Positions 1 through 64,000 of a stretch of DNA of 64,000 nt are shown in pieces. Numbering within the stretch: the first letter of the stretch is position 1; every line of letters begins with the position of its first letter. This DNA comes from Plumapathes pennacea. Taxonomy: Eukaryota > Cnidaria > Anthozoa > Antipatharia > Myriopathidae. The notes below the pieces were generated by a model. The model had not been told where the DNA came from and searched no databases. It saw only the letters and a list, made by a program, of their open reading frames with translations. The stretch covers positions 9,814,184 to 9,878,183 of the forward strand of contig OZ038471.1 in the NCBI GenBank assembly GCA_964036295.1, written 5' to 3'. Position numbers and translations under genes: made by a program.

Positions 1-298
1 AGCTGAAACTTTACTGGAGGAATTGAACAATCTATCGTACGATAAGGTCAGTACTGCGGCATTCTTACGTTCGTTGACCCCTTGCCCCTCGGAAATATAT
101 GCCAATCGGACCCCCCCCCCACCCCTCAAAATTTATCGATCCCTCCGTGGGGGGTGGGGTTGCTGGATAATTTCTGGAACTACACATTATACATTACAAC
201 GTTCTTAGAAAGAGTAGATAGTTTGTTCATGATGAGAAAATTGGGGAGATGGTCTGATATGTCAGCTAAAAGGTTACCACTGAGGGTATGATATTTAC

Positions 299-1466
299 TT
301 GCGGCATACTTACTGGCGAGCTTAAATTTGCAAAGTTATTTTTTGTTGTTTTTTTTTTCCGTTTTCTTTTCCTGGATCGAGAATCAGCACACGGTGATTG
401 GTTCACATTGTCACATGGCATTCGATGACGTAATCGACTTTGCGAACAACTTGACATGTGGGCTGTTGAATTGTTCGTTACTTGAGTGTAAAAGTTAACT
501 GAATCGCATCCAAGCTCAACACCGTTTGGCTCTGTGGAACATGGTGCACAGATAAACTGGATTTAAGAAAATGATTTTGGCTTGCGTTCCTAAGTTCACC
601 GGGGAAATTTGATGGATACCGCTACGGGATTGCAAATATCTCTGTCACCGCTAATTATTCAGTCCAGAAGAAACTTTCTTTGGCGACACGAAATACTTCT
701 GGGAAGGTACCAGGCCGAAACGGAAACCAAAGCTACAATGGGCTTTAGCCGTAAAACAATTCATCTGTTGCCTTATAAAATTCTTGTGCTTATCTTACAT
801 TGCCTGTTGAAATGTTTCTTCCATTTGACCATGTAGCCTTTGTTTCGCAACGGTCACTGTATACTAGAAATGAAAAATACACCGAAATAGGCGAGCATTG
901 AGTTTGCAGAATGGACTGATCACGCTGTGAACAAAACCGCAATAATCTTGTAAACAAGCCTCGTGTTACATTCTTCGCCTTCAATTTTATAATTTTATAT
1001 TTGTTACAGAGCACGAATACTCAAAAGCCTGATAGAAGAAACGCATTCAGTTAAAAGATAGAAACAGATAAACATTGAAGCCAAGGCTGCATTAATCGTG
1101 ACTTCTGATTAAAAATAAGTGTTCGAAGTCAAACTGTCAAAATCGAATGTGCATAAAAAGATATGTCACGCATTACTCAGCTTTTCTTGCCCTGGCTGAT
1201 CTTTCGCTCCTGAGCTCAAAATGCAGAGTCGCTCAACCTTTTAAAAGGAAGTGTATGAGTCTTTTAATGATAATTTATAGTTTAACCAGGTTTCATTTGA
1301 GCAAGATGTCAAAAGCCAAGTTCTCTATGACTATACTCTTTGATATTTTTCTGGTAAGAAACTAGAAGTCTTTCTTGGGAGTTCCGCTCTTGTCCCTACT
1401 TTCCATTTTAGTCTATTCTGGTCTCGACAACTCAATCCGCGAGCTCACCGGCAACGCCAGTCTAGT
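299..1466 (+). mobile_element. Helentron-like non-autonomous element, family A copy A1
   Basis: First of about ten family A copies in the window. The 3' end is clear: an inverted copy of the start (CCGCGAGCTC), a terminal hairpin and CTAG before T. The 5' end is decayed; a weak hairpin ending GGCGAGCTTAAATT near position 320 marks it. The interior matches copies A3 and A7 nearly throughout. It has no long conserved reading frame, and the short frames differ between copies. I infer a non-autonomous rolling-circle element. Boundaries are good on the right and approximate on the left. Confidence 0.6.
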
Positions 1467-2009
1467 TTATTGAATATTATCAACTAGTGTTGCAGTGCAG
1501 AAAGTTAGTCTAATGGGTTTAAGAATCTGTGGGTCGAAGAAGTATGAGCTCATAGTATTATTAAAAATTTCATTGGGGGTGTGATGAAAAATTCACTTGC
1601 AGTAATTCATAGCAATTCCCTTGCAGTAGCTATACTTGGAAAGAAAAACCAAAAGAAAAACCTCTGTCTTGTCTGCATAATCGCCGAACTTTAAGAGGAC
1701 ACAGTGCAGTACTTGGTTATTCGTAATAGTCAATGGACAAATATCAACACTTTCACTTTGTCACCTTGTGTTCGAAGATTAGTCGGTAATCGCTCTACTC
1801 TAATACATTTTCACAAGAAGCTTAGTCCTGTCTCTATCACATGCTAAAAGGTAGGCAGCCAATGAGCTACATTTTCCTAGAGGTGGAGTAGAGGCGTTTT
1901 GCGAGTGTGAAGTACTAAATTAACCAACCAATAAATTGCAATACTACAAGGTCAAGAGGTTGACACGTTCTGACAGACATGTCAGAAATAGCCTTGGCTA
2001 TTGATTTGT
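1467..2009. other. Intergenic, no feature seen
   Basis: Between copies A1 and A2. I see no splice-compatible exon, RNA gene or clear repeat. There is a T-run at 2020-2030 just before A2. Confidence 0.4.
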
Positions 2010-2725
2010 AAAGCATCATTTTTTTTTTGTATTGAATGCGTTTCTTCTATCAGGCTTTCGAGTATTTGGACTCAGTAACGAAAATAAGATTGAAAGCGAG
2101 GAATGTAACACGAGACTTCTTTACAATATTATTGCAGCTTTGTACAGCGTGTTCAGTTCAGTTCAATGCACAGGATTATTTTGGTGTATTTTTCATTTTG
2201 CATACAATTATCAATGCGAAACAAAGGCTACATGCTCGATTGGAAGAACTGTCAATAAGCCGAAGCATTTTGACGACTGTCACAGGCTCGCAGCACAATA
2301 CATGTAATATATTCACAAAGCCGCGTTGTGTAGCGCTTTTAGCCGCGAATGTGAAATAATTTTTGTCACAAAAAACGAATGTATTTTCTGCAAAACCTTA
2401 AAAAACAGCTACAGTATGTATGAGGCAAGAGATGTCATGTACAGTGTAAAACATAAATCGTCCGCAGGCTTTGCGGCTATGAGTTCACCAGAGCTTTGGT
2501 GTCCTTTAATTTACGGCCTGGTGTCTTCCCAGAAGTATTCCGTGTCGCCACAGAAAGTTTCGTCGAGACTTAATAATAAGCGGTGAACAGAGTTTGTATT
2601 TGCACTCCCGTAGCGGTATCCATCAAATAATCGAATCCATCAAGCATTTTTTACGGCTATTTACAAAGATTCCGGCTATGAATTTAATAACACAAGCCAA
2701 AATTGTATTGGCGTGCGTTCACAAT
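2010..2725 (-). mobile_element. Family A fragment A2, reverse orientation
   Basis: Reverse complement of the middle of family A. It includes the stretches equivalent to the Tyr/Cys-poor internal region and the segment reading 'tttacggctattt' that sits beside the 5' third of other copies. Both termini are missing or unrecognisable, so it is a fragment. Homology is seen by eye against A3, A4 and A7. Confidence 0.55.
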
Positions 2726-3684
2726 GTTTAAAATTCACTTAGATTGATTTGAGATTTAATCTAAGAAACGTCCACTGTTCAAACGTCCACGGCTCGCATT
2801 TAGGCTGGATCGTAAACGGGTGCTCGCGAAGTATCTAAACCTGGTTCAGGTCAGCCAATCAGGTACTGCGAGTTGGGGGCGTTTTGAGGGTGTGATACGT
2901 TACTAAACCAATCAAAATATTATGAGGTCACTGGACTAACCTACCTAATAAATTAGTAAATAAATCTAAACTTCAGTGTGGCGATAAAATGTACAATGTA
3001 TCAACTTAAATGCTGAACGCCGCAAAAGAATGTGTTGGCTGACGCTTAAAACATTGTAGTGTAAAAGTTTGTTTTGTGTGCGGTCATCTTGAAAACTGCG
3101 CCAACACTATGAGCAAAAAACATCTTTTTCACAGCACTTCAGCTCGGAATCTTGGCAAACATGTGTGCAAGCTGCTGACATTATTACTCTGTAGCGAGAG
3201 CATTTAGCTTTGTGCAGCCGACTCTTAACGCATCAATAATTCTATTGGAGTTCTATTTCTGGTAGTAGGGCCGCAAAGAATTAACCTGGCCTGTACTAAA
3301 GTTGGAAGACCCTTATTAGCTCGCAAGTTCGACATCCGAAGATCAACAGTAGGTTTTCATCTCGGAAATGACTTCACTGGCCACAGTTCATTGAAGCGGT
3401 GAGCAAATCTACTTTCCTATTTGGTTTTTGTGGCTCACATCATCTTCATATGTGACCAAAAATCACTTCATTTGTACTGCCGCTTATTGAGGTATCAGAA
3501 GTGGTCATTTGGACTTTGGTGATCGGCTGCAGCCCCTAGTGGGTACTAGCAACAAACACCGTCAGTCAGATATAACGTCTAGACCCAACAGAGATTACAA
3601 AATATAGTAGAGGAAGACTGCTATAACATGACAAAACTTCAACAGTACAGCTGCTTCATAAAGGTATTGTAGAAAATGCGCAGA
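2726..3684. other. Intergenic, no feature seen
   Basis: AT-rich sequence with stops in all frames. I recognise no gene, RNA or repeat shared with the rest of the window. Confidence 0.4.
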
Positions 3685-4505
3685 AACATCACAAATCAGA
3701 TATACATGGTCCGTTTGATTTCTGCCTACCCAGGCTATGTTACGTTGCTAGAATTGCAACGTAGTTTAAGTACATACACATAGCATTTGGCATTATAAAT
3801 TGCTTCCGCTACGCACTTCGTGTTAAGCAGTAATTTCTCGCGAATGGAAGGAAGAATAATTCTGTTGGCCGCTGCCACGAAAAAGAAGGAAAATACTAAC
3901 CTTACGAGGCGTCAGGACCAAGTACACAGCTTCTATTCTTACTGCCCAAGCGACAAATAGAGGCACTAAAAACATAAAGACAAAATTGCCTAAGTTTGAA
4001 GTGAAAGTGAAATAAATAAAGTCATGTGATGTATTACGTCAACAAAGAGCCTACTCATATAATTATGATAGGAAACAATGCTTACACTCTCACAAAAGCG
4101 GACTTAGACAGATTGACTGCAACGCCAGAACATCACAAATGCGCGAGAACATCACAAATCAGATATACATGGTCTGTTTGATTTCTGCTACCAAGACTAT
4201 GTTACGTTGCTAGAACTGCGACGTAGTTTAAGTACATAATAACTTCCGTACGCACTCTTCGTTAAGCAGCAATTTCTCGAGAATATGCTGCTTGCCGCTG
4301 CTATGAAAAATAAGAGAAATACTAACCTTGCGAGGCATCAGGACCAAGCGCACAGCTTCTATCCGTACTGAGGACAAAATGGTGGAAGTTTGAAGTGAAA
4401 TGGATACTCAAAGTCTTGTGATTTATTACGTCAACGAATGGCCTACTCATATAAATACGATGGAAACATTGCTCACACCCTCACAGAAGCGGGATTAAGA
4501 CTACA
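3685..4505. repeat. Tandem duplication of a ~450-bp unit
   Basis: Two consecutive diverged copies, about 3685-4125 and 4144-4505. Both open with 'acatcacaaatcagatatac' and keep the same order of blocks. On the minus strand each contains an exon-like stretch (about 3900-3945 and 4322-4367) ending in a donor-like AAG|GTTAG and reading RIEAV-LVL-PRK. The shared donor may be a remnant of a duplicated exon, but no flanking exon was recognised. Confidence 0.6.
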
Positions 4506-4965
4506 AGGACTAGACTGCTTACCCCAATAAAACTCTAACCTTCTAGGTTGTGTTTGATACAGCGCTCAGCTCCTTAAAAACTTGCGGAAACGTTGAATTC
4601 CGATGATTTACCGATCGACTTGACTCTCAAGCTAAAGGCGGTAAAAACTCTCCAAATGGACAGCCTCCCGCCTAAATTGCTTTTCAATAACGCAAAAATA
4701 TATTTACATGTCGATAAAGACTGAGTAGGTGAGGAAAATGACACCCATTTCTACCTTATGCAACATCTCGTGGATCCACAAGTCAGCAAAATCGCTTTTG
4801 GTTTCACATTCTCGGAAAAACAGGAAGTACATTATGTCATAAGGGAATTCCCCGACATCGTAACATTCCAGGTGAATCATGTTGTGATGATATGGAGTTG
4901 ATTAACGGCAATGGTATGACTTACCCTTGTAAGAAATGTGGTGTTTACTACTCCAAGGAGTCCTA

Positions 4966-6255
4966 AAATACACTTTTTGAAGCTATTTGCATATATGAAA
5001 ATAGCTTCTATGTCATCGCCTCGGACAAACTACCGTTCGGCCCAGGGGCATGAAGTGTTGTCCATATAAAAGCCGCCGTGGTGCAGGACCTGTGAGAAAG
5101 TTTGTCTTTTATTATCTACTTAACACAAAGAATGTACAGAGAGATTTCCAGTAAAGGGTTTCCGTGCTAATGTTATAACTTGGCGACAGAATGTCAGTAG
5201 CTAAATTACCTCTCCAGGGAGGGGTCTTCTAAATATGGCTCTCTCGCACGTGGAGAATCAAGGCACTATTTAATGGCGGCTGAGTGTTGCCGATTCTTTG
5301 GTTGTATGTGGAAATATGCTCCCTCTCAGCCCCTGGCTGACATATCCGTAGTATCTGGCAAACAGGCGACAGATTCACATTTAGAGCGACATTTCTGGAC
5401 ACATTTGCGAATATACGCTCCGCTCACGAAAGAAGGAGCACAGCTGTATGGTGTGACATATGTTTTGGCAAAGGTAAAGCTTATTCCCGATTTTTTTTGC
5501 ATTCGCTGATATATATGTTTGTTGACACATGATTTCATGACATAAGTGCTGATGTAGATCGACTGTGGTATGTCTAAGTTGTTTGTTAATAAAATTGTCT
5601 CGAGCGGATTCTGTCGCTAATAAAAAATCGACTGAAAACTGGAAATTTTACTGCGAATCCTTTTCACCACCGTTTGAATAGCACGAGAAACAGGTTTGTT
5701 TGGCTGGAGTGTGTTACGTTACGAAACTATTATAACGAGTCAAAATCCGGTTTACCTCGCATGATATGTTTGTTGACACATGATATTGCATGCAGATCGG
5801 CTGTGGTATGTCTGGGTGTCAGAGTTGTTTGTTTATAAAAGTAAAAGCGGGTTTTGTCGCTAATGAAAAATCGACAGTAAATTTTACTGTGAATCCTTTT
5901 CACTACCGTTCGAAGAGCACGAGAAACAGATTTGTTTGGCTGGAGTGTGTTACGTTAATACGAAGATTTTACTACGACTATATTTTACTTATATTTTTAC
6001 TATTAAATATTTTGGCAAGCTATACTTTGCTCCTTTTATGTCGAGCAGCTCAAAATAATTATATAATAAACTGTCATGTTTGTGCATTTTTGTTTGGTCA
6101 TGCATAGTACGTAGCTGGCATAGTGTAAAATCCTGATCAAACGGTGATAATATTCAATGATAGTTCAAACTCTCACGCCCGTTTTAACACGAACTATCAT
6201 GAACTATCATATCATGCACTATCATAGACGATCATCAACCAGCAAATAGCTTCAC
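4966..6255 (+). mobile_element. Family D dispersed element, copy D1
   Basis: Starts with a hairpin (GAAGCTATTT...AAATAGCTTC, about 4980-5010) and ends near an inverted copy of it (GCAAATAGCTTC, about 6247). Family A and B have a similar 'hairpin start, inverted copy near the 3' end' layout. The interior is homologous in reverse orientation to 17015-18618. It carries an internal tandem duplication: 5510-5760 and 5761-5990 repeat a ~250-bp unit containing 'gagcacgagaaacag'. Short frames here are not conserved between copies, so I do not call a gene. Confidence 0.5.
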
Positions 6256-6523
6256 GTACGCTTTGCGGACCTATGTTTAGTACGGTCGATAATCTGCATG
6301 GCTCTGATTTGTTTACGCGTGTTCATGGTTACCATGGTTCAAGTCGTGACGTCACATACAATGGCGCAATGCAATGGCGTTCGTTCAGGAATTACTGAGC
6401 GTTGTATCAAATCCAACCCATCTAGATGGTTAGTATTTGGCCTGGTATTTTCCCAACTTTTTAAACCATGCCACCATACTTGTGCTGGGTGAATATCGCG
6501 AATGTGTAATTTACCGCTGGTTA

Positions 6524-6842
6524 TTCCCACGCCCTGCGTGGGAACTAATCTGAACACATATCGTTTTTGAATGTCGTTCACGGGGCGACCTCTCCGCGCA
6601 GCGGGGTTTGCTGGGAAGAACCTCGGAACAAAATCACGTCGCCGCGCAGCGGGGATTGCTGGGTAAAACCTTCAACTTCGTTCCCAGGCTCTTCCCTTTC
6701 CCGGCCGAACACGTAGGCTATTTTGCGATTTGAATGTTGTTCACGGTGCGACCAACCCGCACCACGGGGAATGCCGGGTAGAACCTCGAAACAGAGTGCC
6801 TCGTTCCCAGGCTCTTTCCTCTCCCGGCCCAACACGACAACA
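6524..6842 (+). mobile_element. Family C Helentron-like 5' end with internal tandem repeats, copy C1
   Basis: Begins with the perfect hairpin CCCACGC-cct-GCGTGGG, then 'actaatctgaacacatatcg', exactly as at 49506. It continues with GC-rich ~110-140-bp units, each holding 'gttcccaggctctt' and 'cccggcc'. The element is truncated or merges into other sequence near 6842. Unlike copy C2, it has no Rep-like exon downstream. Confidence 0.5.
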
Positions 6843-6905
6843 TGATCTCGAGGCAAACTTTAACGGATATAGTGAAATACTATCTGACAATGGCATTCAC
6901 TGATA
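6843..6905. repeat. Short inverted repeat partner of 16874-16941
   Basis: About 60 bp reading 'ctcgaggcaaactttaacgg' onward to 'cactgatatagat', present in reverse complement at 16874-16941 with almost no change. Its ends are partly self-complementary (TATAGTGAA / TTCACTGATATA). It lies just inside the family D pair, so it extends that inverted relationship. Confidence 0.6.
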
Positions 6906-7312
6906 TAGATAATGTATGCCGCCGGCCGCGCTCCTAACTGGCTTAGGGCACTGGGACACGGAAAGCCGCAATCAACATGGCGGCCGAATATTCCCGAGGT
7001 CAGTATCGGTTTGGACTTTTATCTTGTGGAGACGTTTTCAGATTATTACTATTACATAAATCGAATACTCATGACTCTCATATACACATTACTGTATTGT
7101 GTAACGCTTTTGAACTTACAGTAATGGCGATTTCTAACCCTTGTATTAATCGAACCTGTGTACAGCGATTTGCGTTCGTAGGTGGTTTGTCTTTTCATGG
7201 AAACGCATCTGAAACCTGGAAGAGTTTTTGGATCAAAATGTTTACACCAGCAGTCGCAATATTGTATTTATACTTTTTGTTTCATATAGGTAGGTAGCGT
7301 AAGCGTAAGAAG

Positions 7313-7582
7313 ATGGAAGAGTTCGATGAGGTGATGGAGCAAGCGAAAAGTGTTTTGGCCGTACTTGACGAGAAGGAAAAAGCACAAAAGAGCACAAAAG
7401 CAAAAAAGAGGGCAGACACAACCATTTACTTTTTCAAAGATCTTCCTGTCACAGGGAGGCCAATTACTCACTGTGAGTACAGGCCAAAAGGAGCCCCAAG
7501 AAAATATCATGGGCAAGACTTTGAAGATTCCTCCAGTACTGTTTCAGTTGCAGTGTTTTTATGTGATCTTTTGTCTGTGTAA
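7313..7582 (+). CDS. Hypothetical small ORF or exon
   Basis: An 89-residue frame starting MEEFDEVMEQAK, with a charged, helix-prone N-terminal half (Glu/Lys rich) and a middle stretch of mixed composition. It is preceded by a good acceptor (tttcatatag, 7284-7293) and by an upstream ATG exon candidate at 6977 (MAAEYSRG, then CGAG|GTCAGT), so a two-exon gene is possible. I recognise no domain. The last ~20 residues look non-coding, so the true exon may end earlier. Low confidence. Confidence 0.25.
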   Translation: MEEFDEVMEQAKSVLAVLDEKEKAQKSTKAKKRADTTIYFFKDLPVTGRPITHCEYRPKGAPRKYHGQDFEDSSSTVSVAVFLCDLLSV

Positions 7583-7770
7583 TTGATATTTTATACTGAG
7601 TGTTTGAATTACATTATGCTCATGTGTGTAAGTAAATGTACAGTAGGGTGTGCATGTACATAAGTATACATGTGTCAGTGTGCAAAGCAGTTTGTGTTTC
7701 TATATTCCTTATTCACAGCAAAAAAGTCACTATTTATATTTATGTCATAGTGCTTTTGATGTGCCTATTT

Positions 7771-8280
7771 ATCCCCGAACGAAGTGAGGGAAATACTCAC
7801 GACGCTAATGCAGTAGTATTATCGCCTTATCGGAGACTCCAAGCGGGTCGCCATCTCGAAATCTAATGTTCGTCTGTCTGTCAGTCTGTCAGTCTGTCGT
7901 GCGACCTCGTCCCCAGTTACTATCGCGTCGCTGCAGAACCAATAACAAAGGCCGGATCCATCACGTGTGGCCCTGTAGTTTTACTCGCAGTAAGGGAAAT
8001 TAGATATAGTATATTGTAGCTGTGTTTACGAAAATGGAAAACTGGAAAACTTGAAACACAACAGTCTTGCGAAGCTCGTCTTCAAAAGAGAAGGAAACAG
8101 GCACGGGCAAGGCGAAATCGTGAAACGATTGAACAGCGCCAAATCCGTCTAGAGAAAAGACGACAAACATGTTATAACGGACAGCATCATGAACGGGAAG
8201 CGTGCCGAAGAAACGGCTCCGCAAAGGGAACAGCGCTTGAAAGCAAATCGGGAGCTTCAGACGCCGTTTTGTGTTAAACT
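7771..8280 (+). pseudogene. Decayed 5' end of a Helitron/Helentron Rep-helicase gene
   Basis: From about 8056 the plus strand reads SCEARLQKRRKQARARRNRE, then TIEQRQIRLEKRRQ. This Arg-rich pattern with an RET-EQR core matches the clearer exon at 49928 (ARLQRRREQARLRQSRE, TSQQRCIRLE). The ATG at 8033 is in another frame, so at least one frameshift separates start and body, and nothing downstream resembles helicase. The segment opens with CCCCGAACGAAGTGAGGG, a possible weak 5' hairpin. Recognition rests on the similarity between the two loci and on memory of Helitron N-termini. Confidence 0.4.
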
Positions 8281-9318
8281 CAGATACTTATTTAGAAAGG
8301 ACAAGCAACAAAGGTTAGTCAGTGGAAATCGAACAATCACCATGACAAATGTATTCTTTCCCGTATAGCTTGTACAAACTCGATTACTTCAAGAATGTAT
8401 TAAAATCTGTATGCTGATCATTTTCCCTTGAAGTATTGTTTTACTACGCTTCTGTCGCCAGTTTCGGCTACCGTATTTGCTCAGAGCAATCGGAACTTGT
8501 AGTCTTGAATGATTTAGTCAGACGTCTTATTTTTCTGTAATCTGACACGTGGTGCTTGCAGCGAGAATCGTTCACAAGCCCTTAGAAGTATCATTGGGTC
8601 TGAAGCCCGTGTATAATTTGAAGTAAACTGTTCAAGTTTTGCTTTGATTCTGGGAGAAATCATGCTGTTTTGAGTGGGTTAACATACAAAACAATTCGAG
8701 TCATTAATATGCATGCCTGAGTCAGGTGCATGAAAGTCTAGAGTAAAAACAAATCGCACAGGAAGCCTATTTAATTGTACTACCTATGAATTCAAAATTG
8801 GAAAATCAGTGTTCCTTTTTTCCCGTACTACGACGGCCGACCAACTTCAAGCTTTGAGTATTAAATTTTGAGAACGTGCTTGGCAGACTGTATAAATAAA
8901 TTTGACGTGCCGACCGTGGGAAATACGTACTTCGTCACGCAATCGATTCTTTTTTTTTTTTCAACGCAAAAGTATAACACACACCATTCTTTTTCTCCTT
9001 CCTTTGCGTGTAGCACTTGACTTCAAAGAAAAGATTGAGTCGGGAGTTACCAAAGTAAAAGTCCCATCAATGACAGAGTGAGGGGGTATCTGCGATTATC
9101 GTATTTCTAGTATGTATATTATATACTTGTATTTGCATATTTATTATTTTTTCTTTAGATGATATGACTCATGGTAATGATGATAAAGCCACCTCGATGA
9201 GCACAGTTTCAGCTGCAAGTATGTCTGTGTAAAATGATACTCTATTTTAGTAAAGGGATACTCAAGTAGTGGCAGTGATGACAATAAATAACCTTACTTT
9301 CTCATTACCTGCATGAAA
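8281..9318. other. Intergenic, no feature seen
   Basis: No exon, RNA gene or shared repeat was identified. A short T-run lies at 8949-8960. Confidence 0.4.
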
Positions 9319-9392
9319 TCCCATATGGTCCAGTGGTTAGGATGCGACGCAATCTTCAGCGTCGAGGCCCGGGTTCAAGTCCCGGTGTGGGA
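9319..9392 (+). tRNA. tRNA-Glu-like gene, possibly a pseudogene
   Basis: Acceptor arms TCCCATA and TGTGGGA pair over seven positions. The A box (TGGTCCAGTGG) and B box (GGTTCAAGTCC) fit polymerase III promoters, and a TTTT terminator follows directly. The body matches eukaryotic tRNA-Glu except at the anticodon arm. There the segment CGACG-CAATCTTCAG-CGTCG pairs well but leaves an enlarged loop, about three bases too long, so the anticodon (TTC by position, CTT possible) is not certain. It may be a pseudogene or the head of a tRNA-derived SINE. Confidence 0.55.
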
Positions 9393-9552
9393 TTTTCCGT
9401 CCTCTTCTAACTTCTTCTTCCTCTTCTTTATCTTCTTACAGAGTAAGGAGTTTGCATAGGAGCAATACTAAATAAGTAATGATAAATATATTATGCAATA
9501 CATTATTATATTGTATGGCCCAGAGAGTAGCTGAATGTTCATTTCATAAGCA

Positions 9553-12269
9553 ACAAGACAGGCCCGTGGCCAGTGCGCTTGTGACGTCATTAGTACAATG
9601 AATAGAGACACGCGGGGTCCCGGGAGAGGAATGTTTGTCGTGCGTTTATATGCAAAAGATATTATAACCGAGTCAGTTTTTGCACATGACAGATCCAAGA
9701 GCTCCCTTTATTTTTCTTGCCCTCTTTTCTTCTAATTTCGGTCAAACAGATATTCACGAAAAAGTGTATTATAATAATTGAGAGAAAACAATTATCGAAG
9801 GCCCCGTAGAAATATTCTTCGTTTGCAGCAACCCAGTTTTCATAGCTCCCGACTCATGCCGGGTATGATGTTTCATACGGAATAATATTTTCAATGAGCG
9901 ATTTGCTTTTGCCTTGAGTGATTGTTTTGCCGGGAGCATTTTGAATTTGCTTTCCGATGCACGTGACAGTACTTGTGTGACGCTTGCTATACAACCTGGC
10001 AACCTTGTTGAGTGAATTTTCAAGCTGACATGTTTTGTGGAGGAACTGTGTTGTCATTTTCTAATGGGATTGACTGGGGAATACCCGACATCTTAAGTAG
10101 CTGTAAGACAGCGTAATAGCCTTATCTCATCTTCCCAGCGTGTGCATCATGTTCAAGTAGCTGTAATTGAAAGCTTTTAGACTTATCTCTGCAGCACATT
10201 AAAACATGACACTTCCTATGATAAAATTACTTCGTATAAAAAAGTCATCTCAGACGATACGCATCCTACATGTACAAGTCTAATCACTAATATGTTCAAG
10301 ACTGCTATGCATTAAGCTTTAACGCGAAATTCTGGGTCGATACGAAATTAATCTCTATCGGAAGCTGCAGACGTTTGAATAACGTGACAACAAAGGCGTG
10401 CATCACGGGCTTGTGGAGCGAACATTACGGCTCGGATAGTCGGATATCAACCTTGAGCTTTTGAAGACTTCGAGGTATTCAGTGACGAATATTCTCGATG
10501 TAATCGCCTGCCGGTCTTTCCTGCTTTTGTTAAAGCGGCGTGAGTGAAAGCTAAGTAACTGATGATTCGGGATTCCCCGTTCTATCATATTATGCTCGTG
10601 ACATTTCATTGACAGATCTTGTATCTTAATCTTGCGTGATATTTGCCTCAAACCTATTAGTAATTCAGTATCCTCAGATAATAAACAAAGAACCTTTACT
10701 GCACGCAAAACGAAGTTAAACGCCGACTGTTCGTATACGCCACGCGTTACACAAAGCCGCAGAGTTTCCGACAAAGGGAGACGCTCTGCCCGCAGGGAAA
10801 AGTTCAAGTTCTATCAAGTTTCGACACGTCTTCTACTACTTATTCGATGTTCTTTCACACAAATATTGCTCAGAACACAGATACATTGGTTGAAGCGGTA
10901 TCTATAATCGAGCATTTGCAAAACACAACCCTTCGTGCTTTACGGGGGTCCCGCTGGTAACACCTCAAGCATTTGTGTACGACTATTTTCAAGTCTTCCG
11001 ACGCTTAAAAACAATGCAAGCCAAAATCGCTCTTAAAGTATGGCTTCCGTGCATCCAGAAAGCCAACCGATGATCGTTTTGTTTGGATCAACAACTGAAG
11101 GACCGGATTTTTTTTCTATATCCCTTGACAGAGAAAACCCATTGTACTTGGTTCTGTGAATTTGATCTCTGAGTACGTCTGATCTTGCAATGCCTGTTTT
11201 TTTTAACACATTTTAAAATACAAACGTATCTTAGTACTCGGTTACTTTTGGCAATCTTCTTTTTGAGCTTCTAGCTTTCTCGCAGCGATGGTTTATTGAT
11301 CCTAATTTTCTCTTTCTATTTCCATCTGTGGCTTTTTATTGTTTCCATGTTGTTTACATGCACGTTCACGGAACGCATTAGCATTGTGAAGTACGTAAGC
11401 TCGGGTATAATCATGAACTTTTGACGACTTTGGGACATTCTTTGAAATGTATTCTTGTATTAGTCGCCTGCTTTTTCTACTCTTGTTCAAAATGCGTGAA
11501 AGGTTATTCAAGGGTACGTGGCTTGGCTCACGACTTCGTCTTGGAGGACTTCGGTTTTCTTTCACATAAACATTTGTGGGAATACAATAAAACTGAGCGA
11601 AGCGAGATCTACCAACGGCCACTTTTTCCTCAGCAGAGTGAAATTTTGATCCCAAACAAAAGTCAGATTTTCTGACGCTTTACTTTTATCAGCAAGAATA
11701 ATACAAAGTAAAAGAATACAAAGTACCTTCAAGTTCACCCTCATACTAAACATTTCCATATAATCCGCTATCAAGCGCTTGTCAAGAATCGCCGTCTTTA
11801 CACAGGTTCTCGTCTTTGTATCTCAAGCGCCTTCGTTCAGCTTGTTCCTTCAAGTTCTCAAGGTTCTGGATATCAAATTCTTCGTACATTTCTGTACAGT
11901 TGTACATAGTTATGCAGTTCATTGGTAAGTTCATTGCATTTGCTTTCATGGCTTTCAATATGGCTTTTGAGGTTGAACGGACCGACCCAAGCCAAAACCG
12001 CTCAATGAAATTTAGTATGGGTCTACCGCAGCCGGCGTATGCGTTTGTAAGTAAGATGAGCGGTCCATAAAATAATCCACAGAGCCAACTAAGGCAAGCA
12101 ACTTGCTGTCTTCAAAATGGCGAAACTGCTCGCCCGCCAAGTCACTTGATCACAACGTCATCACAAATCACATGATAATATGAACCAATCACCGCATGCA
12201 GATTTGTAACCCAGAAAAATAAAAAAAAAAGAAAATCGTTCCATTTTAAAGCTTGTGTCGTCACAAGCA
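9553..12269 (-). mobile_element. Helentron-like non-autonomous element, family B copy B1
   Basis: A 2.7-kb unit repeated at 38795-41508 in the same orientation with high identity. Read on the minus strand, the 5' end is TTGCTTGTGACG...CACAAGC, a near-perfect hairpin. The 3' end has TGACGTCACAAGC (inverted copy of the start), then a stem ACtGGCC-acg-GGCCtGT and CTTG before TT. That is the asymmetric terminal inverted repeat plus 3' hairpin layout of Helentrons. Relative to B2 it lacks about 107 bp after position 11634. It carries conserved open frames on the minus strand (10403-10807 among them) that may be captured gene pieces. Confidence 0.7.
10403..10807 (-). CDS. Conserved open frame inside family B (134 residues)
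   Basis: The same-length frame occurs in copy B2 at 39541-39945 with only a few substitutions. It starts MNFSLRAERLPLSETLRLCV and contains SRRFNKSRKDRQAITSRIF. That motif resembles LSRILNKSRKSRRLIQEYIS in a second family B frame (11302-11655 and 40441-40704), so the two may come from duplicated exons of one gene. I recognise no known domain. Conservation could simply reflect recent copying of the whole element. Function unknown. Confidence 0.3.
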   Translation of the reverse strand: MNFSLRAERLPLSETLRLCVTRGVYEQSAFNFVLRAVKVLCLLSEDTELLIGLRQISRKIKIQDLSMKCHEHNMIERGIPNHQLLSFHSRRFNKSRKDRQAITSRIFVTEYLEVFKSSRLISDYPSRNVRSTSP

Positions 12270-14132
12270 ATAAATGCTCATGAGGAAATTGAAGGTGTGA
12301 GCGCTCTTGTATTCCTTGGAGCAAGAATGTTCTTGAAGAATTGATTTCGTAAATTCGTAGAAATCTTTATGCGGACATACACCTCACGCCTGGCTTGACA
12401 ATATTACGCCAACATCCCCTAGTCACGTATGTATATGTCGGTTGGCCAACCTACTATTTGCAAGAAGTAGTCAAAATAATTTTTTATTCCCTTGGTGATA
12501 TCAATGGGTTTCAATGTAGCAATAAAATTTACAAAAGCTACAGTGTTATGACTGATTATTTATGTTTATTATGATAACGCACATATGACGAACGACCGTA
12601 AATTGTGTTCGAGAGGGACGGAGAGCAGGAACCCCTAATACTACATCCATAAGCATTCTAAATCTTCATCACGAGAAATCTCAATAGAGTCATATGGTAT
12701 AAATGCTGAAGACCAAAGTGATTTTGTCAAACTATCTGAAAGTTTTAGACTTTGATTCCTAACGTTTTATGCAATTTTGCCCGTATTTCGGTCAATGTAG
12801 TACCTAATAGTATGGAATTTCATCTGGTTCAAAGCAAGAAACATAATTTTTTTCCATAACTGCTGTTTGATCGCCTTCTTTTTCATTTTTATGTGCATTT
12901 GTCCTTATTTCCTGCACTGTAGCGTCTAAAGTCAACGAGTCTCATCCGGTTCATTGCAAAAAACGACTATTTCGCATACATCGCTCAAATCCATTTTCTA
13001 CACACTATGTGGTTCTTCACATGTTTTGCACACTGTAGCGTCTGAATAAAAGGTATTTCATCCTTCTTTCGAGCAAAGATTGACTAGTTTGCACCGTCAA
13101 TCCTCACCCTACCCCCTTGAAAGTAAATACCAACAGTTTATGCGACTACATAATCAGGTAGTTACAAACGCTATATTTGCCTGAAGTATATCGTATGTGA
13201 AATATACATACCGTAAATCGCTTCAGGATTGTCCAAACTCTTCCTAGCACAACATGAACAAGGGTTAACGATGCCGTCATTTTTGGTTTGGGAGGGCGTG
13301 GGGGTTGGGGAAAAAATGTCGTGGCTGTGACCAAGCCGTACTTTAAAAAAACCCAATTTATGATCAACTCAAGCCATCATTCTACTCGAATTTAACAAAT
13401 ATCTCTCTCGCTTGACCTTTGACGTTCACCGATGTCGTATGAGGGCACGCATCTTCTCCAACGCGGTGAAAAACTGTTTTTGATCGATTTATAAATGAGA
13501 AATGAGTGAGTTTTGTACATCAAACGTCCAATTGATATATCATGCTTTGAAATTATGGTGGCCTACACAGCTAGATATACTGCAACTATAAAAAGCTTTT
13601 GGTCGAGCTGTGCGACATGTACCACCCTCTAGATACCTTGAGTTTTCCATGCCGCGCCCACAATAATTTACAGGAAATATTTTTTGAGTGGGGGAAATGT
13701 TTGCATCAAAACCGGCGCCCCTTTCATATATTCTTTCTCCTTTTTGATAAGATCGGTTCTTTCATCTGTTGAACTCACTTTGTTACTGATTTCGTTTTCA
13801 TATTAGTATTTTGTTTAACTTTGGAAGTCTACAACCTTTGCAGTTCATATGCATATATTTTTTTTTTTGCCTCGGATGTGTGCAATCCACGCACACCAAG
13901 CAGCTTATACTTTCTAATAATATACACTTAATATCTGAAAATATGACATTCTGCTTGAAGCAGCTTTTCTATTTTCGTATATAATTTTCGAGTAGATAAA
14001 GCCTAGAAAAGGCTTCAAACTATGACCATCTACAATTTATTCACGGCAGGATATTTTGCGTCATGATTTACATTTAACACTTGGTCTTATTCCGAAAATT
14101 ACTTCAACAATATAAAAAATCAAATGGTAAAC
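12270..14132. other. Intergenic with one diverged tandem array
   Basis: Apart from the array at 12779-13095 I see no gene. There is a polypyrimidine/GT-rich patch at 13279-13318. Confidence 0.4.
12779..13095. repeat. Three diverged ~120-bp tandem units
   Basis: Units near 12779, 12901 and 13012 share the order 'tatttc...c(a/t)ctgtag(c/t)...taa...tttcatc(t/c)ggttc...gcaa'. The best conserved block is 'cactgtagcgtct' in units two and three. The arrangement is read by eye and the unit edges are approximate. Confidence 0.45.
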
Positions 14133-16822
14133 CTAAAAGGTGGTAACGGTAGAAACTTCATCGTCGCAGTTGTCTGACGCATCATCATCTTCGGCAAGTA
14201 CGCCAGTGATGTTGCCTTGAATTACTGCAGGGTCGTTCTCAGTGCAAGAGTATTTCAATGCTTGTACTGCCTGGAGAGGGAAAGGAGGACATATAGACCC
14301 TGCATCTATGTCATTATCTACAGTTCTATGGCTTCCTCTCCCTCTCCGTGATACTCATCTAGCCCACAGCATGCTTCACGTTTTTAAGTTGTAAAATTTC
14401 GTGAAATTCATACCGTATCAACTTGCATGTTACTCACAATGACTGCATAACTCGTAAGTACATCACTCATTGGTGGTTCAAGTATTTTTTATAACTGAAA
14501 CGAAACATAGCGTACACATTAGACAACCACGTTTTAGCTCAGAGTGCTACTAAGACTTACAAAAATGCAAATGACGGCAGCTACATTTCCTTTGTATTTT
14601 ATAGGCTTTATTCTTTATTACGATGAAACTGTAACGAGGAGTTGTCAAACGAATAGTATCGACATGTTGGCCATGGTCAAATATGTTATCAACTTTTTTT
14701 TTATGAATTATGTACTTTCTCACTAACCTCCCGACTTAAGATCGCTTTAGTCCAGTCTGACAATTTCTTCTGAATTGCAGGAATACGGATATCCGAGTAA
14801 AATCGTAGAAAATTGGACATCTCAGTCTTTAGCAAGGGAACCCCTTCCGTCCATCTGTCATGGATTTGAAAGGCATCCACAATTCTACTTTTCACTCTGA
14901 TTGGAATTTCTAAAAGAAAAAAATCATTCTTAAAATATAAAGTAATACATCTTTATTGATAACATTGGAACATGGGATTTTGAAGTGTACATTATTGTCA
15001 TTGACTTTTGACAAATTTGATGGCTCTTAAAGGAGCCGTTCGTGAATGCTGAGGCAGTTCTGTAACCCAGGACTGCTGGACCTAAAAGTTCCATCCAGCT
15101 CCCGTCACTGCCATCTCTGAACAAATTCTGGTCAAACAGGCAACTCAAGTCTTCCATATTTTCCAGGGAACATGGATTTATCTCGTGACCACAGCAGTTG
15201 CACACAACAATATAGTTGCTGAATTCAAATCGGCCTGACAATAATAAAAAAAAAGAATAAAAAATAGTTACTTCACGTCACATAATCTTTCACTATGTAG
15301 CTTTTCATGACAACTTCTGGAAACCAATAAAAAATATATGTTCAACAAAACTGACATACTAATCATTAGGAAATCATCAAACATCAAGATTATCCTGTAT
15401 TGTATACAGTGAGTTTATTTATAATATGGTATCACTATCACTCAGTGTGTTTGGTTGAATTTCTTGCCAAACTACAATAGGCATATAGGAGATTGGAAGT
15501 TCAGTATACCATATAATGAATACATGAAAAACAAGTGATCAATCAGTCATTTCAACATACACAATAATTATTGTGTATCACTTTAGGTACATTTGCTACC
15601 TTTCTGATTAACAACAATAATGGATCCGGGTAAAGCACAAAGTGTCAAAAGTGCTTTTTTGCTGACACTGTGGGCAAAGCTCTGAAAAATGCTTCAAGAA
15701 GAGATGTCTTCCTGAAAAACAAAACAAACTATTTTTACCTAGCAATCTACAGTGTATAAAAACCATATTACTAATCATCAGAACTATTATTATATGATTG
15801 ACAGTAAAAGTAATGAAATTGAGTATTATAGTACCATGTGTAACTTTGGGATGTACATGTTAAGCATAATTCACGTAGCACTAACGGCAACTAGATATTG
15901 ACTGCGTTGGAGTGAAGAAAGACATACATTGTACAATAAATTGACTAAGGGTCACTGTGTTAAATATAGGTATGCTCAATTGCAACGACAAAGGGCTAGC
16001 GCTCGAAACATCAGCTTCTAATCCTTTTACCCTTAGTCAATTCATTATATACTAAATATTAAGTAACCTCTACTCTGTTCCATCTTTCCATCCTCATTCA
16101 TTATGACATTCGGAGGTGTGTGCCTAAAGGAGCCATCAATCAAAGCTTCCCTGTCATAGAAAAGAAGCTCTTTGTGCATAGCTAAATCACATTTACGGCA
16201 CATCCACCTCCCACTGCATCACATCGCAACAACCATGGAACCTTGTTGTGACAAATGTCACATTCTTTGGATATGTCAGGACTCTGTGAAAGGATGATGG
16301 CTTTAATGAACATCAATGATCTTGAAGCCTCCCAATTTTCATTTAAAGATTCCATTCTCCTTTACCACCTGATTTCATCCATAAACTCAAAAGAATCAAG
16401 AACAGCCTGCCGTTTGCCAGGGTTCAATAAGATGTAAAAAAAATACGAAGTTAAAATAGTAAGTTATACACACCTTCAATACTGCTGCAATTAGCTGCTG
16501 ATTGTGCCTTTCCAGAACGTGGACGATACTTGTGCTCGCTTATCCGATGCCCTGTTACAGAATCTCGATAAAACTCGAACTCACTCTCTTCTTTTTTTTC
16601 TTTTCCGCGGCTCGCCGGCTCGATATATCCACCTTCCGCTCGGGCTTGCCGTCGTGGCCGACTAGATGTTGTTTCACTGGGGCGATAGAGTCCTTTGAAG
16701 ATTCTTCTGCCCGTTTGCGGATCATACGAATGGTGAACTGTCGCAAGCTTTCTTTTTTGGTCGATTTAATACCTTTTGCCTGTACTATCAAGCTTTCTTG
16801 GAGATCGTGCTGTAGACGCCAT
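14133..16822 (-). pseudogene. KDZ-type transposase, internally deleted and frameshifted
   Basis: Minus-strand exons recognised by splice sites and family pattern: 16474-16822 (ATG at 16822, later reading EFEFYRDSVTGHRISEHKYR), 16068 to about 16380 (Cys cluster CDICHNKVPWLLRC...CRKCD--MH, then FYDREALIDGSFRHTPPN), 15234 leftward (GRFEFSNYIVVCNCCGHE...LFDQNLFR), 14728-14909 (WTEGVPLLKTEMSNFLRFY) and 14133-14270 (ending EVSTVTTF and TAG). Junction phases agree for 16068/15234 and 14728/14270. The Cys-rich N-terminal and C-terminal parts of a KDZ protein are present. The long catalytic middle is missing between 14909 and about 15000, and frames break at an A-run near 16600 and near 16220. It is therefore inactive. 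Confidence 0.6.
15558..15577. repeat. Perfect 20-bp palindrome
   Basis: TACACAATAATTATTGTGTA, arms of ten bases with no loop, in an intron of the KDZ remnant. No further meaning is assigned. Confidence 0.6.
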
Positions 16823-16873
16823 TTCCTTTGCTGGAGGGTAGTTACCAGGTTACGCGCGGAATGGGATTAATTT

Positions 16874-16941
16874 TCTCTATATCAGTGAATGCCATTGTCA
16901 GATAGTATTTCACTATATCCGTTAAAGTTTGCCTCGAGAAC
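16874..16941. repeat. Inverted partner of 6843-6905
   Basis: Reverse complement of the left block, from 'ctatatcagtgaatgccatt' to 'gtttgcctcgag'. It begins only ~50 bp upstream of the KDZ start codon (16822). It may therefore hold that element's promoter or part of its end. Confidence 0.6.
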
Positions 16942-17014
16942 ATGTTGGCCCAGCAGATTGTCATGCTGGGATTGCAACATCATTCGGCAGGAGCACACTG
17001 CGAGAGTCAGTCTT

Positions 17015-18618
17015 GTTATAATAATTTAGAGCTGATCGACAAACAAGGAGCAAAATATAGCTTCCAAAAAATACTTCAAGTCCTCGTGAAATGGTAAACC
17101 AGATTTTGACTCATTATAATCGGTTTCGCAAAGTAACACACTCCAGCCAAACAAACCTTTTTCTCGTGCTCTTCAAACTGTAGTGAAAAGGATTTAAGGT
17201 AAAATTTCCTTTCGATATTCCAGTTATATCGTTGAAATTCTGCTCCCTTTCGACAGACATTAGCGACAAAAGCGAGCCAATTTTATAAACGAACAGCTCA
17301 GACATACCACAGTCGATCTGCATCTTGCGATTATGTTCTAAATCATGTGTGAACAAACATATAAGCGAACACAAGAAACTCGGAACTGAATATGCTCTAC
17401 CTTAAATAAACCACATGTTATGGTCACACTACACAGATCATACAGTTGTGTTCTTTCTTCCCTGAGCGGAGCGTATATTGCAAATGCTGTCACTCTGTTG
17501 GTAAATGTTGCCCTAAATGTGAATCTGTATCACCTGTCTGCCTGATACTGCGGCAATGTGTGGATATGTTATAGCAGAAAATTGGAATATCTTCCCGTAG
17601 TTTTGGAAGCAAATATATTAGTGAATTGGAGTTCTTTTGTTGACAATTGGAAGAGTTAGAATAATAAATATATGTTTAATCAAGTTTTACGTTGTTGTTT
17701 ACTGTGATTATCACTGAGGCCTTCCTCAGGAAATCTAAGTGATCTTGTTATTAATTGAAGATCCTGTTTTAGGAAATGAGCAGCAGCAAGTGCGCACGCT
17801 GTCGTAGGCGTGCCAGCACCTTCTCTTTCTTCAGATCTTAGCTACAGCCAATCGTATCCATTGGAATGTATTAGTGTGATTTTAGAATAAGCGTAGTGGG
17901 CAAATAGAGGAGCCACTCGAGTGTTAGCGACATCCTAGAGGAAAAGTCCATTCGGAAATGTGAGTTCCGAATGTGACTTTGAACTTAGTCCTAGCGAAAA
18001 TCCATTTCCTACCCTTTGTGTTCTGATTCGGCCAGTGTGAAAACTATTAGGAAATCACTGGGACGACGTGACACTTGTGGTGCATAAAAGCTGTCGGCTA
18101 AGAAACTAGTAGGATATAGTGAGACTTGTCCTTAAAAACGGAACATCGACGCTAGAGTGAATTAAAAGTGAGCTTCAACTCTAAAGTCTGCTATAGCCCC
18201 GTAACAGATATGTCAGCCAGGGGGCTAAAGGGAGCGCAAAATTTACAAATACAACCAAAGAATCAGCAAACTCGCAGCCGTCATAGAAGTGCTTTGATTC
18301 ACCGCGTGTGAGAGGACCAATTTTATTTAGAAGACCCCTCCCTGAAGAGAAAATTTGGCATCTGAAATTCTGTCACCAAGTCATAAAATTAGCAGGTAAA
18401 CTCTTTACTGGAAGTTTTTCTGTGCATTCTTCGAGTTAATCAGATAATACCGCCTGTATCACGGCGGCCTTTATATGGATGACGATTCATGCCCCTCCCC
18501 CTCAGTAGTTTCTGCCGCCAAAAGGGGGGGGGACATTTTAATGACCTAATGAAATGGGCCGAACGGCTGATCGCCCGAGGCGCCGAATAGAAGCTATTTG
18601 CATATTGCAAATAGCTTC
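17015..18618 (-). mobile_element. Family D dispersed element, copy D2
   Basis: Reverse complement of D1 in long colinear blocks: 17090-17350 matches 5510-5990, 17455-17580 matches 5330-5440, and 18230-18480 matches 5040-5290. Its 5' terminus is a clean hairpin, GAAGCTATTTGC-aatat-GCAAATAGCTTC (about 18590-18618). It has only one copy of the unit that is doubled in D1, and it is interrupted by a ~620-bp insert at 17586-18204. Together with the adjoining 16874-16941 block it makes a long inverted repeat around the 6.9-16.9 kb interval. Confidence 0.55.
17586..18204. mobile_element. Unclassified insert inside family D copy D2
   Basis: Copy D1 reads straight across this point, so ~620 bp were added here. 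Flanks repeat 'atatgt' on both sides (a likely 5-6-bp target duplication). The ends share an inverted TATAGCAGA (left 'tatagcagaaaa', right 'gtctgctata'). There is no coding frame of note. It is probably a small non-autonomous DNA transposon; superfamily unknown. Confidence 0.45.
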
Positions 18619-19218
18619 AAAAATATAACATCGTAATCCTAGCCGAAGACATGGACATTAGATAGGAATTTTAATTCCTATCTTAAAACGCTTACGTAAC
18701 AACTCTAAAACATATGTAGAATAGATGCACTGGAACAATAGTGGCGTATTAGATGGCTTCATTGATCATAATAGAAATATGTATCTCTGAAGACTACCAC
18801 GCGAGAAAACACATTTGTGATAAACTATACGACACTGACAAAACCCAGACTTCAACTGATCTAATCAATCATACACATCAGTAGAGTCAGGCACTATTTA
18901 GGCAATTGAATGGATGCATGCTTGAGTCAATATACAACTTAAACACCAGGAAAATGCTAGACAATTATTATCCAAGAGCGTTACTATGGTGTGGTACACT
19001 GATGATATCCCAAATGACTTCATCAGCATCGATATTTGTAAATCCTAACCCAACATATTATTAAATAACAACACCCCAATACCTGTTCAATCCATTCACG
19101 ACGTAATTGAAAAATCTAATTGTAAAAGCAATTTGAGACAAACAGGTGAATTTTACAAAAATGAGAACGAACTATGGGCCACCAAAAGAAAAGTGGCGGG
19201 AATTTATGGTAGTTGAAT

Positions 19219-19306
19219 AGGCGCCCAGGGTGAGGTCTATTCGGAACAAGTGGTCGATCAGAACGTGACGAAGTCTTGTTCCGAATAGGCCTCACCCTGG
19301 GAGCCT
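19219..19306. mobile_element. Fold-back (palindromic) unit
   Basis: Arms of ~33 bp with few mismatches: AGGCGCCCAGGGTGAGGTCT at left and its complement ending 'caccctgggagcct' at right, around a ~22-base loop. It could be a palindromic MITE. No target duplication was established. Confidence 0.55.
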
Positions 19307-19823
19307 AGTCATGGTTTTATTCGAGTAATTGTTCGTCGCCTTGAGTACAATATACTCGTTGCTGCAGTTACGTACCCTTTTGTGGTATATGGCACACAGC
19401 GCTTAGCGTAAAGATCTGCTTTTTTTGCAAATTTGTTCATGCTATCCGTATATTATATTAATCTGTTATAGTCTCAATAAAGGTTCGCGAGTCCCTCTGG
19501 GAAAAAAGTCATTGCAGCGTTACAGTTTGACGTACAAACCTTATCTCCCGATCGATCTTCGTTCACTGGCTGTACACACTTTCGAATACATATCGTCTGC
19601 TGGAAAAATAAACAAGCAGCAGGAGTAGTACTCTATCTTAAACTTTAATGTTTTAAGAATTGTAGCGAGAATAAAAGAAAGGTAAAAAACAACAAGCTAC
19701 ATGTCACATCCATGCGCGCATATGTCCTGTGAAAACATTTCAATGGCATAAATTGTTCTTTAAGACAACGGAAGCTTGTGGTATTTAACCGGAGATAGTT
19801 GCAAAATTTGAGAAGTTCTCCGC

Positions 19824-19950
19824 TGTTCGGGGTCTGAAGTTGCTGGTCCCCATCCCCCCAAGGGGCCTGAGGTGGTTGGCGCCCTTTCTGTTCGGGGTCT
19901 GAAGTTGCTGGTCCCCATTCCCCCGAGGGGCATGAGATGGTGGGTCTGAG
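19824..19950. repeat. Tandem duplication of ~65 bp
   Basis: 'tgttcggggtctgaagttgc' followed by 'tggtccccat' and a C-run occurs at about 19824 and again at about 19889. Confidence 0.6.
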
Positions 19951-20224
19951 ATGGGTCGGAACGTTCCAAACCGTTTTCTTTATTTGACCACTGAACACCA
20001 GGTACCCATTTATAGTTTAAATATTATGCTAGGCGTAAAGACTCGAATAATAATATACTGAAACAAGTTCAAAGTATTCCAATCTTGTTCAGAAAGACAT
20101 CCTTCACAAAGTATAGAAGTGTACTGAATACATAAAAAGATATTCTGCGAACACTGTTTAGGTGTAAAAGTGTTGATATATATGTGGAGAAATTATATTT
20201 TTTAGGATTATAATATTGCAAGAT

Positions 20225-20486
20225 CAGTGGCATGAAATGCAAAATAAAGATTTGAAAAAATACCAGAATATACTAAAATGGAAAGTAGGGACAAGAGCGG
20301 AACTCCCAAGAGTATTACGGAGCCCTGTCCTAAGGGACATCCATTGAAGCTCCACTTTTTTTAACTTATTGCCACTTATGTTGCCACTTACGTTGCTACT
20401 TACGTTGCTACTTACGTTGCCACTTGAGTTGCTACTTACGTTGCTACTTACGCTGCTACTTACGGTTGCTCGCGGGCTCAAACACA
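20225..20486 (-). repeat. Family A fragment carrying a 12-bp minisatellite
   Basis: On the plus strand 20371-20470 holds about eight copies of TTGCTACTTACG and variants with 'gccact'. The left part (20262-20310) is the reverse of the family A 3' segment around 'gttccgctcttgtccctact'. The same minisatellite with its flank (cccgcgagcaaccgtaag, then aataagttaaaaaa) lies in the opposite orientation at 37170-37270. The array is therefore part of a mobile unit. Confidence 0.6.
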
Positions 20487-20487
20487 T

Positions 20488-21755
20488 ATGTCCAAGATGG
20501 CAAAGCTGTTGCTAATCGTTGTTGTTTTAAGCTTGTTTAGCTCTGTCGTGGCAGTACTACCGCATTATTCTCCCGCACTTCAGAGCGATGGACTTATCAG
20601 AGACGAAACAATCGAAAGGTACTTTTGTCTTGGGTTTAGTGCTGCTGAAATTGTAGCATGTCTTGTAAACGTGCACGGTATACGTATTAGCCTCAGGCAT
20701 TTGAAAAGAAGCCTAAGGCGCCGCGGTTGTAGAAGACGGTCTCAAAGTGACTTAAACGAAGTCTTTCAAAGCCGTTGCGGAAGAGCTCAGAGGAAGTGGA
20801 AGCCATATTGGATATCGGGCAATGCATCAGCGACTGATCGTTGATCACAGACTAGTTACCACCAGAGAAACTGTTCGTCAAGTCGTAGGGATCTTTAACC
20901 CAGAAGGAGTGCAAGTTCGATCAAGACTCAGGCTACGAAGAAGGGTATATAGGGCACAAGGTCCAAACTATTTGTGGCATATTGACGGATATGACAAACT
21001 AAAACCATTTGGATTCTGTGTACATGGTACTATCGATAGCTACAGTCGAAGGATTCTGTGGTTGGTGGTAGCATCATCAAACAACGACCCTCAAATAGTG
21101 GCCAAGTATTACATTGACTACATTAGGCAAATAGGAGGCACGGCACGAATTGTACGCGGAGATGGAACTGAGAATGGGAACATAGCAGCCATTGAGCGTT
21201 TTTTCCGCCGATCTGCAGAAGACGCTTTCGCTGGTGAAAAATGTTTTATGTATGGTAGATCCACATCAAACCAGAGAATCGAAGCATGGTGGGGACTTCT
21301 GCTTAAAGGGTGTGCGGTTTGGTAGATAAACTTCTTAAAGAACTTGAGAGACTCTGGCCTGTACGTTGACGACAATGTTGTGCACACAATGTCTGAAGTT
21401 TTGTTTTATGGATGTAATTCAAAGAGAACTACGTAGAGTTGCCCAGAATTGGAATGTGGATAGAATGCGACCATCTACTAATCCTGGGACTCCACCAGGA
21501 CGGCCTGATATTCTGTATTTTGTTCCCGAGTTAGTCCATACTCATGATTGCATAGCTCCAGTTAATGTGGATGAGATTGATATCGCTAATGAGGCTTGCA
21601 CTGCACAACCCCCTCTAAGGGAGTGTTCTCCTCATTTTAGGGAACTAGCAGGAATGATAATGGAAGATGAGGTGCTAGAAATGCCTGCTACTGCCGAAGA
21701 TGCTGTTCGTATTTACAATGGCCTGATCCAATTAATGGAAGCAATAGATGTGTAA
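20488..21755 (+). pseudogene. Integrase-core (DDE) transposase, frameshifted
   Basis: Pieces in order: a helix-rich N-terminus to RRRGCRRRSQSDLNE (20488 to about 20770), catalytic core (about 20775-21325) and C-terminal part (about 21366-21755, FCFMDVIQRELRRVAQNW...PGRPDILYFVPEL). The core shows YLWHIDGYDKLKPFGF (first Asp), RGDGTEN (second Asp) and NQRIEAWWG (Glu), the D-D-E arrangement of an rve-type integrase fold. An extra A near 20770 shifts the frame, since reading CAA-GCC restores AVAEELRGSGSHIGYRAM. Further shifts occur near 21305-21325 and 21390. The family is common as transposon-derived genes in cnidarians and fish. No terminal inverted repeats were recognised, so the element's limits are unknown. 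Confidence 0.7.
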
Positions 21756-22043
21756 GCAGTAAAGGTAACCGAGTAGTTGGGCTGATCGTTTATTCATCAC
21801 ACACACACACACACACAGGCACTCCAGTCAGTTGGACATTTAAAAGTAAAATATTCAATTTCCCTTTTTAGTATGATCCTATTGCACTGCGGGTGTAAAA
21901 GATGCCAGCCTCAAAGTGGCTTTAATAACTCTAATTCACTCAATATAATGATTGTATGAGCTCAACAAATAACTAACCTTAAATCGTCAATGAGTAGGGC
22001 TTCTTACGAACAGTATATTTACATTATATTTATCACATGTTAA
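21756..22043. repeat. Non-coding stretch with a (CA)n microsatellite
   Basis: CA repeat of ~11 units at 21797-21820. The rest is AT-rich and unassigned, up to the TTAA (22040-22043) that bounds the next element. Confidence 0.6.
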
Positions 22044-24389
22044 GAGTTGATGTCTGTAAAAATCGAAGAAATGTGGCAATCGGCGGCCAAAGTCAAAAAA
22101 TCAAAATCGCTCATACTTTGGTCAGTTGTAGGCATTAGTAAGTAAGAAAACGTGATGTAGTTAGTTTGTCCAGATTTCACCTGCTTTGGGAGAAAATTTG
22201 CAAAACGTAATTCGGTCGATTCTCAAGGGAAACAACGATTTTCGAAGGTCAAGAAAATCACTCTCGTTATCACAAAGAAATGTACCAAGGGCTCTGTACT
22301 GGCTGTTTATTTGTTAAATAGGTCTTTAGCTTTCTTCTGAGAAGATTGTTCAATGAATTCCATTATCTGTGAACTATTGGTAAATTAATAACGGAGGTCA
22401 TATTTCAGTCACATTTCATTGTCATAATTTAATTTCATTGTCATAGTCAATTTCATTGTCATAGTCTAATATGAAGCGGGTTTTCACCATGCGCGGGGAC
22501 TTCAAATACTATGAAATTTTGGTTGTGGTTAGTTTGAATGTTGATCTTTTAAACTATCGACTTTCTTTTCTGGGGTCTGTGAGCGTTTCTTTTAAAAACG
22601 TCAGCAAAATTGCTCGATTTCACGCAAATGGCGTTTCTCTCGCCCACAAGTCGGTTATCGCGTGGATTGAAAAACACAGATATATTTCTTTTAGGTACTT
22701 TTTATCAAAACTGTGACACCTCTGGTAATTCTGTCTTTCGTTGTTGAAAAAAAAAACTGATCTAATATCAGTTTTCTGCATGTAAACAAACGTTAAAAAT
22801 TTGCATATATATCGCGAAAAGCGTCTCACTTTAGCAAGGCGAAACATCGTCCTTTAGAATGATATGTAGGTGAATAAGCGTTCGATTAAGTAGTAATAAA
22901 CCGATACTTTAACTTTTGGATAATTTAGCGGGCACTGCTGTAAATGCCTCCGCCGTTCAATCCACACTTTCGTGACACATTACAAGTTCAGACCGCGGTC
23001 ACGCACGGGACTGTTCACTCCGGCGACAAAGAAACAATCGGAAAAATAGTCGCCACCTTACCCTTACAATAAAATTACGGTCTTCTAGAATGATGGCAAT
23101 TATGAGTAACTGTGATACGTATGACAAATCAGTCATACCAGTGGTGCCTTAGAATATTTCGTAACAGCTCGGGGGCCTCTATTCTTGCCAGATTGATCAT
23201 ATTAAGCTAATTTGAAATTGATAAGCCATTGATAAAGAAACGTTGTTCCTTTACCTTCTGGGTAATTTAGGGGGCACTGCTGTACTAAATACACCCGCCG
23301 TTTTAGAATTCGTGACTCGTTAGATTTGTAGATTGCTGTCACGCACGAGAGTACCGTTTATATTTTATAACGCGAATGACGTTTCTCTCGCCCAAAAATC
23401 GGTTATGCCGTGGATTGAAAAACACAAATGTATTTTTTTTAGGTACTTTCTTTCAATACTGTGACACTTCTGGAAACTCTGTCTTTAGATATTGACAAAA
23501 ACAATGCGATCTAACATAAGTTTTCCGCATGTAAACAAACGCTAAACATTTGCATATTTACAGCGATCAGTAGTCCACTTATTCAAGTAATGCGAAACGT
23601 CGTCCTTCAGAGTGATTTGTTGCTGAACACTTGCGATTCATCGAAGTAATAAACCGAAACTTTACCTTTTGGGTAATTTAGCGAGCACTGCCGTAAATAA
23701 ATACCCTCGCCTTAAAAACTCTGTAAAGAATGCATTACTTAGTTTCCTTGATCGCGGTCACGCACGGGACTGTTTAGTCCATCATATCAGTGTGGCAAAA
23801 AAATTTTTTTCTGAAAAAATAGTCTCCTGCTTACCCTCAAAACAAATTTTAGTCTTGCAGAGTGATGGAGGCTAGTGGTGTGAATTAGACAAATGAGCTA
23901 ATTTCTCAATTTTCTGACGGTCTTTTTCCAAACTATAAATTTCACCCCACAAGATGCAGAGTTCCGTAACAAATTACAAGTTAAAACAGCGACAAAGAGT
24001 TTCAAACCTTTGTACTACCTCTTTCTGTACCATCTTGGAGTCAAAGTAGTGAGCCTTTATGTGCATCCCCTCACCCTCGCACAATCCCTAACACGGCCAA
24101 AAGAAGTTTTGAATGGATTTCTCATTATCAAGTTTTGGCAAATGACGTTCTGACTCCTGGTTAAAGTCACTCATTAAACTTAACATTCTCGAAAAGGAAC
24201 AACTATGGCGTCCTTTTCACGTGCAGAGGGGGTGAGTCTGGGGTAGCATATTAGCATGCAGGTGATAATTAAATAATGTACAAAGTAATGAAATGGGAAA
24301 CGGATATGGAAAAGAGAAGAAACTGAGACAAGTTCCCTGACAAAAATGGTTTGCTAAGTTTGCAAAGTGTTTGCGAAGTGTTTTCCGCA

Positions 24390-24444
24390 AAAAAAAAAAA
24401 AAAAAAAAAAAAAAAGGAGAGAGATAGAGATAAAGAAAGAAGGA

Positions 24445-24480
<36 letters not shown>

Positions 24481-24500
24481 AAAAACAAAGAAGAAAGAAA
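24390..24500. repeat. A-run and (GAAA)n microsatellite
   Basis: About 25 A residues, then GAGA and roughly twelve GAAA units. Confidence 0.9.
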
Positions 24501-24742
24501 ACAGCAATACCAACCGAAATAACCGCGAACCGAGGAAAACGGCGTCAGCGGTCCTCAGTTAAATGAACAGTACTTCCCATGCATGACCTCAATCTAAGAA
24601 ACTAACGAGTCACGTATTCCAATTAACGAAGTGTAGATTGAAAGGCGGGTATATTTACAGCAGTGCCTCCTAAATGCCCCCAAAAAACAAAGGAACAACG
24701 TTAGTTTATCGATGGATTATCAGTTTCAAATTAGCTTGATAT

Positions 24743-25402
24743 TGTTACCGAGCACTTTCGTGTCGTACAGTAGTAATGGGGACTCGCTGGCGAAGGAGTC
24801 TTGAAACGGCTTTCCCTGAGGTGGCACTTTAATCCTTCTCTTCACAGTGTAGCTCGAGAGTTACAAATTTTCGTCCATAGGTCTGAACTCTACAGAGGAG
24901 AGTCCAACAGCTTATCTCTGTCCTTCACATCTCTGCTCTCTTCTCCTATCCTTCTCTCTCTGTCTTCTCTGTCTCTCCTTCTCTGGCTTTCTTTGCTCTC
25001 TCCCTTTCTCTGGTCTCTCTAGTACAACGTAGGCTCTGTTATATGGCCTCGCGCAGAGTGCAACTCATTAATTTTCATATATACATTTCTTAATTCCTAC
25101 GTATAACGGGTCCAGGACAAAGTTGCGTCGATCCACCTGTGGATCTGTTGTTCTGGGATCATTCGAGCTTAACGATCTATGGTGTCACCTGTTCTTATCT
25201 GGTAGTTACGTTGTTATGGCATCAGCTTCAACGATGCTTCGCTCGGGCGCTTCCTTGTGGAATATTGTTAGTTGGCCGAGCTGTCTATTACAGGTGGTTG
25301 TTATGGTTGTTTTGCCAACAAAAGTTTCCAGTTAATAGGATTTCGAGCTATCGTATTTCCGCTCGTGGCTGAACATAAATTTCCTATTTTTGACTCTCAA
25401 CA
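24743..25402. mobile_element. Solo LTR candidate (660 bp)
   Basis: Begins TGTTACCG and ends CTCAACA, so the termini are TGTT...AACA, the usual inverted TG/CA ends of LTRs. It is flanked by ATAT on both sides (24739-24742 and 25403-25406). Removing it with one ATAT restores 'agcttgatatgatcaat', which matches the sister arm's 'agcttaatatgatcaat'. It has a pyrimidine-rich CT tract at 24915-25020. No internal retrotransposon genes are adjacent, so it is a recombined solo LTR. Superfamily not determined. Confidence 0.6.
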
Positions 25403-25898
25403 ATATGATCAATCTGGCAAGAATAGAGACTCAGCTGTTACGAAACATTCCAAAGCACAACTGGTATGACTGATTTGTCATACGTATCGCAGTGTCTCGG
25501 AATAGGCCTTTTGCAACAGTTTGTCACGTGACCGATCACCCCATAGCAACGCCATACTGGATGGCAAGCGGTTTTGAAATTCCTTGACAACCAACAGAGC
25601 GTGACAGCGAGATCGAATACAAAGGTGAGCTTTTGGTCGTTTTGTTCACTTTGATTATTATTAGATCACAAAAGAACACTTAACCAATGACACATAAGCC
25701 AATATCTGTCCGTTGAGTGTAGTTTTGGACTATATAAATCCGTAATTCGGAGTTATGAGCCCGGCGAACGTGTTCGCTCGCGATCGCTCACCGCGGTGAA
25801 CGACGCAGGAGTTGTGATGAAAACCGTTCTAACCCAAACCGCGAAATCTCTAGCATAGCTGTCAATACTGAAATACTCGAATACTCGAAGAGAAAAAA

Positions 25899-26684
25899 AT
25901 GAGCTATCACTGTTGCGTCCCTCGTTGCAATGCCGACAGCCGTTACGACTCCGAGAAAGCACTGTCGTTTCATCGCTTTCCTCCGGAGTCCAAACGAGAA
26001 CTCAGAGCCACCTGGATCAACAATATTCGAAGGGACACTGGACATTTTTTTGAGGTAAATTGTGCCGTTGTTACATTGCGCATTGATTTGCAAAATTTTC
26101 AAGATCCTAATGTTTTCGCCTTGTGTTCACCACAGATCACTAGTAATACGCGAGTTTGCTCGCGGCATTTTAAGCCGACCGACTACAAAGAGCCCGATAA
26201 CAGCGGTCGTAGGCTACTGAAACCAGGAGCGAAGCCAACCATGTTCCAGTGGTCAATGGAACGACCAGCAAGAAGGGTGCTTGTTAGAGCAGAAATGGAG
26301 AGGTGAGTAGTTGTTTGTTTGCTTGTTTTATTATTATCATTATTATCGACAGTGAAGTGCAAGTTCACTCCAAAAAATCTATCCTTTTATTCCACTAGTG
26401 AATGTCAGAATCCCCAAGTTGATAAGGAAAACGAAGACCCAGCTTGGGAACAACTCAGAGAACCCTCAGAGCTAGAGATTGCACAGGCTGAGACAGCTGC
26501 TGCCCATGCAGAGACTGCTGCGGTACAAGCAGCACTTGATGCAAGTCTTGCTCTTTTGGAATCTGCCCATATCGATCTTGAAAGGGCAAGGAACCAGGTC
26601 ACAGTATTGACAGCTATGCTAGAGATTTCGCGGTTTGGGTTAGAACGGTTTTCATCACAACTCCTGCGTCGTTCACCGCGGTGA
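25899..26684 (+). CDS. THAP-domain protein of the Kolobok-like element (3 exons)
   Basis: Exons 25899-26054, 26136-26302 and 26399-26684 (introns gtaaat...cacag and gtgagt...ctag; phases 0 and 2) give ~202 residues. The N-terminal THAP zinc finger is MSYHCCVPRCNADSR...C-SRHF with the C-x4-C...C-x2-H pattern. Removing the 81-nt first intron brings the Cys-Cys spacing to ~49, inside the family's 35-53. The closing motif reads LKPGAKPTMFQW. After it comes an Ala/Glu heptad-like coiled coil (AETAAAHAETAAVQAALDAS). The last ~27 codons (ISRFGLERFSSQLLRRSPR) lie in the right inverted arm. THAP domains bind DNA, so the product is probably an element DNA-binding protein. It has no DDE catalytic region. 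Confidence 0.75.
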
Positions 26685-27983
26685 GCGATCGCGAGCGAAC
26701 ACGTTCGCCGGGCTCATAACTCCGAATTACGGATTTATATAGTCCAAAACTACACTCAACGGACAGATATTGGCTTATGTGTCATTGGTTAAGTGTTCTT
26801 TTGTGATCTAATAATAATCAAAGTGAACAAAACGACCAAAAGCTCACCTTTGTATTCGATCTCGCTGTCACGCTCTGTTGGTTGTCAAGGAATTTCAAAA
26901 CCGCTTGCCATCCAGTATGGCGTTGCTATGGGGTGATCGGTCACGTGACAAACTGTTGCAAAAGGCCTATTGCCATCATTCTAGAAGACCATAGTTTTGT
27001 TTTGAGGGTAAGGTGGCGACTATTTTTCCGATTGTTTCTTTGTCGCCGGAGTGAACAGTCCCGTGCGTGACCGCGGTCTGAACTTGTAATGTGTCACGAA
27101 AGTGTGGATTGAACGGCGGAGGCATTTACAGCAGTGCCCGCTAAATTATCCAAAAGTTAAAGTATCGGTTTATTACTACTTAATCGAACGCTTATTCACC
27201 TACATATCATTCTAAAGGACGATGTTTCGCCTTGCTAAAGTGAGACGCTTTTCGCGATATATATGCAAATTTTTAACGTTTGTTTACATGCAGAAAACTG
27301 ATATTAGATCAGTTTTTTTTTCAACAACGAAAGACAGAGTTACCAGAGGTGTCACAGTTTTGATAGAAAGTACCTAAAAGAAATATATCTGTGTTTTTCA
27401 ATCCACGCGATAACCGACTTGTGGGCGAGAGAAACGTCATTTGCGTGAAATCGAGCAATTTTGCTGACGTTTTTAGAAGAAACGCTCACAGACCCCAGAA
27501 AAGAAAGTCGATAGTTTAAAAGATCAACATTCAAACTAATCACAACCAAAATTTCATAGTATTTGAAGTCCCCGCGCATGGTGAAAACCCGCTTCATATT
27601 AGACATAAATTATGACAATGAAATGTGACTGAAATATGACCTCCGTTATTAATTTACCAATAGTTCACAGATAATGGATTCATTGAACAATCTTCTCAGA
27701 AGAAAGCTAAAGACCTATTTAACAAATAAACAACCAGTACAGAGCCCTTGGTACATTTCTTTGTGATAACGAGAGTGATTTTCTTGACCTTCGAAAATCG
27801 TTGTTTCCCTTGAGAATCGGCCGAATTACGTTTTGCAAATTTTCTCCCAAAGGAAGTGAAATCGGGACAAACTAACTACATCACGTTTTCTTACTTACTA
27901 ATGCCTACAACTGACCAAAGTATGAGCGATTTTGATTTTTTGACTTTGGCCGCTCTTTCTTTGATTTTTACAGACATTTGCTC
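26602..27983. repeat. Right inverted arm of the Kolobok-like element (intact)
   Basis: Uninterrupted copy that serves as the template for reading the insertions in the left arm. Starts with 'cagtattgac' inside exon 3 of the THAP gene and ends at TTAA. Confidence 0.75.
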
Positions 27984-29005
27984 TTAAGACTTCCTCATAT
28001 ATCAAAATGATGGTGAATAAAGACAGCAAATGAAAGCAGTTCGACCTTTTTTTCTAAATTTCACCATTAGTCGAACTTTAACCTGAACAACATTTAATTC
28101 TTTTCAGCAGAACCCAACTGTAACGTAAAGCAATTTGTTGCTTAGTCTTGTATTGGTTCCTTTGCATGGGAACACAGCCAAACTTGAGGACAGAACAATA
28201 GAAATTTTCTGGGATAGAGGGCATCTTCAAACAATGTCAATGTCCCAGTAATCGCTGTCGAAAATGTTGTTCATTTGCTCGCGAAACTGAGGAAATGACT
28301 GGTAGGTGCTGGGGAGTTCGAGAAGTGGCCCATAAGTATGGGCAACAGGGCGTCGGGCAACTCCATCTATGTTAGTAAATGTAACTTCAGTGCGTTCGAC
28401 GCAGATCAACGTGGCGCCTGCGCAGTAGCGCAAAACTTTTGCCATCTTCTCTTCATCCAAGCCTATTACGAAACGCTTGAGGTAAGAGAGGGCGTCACGC
28501 TGTGAATTGCTCACTGGTTCTGCTGTCAAGAGGTTTAACACCCTTTTGACGATGGCTTCACTCTGTTGTACACCACGGTAAGGCTGTCAACAGAGGCAAA
28601 GTTAGGGTGCTGCAGGAGAGCTGCGCATGGTTTTCTCCAACTGTCAATGACATACTGGACCATTTGAATCATTTCCTTGTGAGCAATCTCCAGGATTACG
28701 GCTTCTCTTTCTTCCTCCTTGGGAATGCGTCTGCAACCAAACCTGTCAAGGAAGTTGACCTAATTGTCTTGTTGGTCATCTCTGAAATCACATTTCAGTG
28801 CTGCAGCTATCACTGTTCTCTCATCTTTGGACACATGTGCCAAGAATGATTCCATCAAAACTTCACTTGGGACATCATTCTCGCCAAAAAGTGTGGCATG
28901 CATGAAAACCCTGTTCAGCTTCACAGGGAAGAAATGCACCTATTTGTATCCCTTTGCAAAGATGCTTGCTGTAGCCTCCCATTCTGCAGATTGGAAGTCG
29001 TGGCG

Positions 29006-29059
29006 ATTGTATTTAATATTTATCAATTTACAATAAAGGCATTTTTATTGTTGTTGTTG
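29006..29059 (+). mobile_element. LINE 3' tail inserted in the HECT exon
   Basis: About 54 bp with AATAAA and a (TTG)n end, absent from the expected HECT reading: removing it joins ERLPVV to RHDFQSAEW in frame. It looks like the very end of a retrotransposon whose copy was heavily 5'-truncated. Confidence 0.5.
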
Positions 29060-29987
29060 AACAACTGGCAGTCGCTCATCTTCTCCCACTGTGCAGAAGT
29101 CAAAAAATGAGGCCCAAAATGCAGATAGCGCATCTCGCAGGACTCCGCCATTATCCAATCCCAACTCCTCCTTTCCCTGTGCATTGATCATAATAACACT
29201 GATGGGAACTGACATTATCGATGCATCTTTAAACAGCTCGATCATGTCTCGCATGATCGTTCCTCTTTTTATCTTCAGAACTCTGCAAGAAATTTGTGGC
29301 TGTCAGCTTGTACGCCATCATTTTTTAGAATAAATAGTGCAAACAAGACAATAAATGTGGCTGAATCTACCAGAACATAATCATTTTTTTAAGACCGACC
29401 CTGAATTTACATGTTTTAACTATTTTTCAATTCCTAACATAGTGAAATAAATAATCTTTCTGAGACCATCAGGAAAAAACATTCTGCAGGTGATGGCATC
29501 CTATTGCACAGCATCAAGATTACAGGTTACATCAGATTACAGGTTACATCATAAAAAGAATACAGGTTCTAGCCCAGAGAGGTACAAACAATACCTCTAA
29601 CTGCCTTTTGGTCATTCATCTGTACCTTGGCAGAAGCTCCATCTCCCCATCACTTGGTGCTCCACTCCCAGCTTCCTCGGTCTCAACTGTTCCACATCCC
29701 ACATTCTCTGCTTGTGACTGTTCATGGTCCATGCGAGGGGCAGACATATTTGGGCTTCCCACACTGTGTAAAAACAAAATCTGAAAGTTGGAAATGACAA
29801 CAGCTGTGACAGGCAAAAAACCCTTGATACTTCAGATAATCAAGTATTTGACAGGCTATCACATAATCAGATGCTGGCAATAAGACTGTCTATTTATTGA
29901 GTAGACATGGTAAACATGCTTTTGCATGCATAGGCTGAACAATGTTCAAGTGCCCATTATTAAACTGGTGGAGGGGTGTATGTGTGT

Positions 29988-30002
29988 GGGGGGGGGGGGG
30001 GA
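29988..30002 (+). repeat. G-run
   Basis: About 13 G residues within TGTGTGG-rich sequence in an intron. Confidence 0.8.
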
Positions 30003-30124
30003 GTGGGCGGGATTTGTAATCATAACAAAAGAATTAACCATCATTGTAGCTTCATCATCAATCTTTATTTCAACACGGTATTTCTCTCATACAAATGCTC
30101 TTCTAGAAATCCGTATAACCTATA

Positions 30125-32240
30125 TTAATTAATAATAATAAATAATAATAATAATAATAATAATGATAATAATGATTATAATAATTGCAAATATTTCAAA
30201 ACGCTAAAAATGTATTACATACAATCATTTAAGTTCTAAAAAAATACATTATATCCTAGTATAAAAGTTCCCCTAGAGTTATTGTCCTATTAAAAACTAT
30301 GAAGACTAAAATGGTTATAAAAGATTTAAAAAGGATCTTAAATTTGTCTGACTTCTAAGGTCATTCGATAGGTTATTCCAGAGAACCGCCCCTCTATAAT
30401 GGAAGCTATGTTTCCCTGCTTCAGTGTGTGGTCTTGGTACAAATATGTTATATGATGAGTTTCTTAAATTATAGCAATGTACAGAGTTTGTACTATCAAA
30501 GATTTGGGTCAAATAGTTTGGTACAATTTCATTAATTGACTTGTACATTAATATAGCTAACTGTTTTGACCTTCGTGTCCCAAGATTATCCCACTTAAGT
30601 TCATCCAGTATGTCAACTGACCGCCTATCATAATTTGAGAGGGTCACCACCCTGGCAGCTCTGTTTTGGAGGGTTTGTAGTTTGTCAGCCATCCCTTTCG
30701 CACAGCTTCCCCATACTGAACTACAGTAATCGAAATATGGTAGTACAAGAGAGCTGTACATCGTGAGTAATGTATCATATGGTACAAGATGTCTGACACG
30801 CCTTAGAGCTCCAATCCCCCCTGATGCTTTCTTTAAAATTTTGTCTAGTTGCTCCTTCCAAGTTAATGATTGGTCTATCTCAACTCCTAGATAATTATAT
30901 GTTGTTTCCCTTAGCAGGGGTTTGTGATCTACCAGTACTTGAAACTGATGCTCAAGATGCTTTATCTTATATTGACTAGCTATTATCATATATTTTGTCT
31001 TGACCACATTCAGGCTCAGTTTATTTGCTTTTAGCCATGTATGTACTTTGCATAGGTCATGATTCATCTGTTGTTCTAGTATTTTCTCGTCAGAGTTTGC
31101 GATAGTTAAGCTAGTATCATCTGCATACATCCGTACTTTAGAGTAGAGACCACAATTTGGAAGGTCATTTATATAGATTATAAAGAGTAGCGGACCAAGG
31201 ATAGAACCTTGGGGTATTCCACATTTTATTGTACAGCTATCTGACAGCACACCATCAACAAAAGTTTTTTGTTTTCGTTCTGTAAGGTATGAAGCAAACC
31301 AGTTTAGGCTTGCTTGGTCGACACCATAAAGTTTCAGTTTACCTAACAGAATTTTGTGGTCCATGGTGTCAAAGGCCTTTTTTAGGTCCAGAAAAATAAC
31401 TCCGTTTAGAAGACCCTTATCTATATTTTGGTACCAGTCATTTGTGGCATCTAGTAGAGCCGTCAATGTGGAATGTAAGGGTCGGAAACCTGATTGTGAA
31501 TCTGTAAGTATGCCATGTTCTGTAAGATAACTGTAAAGTTGGTTAAAGATAATCCTTTCTATGAGCTTAGTGACAGCTGGCAGAACTGAAATAGGTCTAT
31601 AATTATCTGGAATGCACTTCTTATCATCTTTGTATAATGGTGTCACTCTAGCAATTTTCCAATCATTTGGGAAGGTCATAGTTCTAATAAAAAGGTTAAA
31701 TAAAAAAGTAAGGCTATTATTGTGTCTGCCTCCTTTAACAGCCTAGTGCTGATACCATCTAAACCGCAAGCTTTATTTGTTGGTAGAGCTTTTATCAACT
31801 CAATAACCTCTGTATTTGATGTCTCTTTAATACTGAAGGAGTGTTCAGTAGGAGTGATATAGTTTGAGAACTGCCTTGAAGAGGGTGGCAGTCGAGAAGC
31901 TAGCTTTGGCCCAATTTCAGTAAAATGGGAGTTTAGAGCATTACTGATTTCCTCTGGGGTAGTATGGTTTATATCATTATATATGATATTTTTAATAGAT
32001 GTTGTATTAACTCTGCTGCCCAGTAAGTTATTAATGCCTTTCCATGTTTGTTTTATATTCTTAGAATTTTCTCTGAAGTACAAATTATAGTATTCCTCAA
32101 TACTATAATTGACTCTATTTTTAATATGTTTATACTGCTTATAGCTGACAAGTAGACTTTGAGCAAAGTTTCAAATTCTCTATCTTTTTACTATACAATA
32201 CTTCAGTTGCACTGTTAATCGCTTTTGTGCAGCATGAACA
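30125..32240 (-). mobile_element. CR1/L2-like LINE, 5'-truncated
   Basis: Reverse transcriptase on the minus strand. The upstream part (to YKQYKHIKNRVNYSIEEYYN near 32170, then YFRENSKNIKQTWKGINN) joins the 454-residue frame at 30315-31679 through a one-base change in a T-run near 31700. Motifs: FLDLKKAFDTMDH (first catalytic Asp), GIPQGSILGPLLF, MYADDTSL (YADD box) and YLGVEIDQ. The endonuclease half is absent, so the copy is truncated. The 3' end is a (TTA)n microsatellite (30125-30190), as is usual in CR1/L2 clades. It lies in an intron of the HECT gene, in the same orientation. The remaining frame is otherwise open, so the insertion is fairly young. Confidence 0.8.
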
Positions 32241-32742
32241 ACATCTAAAAAACAAAACAGGAAAAACTATTGCAGTTTCTTTCATGCATGAATTTCATAC
32301 CCTGTACTTCATCTTTTCACTTAAGAAGACCTTGGGCTCACAAGTGTTTCTACTTAAAGAATGTGATTCCACTTACCTGCATCTTCTTGTGGATCTGTTG
32401 TCTGTGCCCTCACTTACAGGTATCTGTGATTCCAAAATAAAACAGACATATCAGTGAAAAACTTCCACATAGTTTATGGAAGTCCAGCTAGTAAAATATA
32501 ATATAATGAAGGTTTGCACGGCAGCCATGCTATAGCATTTAAATCACCCTCTGGGAAATAACATAATTATTGTTGCGCAAATATTTTTCGTTGTTCCTTC
32601 CATCCAACATGGCCACCATGCAAGCCCTCTATCGTACATTGTTTGAAACAATAATGCACAACAAACCTTTTCATCATTTTCCAGCTGCGAAGTCTGGGCA
32701 TCCTCATTAATGGTTTCTGCAGTGCCGGAATTTACCATGTGC

Positions 32743-34541
32743 CTGTTGTAAAAATGATAGATCAACAATAAGATAAACATGAAGATCAACAATAATCACG
32801 CTCTTTGTGAATTCACTCATACTCATTATAATATATATTTATTAATATATGGCACTGATACTACGCACGCTACGATTGGTTAATTTACCGGTCCATACTT
32901 TCCTGTACGGACCGCAAATTGATTTTACGCACGTTCTGATTGGTCAATTTTACCGGTCCATAACTTACTGTACGGACCGCAAAATCAGTTTGCACATGTG
33001 GATCGCAAATGATTACTCGAAAAGTTGCTAAACGTTTGTCATAAAAGGCCCAGAAGTGCAATGGGAAGTTTAAACGTTCCGGATACTCACTGTTAAGTTA
33101 TGATGATCGGGGAAAGCTTACAATCTTGGAAAATGACCGTTACGAAGAAGGAAAACATCCGAGGAAAAAATTGCTTGCGACCTCAGCCGTCATTGACAAC
33201 AAGCGCTGCAGAGTATGGAGGGTTGTTTCACCTCTGTGTTAAAATTTGCACACTTGCCAGGAAGAAAGTGGAAAGCGAACAATCACCGTGAACAGTTATG
33301 ACTAAAACAAGTTTTGCAGACATGTTTGCTCGTCATGGCGCACTGTGAAGACTGTAAATAATTTTTTCACAATGCACGAGAACTCTGTATTTCGAAATCA
33401 CTGACTGGGACAAAAACGCCGTGGTGATTTGAGGACGTTTATTTTGCTGGAAGAAACCTAAACGCTCCACGAGGAGGCAGGAAAATTAAGCGGTGAGTTT
33501 TGAATAATATAACTTTCAAAGATGTGTCGGTCGCAGTTTGCGATGAAATGATTTTCTTTTAGTGCCATTTTGCCTTCTACATTATTGTACGTGTAAGAAA
33601 CTTATTCAAAAGAATAAAAAATACTCTGAGTTACAAAGCAGTTTCTTCTGGAAAGAGATAAGACTGCGGTTTTTTTAAATCTTTAGTGAGCGAGCAAGGG
33701 CGAGTTCGAGTCGTTCACCGAATAAAGTTCACTGCAGTGTCGTTGTTTGACACACGCTATGGGCCATTTCATTCAGCTCAGAACAAATTAGTATTTATCT
33801 AGGCAGTTGGTTCGACAGACGCTTATTTTCTTTCAAGATTTTCAAATCGGTAGAATTGTAAGCTGTTAACTGAATTTCTTGTGAAAACAAACGTGCGTAA
33901 TTCATGCCTGATCGTGATTGATGTTGTTGAATGAACGAGACGAGTACTCGTTGGGGCCTTGTTTTGTGTTTGCCGAAAGATCTAAAGCCATATAATAAAT
34001 ATCTTATTAACCTCGTTTGCTTGGTCCGTACCGTAAGTTATGGATCCTGGTTTTTTTCGTCGCTTAATGGCCCTCGCGCGAAGCGCGCTCGGGCCATAAG
34101 GCGACGAAAAAAACTCGGTCTATAACTTACTGTACGGACCGCGCGCTCGGTTAATAAGATCTATATATATATATATATATAACTACAGAAAAATACTCCG
34201 TATAACTACAGAAAAATACCAGTTATTTAAATGGTAAAATCAAGAGCATTTGAAGTATTTTCAGCTCAAAACACGATAGTTTTAAGTGGTCACGTGACAG
34301 ATATATTTGCCTATTTATATATTTTGACTGGACAACCTTTTCAGGATAGACTGTATATATATATATATATATAATATTTAAAAATAAATTGCCGAACAAT
34401 CTGCTGATATTCCAAAGAAACTTTACTTATTTTTCCATCATTCAAATACTGTAACTTAATTATAGGTTACTCATTGTAATATACTCCATCAACAAATTCC
34501 TGTGATCACACCCCCATCCAGTAAATGTCATAAAAACTTAC
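32743..34541. other. Intron of the SAM-HECT gene
   Basis: Contains two short 'tactgtacggaccgc' blocks (about 32880-32980) related to the fold-back at 34001-34160, and (TA)n tracts near 34161-34182 and 34353-34374. No other gene was recognised; a 63-residue frame at 33100-33291 has no supporting evidence. Confidence 0.45.
34001..34160. mobile_element. Fold-back MITE-like element
   Basis: Near-perfect palindrome: ATCTTATTAACC at the left end and its complement at the right. Arms then include TGGTCCGTAC-GTAAGTTAT and TTTTTCGTCGC-TTA-TGGCCC, with a CGCGCGAAGCGCG centre. It is immediately followed by a (TA)n tract. No coding capacity. Confidence 0.7.
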
Positions 34542-35314
34542 TCCTGGTCTCCTTCCATCATAATCTCTTGTGGTTTGAAAGGGGCTTGATCAGGCAAGAA
34601 GTGAGATAGGCCATCATCATAATTGAACTCTTGAGGCTCTTGCTTTTTGAAGCTTTTCCCGTCTGACCACTTTCTCCTCCTTCGCCTTGTCAGCAGCTAG
34701 TGACTGCAAGAACTCCTTGTCTTGTTCCTCCTTCAGTTTACTCCTCTCAGCTGATGTTTCAACGAGATTAGTGCTGCTGCCGCTGTCTACGTTCTCATTC
34801 TTGGAGGTGCTAGGTTTCCTTGAGTTGGGCAGCTCACAGTCCAATGCAGATACTAAATATTCGTCATCATTGCCAGATTCCTGGAGTGCTGTTGTCATCA
34901 AATACATTATAACCTTTGATAGTTTGTGTTCTCCAATATAATTTGCCAAAGTAAAGTTCTGATCACCAATCACTTCACCTTTGAAGTTCCCAAGGCTAAG
35001 AATCATTTGGTTACAATCACCAAATACATTTTGTCCATCTGGAAAGAAAACATCCTTCAGGATGTTTATAATTTCAGTAGTATTGCATGTAAGTGGAATG
35101 CTTAAATTGCGTGTTCCACCACCTCTTGCCAAACGAACTGATATGTGGCAGTGTTGCACTGAACTGTAGTGCATCCAACCAGCCAAAATGGTGCGGGTCT
35201 TCTCTGGTTTGTCAGAAGTAGAAATTGATGCAACAGATTTGCTCACCCGCTTCCTTTTCAAGCCTTCTGTCTGGCATAATTCCAGAAGTGCCCGTTTCTT
35301 TTCTGCTCTCTTTT

Positions 35315-36440
35315 TGCTCGCGGGGGCCTGGGGCCCAAGCGAGCTTAAAAATGCAAATTTTTATTTATTTTTTCCTTTTTTGTCAGTCAAGAATGGGCAC
35401 ACGGTGATTGGTTCATATTATCACGTGCTGGGCGATGACGTAATTGACTTCGCTAAACAACTCGAGATGTGGCCAGTGAATTGCTCGTTACTTGTGTGTA
35501 AAAGTTAACTGCATCCCATCCAAACTCAACACCATTTGGCTCTGTGGAATAGGCACGGATAAACTGGATTTTCGGGAACGATTTTGGCTCGCGTTCACCG
35601 CGGAAGTTTTGAGAATAGCCGTAAACAAATATTTGATGGATACCGCTGTCGCCGATAAATATTTAGTCCCGACGAAACTTTCTGTGGCGACACGAAATAC
35701 TTTTGGGAAGATAACAGGGCGAAAACAGAAACCAAAGCTACGGTGAGCTTTAGCCGTAAAACAATGGCGCTTTATGCTTTACTCTGTACATGACATCTGT
35801 TGCCTCATAAAATTCTTCTGCGTATCGTACATTGCCTGTTGAAGTGTTTCTTTCATTCGATCATGTAGCCTTTGTTTCGCAATGTTCATTAAACACCAGA
35901 AATGAAAAATACACCGAAATAATTCTGAGGATTGAGTTTGCAGTCACAAATGGACTGAACACACTGAACAAAACCGCAATAATATTGTAAACATCTCTCG
36001 TGTGACATTCCTCGCTTTCAATTTTATATTTGTTACAGAGCACAAATACTCGAAAGCCTGATAGAAGAAACGTATTAAGTTAACAAAAGAAAACACATAA
36101 GTAGTGAAGCGAAGGCTGAATTAATCGTGGCCTCTGATTAGAAATAAGAGTCGAGGTCAAACTGTCATAATCGATTGTCCATAAAAAGATATTTCACGCA
36201 TTCTCAAGATGTAGGGTCGCTCAACGAAAGTGTATGAGAGTTGGTATAATAATTTTTAGTTTAATCAAGATGTCAAAAGAGCAAGGTGTCAAAAGCCAAG
36301 TTCTCTATACTGTGTGATATTTTTATGGCGAGAAATTGGAAGTCTCTCTTGGGGGTTCCGCTCTTGTCCCCTACTTTTCATATTATATTCTGGTCTCGAC
36401 CCAACTCACGCCGCCAGCTCACTGGCAAGGCCAGTCTAGT
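35315..36440 (+). mobile_element. Helentron-like family A copy A3, complete
   Basis: Ends are exact. 5': TGCTCGCGGGGGCC...GGGCCCAAGCGAGC (hairpin). 3': inverted terminus, then ACTGGC-aag-GCCAGT hairpin and CTAGT. It sits in an exon of the SAM-HECT gene; taking out T(35315) to T(36440) restores the reading TND-KKRAEKKRALLE. The host T-run shows insertion between T residues without an obvious duplication. Size 1.1 kb, no coding frame. Confidence 0.75.
35397..35450 (+). promoter_or_regulatory. Promoter-like module shared by families A and B
   Basis: CACACGGTGATTGGTTCA (ATTGG is a reverse CCAAT box), then TATCACGTG (E-box) and GATGACGTAA (CRE-like). The same order recurs at 391-440, 37800-37850 (-), 41697-41750, 46783-46840, 49121-49175, 55434-55490, and in family B at 12143-12200 (-) and 41380-41440 (-). 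Function is inferred from the motifs only. Confidence 0.4.
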
Positions 36441-37169
36441 TGTCATTTGTGGTGCTGGACTGAATTTGATTGCTGATACTTTCACCGTTTACAAATCTCT
36501 CAATGCCAAAATGTCTCCCCTTTTCTGCAGGCCTAACTCCTTCAGCTCTTTGTCATCTGCTTGCTTTACAGCCAAAAGATCCATCTACAAAACATGAACA
36601 TTATGCATCGATCAATTCCAGCTGTTACCATCCCCTCCCCTCCCTCCCCCCATGATATACCGTATACCAATACCCTTTACCGTGTATAAATGAAGTGTTA
36701 CTCGCTCACTGATAAATGAGATGAAAATGAAATTCTGCACCAGACAGTGATGGCACGTATAAATTATTGGTTAGATTAGTGGATAGTACCGGTATGTTAT
36801 TTTCTCAATGGCAATTCATCTTCTTCTAAATGCATCCAAAACTGTTATCTAAAAGCAGATGACATCGTTTACCTTTTCCTCTCTGAATCTGTCGACCATA
36901 TCTTTAGTCACTGCCCGATGTTCAGTAGAAACTTGCAAACCTAGAAGCCGTTCGTTAAGAAAGGCCATCAGTTCAAACTGCACTTTCAAAATTGTTATAC
37001 TCAAGCGTAGTTTATTACAGAGACCCTAATCAGAAGCTTAATTAACTAATATTAGATAACTGAACACAAAATGGCTGTCATAAACGCAATGAGTCGATCA
37101 TAGACATATCTTTCCAATCGTCCCGTCGGAGTTCACACTTCCAGACGCCATATTTTTGGCCCATGTGGT

Positions 37170-37927
37170 AGACTTGAGCCCGCGAGCAACCGTAAGTAGC
37201 AACGTAAGTAGCAACGTAAGTGGCAACGTAAGTGGCAATAAGTTAAAAAAGTGGAGCTTCAATGGTTGTCCCTTCCAGGGTTCCTAAGATTTCGGTGTAT
37301 TTTTCATTTCTAGTTAACAGTGACCATTGCGAAACAAAGGCTACATGGTCGAATGGAAGAAACATTTCAACAGGCAATGTATGATAAGCAGAAGCATTTT
37401 ATGAGGCAACGGATGTCATGTACAGTGTAAAGCAGCCATTGTTTTACGGCTAAAGCTTATTGTAGCTTTGGCTTTCGTTTTTAGCCTGTTATCTTTCCAG
37501 AAGTATTTCGTGTCGCCACAGAAAGTTTCTTCGGGACTAAATAATTAGCAGCAACAGAGACACTGTATTTGCAATCCCGCAGCGGTATCCACCAAACATT
37601 TGTTTACGGTTGTTCTCAAAGCTTCCGCGGTGAACTTAACCTAAGAACACAAGCCAGAATCATTCCCTAAAATTCAGTTTATCCGTGCATGTTCAACAGA
37701 GCCAAACGGTGTTGAATTTGGATGGAATGCAGTTAACTTTAACACACAAATAACGAACAATTCAATAGCCCACATCTCAAGTTGTTCGCGAAGTCAATTA
37801 CGTCATCGCATGTCACGTGACAATGTGAACCAATCACCGTGTGCTGATTCTCGACCCAGAAAAAAAGAAAAAACAAACAAATAAAAGAAAAGATTTTGCA
37901 AATTTAAGCTCGCCGCAGCCGCGAGCA
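37170..37927 (-). mobile_element. Family A copy A4 with minisatellite
   Basis: The 5' end on the right is clear: read on the minus strand TTGCTCGCGGCTGCGGCGAGC, a hairpin. The body to ~37290 matches A3. The 3' part is replaced by the 12-bp minisatellite block (37180-37260, GTAAGTAGCAAC units) that also occurs at 20371-20470 in the other orientation. Confidence 0.6.
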
Positions 37928-38008
37928 ATTACTGTACTCTTCAAACAGCAACAATTAGAGTTTTCATGTATGCTTACACCACGCATGCCAATATCGTGTA
38001 AATGCTAT

Positions 38009-38312
38009 TAGTATATACCACATAAGTGAATAGTGCTTTTCGCGCGCTCTGATTGGCTCCTCAATCTCGGAATATCAAGTACTATTCACCTCCCGGCGGC
38101 TTCCGGTAAAACAAAATGGCGCGCGAACCCAATTTTTGCCCACTTTAGTCGGAAATAAAATAGCTATTTGGGAGTTGGCTATTAAACTTGTGTGGTATAT
38201 ACTAAAACAATTATTCGCCTCAATGTCGGTGAATAGCGGTGGATATTTACCTCGCCGAAACGGCTCGGTAAATATCCACCGCTATTCACCTCCACTTCGG
38301 CGAATAATTGTT
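38009..38312. mobile_element. Two adjoining fold-back units
   Basis: Unit one, 38009-38204: ends TAGTATATACCACAT and ATGTGTGG-type complement 'gtgtggtatatacta'. Unit two, 38206-38312: near-perfect hairpin with arms of ~50 bp, AACAATTATTCGCC... and GGATATTTACC, centre 'gccgaaacggc'. Part of unit two (GGTGAATAG) echoes sequence in unit one, so they may be one composite. Confidence 0.6.
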
Positions 38313-38794
38313 AAATATACAGTTGAAGCACCCGTAAGTGGACACAGTTACGGACATTTTCTCTGCTTCTTAATTAAGGCGAACTTTCTGCTTACGGGAA
38401 TCGGTGATTGCAAGTTTGACTTAGCTTAAGAGTTTAAATGGTTTTCGTAGATGCGTTCGTAAGTAGTGTTGTCCGCTTACGAGAGTGTCCGCCAGAGAGC
38501 ATCGACTGTAGTGTCATTTGCCTTCACTCACATTACATGATATTGGGATGTGTGGTGTAAATCATACATGAGAGCTCTACCCAGCAATGTCATACATAAT
38601 CGATTACTTGGGCGGGGGGCCTTTGCGAATATCGTATTTCTTGTAGAAAAGTACCTTACGAATAATAAAAGATTTTAGTTTAGCCTATTCTGTAGCTTAG
38701 CTTATTACTCAACTATAGGTTATAGATACGTCCACTCTCAAAATCACATATATAGATTAGTTTATCTATCCTATTTAGTATAATAATAATAATA
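38313..38794. other. Intergenic, no feature seen
   Basis: No exon or shared repeat was recognised. The stretch 'cgattacttgggcg...cgaatatcgtatttc' near 38600 recurs at 54405-54450, a short dispersed repeat. Confidence 0.4.
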
Positions 38795-41507
38795 ACAAGA
38801 CAGGCCCGTGGCCAGTGCGCTTGTGACGTCATTAGTACAATGAATAGAGACACGAGGGGTCCCGGGAGAGGAACTTTTGTCGTGCGTTTATATGCAAAAG
38901 ATATTATAGCCGAGTCAGTTTTTGCACATGACGGATCCAAGAGCTCCCTTTATTTTTCTTGCCCTCTTTTCTTCTAATTTCGGTCAAACAGATATTCACG
39001 AAAAAGTGTATTATAATAATTGAAAGAAAACAATTATCGAAGGCCCCGTAGGAATATTCTTCGTTTGCAACAACCCAGTTTTCATTGCTTTCCGATGCAC
39101 GTGACAGTACTTGTGTGACGCTTGCTATACAACCTGGCAACCTTGTTGAGTGAATTTTCAAGCTGACATGTTTTGTGGAGGAACTGTGTTGTCATTTTCT
39201 AATGGGATTGACTGGGGAATACCCGACATCTTAAGTAGCTGTAAGACAGCGTAATAGCCTTATCTCATCTTCCCAGCGTGTGCATCATGTTCAAGTAGCT
39301 GTAATTGAAAGCTTTCAGACTTAACTCTGTAGCACATTAAAACATGACACTTCCCATGATGAAATTACTTCGTATGAAAAAGCCATCTCAGACGTTACTC
39401 ATCCTACATGTACAAGTCTGATTACTAATATGTTCAAGACTGCTATGCATTAAGCTTTAACGCAAAATTCTGGGTCGATACGAAATTAATCTCTATCGGA
39501 AGCTGCAGACGTTTGAATACCGTGACAACAAAGGCGTGCATCACGGGCTTGTGGAGCGAACATTACGGCTCGGATAGTCGGATATCAACCTTGAGCTTTT
39601 GAAGACTTCGAGGTATTCAGTGACAAATATTCTCGATGTAATCGCCTGCCGGTCTTTCCTGCTTTTGTTAAAGCGGCGTGAGTGAAAGCTAATTAGCTGA
39701 TGATTCGGGATTCCCCGTTCTATGATATTATGCTCGTGACATTTCATTGACAGATCTTGTATCTTAATCTCGCGTGATATTTGCCTCAAACCTATTAGTA
39801 ATTCAATATCCTCAGACAATAAACAAAGAACCTTTACTGCACGCAAAACGAAGTTAAACGCCGACTGTTCGTATACGCCGCGCGTTACACAAAGCCGCAG
39901 AGTTTCCGACAAAGGGAGACGCTCTGCCCGCAGGGAAAAGTTCAAGTTCTATCAAGTTTCGACTCGTCTTCTACTACTTATTCGATGTTCTTTCACACAA
40001 ATATTGCTCAGAACACAGATACATTGGTTGAAGCGGTATCTATAATCGAGCATTTGCAAAACACAACCCTTCGTACTTTACGGGGGTCCCGCTGGTAACA
40101 CATCAAGCATTTGTGTACGGCTATTTTCAAGTCTTCCGACGCTTAAAAACAATGCAAGCCAAAATCGCTCTTAAAGTATGGCTTCCGTGCATCCAGAAAG
40201 CCAACCGATGATCGTTTTGTTTGGATCAACAACTGAAGGACCGGAATTTTTTTCTATATCCCTTGACAGAGAAAACCCATTGTACTTGGTTCTGTGAATT
40301 TGATCTCTGAGTACGTCTGATCTTGCAATGCCTGTTTTTTAACACATTTTAAAATACAAACGTATCTTTAAGCACCTCGGTTACTTTTGGCAATCTTCTT
40401 TTTGAGCTTCTAGCTTTCTCGCAGCGATGGTTTATTGATCCTAATTTTCTCTTTCCATTTCCATCTGTTGCTTTTTATTGTTTACATGTTGTTTACATGC
40501 ACGTTCTCGGAACGCATTAGCATTGTGAAGTACGTAAGCTCGGGTATAACCATGGACTTTTGACGACTTTGGGACATTCTTTGAAATGTATTCTTGTATT
40601 AGTCGCCTGCTTTTTCTACTCTTGTTCAAAATGCGTGAAAGGTTATTCAAGGGTACGTGGCTTGGCTCACGACTTCGTCTTGCAGGACTTCGGTTTTCTT
40701 TCACATAAACATTTGTGGGAATACAATAAAACTGAGCGAAGCGAGATTACCAACGGTCACTTTTTCCTCAGCCATTTCCCAATTTTCAAATAACAACGCC
40801 ATCTGTTCCACTGATTGTTTGACCTTCATGGCACCAAGCCAAAATGTCGCAACAACAACATAAATGCACAGCAGAGTGAAATTTTGATCCCAAACAAAAG
40901 TCAGATTTTCTGACGCTTTACTTGTATCAGCAAGAATAATACAAAGTAAAAGAATACAAAGTACCTTCAAGTTCACCCTCATACTAAACAGTTCCATATA
41001 ATCCGCTATCAAGCGCTTGTCAAGAATCGCCGTCTTTACACAGGTTCTCGTCTTTGTATGTCGAGCGGCTTCGTTCAGCTTGTTCCTTCAAGTTCTCAAG
41101 GTTCTGGATGTCAGATTCTTCGTACATTTCTGTACAGTTGTGCATAGTTATGCAGTTCATTGATAAGTTCATTGCATTTGCTTTCATGGCTTTCAATATG
41201 GCTTTTGAGGCTGAACGGACCGACCCAAGCCAAAACCGCTCAATGAAATTTAGTATGGGTCTACCGCAGCCGGCGTATGCGTTTGTAAGTAAGATGAGCG
41301 GTCCATAAAATAATCCACAGAGCCAACTAAGGCAAGCAACTTGCTGTCTTCAAAATGGCGAAACTGCTCGCCCGCCAAGTCACTTGATCACAACGTCATC
41401 ACAAATCACATGATAATATGAGCCAATCACCGCATGCAGATTTCTAACCCAGAAAAATAAAAAAAATAAAAAAATCGTTGCATTTTAAAGCTTGTGACGT
41501 CACAAGC

Positions 41508-41508
<1 letters not shown>
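38795..41508 (-). mobile_element. Helentron-like family B copy B2
   Basis: Nearly identical to B1 over its whole length; the fuller copy. On the minus strand the 5' end is a perfect palindrome, GCTTGTGACGTCACAAGC. The 3' end is the same CTTG-T terminus beside A/T-only host DNA (taataataataa). Copy B2 keeps ~107 bp around 40775-40880 that B1 lacks, and lacks ~185 bp present in B1 near 9840-9960. Confidence 0.7.
40701..41320 (-). CDS. Membrane-protein-like frames inside family B (possible captured gene)
   Basis: Reading down the minus strand: ACLSWLCGLFYGPLILLTNA, then IERFWLGSVRSASKAILKAM, a hydrophilic stretch (YEESDIQNLENLKEQAERSR), a frame change near 41030, then LIADYMELFSMRVNLKVLCI and two hydrophobic helices (about residues 12-30 and 48-66 of the 104-residue frame at 40701-41012). 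The pattern suggests a multi-pass membrane protein broken into pieces. I do not recognise the family. In B1 the second helix is removed by the 107-bp deletion, so the frame is not under strong constraint there. Confidence 0.3.

Positions 41509-41566
<58 letters not shown>
41509..41566. repeat. (AAT)n microsatellite
   Basis: About 19 AAT units directly abutting the 5' end of B2. Confidence 0.9.
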
Positions 41567-41567
<1 letters not shown>

Positions 41568-41616
41568 GGTTATAGATATGTCCACATATATTCCCACATG
41601 GCTGTACTCAAGTAAT

Positions 41617-43467
41617 TGCTCGTAGGGGCAACGCCCCGACGAGCTTAGGATTGGAGACCGTGTCTTTTTCTTCGTCATATTTTTCTGGGTTACGAATCAG
41701 CACACGGTGATTGGTTCACATTTCCACGTGATATGTGATGACGTAAGGTGACTTCGCGAACAACTTGAGATGTAGTCGATTGAATCGTACGTTAATGGTT
41801 GTGTATAAAGTTATCTGTATGCCACCAACACCGTCTGGCTCTGTGGAACAGGCACGGATAAACTAGGTTTTAGGGAACGATTTTGGCTTGCATTCTCAAG
41901 TTCACCGTCATAGCCGTAAACAAATGTTTGATGATTCGATTATATTTAATGGCTACCGCTACAGGATTGCAAATAACTCTGTCGCCGCTAATTATTTAGT
42001 CCCGACGAACTTTGGGCACACAAAGCGTTCCTTCAAATTTATGATGATGTCGAAGTTCCATGTCTTTCAAAGTGAAATACGTACGTGCAACGAATACCTT
42101 GACCGCAAAGGCGGTAAACAAATGAATCAGGAATCGGATTTCATATCATTGTTTAGTTTTAGTTTTATAATTTGTGGCACTCGGAAACCGTAGAAAAGAA
42201 GCAGCCGGGTGGATCACTGTGCGTATTTCTTGGCCAGGCGATGTACAACACATCTATTCGGACAAAGGTTGACTTTCATAAATTTTTGCATTGAAATCTG
42301 TATATGGAGGTATTGCGACTTGCGTGATGAACGCGATCAGCCGGTCAAGGCTTTAACTGCCACAAGTGCGACAAATATGGCCTGCCAATCGTATAATCGA
42401 ACTTTAGGGAATCCGAATCAGAACTTTCGAAAGGCTATAGCCAACGAGGCGAGCTTAGCGGCGAGAATTGCTTAGATATACAGTTTACACTAACATTGGC
42501 CCGACATCAAAGCACTGCTATTCATCTCATTGATCAGGGCAAAGGTTACGCCGGAAGATGATATCGTTTACAGTTGCGAACATCTGCCTGCTTTTACTGT
42601 AATTAGAGCTCCGGATGAGTGCAGCTACAGCTGTGGCAGTGTTAATCACAGGTTTGTTGAGGCTCTGTTAAACTTGGCGGCAGCTCAAAGCAGAATTTGA
42701 CAAACATTCAGCCGTCCACCGCCATGGTGAGACACGTACTGACTTAACAACCGCGCCAAAAAACTAACACACCGAGTGAGCGAGTGAGTGAGTGAGCGAC
42801 AGATTGTAGACACCAATGATTCCCAGATATGCTATGCATATCCGTGAGTCAAAAAACGAAAACAAACAAACTCCGTTTTTAAGGTCGCCGCAGCCGCGAG
42901 CAAATACACCGAAATAGTCCTGAACATTGAGTTTGTTAGTCACAAATGACTGAACACGCTGTGAACAAAACCGCAATAATATTGTAAACAAGTCTCATGT
43001 ACATTCCTCGCTTTCAATTTATATTTGTTACAGAGCGCGAATACTCGAAAGCCTCAGAAGAAACGCATTCAGTAAAAAAAACAACATAAGTATTGAAGCG
43101 AAGGTCAGCTTATCGTGGCCTCGGATTACAAATAAGTCTTCAAAGTCAAACTGTCAAAATCGACTGTGCATGAAAAGATAAGTCACGCATTACTCTTTTG
43201 TTGCTGGCTAACTTTTCACTCCAAAGATCAAAATGCAGAGTCACTCAACCTTTAAGAAGCAAGTGTACGAGTGTTGTAATGACAATTTATACCAATAGGT
43301 TTCATTTGAGCAAGGTGTTAAAAGTCAAGTTATTTATACTGTGTGATATTTTTCTGGTGAGAAACTGAAAGTCTCTTTTGGGAGTTCCGCTCTTGTCCCT
43401 ACTTTCCATTTTAGTTTCCTCTGGTCTCAACCCCACCCAACGAGCTCACTGGCAACCCCAGTCTTGT
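41617..43467 (+). mobile_element. Family A composite copy A5
   Basis: 5' hairpin GCTCGtaGGGGC-aac-GCCCCgaCGAGC; 3' end with inverted terminus (CCCAACGAGC), hairpin and CTTGTT. The interior holds a reversed second 5' end (GTCGCCGCAGCCGCGAGC, about 42885-42903) joined to the forward 3' half. The same composite occurs at 55351-57168, so the joined form itself has multiplied. (GAGT)n at 42774-42798. Confidence 0.65.
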
Positions 43468-43898
43468 TTCAAGTATGCTTACTTAATAAACATATACACA
43501 AGTCAACGAAGATCACTGTCTTGAATAGCCTTGAATGAAACACTGAATTTACCCTGAGCTAGCAAAGCCCAACTTTGCTATAGAACACGTTGTGGATGAA
43601 AATTACCGAACAGCTAAAACAATATACGGCATAACTGGCTGCCGACAATCACCGAAAGGAAGAGAAACCCGAGTTACGGCAAGTCTATATAGTTATATTC
43701 ACTCAACGAAGGTTAAGAAATTGTTGAGAGTGCTGCTGTTCAATGAAAAAATTGTTTTCGTATTGTGAAGCCTTGAGTCATAAAGTTCAGCAAAGACGAT
43801 CGACATACTTGCGAACATCGAGCGGCTAAACTTTCACAAAGAAGCCTTTTAGAAGAAGAAACTGGATCGAAACTGGACAAATCCATTTACAAATTTTA

Positions 43899-44153
43899 CT
43901 AATCACGACCTGTCGATGATCTCTTGAAGGTTTCAAACTCTCCCGCTGCGGATGGCTTGGCACTTTGCTGATCTCCAAACATGATTTCGGGCTTGTAGAT
44001 TTCCATGTCATTTGACGTTACTTCGAGTTGCAAATTCTTTACAGGCATTTTCGTCCATGTTTTAGAGTCAATTTCTTGCATTTGAATTACCCAATTTAAA
44101 CTTTCACGGCTGCTTTGTTTATGTTTTGGGAATCTCTCGCTCTTGGCCACCAT
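43899..44153 (-). CDS. Hypothetical small protein (84 residues)
   Basis: Starts at an ATG in good context (gaaaaATGG) with MVAKSERFPKHKQSSRESLN, and ends SSTGRD and TAG. Hydrophilic throughout, no signal peptide, no membrane segment, no recognised domain. Its composition looks more coding-like than nearby frames, and it lies between two repeat-rich stretches. A longer in-frame start (MSRKM) lies just upstream. Confidence 0.35.
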   Translation of the reverse strand: MVAKSERFPKHKQSSRESLNWVIQMQEIDSKTWTKMPVKNLQLEVTSNDMEIYKPEIMFGDQQSAKPSAAGEFETFKRSSTGRD

Positions 44154-44165
44154 TTTTCTCGACAC

Positions 44166-45155
44166 AAAAGTTTAGCTTGCGTGTTGTCACGGCAACCAAG
44201 TGTGCAAAATCAATAAATTGGTGCAGCTAACTATGATTAACTACTTTTGCACATCTGATTGAACTTTTTGGCACACTAATTTAAATTAACACCCCTGTTC
44301 TCAGCCAGTCAGAATTGAATATTTTTGCATCTATGGTATTAGGAAACAATTACTAGGCACAACAATTACTTTTTCGCACAGCTTTTGGGTTTCCTTTAAC
44401 ACGCTGATAATTGAGTTCTCAAGTTTTCTTTAACCGCATAATTGTCAAACAACATAATTATGTAGAATCGACATGCAAATAAAAACTAACCTACTAGAAT
44501 ACAGTATTTAACACGGTACCTCGTTGGATATTTATGATTCCATATTCGGCACGCCTGAGTAGAATAACTGTTTTATTGAAAACTGAATCACAATTTACTC
44601 TTCTATACTGCTTTTATTTGACGTAAAAGTGACTAGAAAACGACCCAACTCCCGCTGCAAAATTACAATGATCACATCATTACTGCAGCTATGACAACAT
44701 CTTTGCGAACAAGCTGAATGAGTAAAATCGAGAGAAGAAAGCATTTTCATGAAAATTACGCAGCACAAACACTCTCGGAAGGAGTTCACGAGAGTATCTT
44801 AAGGTGATGTACCAAAGTTATTAAAAACTTAAACGCTGGTACAATTGTAAAAATTAAATTGCGGGTGCTGAACGAGAACTGAACCTGGCGATGCTTGAAC
44901 ATCAGCATGGAAAATTGACGAAGAAAGTTTTATTTGCTTCTCTAAATGCAAATCGGCGGTGACAGAAAACTGTTTGCATCGCGGAGGCGAACCAAAGAAG
45001 GCGAGTCAGTGGCTGCTCGTACCGACTTGAGCGAAGGTGCCATCTTGTTCCCTTGCTGATGTGCAAACACTTAAAGCATGCATTTATTTTCTCTTAACCA
45101 ATCCAGCTTAATTAATAAATATGTAGTGGTCGGGGTACAATACCAACAGGCTTTT
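44166..45155. other. Intergenic, no feature seen
   Basis: AT-rich, no family A-D sequence and no recognised gene. Confidence 0.4.
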
Positions 45156-45310
45156 CTATTGTGACTGCATTTGCTGCTTTTGAATCAGTGTTCTTAAAGA
45201 TCTGTTGGGAATCAGTGCATTGTGATCCAGACGCTCATTTGTCATTGGACTGGTGCACTTTCCAGACTTCAACCAGGATTCAATTTCTTCACGCTCGTAG
45301 GAAAAGCCAT
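45156..45310 (-). CDS. 3' exon of a U-box domain protein (E3 ligase type)
   Basis: Acceptor catctacag precedes 45310; the exon reads (D)GFSYEREEIESWLKSGK, CTSPMTNERLDHNALIPNRS, LRTLIQKQQMQSQ and ends at TAG (45156-45158). The order DG-FSYER-I--WL-S-----SPMTN--L----LIPN--L is the C-terminal two thirds of a U-box, the RING-like fold that recruits E2 enzymes. The domain lies at the protein's C-terminus, as in WDSUB1-type proteins, but no WD or SAM exon was found upstream, where family A insertions fill the sequence. The first part of the U-box must be in an upstream exon that I did not identify. Confidence 0.65.
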
Positions 45311-46699
45311 CTGTAGATGAAAGATGATTTTAAGGGGAACTTTTACAAGAAATATATGGACTAAAACATGAATGACTCGAGCAAGGATGATCAACGAGAA
45401 CGTGGAGGTAAGAAACGGGGAAAGAAGGGGAAGGGAGAGGGGAGAAATTGGCAGTTGCTCGATCTGAAGGGAAACAAGGGAATTAGGAAGTGTAACTAGT
45501 GTGTGTATAACGGATGCGTATAATCAACTTGCTGCATATATGATCTGTTAGACATTTTATCCTACTTGCGCCCTTGCGGTTTTGTTCAATTATATTCAAT
45601 TTCGCATTTTTCTTCTTCCAGTTGTGTACAGTACTTTTTTATTGTTGGTGAAAACTAGGCGAAGCAAAGCAAAAATAATCAAGTGATAGAAACATTTCGA
45701 AAAGCTGAAGTCGCTCCCAGCTGTCACGAGTTTTCAAGTTTAACATACGCTTGTCAAAAAACTGTGAATTTACCAAAACCTTGGTGATAACAGCTCTGAA
45801 ATACAACAGACCGACTAGAAATTTAGAAGGCCTGATAAAAGAAATGCGTTTTAGAAAAAAAGATAAGTAATGAAGTGCACACTATTAATCGTGGCCTGTG
45901 ATTAGAAATAAATGTCCGAAGTCAAACTGTCAAAATCGACTGTGCATGAAAATAAGATAAGTCATTTCTTTGCTGGCTGACCTTTTCACTCCCAAGGTCA
46001 AAATGTAGATTCTCTCAACCTTTTGAAGTGTTTAATTGGTGCAATCATAAATGTTACAATTTACTCGAATGTGATTGGTTCATAACCCCATCGATTAATA
46101 ATTAATTGGACACTTAGTGTCCTGTAATCGAACATTTCTTTGTTCTGTAATCGGACAGTTGGCTTAAGCAATCATAAGCAAGAGTGAAATTTAAATGCAC
46201 CAATCAACGTTACACTGATTTTCAGTGAATAAAAAAAAAGAAAGAAAAAGAAAACCGGTGAGTTTGTGGCATCTCGAAAGACGACTTTTGTTAATTCTTG
46301 GACAATTTAACATGGAAGGAACAGTTTGTGGTCAGTGGAAGAACATGAACAGTCACCATTGAACGAAAGAAGACAGCAAAATTTTGCCGATCGGACGCAC
46401 CATTTGTTTAGTTCACGACGTTGCCAGTTAGCTATGCTAAATAGACACTCTGCAAGTTATGGCTAAACTTCAATGAACGTCGTCAATTCATTTGAAAATC
46501 ATGGAAGACTTTTATGTTTTTTTGCGATAGCTGTGATGGACAAACATTCCTCGAGAATTAAGCCGTCAAAAAATCAGTGAGTTTGGATTGCTGTGCCAAC
46601 CATTAAGATACAGATTTTTTCAGTCTTGAATATTTCCTTTGAATGCCTTGTAACTTCTTCTGAAAAATAAACTAGTATTCTGAGTTTCAAAGCGCCTAT
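45311..46699. other. Probable intron/intergenic with a family A fragment
   Basis: 45830-46025 is a diverged piece of the family A 3' half ('gtcaaactgtcaaaatcgac' region). No further U-box gene exon was recognised. Confidence 0.45.
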
Positions 46700-48472
46700 T
46701 GCTCGCGGGGGCCTGGGGCCCACGAGAGCTTAAAAATGGGAATTTTTATTTTTATTTTTTTCCTTTTTGTGGGTCGAGAATCAGCACACGGTGATTGGTT
46801 CATATTATCACGTGCTGGGCGATGACGTAATTGACTTCGCTAAACAACTCGAGATGTGGCCAGTGAATTGCTCGTTACTTGTGTGTAAAAGTTAACTGCA
46901 TCCCATCCAAACTCAACACCATTTGGCTCTGTGGAATATGCACGGATGAACTGGATTTTCGGGAACGATTTTGGCTCGCGTTCACCGCGGAAGCTTTGAG
47001 AATAGCCGTAAACAAATATTTGATGGTACCGCTGTCGCCGATAAATATTTAGTCCCGACGAAACTTTCTGTGGCGACACGAAATACTTTTGGGAAGATAA
47101 CAGGGCGAAAACAGAAACCAAAGCTACGGTGAGCTTTAGCCGTAAAACAATGACGCTTTATGCTTTACTCTGTACATGACATCTGTTGCCTCATAAAATT
47201 CTTCTGCGTATCGTACATTGCCTGTTGAAGTGTTTCTTTCATTCGATCATGTAGCCTTTGTTTCGCAATGGTCAGTGAATACCAGAAATGAAAAATACAC
47301 CGAAATAATTCTGAGGATTGAGTTTGCAGTCACAAATGGACTGAACACACTGTGAACAAAAGCGCAATAATATTGTAAACATCTCTCGTGTGACATTCCT
47401 CGCTGTCAATTTTATATTTGTTACAGAGCACGAATACTAGAAAGCCTGATAGAAAGAAACGTATTGAGTTAATAAAAGAAAACACATAAGTAGTGAAGCG
47501 AAAAAGTAAACTGCATCCCATTCAAATTCAACGCCATTTGGCTCTGTGGAATAAGCACGGATAAACTGGATTTTAGGAAAAGATTTTGGCTCGCGTTCAC
47601 CGCACAAGCTTTGAGAATAGCCGTAAACAAATGTTTGATGGTATTTCTGGGGTATTGCAAATATCTCTGTCGCCGATAAGTATTTAGTCCCGACGAAACT
47701 TTCTGTGGCGACACGAAATACTTTTGGGAAGATAACAGGGCGAAAACAGAAACCAAAGCTACGGTGAGCTTTAGCCGTAAAACAATGACGCTTTATGCTT
47801 TACTCTGTACATGACATCTGTTGCCTCATAAAATTCTTCTGCGTATCGTACATTGCCTGTTGAAGTGTTTCTTTCATTCGATCATGTAGTCTTTGTTTCG
47901 CAATGTCCATTAAATACCAGAAATGAAAAATACACCGAAATAATTCTGAGGATTGAGTTTGCAGTCACAAATGGACTGAACACACTGTGAACAAAAGCGC
48001 AATAATATTGTAAACATCTCTCGTGTGACATTCCTCGCTGTCAATTTTATATTTGTTACAGAGCACGAATACTCGAAAGCCTGATAGAAGAAACGTATTG
48101 AGTTAACAAAAGAAAACACATAAGTAGTAAAGCGAAGGCTGGATTAATCGTGGCCTCTGATTAGAAATATGAGTCAAGGTCAAACTGTCATAATCGATTG
48201 TGCATAAAAAGATATGTCACGCATTCTCAAGATGCAGGGTCGCTCAACCTTTAAGAAGCAAGTGTATGAGTGTTGTAATAATAATTTTTAGTTTAATCAA
48301 GGTGTCAAAAGAGCAAGGTGTCAAAAGCCAAGTTCTCTATACTGTGTGATATTTTTATGGTGAGAAATTGGAAGTCTCTCTTGGGAGTTCCGCTCTTGTC
48401 CCCTACTTTCCATTTTATATTCTGGTCTCGACCCAACTCACGCCGCGAGCTCACTGGCAAGGCCAGTCTAGT
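46700..48472 (+). mobile_element. Family A copy A7 with internal duplication
   Basis: 5' TGCTCGCGGGGGCCTGGGGC hairpin, 3' ACTGGC-aag-GCCAGT hairpin and CTAGT. The first ~780 bp (46840-47500) and the next ~640 bp (47500-48120) repeat each other almost exactly ('ctgcatccca', 'agtcccgacgaaactttctg', to 'gaaacgtattgagtta'), so the middle was duplicated in tandem. Confidence 0.7.
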
Positions 48473-49044
48473 TATGTTCAAAAATGTACGCCTGAAAAGT
48501 CGAATGAAACTGTCTTTCAATTTGTGAGTTCGTGATTGGTTCACTGGTTTTTACTGAGTGCATGTGCATGTGCATGAGCAGAACTTATACATTTTCGATT
48601 TTTACTTAAAGAATCCGCATTCAACTTAAATCATTGGGTAAATTAGCTTCTCATTTCTCTCAAGTATTTTAAGTTGATAAAACTAGAAAGCTACACGACT
48701 ACGAACTAGTGGTTAACATTGTGTTTACAAACGCAGAGTGTGTGTACGCGCGTCTTAAAATCGATCGGCGATAAAGTACTTCTTGATGCTTTGTTTAAAT
48801 GTATAGTTTATGTGAAGTACAGCATAAGACGCTGAAGCCATATAATCCTTCCATTCTCAGAAATTGTAATACTTATGATTATTTGGTAAGAGGACTTCGT
48901 TTCGTTCTATGTCGGTCTGTAATCAGACTCGTGATTACAAAATCAGACGCAAATCGCGAAATCGTCCGATTTCGTAATCATTCGTATATGATTACAGGGG
49001 GCTGACCGAATCGGACTCCACTCAGTCCTATTACCATTATTAAT

Positions 49045-49400
49045 TGTTCGTGGGGCGTGGCCCCACGAGCTTTAAAACGAAGATTTCTATTTTGCGTTTT
49101 ATATTTCTGGGTCGAGAATCAGCACACGGTGATTGTTTGATATTATCACGTAATTTGTGATTTCACGTCCATGATCACATGACTTGCCGGGCGAGCAGTT
49201 TCGCTATTTTGAAGATAGCAAGATGTGTGCGATGGATTTGTATGTTGCTTGCTATTGTTGACTCTATGAATTATTTTATGGACCGCTCATCTTACTTACA
49301 AACGCATACACCGGCCCCGGTAGACCCACACTACATTTCATTGAGCGGTTTTGGCTTGGGTCGGTCCGTTCGGGCTTAAAAGCCATATTGAAAGCCATGA
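49045..49400 (+). mobile_element. Family B 5' fragment, copy B3
   Basis: 5' hairpin TGTTCGTGGGGC-gtg-GCCCCACGAGC, then the shared promoter-like module, then sequence matching the first ~350 bp of family B ('gttttggcttgggtcggtcc'). It breaks off near 49400. Confidence 0.6.
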
Positions 49401-49505
49401 TCGACCGCGGCGGCTCGGTCCATAAACACGTAAAAAGAGAACGAGAGCATTATTATCCCGATTATCATCCCGTACGGACTGAGTGCGAGGTCAATAAATG
49501 ATTTT

Positions 49506-49850
49506 TCCCACGCCCTGCGTGGGTACTAATCTGAACACATATCGTTTTTGAATGTCGTTCACGGGGCGACCTCCCCGCGCAGCGGGGATTGCTGGGTAAA
49601 ACCTTCAACTTCGTTCCCAGGCTCTTCCCTTTCCCGGCCGAACACGTACACGTAGGCTTTTTTGCGATTTGAATGTTGTTCATGGTGCGACCAACCCGCA
49701 CCGCGGGGAATGCCGGGTAGAACTCGAAACAGAGTACCTCGTTCCCAGGCTCTTTCCTCTCCCGGCCCAACACGAAGGCTTTTTTGCGATTTAAATGTTG
49801 TTCGCGGGGCGACCAACCCGCACTGCGGGGAATGCCGGGTTGATCACGTG
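49506..49850 (+). mobile_element. Family C 5' region, copy C2, upstream of a Rep-like exon
   Basis: Starts with the hairpin CCCACGC-cct-GCGTGGG, identical to 6525. It has about three GC-rich repeats (around 49559, 49676 and 49795) sharing 'gaatgttgtt', 'gcgaccaacccgca' and 'ggggaatgccggg'. The N-terminal exon at 49928 follows directly, so this is probably the 5' end and promoter region of an autonomous or once-autonomous element. Confidence 0.55.
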
Positions 49851-49927
49851 ATTTTTTTCTGCGAGTTCGTTGCTAAGAAACAGTTCGTCGGAAGGGAAGG
49901 AGAATTTGGACAAGAAGAGTTTAAGAA

Positions 49928-50405
49928 ATGAATTCAGGGAAAAAACAAACGGAACATTCTCACAATAACGACCAAGCTCGCCTTCAAAGACGAAGGGAGC
50001 AAGCAAGATTAAGACAAAGTCGTGAGACCAGCCAACAGCGGTGTATTCGTCTCGAGTGCAGACACCTTCACTGTAACGTGTGTAAGGAAACATGGCCAAT
50101 AGTTGCCAACCAAAGTATGACTGAACGAACTATATCTGCACCAGATGTAAGCGAGACAAAAAGACATCGTGCCGCTTATTCTCGGGTGACAACGACATGG
50201 ACCCTACAGGGCCTCAGCGAAGTGGAGAAAATGCTTTATATCGCCAGGGCTTTCCTCATTATGTGTGTTTACCGGAAACATGGCGGCCAGCGTGGGTACA
50301 AAGGACATGTCCTCAATTTGCCACAAGATGTGCAGGGATTTCTCAGCAGTCTCCCCGCCAATGTGAGTGATCTGCCGATTCTTATCATCAGAAAACAAGG
50401 GGCAG
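49928..50405 (+). CDS. N-terminal exon of a Helitron/Helentron Rep-helicase protein
   Basis: ATG at 49928; 159 residues to a donor GGGGCAG|GTAAG (50406, phase 1). An Arg-rich start (ARLQRRREQARLRQSRETSQ) and a second part, LSEVEKMLYIARAFLIMCVY, followed by GQRGYKGHVLNLPQDVQGFL, SSLPANVSDLPILIIRKQGA. The GY-GHV-N-PQ-V--F---LP-----L-I--IR pattern is that of the region before the Rep domain in Helitron proteins. The Rep (HUH) and helicase parts were not found downstream, so the gene is truncated or lost. A weaker relative lies at 8056. Confidence 0.6.
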
Positions 50406-51487
50406 GTAAGAAATGAAACCTTTTCTTCCTTAAGTTTGTACCTGGCCAATAATGCTTATCAGCCGTCTCGGAAATATTTGTCGTTGCTTTTCTGTTGTTT
50501 CATTATGTTTGTTTTTCATGTGAATAACTGCCAACCATGTTCGATTTTCACACCTGATTCACTTGCTAAATGTGCCAAATGCAATATGGATTTTTTAATA
50601 CATGATTTCCTTCTTTGTTTATTTGTCTGTTAAAACCTACCCAGTTTATTGATCACGAAGAATTAAAAAAGTACCTTCAGTACCTGCACGAAATTAGAAA
50701 AATGAATTAAAAAGCAGCTGCCATACTTTGTTTTAGTCTTTTTTTCGTCTTTGAGAAATTTCGTGATTTCCTATCAATTAAAAAGTAGCTACACATACTT
50801 TGTTTTTCATTATTTGTCTTTGAAGACTTTATGAATTTCATTCAAATGCATAGCTTTTCTGTTACTGAATACAGCTCTAAATTATTGTGTATGTTGTGAT
50901 TTATTTTGCCACTCAATAGAGATAATGAACTGATTTTCGTGGTTTTCATTATCATGGTTTTCACATTTAAGTTACTTATATTTGCTACTCTGGCATACTG
51001 TACAGTGGAGTGTTTTTGCACAACAAAATATATTATTTTTAAGTAATTAGTGATACCAGTACATGTATGTATGTATGATTTCATAGGCATTTATTTTCAG
51101 AATACAAAATTAGGATAGGAAAGGAAATTGGCATAGTTTTGTAAGAGTTTTAAAAAGGAAACAAAATCTAGAGTCACTTAACATTATGCACTGATGTTAA
51201 CTATACTGTGGAGAATACTATTGCAGTACAGGCAGATATATGCACAGAGGATCTTATCATTAACAGGAAGCTGCAGTAGTGAGTATAATAACAGAAACAG
51301 AGATTGGTCAACCTGAACAGTACATGTTCACAAATTTTACATGATAACAGCTATTATTCAACATAATAATTTAGTGTGTGAATGTGTGTTATACAATAGA
51401 TGAGCGTCGTTCTTCACTTGTCAGGGTGTTGATAGTTAAATATTGTCATTACAGCATCATTTAATAATGAAATTGATTCTCCAACAG
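50406..51487. other. No recognised gene
   Basis: Low-complexity AT-rich sequence. A short frame after an acceptor at 50644 (FIDHEELKKYLQYLHEIRKM) is helix-like, but its phase does not fit the exon ending at 50405. Confidence 0.4.
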
Positions 51488-53421
51488 ATTGTGCCAAACT
51501 GTAATCCTCCATTTCTTCCGTTCAGTGGTTTTGTATGTCAACAATATGAAGGAACCCCAGAAAAAAGGTACATTAGTAATTATTCTCTCTATGTGCATGT
51601 AACTTCGTATAAATCAAGTTTCGTTGGAGGTGCCAATGTATAGCGATCACAGACAAACTCGAGAGACTTTATTACTGTAGATTTGCTCGACAGTACAGAA
51701 CGATAACACACACACGAGTCTCTCACGTGCTCTCAGTAACTAATTAACTCATTATTAATTACTGCTGACCTACTACATTCAGAAGAAATTAACTAGCTGG
51801 TGTGGGCAGAAAAAAATTGCCATGATCTAAACAAGTTCAAATTAGATAACACTGACAAGTCAATGCCCCAATCAGTGACTCAAGGTCAACAATCAATTTG
51901 CAAAGATACATATTCTAATTATATGCCAGAAGAGTCAATTTGCATTTACCACAGTTAGTATCATTTTACTTAAGCCAGCGCTTTGCTACATTAATTTCTT
52001 CATTTTCCTAGATAGATTTGGTGATAATTATAGTTTAATAAGTTTTATAACATAGTCGCGATATAAGCCACGTTCTGATTGGTCGAAGAGCGTGCTCCAT
52101 AACTTTATCGTGCACGCCCGTGCTCAATAATATGACGTGAGCAAATGCCGCTTCCTTTCGACTTTTTCTAGCTTTCCTCGTTTATAAAGTAACAGAAGCT
52201 TTACAACTAAGAAGAAAATAGCTTTATTTTCCGAAGAAATTTGTACTACATGAAGTCAAACCGGCACCCAAAGGAACTCAGTAATCAAGTCTGAAAAATT
52301 CTGTATTTCAACGGTCGGCACAGGAAATTGTATGAATCAAAACTCACCTATTTCTCGACGGCTTAATTCTCATGGACTAGTGAAATCCATCACAGTAAAG
52401 ATAAATATCCGTCAAGCCTTCAATGGCTTTGAAATGAAACGGCGTTCATTCATTCCGAGAGCCGCTATACTTGCAGTGTTTACAGTACAGTTTGCTGGCA
52501 GCTCGAATAACAAACAAGTCCGCTCGGCAAACATTTCCATCTCTTTCGCTTATGGTGATTGTTTACATTCTTCGGCGGATCACTTTGCTTCTCCAGACCC
52601 GCATTGTCTGCTATAGTTCAAGGTGAATCTCACGTTGTTTTGAAGCGGCGACTTGAAGCGTTCATCTTCAACAATTGTACCGTTCAAAACATTTACATCG
52701 TCACGAATTCCAAAGTCACCGAAGGCTGCTGGTTTTCACCACGCCAGGTTAACAGTACTTTCGGTGTTTTCGTCGATTAAACGACATCTTTTTCATCGAC
52801 ACTCATCAACTCTTAGCTGGCAGAAATGTTAGTAAGTTGTGGCGTGTTTTCAATCATCCAATGAGAGAGTTTGTTTTGCCTTTTGCGCGTCGAAAGAGAA
52901 TTTTGCATTCAATCAGAAATGAAAATTTGTTTGCGCTCGTAATTTCGTGTCTATGTTATAAAAGAATTGGTTCATGCTTTTAGCTGTGCATCTATCGAGT
53001 TATGGATGCACTTGGGAAGTTGGGAGAGCACTTGTGAAGCTAGAGTTGCTCTCCGCTACGCCTCGAGCAACTCTTACGCTTCTCTCGTGCTCTCCCAACT
53101 TTTCGCGTGCATCCATAACTCGATAGACGCACGCTAAGTATGAACCAATTCTTAATTCTTTTGAACAAGTTTTTTTTTTCCAATGCAGCTGCATGACATA
53201 AATTTCTGGTGAGATACTATAACTTAAACTGTAAACTCCAACACAATTAGCTTCCCCACCCACCCACCCACCTATCTCATGCCACAGAACACACTTTACA
53301 ACATTCCTAATTATACTCTGATGCTTGTTTTGTTTTCCATAGATCCCTAAATATCAAGACAAACATGAAGTTCACTAAGTCCAACTGGAAAAAGTATCTT
53401 TCTGTGATTAGGAAGAGTTAG
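51488..53421 (+). CDS. Candidate last two exons of an unknown gene
   Basis: Exon 51488-51567 (after ccaacag; IVPNCNPPFLPFSGFVCQQY...) ends in AG|gtac, phase 2. Exon 53343-53421 (after ttttccatag) completes the codon and reads SLNIKTNMKFTKSNWKKYLS, VIRKS, TAG. Phase matches and both are open; an AATAAA lies ~400 bp downstream. I recognise no family, and upstream exons were not found. The intron holds a fold-back element. Support is limited to splice signals and phase. Confidence 0.3.
52960..53153. mobile_element. Fold-back element (~195 bp)
   Basis: Arms of ~85 bp: AAAAGAATTGGTTCATGCTT at left, with 'aagtatgaaccaattctt' at right. Inner arms include 'atctatcgagttatggatgc' and 'gttgggagagcac' with their complements. 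The centre is a short 'gctctccgctacgcctcgagc' type loop. No coding capacity. Confidence 0.7.
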
Positions 53422-53929
53422 TTTATACCCACATGGCATGGGAAATGAGACTTTTTAAAGACAAGAATGTCAATACAGTACTAGACTGATGCTCTTCTCG
53501 TGTCTCACAGTACCTTACAGTACCTTACAGTACTTGTGGTGGATAAGGTGCAAACCTGACTCTCATTTGTCTAATATTCTGTAGAATTATTGTATATTTA
53601 TAATGCATTTTTCCATTTTCACTCACGGTAGAGTTCAGGGGAGAGTATCAGGTTGGGGCTATATTTCTCTGGCATGGGATTTTGTGTGTTTGTACATGTA
53701 CTTGGCAACAATTGAGAACTTCTGAGAAATATATTGTAACCTACTTGAGAAGTATCTATACATTTCACGTATGAATGTGGTGCTAAGACTGACTGTATAC
53801 TTTTCTTATGAGACAAAATAAATTACTGTAAAATGGACATGGCATGATGAATAATATTGAGAGAACTTCCTTCTTTCAAGACCATCCTACATATTATATA
53901 ATGAAATTTCTGTACTCTTCAAACAGCAA

Positions 53930-54290
53930 TGGGACCTGGTTGGGGGGTACTCCCATACATAAGCCATATAGGTATGTGCCAACCCAAAGGGTATTGTTTT
54001 CAAACATTTTTAGTTTGAAATAGGGTTTAGAGTTTGCCTTTTTGGTCTGAAATAGGGTAGCGATTTTGTGTTTTTGGCCTGGGATGGCATATATAGAAAT
54101 GTGTCGCCGCGGACAATGCATGGCAAATGGAAGAAAAAACAGGCAAAGAAAAAAGTCTCAAAGAATAGGTCTGAAATAGGGTATACATTTATAGAGTATG
54201 GGTCTGAAATAGGGTATAGTAAATCAGATATTTTGGTCTGAAATAGGGTAAGGGTTTTCAAGTCCAGGTGGCACACCCTCACCTAAAATT
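53930..54290. repeat. Dispersed repeat with 'ggtctgaaatagggta' tandem units
   Basis: Begins 'ggggggtactcccatacata' and has at least five loosely spaced copies of GGTCTGAAATAGGGT or variants. I recall similar sequences as abundant interspersed repeats in cnidarian genomes; that is memory, not a search. Confidence 0.55.
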
Positions 54291-55350
54291 ATAATGAGTG
54301 TCCCCCAGAATGGAACACATGCTAATATCATGTAAGTGTTAATATATTGAAATGTGTGGTGTAAGCATACAGTACATGGGAGCTCTAAGCAATGTCATGC
54401 ATAATCGATTACTTGGGTGTGGGACTTTTGCGAATATCGTATTTCTAGTTATATGGCTTCAATGTTTTATACTGCAAAACATAAGACAAAGCATCAAGAA
54501 GCACTTGACCAGTTTGCGTGCGTACGCAACCGGCGCTTCAACTACTTAAAAATTGATTTGTAGTGATGTAGCTCTCCAATTTCCTCAACTCGAAATACTT
54601 GAGAGAAAGAAGAAGCTAATTTACTGTAGTAAAGTAAACCCGTCACGATGAGAACCGTGAATGTTTAGGTTTCTTTCGACTTTTCAAGCTTTCCTTGTTT
54701 GAAAATAAAAAGGCGCTTCGCAGCTAAAAACAGTAAACGTAATTATATTTTTCGAATTCTTGAAACGTCTCACCGTACGGTATTCTTTTCTTCTTAGAGC
54801 GTCGTTCTGAGCGTCTCACAACTAGGCGTTTCTTTCTGTTTCGAAAATTTACACCACCTATCAACTAGCAAATTGACCCTTAGCGCCAAATAGCGGTCGA
54901 ATATCTTCCTCGCGCTATCCCATGCAAGGACATATTCGAAGTCTGTTTGCTGTTTCTGTCTTATTCAAATCCTCGAAAAACTCGACAAAATCCTAAATCT
55001 TGGCACAATGACACTTTAAAACATCATGTTTCCTAAATCACAGTTAAAGGGGCCCTCTCAGCCGGTTTTGTTTACATTTGGAAAATCCAAGCATGAATTT
55101 GATTCCCAACACAAAAGAACGCAATTAATCAAAAGAAAAATGCGTTAGTAGTACTTTTAGATCAAAAGAAACTAATCTTCTCAAACAAGTGGGATAAAAG
55201 TGCATTGCTATTCATCTTTCGACTTTCGGGGCCCCAAAAATGGCGGAACCAAGGATTTCGGCGCGCAAAGGACTGTGGTTGAGAGGGCCCCTTTAAGTTT
55301 CAATCATAGTGCTCACGTCATTCTATACATTTACGTCACATTCTGCTTTT
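54291..55350. other. Intergenic, no feature seen
   Basis: Near 55047-55300 an imperfect inverted pair, 'aaaggggccctctcagccgg' and 'ttgagagggccccttt' (55280-55297), encloses ~230 bp: a probable small MITE. Nothing else was recognised. Confidence 0.45.
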
Positions 55351-57168
55351 TGCTCGTTGGGGCAACGCCCCGACGAGCTTAGGATTGGAGACCGTGTCTT
55401 TTTCTTCGTCATATTTTTTTTCTGGGTTACGAATCAGCACACGGTGATTGGTTCACATTGCCACGTGATATGTGATGACGTGAGGTGACTTCGCGAATAA
55501 CTTGAATCGTACGTTGATGGTTGTGTATAAAGTTATCTGTATGCCATCCAAACTCAATACAGTTTGGCTCTGTGGAACATGCACGGATAAACTAGATTTT
55601 AGGGAACGATTTTGGCTTGCGTTCTTAATTTCACCGTGATAGCCGTAAACAAACGTTTGATGGATTCGATTTTATTTAATGGATACCGCTACAGGATTGC
55701 AAATAACTCTCTCGCCGCTTTTAGTCTCGACGAACTTTGGGCACACAAAGCTTTCCTTCAAATGTTTGATGTCGAAGTTCCATGTCTTTCAAAGTGAAAT
55801 ACGTATGTGCAACGAATACCTTGACCGCAAAGGTGGTAAACAAATGAATCAGGAATCGGATTTCATATCATTGTTTAGTTTTAGTTTTATGATTTGTGGC
55901 ACTCGGAAACCGTAGAAAAGAAGCAGCAGCAGTCACTCTGCGTATTTCTTGGCCAGGCGACGTACAACACATCTATTCGGACAAAGGTTGACTTTCATAA
56001 TTTTTGCATTGAAATCTGTATATGGAGGTATTGCGACTTGCGCGATGAACGTGACTAGCCGGTCAAGGCTTTAACTGCCACAAGTGCGACAAATATGGCT
56101 TGCCAATCGTATAATCGAACTTTAGGGAATCCGAATCAGAACTTTCGAAAGGCTATAGGCAACGAGGCGAGCTTAACGGCGACATTGCTTAGATATACAG
56201 TTTACACTAACATTGGCCCGACATCAAAGCACTGCTATTCATCTCATTGATCAGGGCAAAGGTTACGCCGGAAGATGATATCGTTTACAGTTGCTAACAT
56301 CTGCCTGCTTTTACTGTGATTAGAGCTCCGGATGAGTGCAGCTACAGCTGTGGCAGTGTTAATCACAGGTTTTGTTGAGGCTCTGTTAAACTTGGCGGCA
56401 GCTCAAAGCAGAATAGAACTGATCTAACTTGACAAACATTCAGCCGTCCACCGCCATAGTGAGACACGTACTGACTTAGCAACCGCGCCAAAAAGCTAAC
56501 ACACGACAGACTGTAGACACCAATGACTCCCAGATATGCTACGCAAATCCGTGAGTCAAAAACGAAAACAAACTCCGTTTTTAAGCTCGCCGCAGCCGCG
56601 AGCAAATACACCGAAATAGTCCTGAACATTGAGTTTGTTAGTCACAAATGACTGAACACGCTGTGAACAAAACCGCAATAATATTGTAAACAAGTCTCAT
56701 GTTACATTCCTCGCTTTCAATTTATATCTGTTACAGAGCGCGAATACTCGAAAACCTCATAGAAGAAACGCATTCAGTAAAAAAACATAAGTATTGAAGC
56801 GAAGGCTAGCTGATCGTGGCCCCTGATTACAAATAAGTCTTCAAAGTCAAACTGTCAAAATCGACTGTGCATGAAAAGATAAGTCACGCATTACTCTTTT
56901 GTTGCTGGCTAACTTTTCACTCCAAAGCTCAAAATGCAGAGTCGCTCAACCTTTACGAAGCAAGTGTATGGGTGTTGTAATGACAATTTATACCAATAGG
57001 TTTCATTTGAGCAAGGTGTGAAAAGTCAAGTTATCTATATTGTGTGATATTTTTCTGGTGAGAAACTGAAAGTCTCTTTTGGGAGTTTCGCTCTTGTCGC
57101 TACTTTCCATTTTAGTTTCTTCTGGTCTCGACCCCACCCAACGAGCTCACTGGCAACACCAGTCTTGT
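55351..57168 (+). mobile_element. Family A composite copy A6
   Basis: Same structure as A5: 5' hairpin GCTCGttGGGGC-aac-GCCCCgACGAGC, internal reversed 5' end (about 56585-56603), and 3' inverted terminus CCCAACGAGC with hairpin and CTTGTT. It differs from A5 by small indels, for instance lacking the (GAGT)n array. Confidence 0.65.
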
Positions 57169-58401
57169 TTTGAAAAATAAACGGAATTTAAAGCATAACG
57201 GCTGTTTTAACAGATCTCCCGTCATATGTTTGAACAGCAAATCACAGACAGTACGTACCTGCAGCGATTACAGGATCTTTCATGACTTCATTAGAGATGG
57301 GACAAAAAAACTCATTTGGGACGTCCTTTCTCTTCTCTATACTCATGACGTTCTTCTCTTCCTTCGGTGTTTTATCGGTACGGATAGCAGGACCTGTATT
57401 TATGAAACAATGAAATGTTTGTTTGCCGAGGTGTACGTGTGCTACATGTAGTATTATAAATTATAACATAGTCACGATACAAGCCGCGCGCTGATTGGTC
57501 GAAAACCGTGGTTTGCCAGAGTATAAACCACACTTACCCGTGGTTTATAAGTTATAAACCACGCTTACGTCATCCTCTGGCAAAAAAGAGAAAATAATGC
57601 GAGAATGGAGTCACCATTGCCCAACTTCGAGATAAAATTTGGCTTCAAGTGAAGGCACCGGCTAGTACGGTTCACCGTGAATCGGTAAAGAACGTGACCT
57701 CATCAAAAAGCACTTCAACAGTTTGGAGAGGGAAAATCTATGTCGAAGAACGGCAAGTTTCTTGTCAGCGTCGTGGAAAGCGACTCGGTTTAAGCACTGT
57801 CCCTAAGTACAGCATATTTGGGAGTCACAATTACATCAGTGGGTTGTTTGAATGAAGTTGAATGCTTCAACAAGGAAGGAGAGAGCAAATCATTCAGTTG
57901 AAGAAGATCAGCCGTGAGCAATCACTGAACATGAACGGCGAAGATAGACGAACAGACGTGTTTGTTGTGATGCACGAGAAAGAATTTCCGACGATGTGAC
58001 TGAAAAAAATGATTGAAGAATTTTCGGACGGACTTCAAATGATTGTACTACGAGGTAGAGTCAAGAAATCGGTAAGTTTTCATTCACACAATTTTCGAGT
58101 CGGCCGTTGGAGCATTTGTTGATTCCCTTCAAATTTGCATTTTATGCACTAGCCGACGGTATGATTTCATGTACTTGTAGTCCAAAGTTCTACAGGAAAT
58201 ATAGTTCTTTACTGTGAGATGTTGTCTAATTTTATAGAACCAGATGACCTGGTTGAAAAATTGAAGCGAAACTGTACTGACTTGGCAATTCGGACCGCCG
58301 AGCCGTTTAGGAGAATCTATTTTTTCATCGCTGTTAGCATTCCGACATTTTTGATGAATAAAGACAGTTTTATTGTGAAAGTTTTGAAGTTCTATGTTAT
58401 A
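57169..58401. other. Intergenic with one palindrome
   Basis: Hairpin at 57512-57583 (TTTGCCAGAG...CTCTGGCAAA, centre GTGGTTTATAA-gTTATAAACCAC). 'aacatagtc(a/g)cgat' upstream also occurs at 52048, so these are related units. Frames at 57170-57451 and 57649-57855 lack any supporting feature. Confidence 0.45.
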
Positions 58402-58590
58402 AAACAAATAAACCAGCTTCAAGCGTGCTCCGTTCAGAAATAAAGCACTTAGCAAGTGCCGAGAGCACTCAAGAAGTGGGGAAAAACGCTCGCCTTCGGC
58501 TCGCGTTTCTCCCTACACTTCTTTCGTGCTCTCGTCACTTGCTGCGTGCTTTATTTCTGAACGGAGCACGCTTGAAGCTGGTTTATTTGT
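58402..58590. mobile_element. Fold-back element (~190 bp)
   Basis: Near-perfect palindrome: AAACAAATAAACCAGCTTCA at left with its complement ending the unit. Arms continue through 'gcgtgctccgttcagaaata' and 'agcac', with a 'gctcgccttcggctcgc' centre. Architecture like 34001-34160 and 52960-53153, but sequence differs. Confidence 0.7.
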
Positions 58591-58905
58591 TAAATATACA
58601 CATGATGACGCAGGCTTTTTTGTTTGTTGGTGTTTGTAAGTAATATTAAATAAGACTTTAACAAACAGCATACAGTCGTCGCCGTTGAACTGGCTGTTAT
58701 AATGGTTAGACTTAAGCATACTCTAAATATAGAAACAGAAGCAAAAGATAAAAAACATCACATAATTATTATAGCAGTAAAAAAAATTAAGCATGTCGAT
58801 CCTCATCCCAGGGTGAGAAGCATCGTCGTCGCACCTGAAGAACCAATGGCTGGAACCCTTTTAGTACACAAGAAGGCTACATTTTTTGCATATGGTCTAT
58901 ATAAT

Positions 58906-61900
58906 CTAACCTCCTGTTTTTCCTGTGATATCTTGTTTAGGGTTCAAATGCGAATCAGAAGGTTCCTCTCCTCTAAACTCCACGCTTTCTTCTGGTGACG
59001 ACGGTTTTTCTTGCGACGATACAAGTTCCACTGTTTCATTTTCTTTCTGAGGTTTTATCAATGATGTTATGGTCACAGGTGTGGTGCAGATTTTCTCGAC
59101 GGAGTTTGTTGAGCTAAATAAATCACATAACGTTTGAGTTTTGGCTGTGGTATAAGGCAATGTAGTTGCATCAGCAGACGATGTATCTGAAGTACTGTCC
59201 TCTTCAAATGTTTGAGGAAATTGCCAAGATATCTGGTCACTTTCATCCTCTGATTCTATCTTCTTACTAAAGACCCGATGAGAAGTTTCTGGTATTTCAT
59301 GTTTGCCACTTTGTTCCTTAACGCAGCCCTCTTCGTTGTCGTCTGTTGAGCTTTCAGTAAAGTCTGTCTCAGCCATCGATGCTGATAATTCTATTCTTGC
59401 TTTTCCTCCGCAACTCTTTTGGTCAGTTTTCGGTTTTACTTCTCCCGTTTTTTCAGAAACCTGTAACGCGAGTTAATAAATTTGCGGCTAAAGGACCTGT
59501 CATTACTTATGAACTGGGGTGAGGACGTATAAAAACAAATTATAATAGTCTGCTGCTCAAACATGTTATATATTTTTGCTCCCCTCACTGGACAACGTTT
59601 CGTGAAACCCAAACAGTAATATCGAGTTTGGTGAAAAAAGAAAGAAGACTGAACTGACAAGTAACAAGTGTCGTCGCAGGAAAATAACCATTATCTCGTA
59701 TTTGGATTTTGTCTTTCATCGGGCGACACCTCGGACATGCGACTCTACACATCACACTTTTTCACGAGGCAAAATTAATATAACTCAGACCAAAGATACG
59801 CGTTGATGAAAATGAATCAAAACTAATTCTGTCGAAGGAAAATGCGGCAGATGCTGGGATCTAACTTTGTGCGGAGGAAGAGGAGCAAGGGCAGATTTCA
59901 GTTGAGCCCGGCTACACGTCCCCTCGCTACAACACTGTTTTGTGTAGCAAAAATCTTGTAATCCAGGCCTGAGTCTCGGTTTTAATTGAAGCAAGATTAG
60001 AATTGGGCAGGACACTCGACCCACGGGATAGCCTCCGACGAATGCATCAGTGTAGAAATGATCTTGGAAAATTGTATTTACTGGTACTACTTTTCAGAGT
60101 AGTACCAGAGTGACGTTTCAGCAAGTAACTTACTACCTATTATACGACAAATAAAATATACACGCTTTTACTAATCAATTTGAATAGCAACAGATCACGC
60201 TTCATCAAATGAAAAACATGACTGAACGATTTATGCTGGCACCCGGCAGTGCAACTGTTAGCTGTGGCCTCAGAAACTATTTCCTATCTGCCGAATGAAA
60301 ATGTCACCGCACCGAATTTCCTATTGCGTCACAATTAAATATCAGAATCTGAGAGTCGTCTCCACGAACATACTTAGTTGTTCTTTGCGAAACAAGCATT
60401 GTAACAGCGTCAAGACGTTGAAAACAACCGAAAACTGTGGAAAATCGTTTTTCGCATAATTAAAATCAATTAAAATATGAAAGTGCCTGTACTTTGTTTA
60501 TGCCGACCATATAATTTTTTTTTGTTTTGTAATAAACCCTGATGGGGGTCATTTTTACCAATTGCTGAAGTACCCACCCTTTTGCGTGAAAACAATGATA
60601 CGCCGGGCCCTTAGGTCCAGCATAAAAAGCCTAAGGGTCGATTTAGTAATCAGTCAAGATACAGCATGATTGTAATGCCGTTTCGGAAAAAAAAATCTCA
60701 AGTACACAAGTAAAGATGAAGGTATACTAAATAAGTGAATGGTACAGTTCAAATTTCAATCCCACCCCCGATAAATGTTTTCTCACCAAGTCAATAAATT
60801 TTGACAGGCTCCGTATGTAACTCAAGACAGTTGTACACAGTTATGCAAGGGATCTATAGCTTGGTAAAGTCTGTAATATACGTACTCTTTCATAATTCTT
60901 GGTTAAACTTCAGCAGCTGATAATTGTGTATCAATTTCTTGAATATTACCTCATGGTTCAGTAGCAAGTCCGCCGCAACCTGTAACTTCTGGGAAATCGC
61001 CAGCTGTAGTGGGGTATCGTTGTTACTGTTAACAGCATTGACGTTTATTGATTCCTGGAATATAGTTTGCTTATGTTCAAACAGCGAAGTAAACCCAGTT
61101 TAAACATAACACTAGAAACACAAGATTACAACTGCTCAGTAGCTTTAGAACCTGCTTAGTTGCTTTAAAAATGCAACGAGTACCTGAATTCAATTTTAGT
61201 GTCACATACAAATCATGTCAATAAAGACTAGTTAAGACATCCCTCGTATCTCAACGCCGTGACATCTGACGAAATTACAACAGTTAAGTTTTACAGATTA
61301 CATAAACTACCTTTTAGCAAGGCTCAGCTTTTCAACGCGCGTTTAGGCTGATTCTGGATTAGGTCTAAACATTTTAGCTTAGGCCTGAAAACGGGCAGGT
61401 TTTGCTCACAACACAACCTCCTCTGCGATTGTTGGTCAAAAGGAACTCTGAGAGAAGGAAAAATAGGTACGCAGTGAGGTACGCAGTGCGTACATGGTCG
61501 GACATGCATATTAGCTTATTAAGAATGACAAGTTATGTGGTCATCTCCCGATCTTTTATTTGAAACGATATAAAAACAACAACAACAACAGCAACAACAG
61601 CAACTACAGTTACAACAGGACCCGAGTTTGTCTCGACATCGTTGGCAAGTCAAATTAATTCAGGGATATAGAAGCGATACAAAAATATCTGTGTACGCCA
61701 GAGACGTAATTCATTTTGTTATTTCATAATTATGAAACACACGTTTTAGTACTGGCAAATAAATCTCTTCTAGGTAAAACAAAAGCAGCAAAGAATTCCA
61801 GGATTTTCCCTTCTTCGATACTCCCTGACAGCTAAATAAATGTAATGCATGCCTACAGCAAGTCTAGATATTGTTGTAAACCGTTCCCCATTTCAATTGT

Positions 61901-63104
61901 GTTTTGCCGAAATTAAGTTCAGGTGCTCAGAACTTCTTCGGTTTTGTTCACAGCGTGTTCAGTCCATTTGAGACTAACAAACTCAAGACTACCGGTTAAT
62001 TTTCATTTCTAGTATACCGTCATTGTTACAGTAGGGACAAAAAAGAAATTGGATAGAAGTGGGGACACGGCGGTTTCCGCGTGAGGAATTTTTGTCGCGT
62101 AGGGAGTATATGTGGCAAGAGCAGCCGAGTCAGTTTTTGAACATGACGGATCCATATTTCCCTTGCCCTCTTTTCTTCCAAATTCGTTTATCGTGTAAAG
62201 GCAGATCTCATTATTGCTCACGCATTGTTTTACGGCTCTTCATTGCTTTCGTGGCCAATACGCTTACGTTTTCTGACTTTACGTTATGCTTTCGGCCTAG
62301 TATCTTCCAAGACGGTATTTTGTGTTGCCATACATAATTTAGTCGACACTAATTTAGCGGCGAGAGAGTTACTTGCGACACTGTTCCGTAGCGGTATCTA
62401 TCAAAATATATTCAAAACCAATCAAAGCGCAATGTGAATTTGTCTTGCGGGCCGGGAATGGATTTTTTCGTTTCTTTCGGGACAGAATTCGATATTATCT
62501 TAGCACAAAACTTTACCAAACAACTACGGTAACGAGACAACACGGATGGCATCTAGACGTCATGTACGCAATTTAATCCATCAAGCTTTGTTTACAGCTA
62601 TTTTCAACGCTTCCAACGGCTAGACTCAACACGCAAAAACCAGCTAGGAGTAATTTTAGTCTAAACTTCATCTAAAACCAGCTTAGGAGTAATTTTTTAT
62701 CGCAATTGCCCCACCCCAGCCCCGTCAACAGAAAATTTGCATAGCTAGGACGTCCACCCATCCAGAGTCACAACCACCTCGCTTCTCACTAACATAGGTC
62801 GGACATTAGCATGTCCTCCCAATAATTCTGGATTGCCGTGCAGTTGCCAGCAGATGTTTCCGGTTAAGCGTTACAGCTTGGCAATTACTTGTTCCTATTC
62901 TACATATGGATGTCTCTGCTTGTTTTGGCGAGTAAGGATTTACCCTTAGACGTTTCTACAAATGAATGAAACCGTACCGTCTTGAGAAGAAGTTGTATGA
63001 TTTCACGTCTGTTTGATAACACTGCCAAGTGAAGAGCGGTGGATCCATCGATATTCGGCACGTCGATACAGGATGGGTAACGACTCGCAATCTTTCCTAT
63101 GGCA
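58906..63104 (-). CDS. 3' part of an ankyrin-repeat protein gene (3 exons)
   Basis: Minus-strand exons 62978-63104, 60950-61054 and 58906-59460, with GT-AG borders and matching phases. The first reads AIGKIASRYPSCIDVPNIDG, STALHLAVLSNRREIIQLLL; the second INVNAVNSNNDTPLQLAISQ, KLQVAADLLLNHE. Both are ankyrin repeats (TALHLA and TPLQLA cores), which bind proteins. The last exon encodes an acidic, Ser/Thr-rich, probably disordered tail (EEPSDSHLNPKQDITGKTGG) to TAG at 58906. The repeat style resembles mind-bomb-type proteins, but there is not enough to name it. The 5' part lies outside the window or was not recognised. Confidence 0.65.
59461..60949. other. Intron of the ankyrin-repeat gene
   Basis: No nested gene was recognised. 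A 22-bp inverted pair, 'actggtactacttttcagag' and 'tagtaccag' (60080-60110), forms a small hairpin. Confidence 0.45.
61900..62720 (-). mobile_element. Diverged family A/B-related copy A9 in an ankyrin-gene intron
   Basis: 61920-62030 matches the reversed middle of family A ('gttttgttcacagcgtgttc'), 62040-62180 matches the 3' region of family B ('gagtcagtttttgaacatga'), and 62200-62640 matches the reversed 5' third of family A. It is a chimera or an older relative, with neither terminus clear. Confidence 0.5.
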
Positions 63105-63687
63105 CTAAATAAATAGAAAATATCTTAATAATGCAACTTATGCTTGGACAAATTGGTAGAAATATGCTAAAACTAAACCACTTCTACAAATTTCAGTCAA
63201 TTAATAAATCCCACCACCAAACTACAATCTTGGACAAAAGTGTTGACACATTCTCCCCTCCCCCCATTCAATGTTGATAAATTAATTATTTAGCAACGAT
63301 TTTCCGTCAAAGGCTTACCGGAACTCTTCCAAACTCAAGCTACAACATTGATACGGGGAGGAGGGTGATTAAAAGCAGTTTTCTTCGGAACTGGTGACTC
63401 ACAGCATGGTAATTTTGACAAAAGTACGACATTTAAAGCATGTGTCAACACATTTTGTCCGGGATTGTAGTTTCAATATTGAATTGAATCACGTGATTTT
63501 TCTCACCCCGCCAGAGATTCGATTATTCTAGCTACAAGCTGGACTCATAGCGGTGAACATTATTCTTATCAAATACTTCGTAAGTGGCCAGTTAATAGCC
63601 GTATGAGTCTGCATCAAGGAAATTAAAGAACAATTTAGACTTTGTGGAACTCCACTGGCTTGAATAACCATGCAATGTCCCGTCTGA
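63105..63687. other. No recognised feature
   Basis: Upstream of the visible ankyrin exons. No further exon was seen. Confidence 0.4.
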
Positions 63688-63780
63688 TTAAGGGCCCGTT
63701 CACACTAGGCCGTTAAAGCGATCTCAGATCGATCTGAGATTGATCCAGGCGTATGCGGGCCAGGTGTGAACGGTCGACGT
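63688..63780. mobile_element. Small palindromic unit
   Basis: 'cccgttcacac' at left and 'gtgtgaacggt' at right enclose GATCTCAGATCGATCTGAGA, itself a palindrome. It looks like a short MITE. Confidence 0.5.
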
Positions 63781-64000
63781 TTACTTAAAATTGAAAGGGA
63801 GGAATGTAACACGAGAAATGTTTACAGTATTATTGCGGTTTTGTTCGCGGTGTGCTGAGTCCATTTTGTGACTCCAAACTCAATGCTCAGGACTATTTGG
63901 GAGTATTTTTTATTTCTAGTATTCAGACCATTGCGAAACAAAGGCTACACGATGGAATGGAAGAAACATTTCAACAGGCAAAGTACGATAAGCAGAAGCA
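63781..64000 (-). mobile_element. Family A partial copy A10, runs off the window
   Basis: Reverse of the family A middle ('gaggaatgtaacacgaga', 'ttgcgaaacaaaggctacac'). It is cut by the window end. Confidence 0.6.

Follow-up and report, generated by a model that had tools for sequence, protein, structure and literature searches.

The structure at 22044-27983 of the window (the whole 64,000-nucleotide stretch of Plumapathes pennacea DNA analysed here) consists of two unrelated mobile elements, one inserted into the other. It is not one giant hairpin element. The outer element (22044-27983) is a TTAA-flanked, Kolobok-like non-autonomous palindrome. The inner element (25504-26968, plus strand, 1,465 bp, AGGCC...GGCCT) sits within the right arm of that palindrome and is a non-autonomous ISL2EU DNA transposon of the PHIS superfamily. 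The THAP gene of the region is a truncated ISL2EU transposase gene. It belongs to the inner element, not to the Kolobok-like palindrome. As a whole, the region is very probably an internally deleted ISL2EU derivative with an inverted 3' end in place of its 5' end, nested in a Kolobok-like palindrome.

Empty sites and the nested insertion

An earlier note on this DNA had described a single Kolobok-like element, a palindrome with 1.4-kb arms whose loop would house the element's own THAP gene. Much in the region invites such a description. The inverted-repeat layout extends across 22044-27983 with TTAA at both flanks, and the inverted pairing holds over 22083-27953 except for one 2.4-kb stretch. 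Furthermore, a passage of PMC6004289 describes the THAP domain as usual in Kolobok transposases.

However, sibling copies of the outer element carry an empty site, and the single-element reading is therefore rejected. We fetched 30 arm loci of the outer family. Counting as crossing those arms that align across the insertion site in one piece, 28 cross it without the insert; one of the other two is the window itself and one stops short. The empty site reads GGAATTGCC in 13 of the 28 crossing arms, and the duplicated target bases are accordingly AT, within A|AT|T (25502-25503 and 26969-26970 in the window). The remaining 15 have diverged at the site, and the insert is missing from all 28. A TA duplication at an AATATT target was also considered and rejected: the empty site AATT gives AT. 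Copies of the inner element elsewhere have other flanks and AT duplications of their own, and the same gene belongs there to an element with a THAP-HTH-DDE_4 transposase and a YqaJ gene. We give the single-element reading next to no credence.

The palindrome and the THAP gene described earlier are both real, but they are not parts of one element. The supposed 1.4-kb right arm is a composite of 26602-26968 (inner element) and 26969-27983 (outer element). The left arm is not continuous either; it is split by 2.4 kb made up of the outer element's loop, that element's own inner arm and a 660-bp insertion. An insertion in the outer left arm was likewise rejected, as the 2.4-kb stretch belongs to the loop and inner arm of the outer element itself. 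For annotation this is a warning: when one element inserts into the palindrome arm of another, the two can pass for a single giant palindrome that has a gene in the loop.

Perfect inverted repeats are prone to misassembly, and the palindrome could in principle be false. The earlier note, too, had allowed for a one-off rearrangement or an assembly artefact that other copies would lack. Yet a second symmetric copy (L010, at C1:18.39 Mb) has the same structure in unrelated flanks, its two arms differing from each other by two mismatches, and this makes a one-off event or an assembly error unlikely. Between the 1,135-bp flanks of the window copy and those of L010 there is a single 12-bp match (E 0.31) and otherwise nothing in common. 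The AT and TTAA duplications are also clean. The probability that we are looking at an artefact is minimal.

Deletion and end replacement in the inner element

The loop sequence has nine genomic matches, which fall into four structural classes: full length, a 2,964-bp deletion with ordinary ends, this same deletion combined with symmetric ends, and a deletion of a second type. Two full-length relatives (E1 and E2, 4.28 kb) carry a transposase gene of the THAP/HTH_Tnp_4/DDE_Tnp_4 type with a YqaJ gene convergent to it. For E2 the frames were read; the profile search was made on E1, with HTH_Tnp_4 at 7e-11, DDE_Tnp_4 at 5.6e-44 and, in a frame on the minus strand, YqaJ at 1.2e-17. YqaJ is gone from the window copy, which keeps only the THAP domain (7.3e-19 on the window protein) and a helix. 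In flanks, AAT...ATT is found at eight of the nine loop copies, the exception being L017, and at E 0.001 nothing in the flanks of the other loop copies resembles the outer element.

These traits place the family in ISL2EU. A passage of PMC4482050 gives the ISL2EU target duplication as AT at A|AT|T. In the portions of PMC4482050 and PMC9179366 that describe the group, the average length is about 4.84 kb, and terminal inverted repeats (TIRs) of 6-259 bp usually start with GG, a shared trait that is not strictly defining. Our family agrees in the A|AT|T duplication, in the THAP, HTH and DDE transposase of the full-length relatives, in the second gene with its YqaJ exonuclease domain, and in a length of about 4.3 kb. 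The window copy differs in being internally deleted, in having two 3' ends, and in its AGG start and 367-bp arms. The last two features, of which L010 shares the 367-bp arms, count against our reading, since the start is not GG and the arms exceed the reported 6-259 bp; so does the lack of AAT...ATT at L017. In the seven other loop copies the TIR is about 236 bp, and the two full-length copies have ordinary TIRs with about 95% complementarity over 240 bp. Elements with a THAP transposase and long TIRs, into which some copies have drawn non-TIR sequence, are also described in part of PMC3688188; those elements belong to the P superfamily and have tandem repeats within their TIRs.

The history of the inner element can be read from its junctions. 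A full-length element with THAP-HTH-DDE and YqaJ genes lost 2,964 bp by the joining of two copies of TTTCATC, a 7-bp microhomology that now lies at 26650-26656. A descendant of this deleted copy then exchanged its 5' end for 365 bp copied in inverse orientation from its 3' end, of which 55 bp are transposase coding sequence. The replacement came after the deletion, because the left arm also holds the deletion junction. The left inner arm (25504-25870, plus strand) repeats the 3' end of the element as its reverse complement and includes 55 bp antisense to the transposase coding sequence. The right inner arm (26602-26968, plus strand) joins 55 bp of coding sequence to the 317-bp 3' TIR, the two overlapping in the TTTCATC. 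The arms are identical at 365 of 365 positions, and thus their symmetry is far beyond chance. A 13-bp filler at the rearrangement junction (25871-25883, plus strand) is the same in the window and L010 and is missing from the other seven loop copies.

No intermediate of the end replacement was found. We infer that one copy broke and that the broken end was joined, through a short filler, to a second copy's 3' end in inverse orientation. The duplicated segment extended past the deletion junction by 48-55 bp of coding sequence, which is why the end of the gene lies in the arm. The earlier note was right on this point: the right inner arm, which starts at 26602, contains about 27 codons together with the stop, and the left arm does carry the antisense of the gene's 3' end (25788-25870, an exact reverse complement).

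Two unrelated loci now carry the symmetric form, and one of these lies within the Kolobok-like palindrome. An element with two 3' ends could still be moved by transposase from full-length copies. The two loci, the only ones available, suggest that the double-3'-ended form is mobile and that the two ends of this ISL2EU may be interchangeable, which is testable. One genome keeps a stepwise record from an autonomous two-gene transposon to a short, fully symmetric element: it still has full-length copies, copies with the microhomology deletion, and the symmetric form left by the end replacement, the last inserted at a second place as well.

At inner position 1160 the window copy has T, mirrored at 302, and the sister copies that are ungapped there have C (L014 is gapped). 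L010 keeps the ancestral base at this site in both of its arms. Copying from arm to arm is hinted at, but a single site is too little for a claim.

The truncated THAP gene and its putative products

With predicted splicing, the THAP gene spans 25899-26684 on the plus strand. It probably has three exons: exon 1 at 25899-26054, whose bounds match those in the full-length copy E1, exon 2 at 26136-26302, and exon 3 at 26399-26684, the truncated helix region, with the stop (26682-26684) in the right arm. A two-exon gene was considered and rejected, because the THAP profile is whole only without the 81-nt stop-free GT-AG stretch at 26055-26135. With this stretch removed the profile scores 68.8 bits over 87 of 87 positions; with it kept the profile scores 60.1 bits and falls into two pieces. 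The encoded protein would have 202 amino acids, with a complete THAP domain, a 68-residue helix predicted from one sequence, and no catalytic domain.

Such a protein could bind the element ends and compete with the transposase. By analogy, it might be a selected repressor that inhibits the full-length ISL2EU transposase, and the derivative would spread for this reason. Small Drosophila P elements can encode repressors, for example the 207-aa KP protein, as a passage of PMC7776569 describes; KP and other internally deleted P elements resemble our copy in keeping the THAP domain and the adjoining helical region, without the catalytic domain, in about 200 amino acids. In a KP-type element the internal deletion spares a DNA-binding part and a dimerisation part; here the THAP domain is whole, and the predicted helix might correspond to the second. 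The frame is also intact in both double-3'-ended copies. However, the P elements belong to another superfamily, and premature stops break the frame in three of the five copies with the same deletion junction. Hence the decay of the copies does not support the idea that the protein was kept for repression, and in an informal inspection the coding changes did not point to selection acting on the truncated protein. The new leader also brings an upstream ORF of 13 codons (25817-25858, plus strand), derived from the replaced 5' end, and there is no AATAAA or ATTAAA on the plus strand from the THAP stop to 27725. We consider a selected repressor unlikely.

A promoter-like TATATAAA box lies in the left arm (25731-25738, plus strand), in keeping with the earlier proposal that the promoter would be found there. 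Its mirror at 26734, on the minus strand of the right arm, faces the gene. Assuming that transcription begins some 30-36 nt past the first base of the TATA box, the transcript would include only about 104-110 nt of the left arm, and 25767-25870 would pair with 26602-26705 in the predicted fold of the spliced transcript. A transcript hairpin as suggested earlier is possible, but it would be smaller.

By analogy with maize Mu killer, small RNAs against ISL2EU copies could come from a hairpin transcript of the symmetric arms or from their antisense RNA. Mu killer, as part of PMC3440606 presents it, is a derivative with an internal deletion; both of its ends come from the same end of the element, and a fragment of the transposase gene is inverted. 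The inner element has the same arrangement. About 104 leader positions would pair with the coding end and beyond under the assumed start, and the box in the right arm faces the gene. On the other hand, the inverted transposase part is 55 bp here and about 1.3 kb in Mu killer, which belongs to another superfamily. The two genomic copies here imply movement, and the ordinary TIRs of the full-length copies already complement each other to about 95%. A silencer of this kind is quite improbable, and the hairpin would most likely be a by-product. That both roles come together in a mobile double regulator, which makes a KP-like THAP repressor, feeds small RNAs from its own hairpin of 5' leader and coding end, and spreads since two 3' ends suffice, is very doubtful.

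The outer Kolobok-like palindrome

The outer left arm (22044-23206, plus strand) is 97.4% identical to the right arm (25405-25503 plus 26969-27983; 1,081 of 1,110 aligned positions). The inner part of the right arm (25405-25503, minus strand) ends in the AAT of the A|AT|T target, and its outer part follows the duplication at 26971-27983 (minus strand). Both window flanks are TTAA (22040-22043 and 27984-27987), and of 30 ends of the family that were fetched, 28 are followed by TTAA, including the right end in the window. A search for copies of the arm gave at least 95 matches, with 40 of 193 candidates scored; copies of the inner arm elsewhere do not enter this count.

The termini GAG...CTC follow the 5'-RR ... 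YY-3' rule that a passage of PMC9587614 gives for Kolobok, unlike piggyBac. Thus the outer element shares the TTAA duplication, the GA start and the TC end with Kolobok-type non-autonomous elements as portrayed in parts of PMC9587614 and PMC6004289. It differs in its arms of about 1.1 kb, and a transposase for the family was not found. In the search for an autonomous partner, stretches of two large outer copies contained 12 frames of at least 90 codons. Nine of these frames were searched in Pfam (E 0.1) and gave no match; two low-complexity frames and one antisense to a searched frame were left out.

The loop of the outer element (23207-24742, plus strand) has no long reading frame listed and is collinear with sibling copies. 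It is followed by a third nested insertion of 660 bp (24743-25402, TGTTA...CAACA), which aligned sibling loci skip. The insertion is flanked by a 4-bp ATAT duplication and appears to be solo-LTR-like.

Two elements, one inside the other

The earlier note described a single Kolobok-like palindrome with 1.4-kb arms and a THAP gene in its loop. Its eye for structure was correct: there is inverted pairing, and a gene end lies in an arm. TTAA flanks the palindrome (22040–22043 and 27984–27987). Joining palindrome and gene into one element was mistaken. There are two elements, because 28 of 30 loci carrying the outer arm lack the insert.

Inverted pairing joins 22083–23100 to 26969–27953, in pieces, and 25501–25870 to 26602–26971, over 370 nt at 100% identity with 731 bp between these arms. 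The outer palindrome spans both sides of an insertion: 22044–23206 pairs with 25405–25503 plus 26969–27983 (1,081 of 1,110 aligned positions identical). Since it resumes on either side, the inner element (25504–26968) lies within the outer right arm. The 2.4 kb that seemed to interrupt the left arm is made up of the outer loop, the inner arm of the outer element and a third insertion in that loop, 660 bp long (24743–25402). This insertion looks like a solo LTR (TGTTA...CAACA, 4-bp ATAT duplication) and is skipped by the sibling loci aligned.

We searched the genome (290 Mb, 24 contigs; the window is C10:9814184–9878183) with the right arm as first drawn, 26602–27983, which gave at least 95 matches (40 of 193 candidates scored). 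Among the matches listed, none except the window itself reached query positions 1–366, the inner arm; copies of the inner arm itself are absent from this list and came from a separate search. Thirty outer-arm loci were fetched (L018–L047). The 28 mentioned align across the insertion point, one is the window and one (L040) ends before it. Of the 28, 13 have GGAATTGCC at the empty site and 15 have diverged. Judged by the empty site against the filled window, the inner element made a 2-bp AT duplication in the target A|AT|T. At E 0.001, nothing in the sequence flanking the other loop copies resembles the outer element.

The outer ends read GAG...CTC, followed by TTAA in 28 of 30 fetched ends; allowing up to three mismatches, this end pattern has 115 matches in the genome versus 0 for the reversed pattern. 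Such ends fit Kolobok-type termini as described in PMC9587614 and PMC6004289. No transposase was recognised in the stretches of two large outer copies (9 of 12 frames searched), so that Kolobok membership is likely rather than firm. Arm and loop also contain a diverged direct duplication (22622–23021 versus 23370–23780, pieces 76–91% identical, spacing about 750 bp), and the outer palindrome therefore has repeated internal structure. Just upstream of it, a 167-aa frame (20822–21325) matches the Pfam integrase-core family rva_4 (7.1e-20).

The THAP gene and its relatives

The THAP reading frame starts at 25899 and, without the intron 26303–26398, encodes 229 aa up to a stop at 26684. Within it, 26055–26135 is an 81-nt GT-AG stretch free of stops. 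This stretch is best read as another intron, because removing it yields a whole THAP profile (68.8 bits, 87 of 87 positions matched), whereas keeping it gives 60.1 bits and a match broken into two. With both introns removed the product has 202 aa. The right inner arm begins at 26602, hence about 27 codons and the stop lie inside it, just as first noticed.

Nine loop copies in the genome fall into four classes. Two are full-length (C11:15629813–15634095, at 15.63 Mb, and C1:10426949–10431232, at 10.43 Mb; 4,283 and 4,284 bp as cut, plus 4 bp with AG/CT ends). Three (L012, L014, L015; 1,304–1,321 bp) have a 5' end in which 236 bp match, together with 365 bp at the 3' end. L016 and L017 are a different deletion form of about 1.7 kb, and the window copy and L010 (1,461 bp as cut) have symmetric ends. 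L054 and L055 consist of the 3' end alone, with the same deletion junction.

In the full-length copies a 400-aa exon frame continues the THAP gene, and the opposite strand holds a frame of 454 or 451 codons. The frames of the one full-length copy searched in Pfam match HTH_Tnp_4 (7e-11), DDE_Tnp_4 (5.6e-44) and YqaJ (1.2e-17). According to PMC4482050 and PMC9179366, ISL2EU elements duplicate AT in the target A|AT|T and carry two genes, one for a DDE-HTH-THAP transposase and the other for YqaJ; all three features were found. The window copy departs from the usual ISL2EU GG start and the TIR range of 6–259 bp. The two full-length copies differ at one of 191 transposase codons compared, which suggests recent activity. 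Four repeats (L068–L071, C2:32.56–32.62 Mb) contain no more of the ISL2EU TIR than its first 113 bp. Their sequence context is similar and lacks the AAT flank, as though a larger repeat had captured this piece.

Origin of the symmetric form

Compared to full-length copies, the deleted copies have lost 2,964 bp between two copies of TTTCATC. Most simply, this would be one event that then spread, since the five complete copies with this deletion, as well as two 3' fragments, have the junction in common. The window copy and L010 (C1:18.39 Mb) alone have lost the original 5' end as far as CTCGAAGAG, immediately ahead of the start codon; in its place they have an inverted 365-bp stretch of the 3' end and a 13-bp filler. 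The duplicated 3' segment extends beyond the deletion junction into 48–55 bp of transposase coding sequence, which is why a gene end lies in an arm. Maize Mu killer shares this plan, with both TIRs from one end, but its inverted transposase part is about 1.3 kb (PMC3440606). Some Galileo copies also took non-TIR sequence into their TIRs (PMC4168063).

The window copy and L010 are identical at all but 8 of 1,461 positions, and their flanks share nothing apart from one 12-bp match at E 0.31. Both are inserted in AAT...ATT. From these two copies in unrelated flanks we infer that the symmetric form moved after it had formed; two 3' ends may thus be able to act as a transposable pair. A base change specific to the window copy is mirrored in both arms (inner positions 302 and 1160) while L010 is ancestral in both, hinting at copying from arm to arm.

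All component parts are of known kinds, and the case is an ordinary kind of transposon decay. Its attractive twist is a double-3'-ended form, at two loci, with a gene end in the arm. A loose text search on deletion, palindrome, hairpin or repressor in ISL2EU listed no ISL2EU paper among its best 12 of 20,554 matches; being loose, it leads us to make no claim of absence from print.

Transcript and truncated protein

With the replaced 5' end, the distance from the ATG to the closest TATAAA upstream grows from 23 to 166 bp, and a 13-codon upstream ORF is gained. The first AATAAA or ATTAAA downstream of the stop on the plus strand comes only at 27725, within the outer arm; transcripts therefore probably extend beyond the inner element. 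For a spliced transcript with an assumed start at 25767, 106 of the pairs in the predicted fold join mirror positions, and one or more of these lie outside the arms; the 104-nt leader (25767–25870) is paired to the coding end and to sequence past it. The proposed hairpin with a double-stranded coding end would thus be shorter than was thought. The TIRs of the two full-length copies are already about 95% complementary over 240 bp.

The window protein has a complete THAP domain, no catalytic domain and a predicted 68-residue helix in exon 3 (one-sequence AlphaFold model, mean pLDDT 86.3). In keeping THAP and a predicted helix without the catalytic domain it resembles the Drosophila KP repressor of 207 aa (PMC7776569). 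The THAP frame is intact in the window and L010. Premature stops in three of the five same-deletion copies (L012, L014 and L015, the last also with gapped codons) count against selection for a KP-like repressor.
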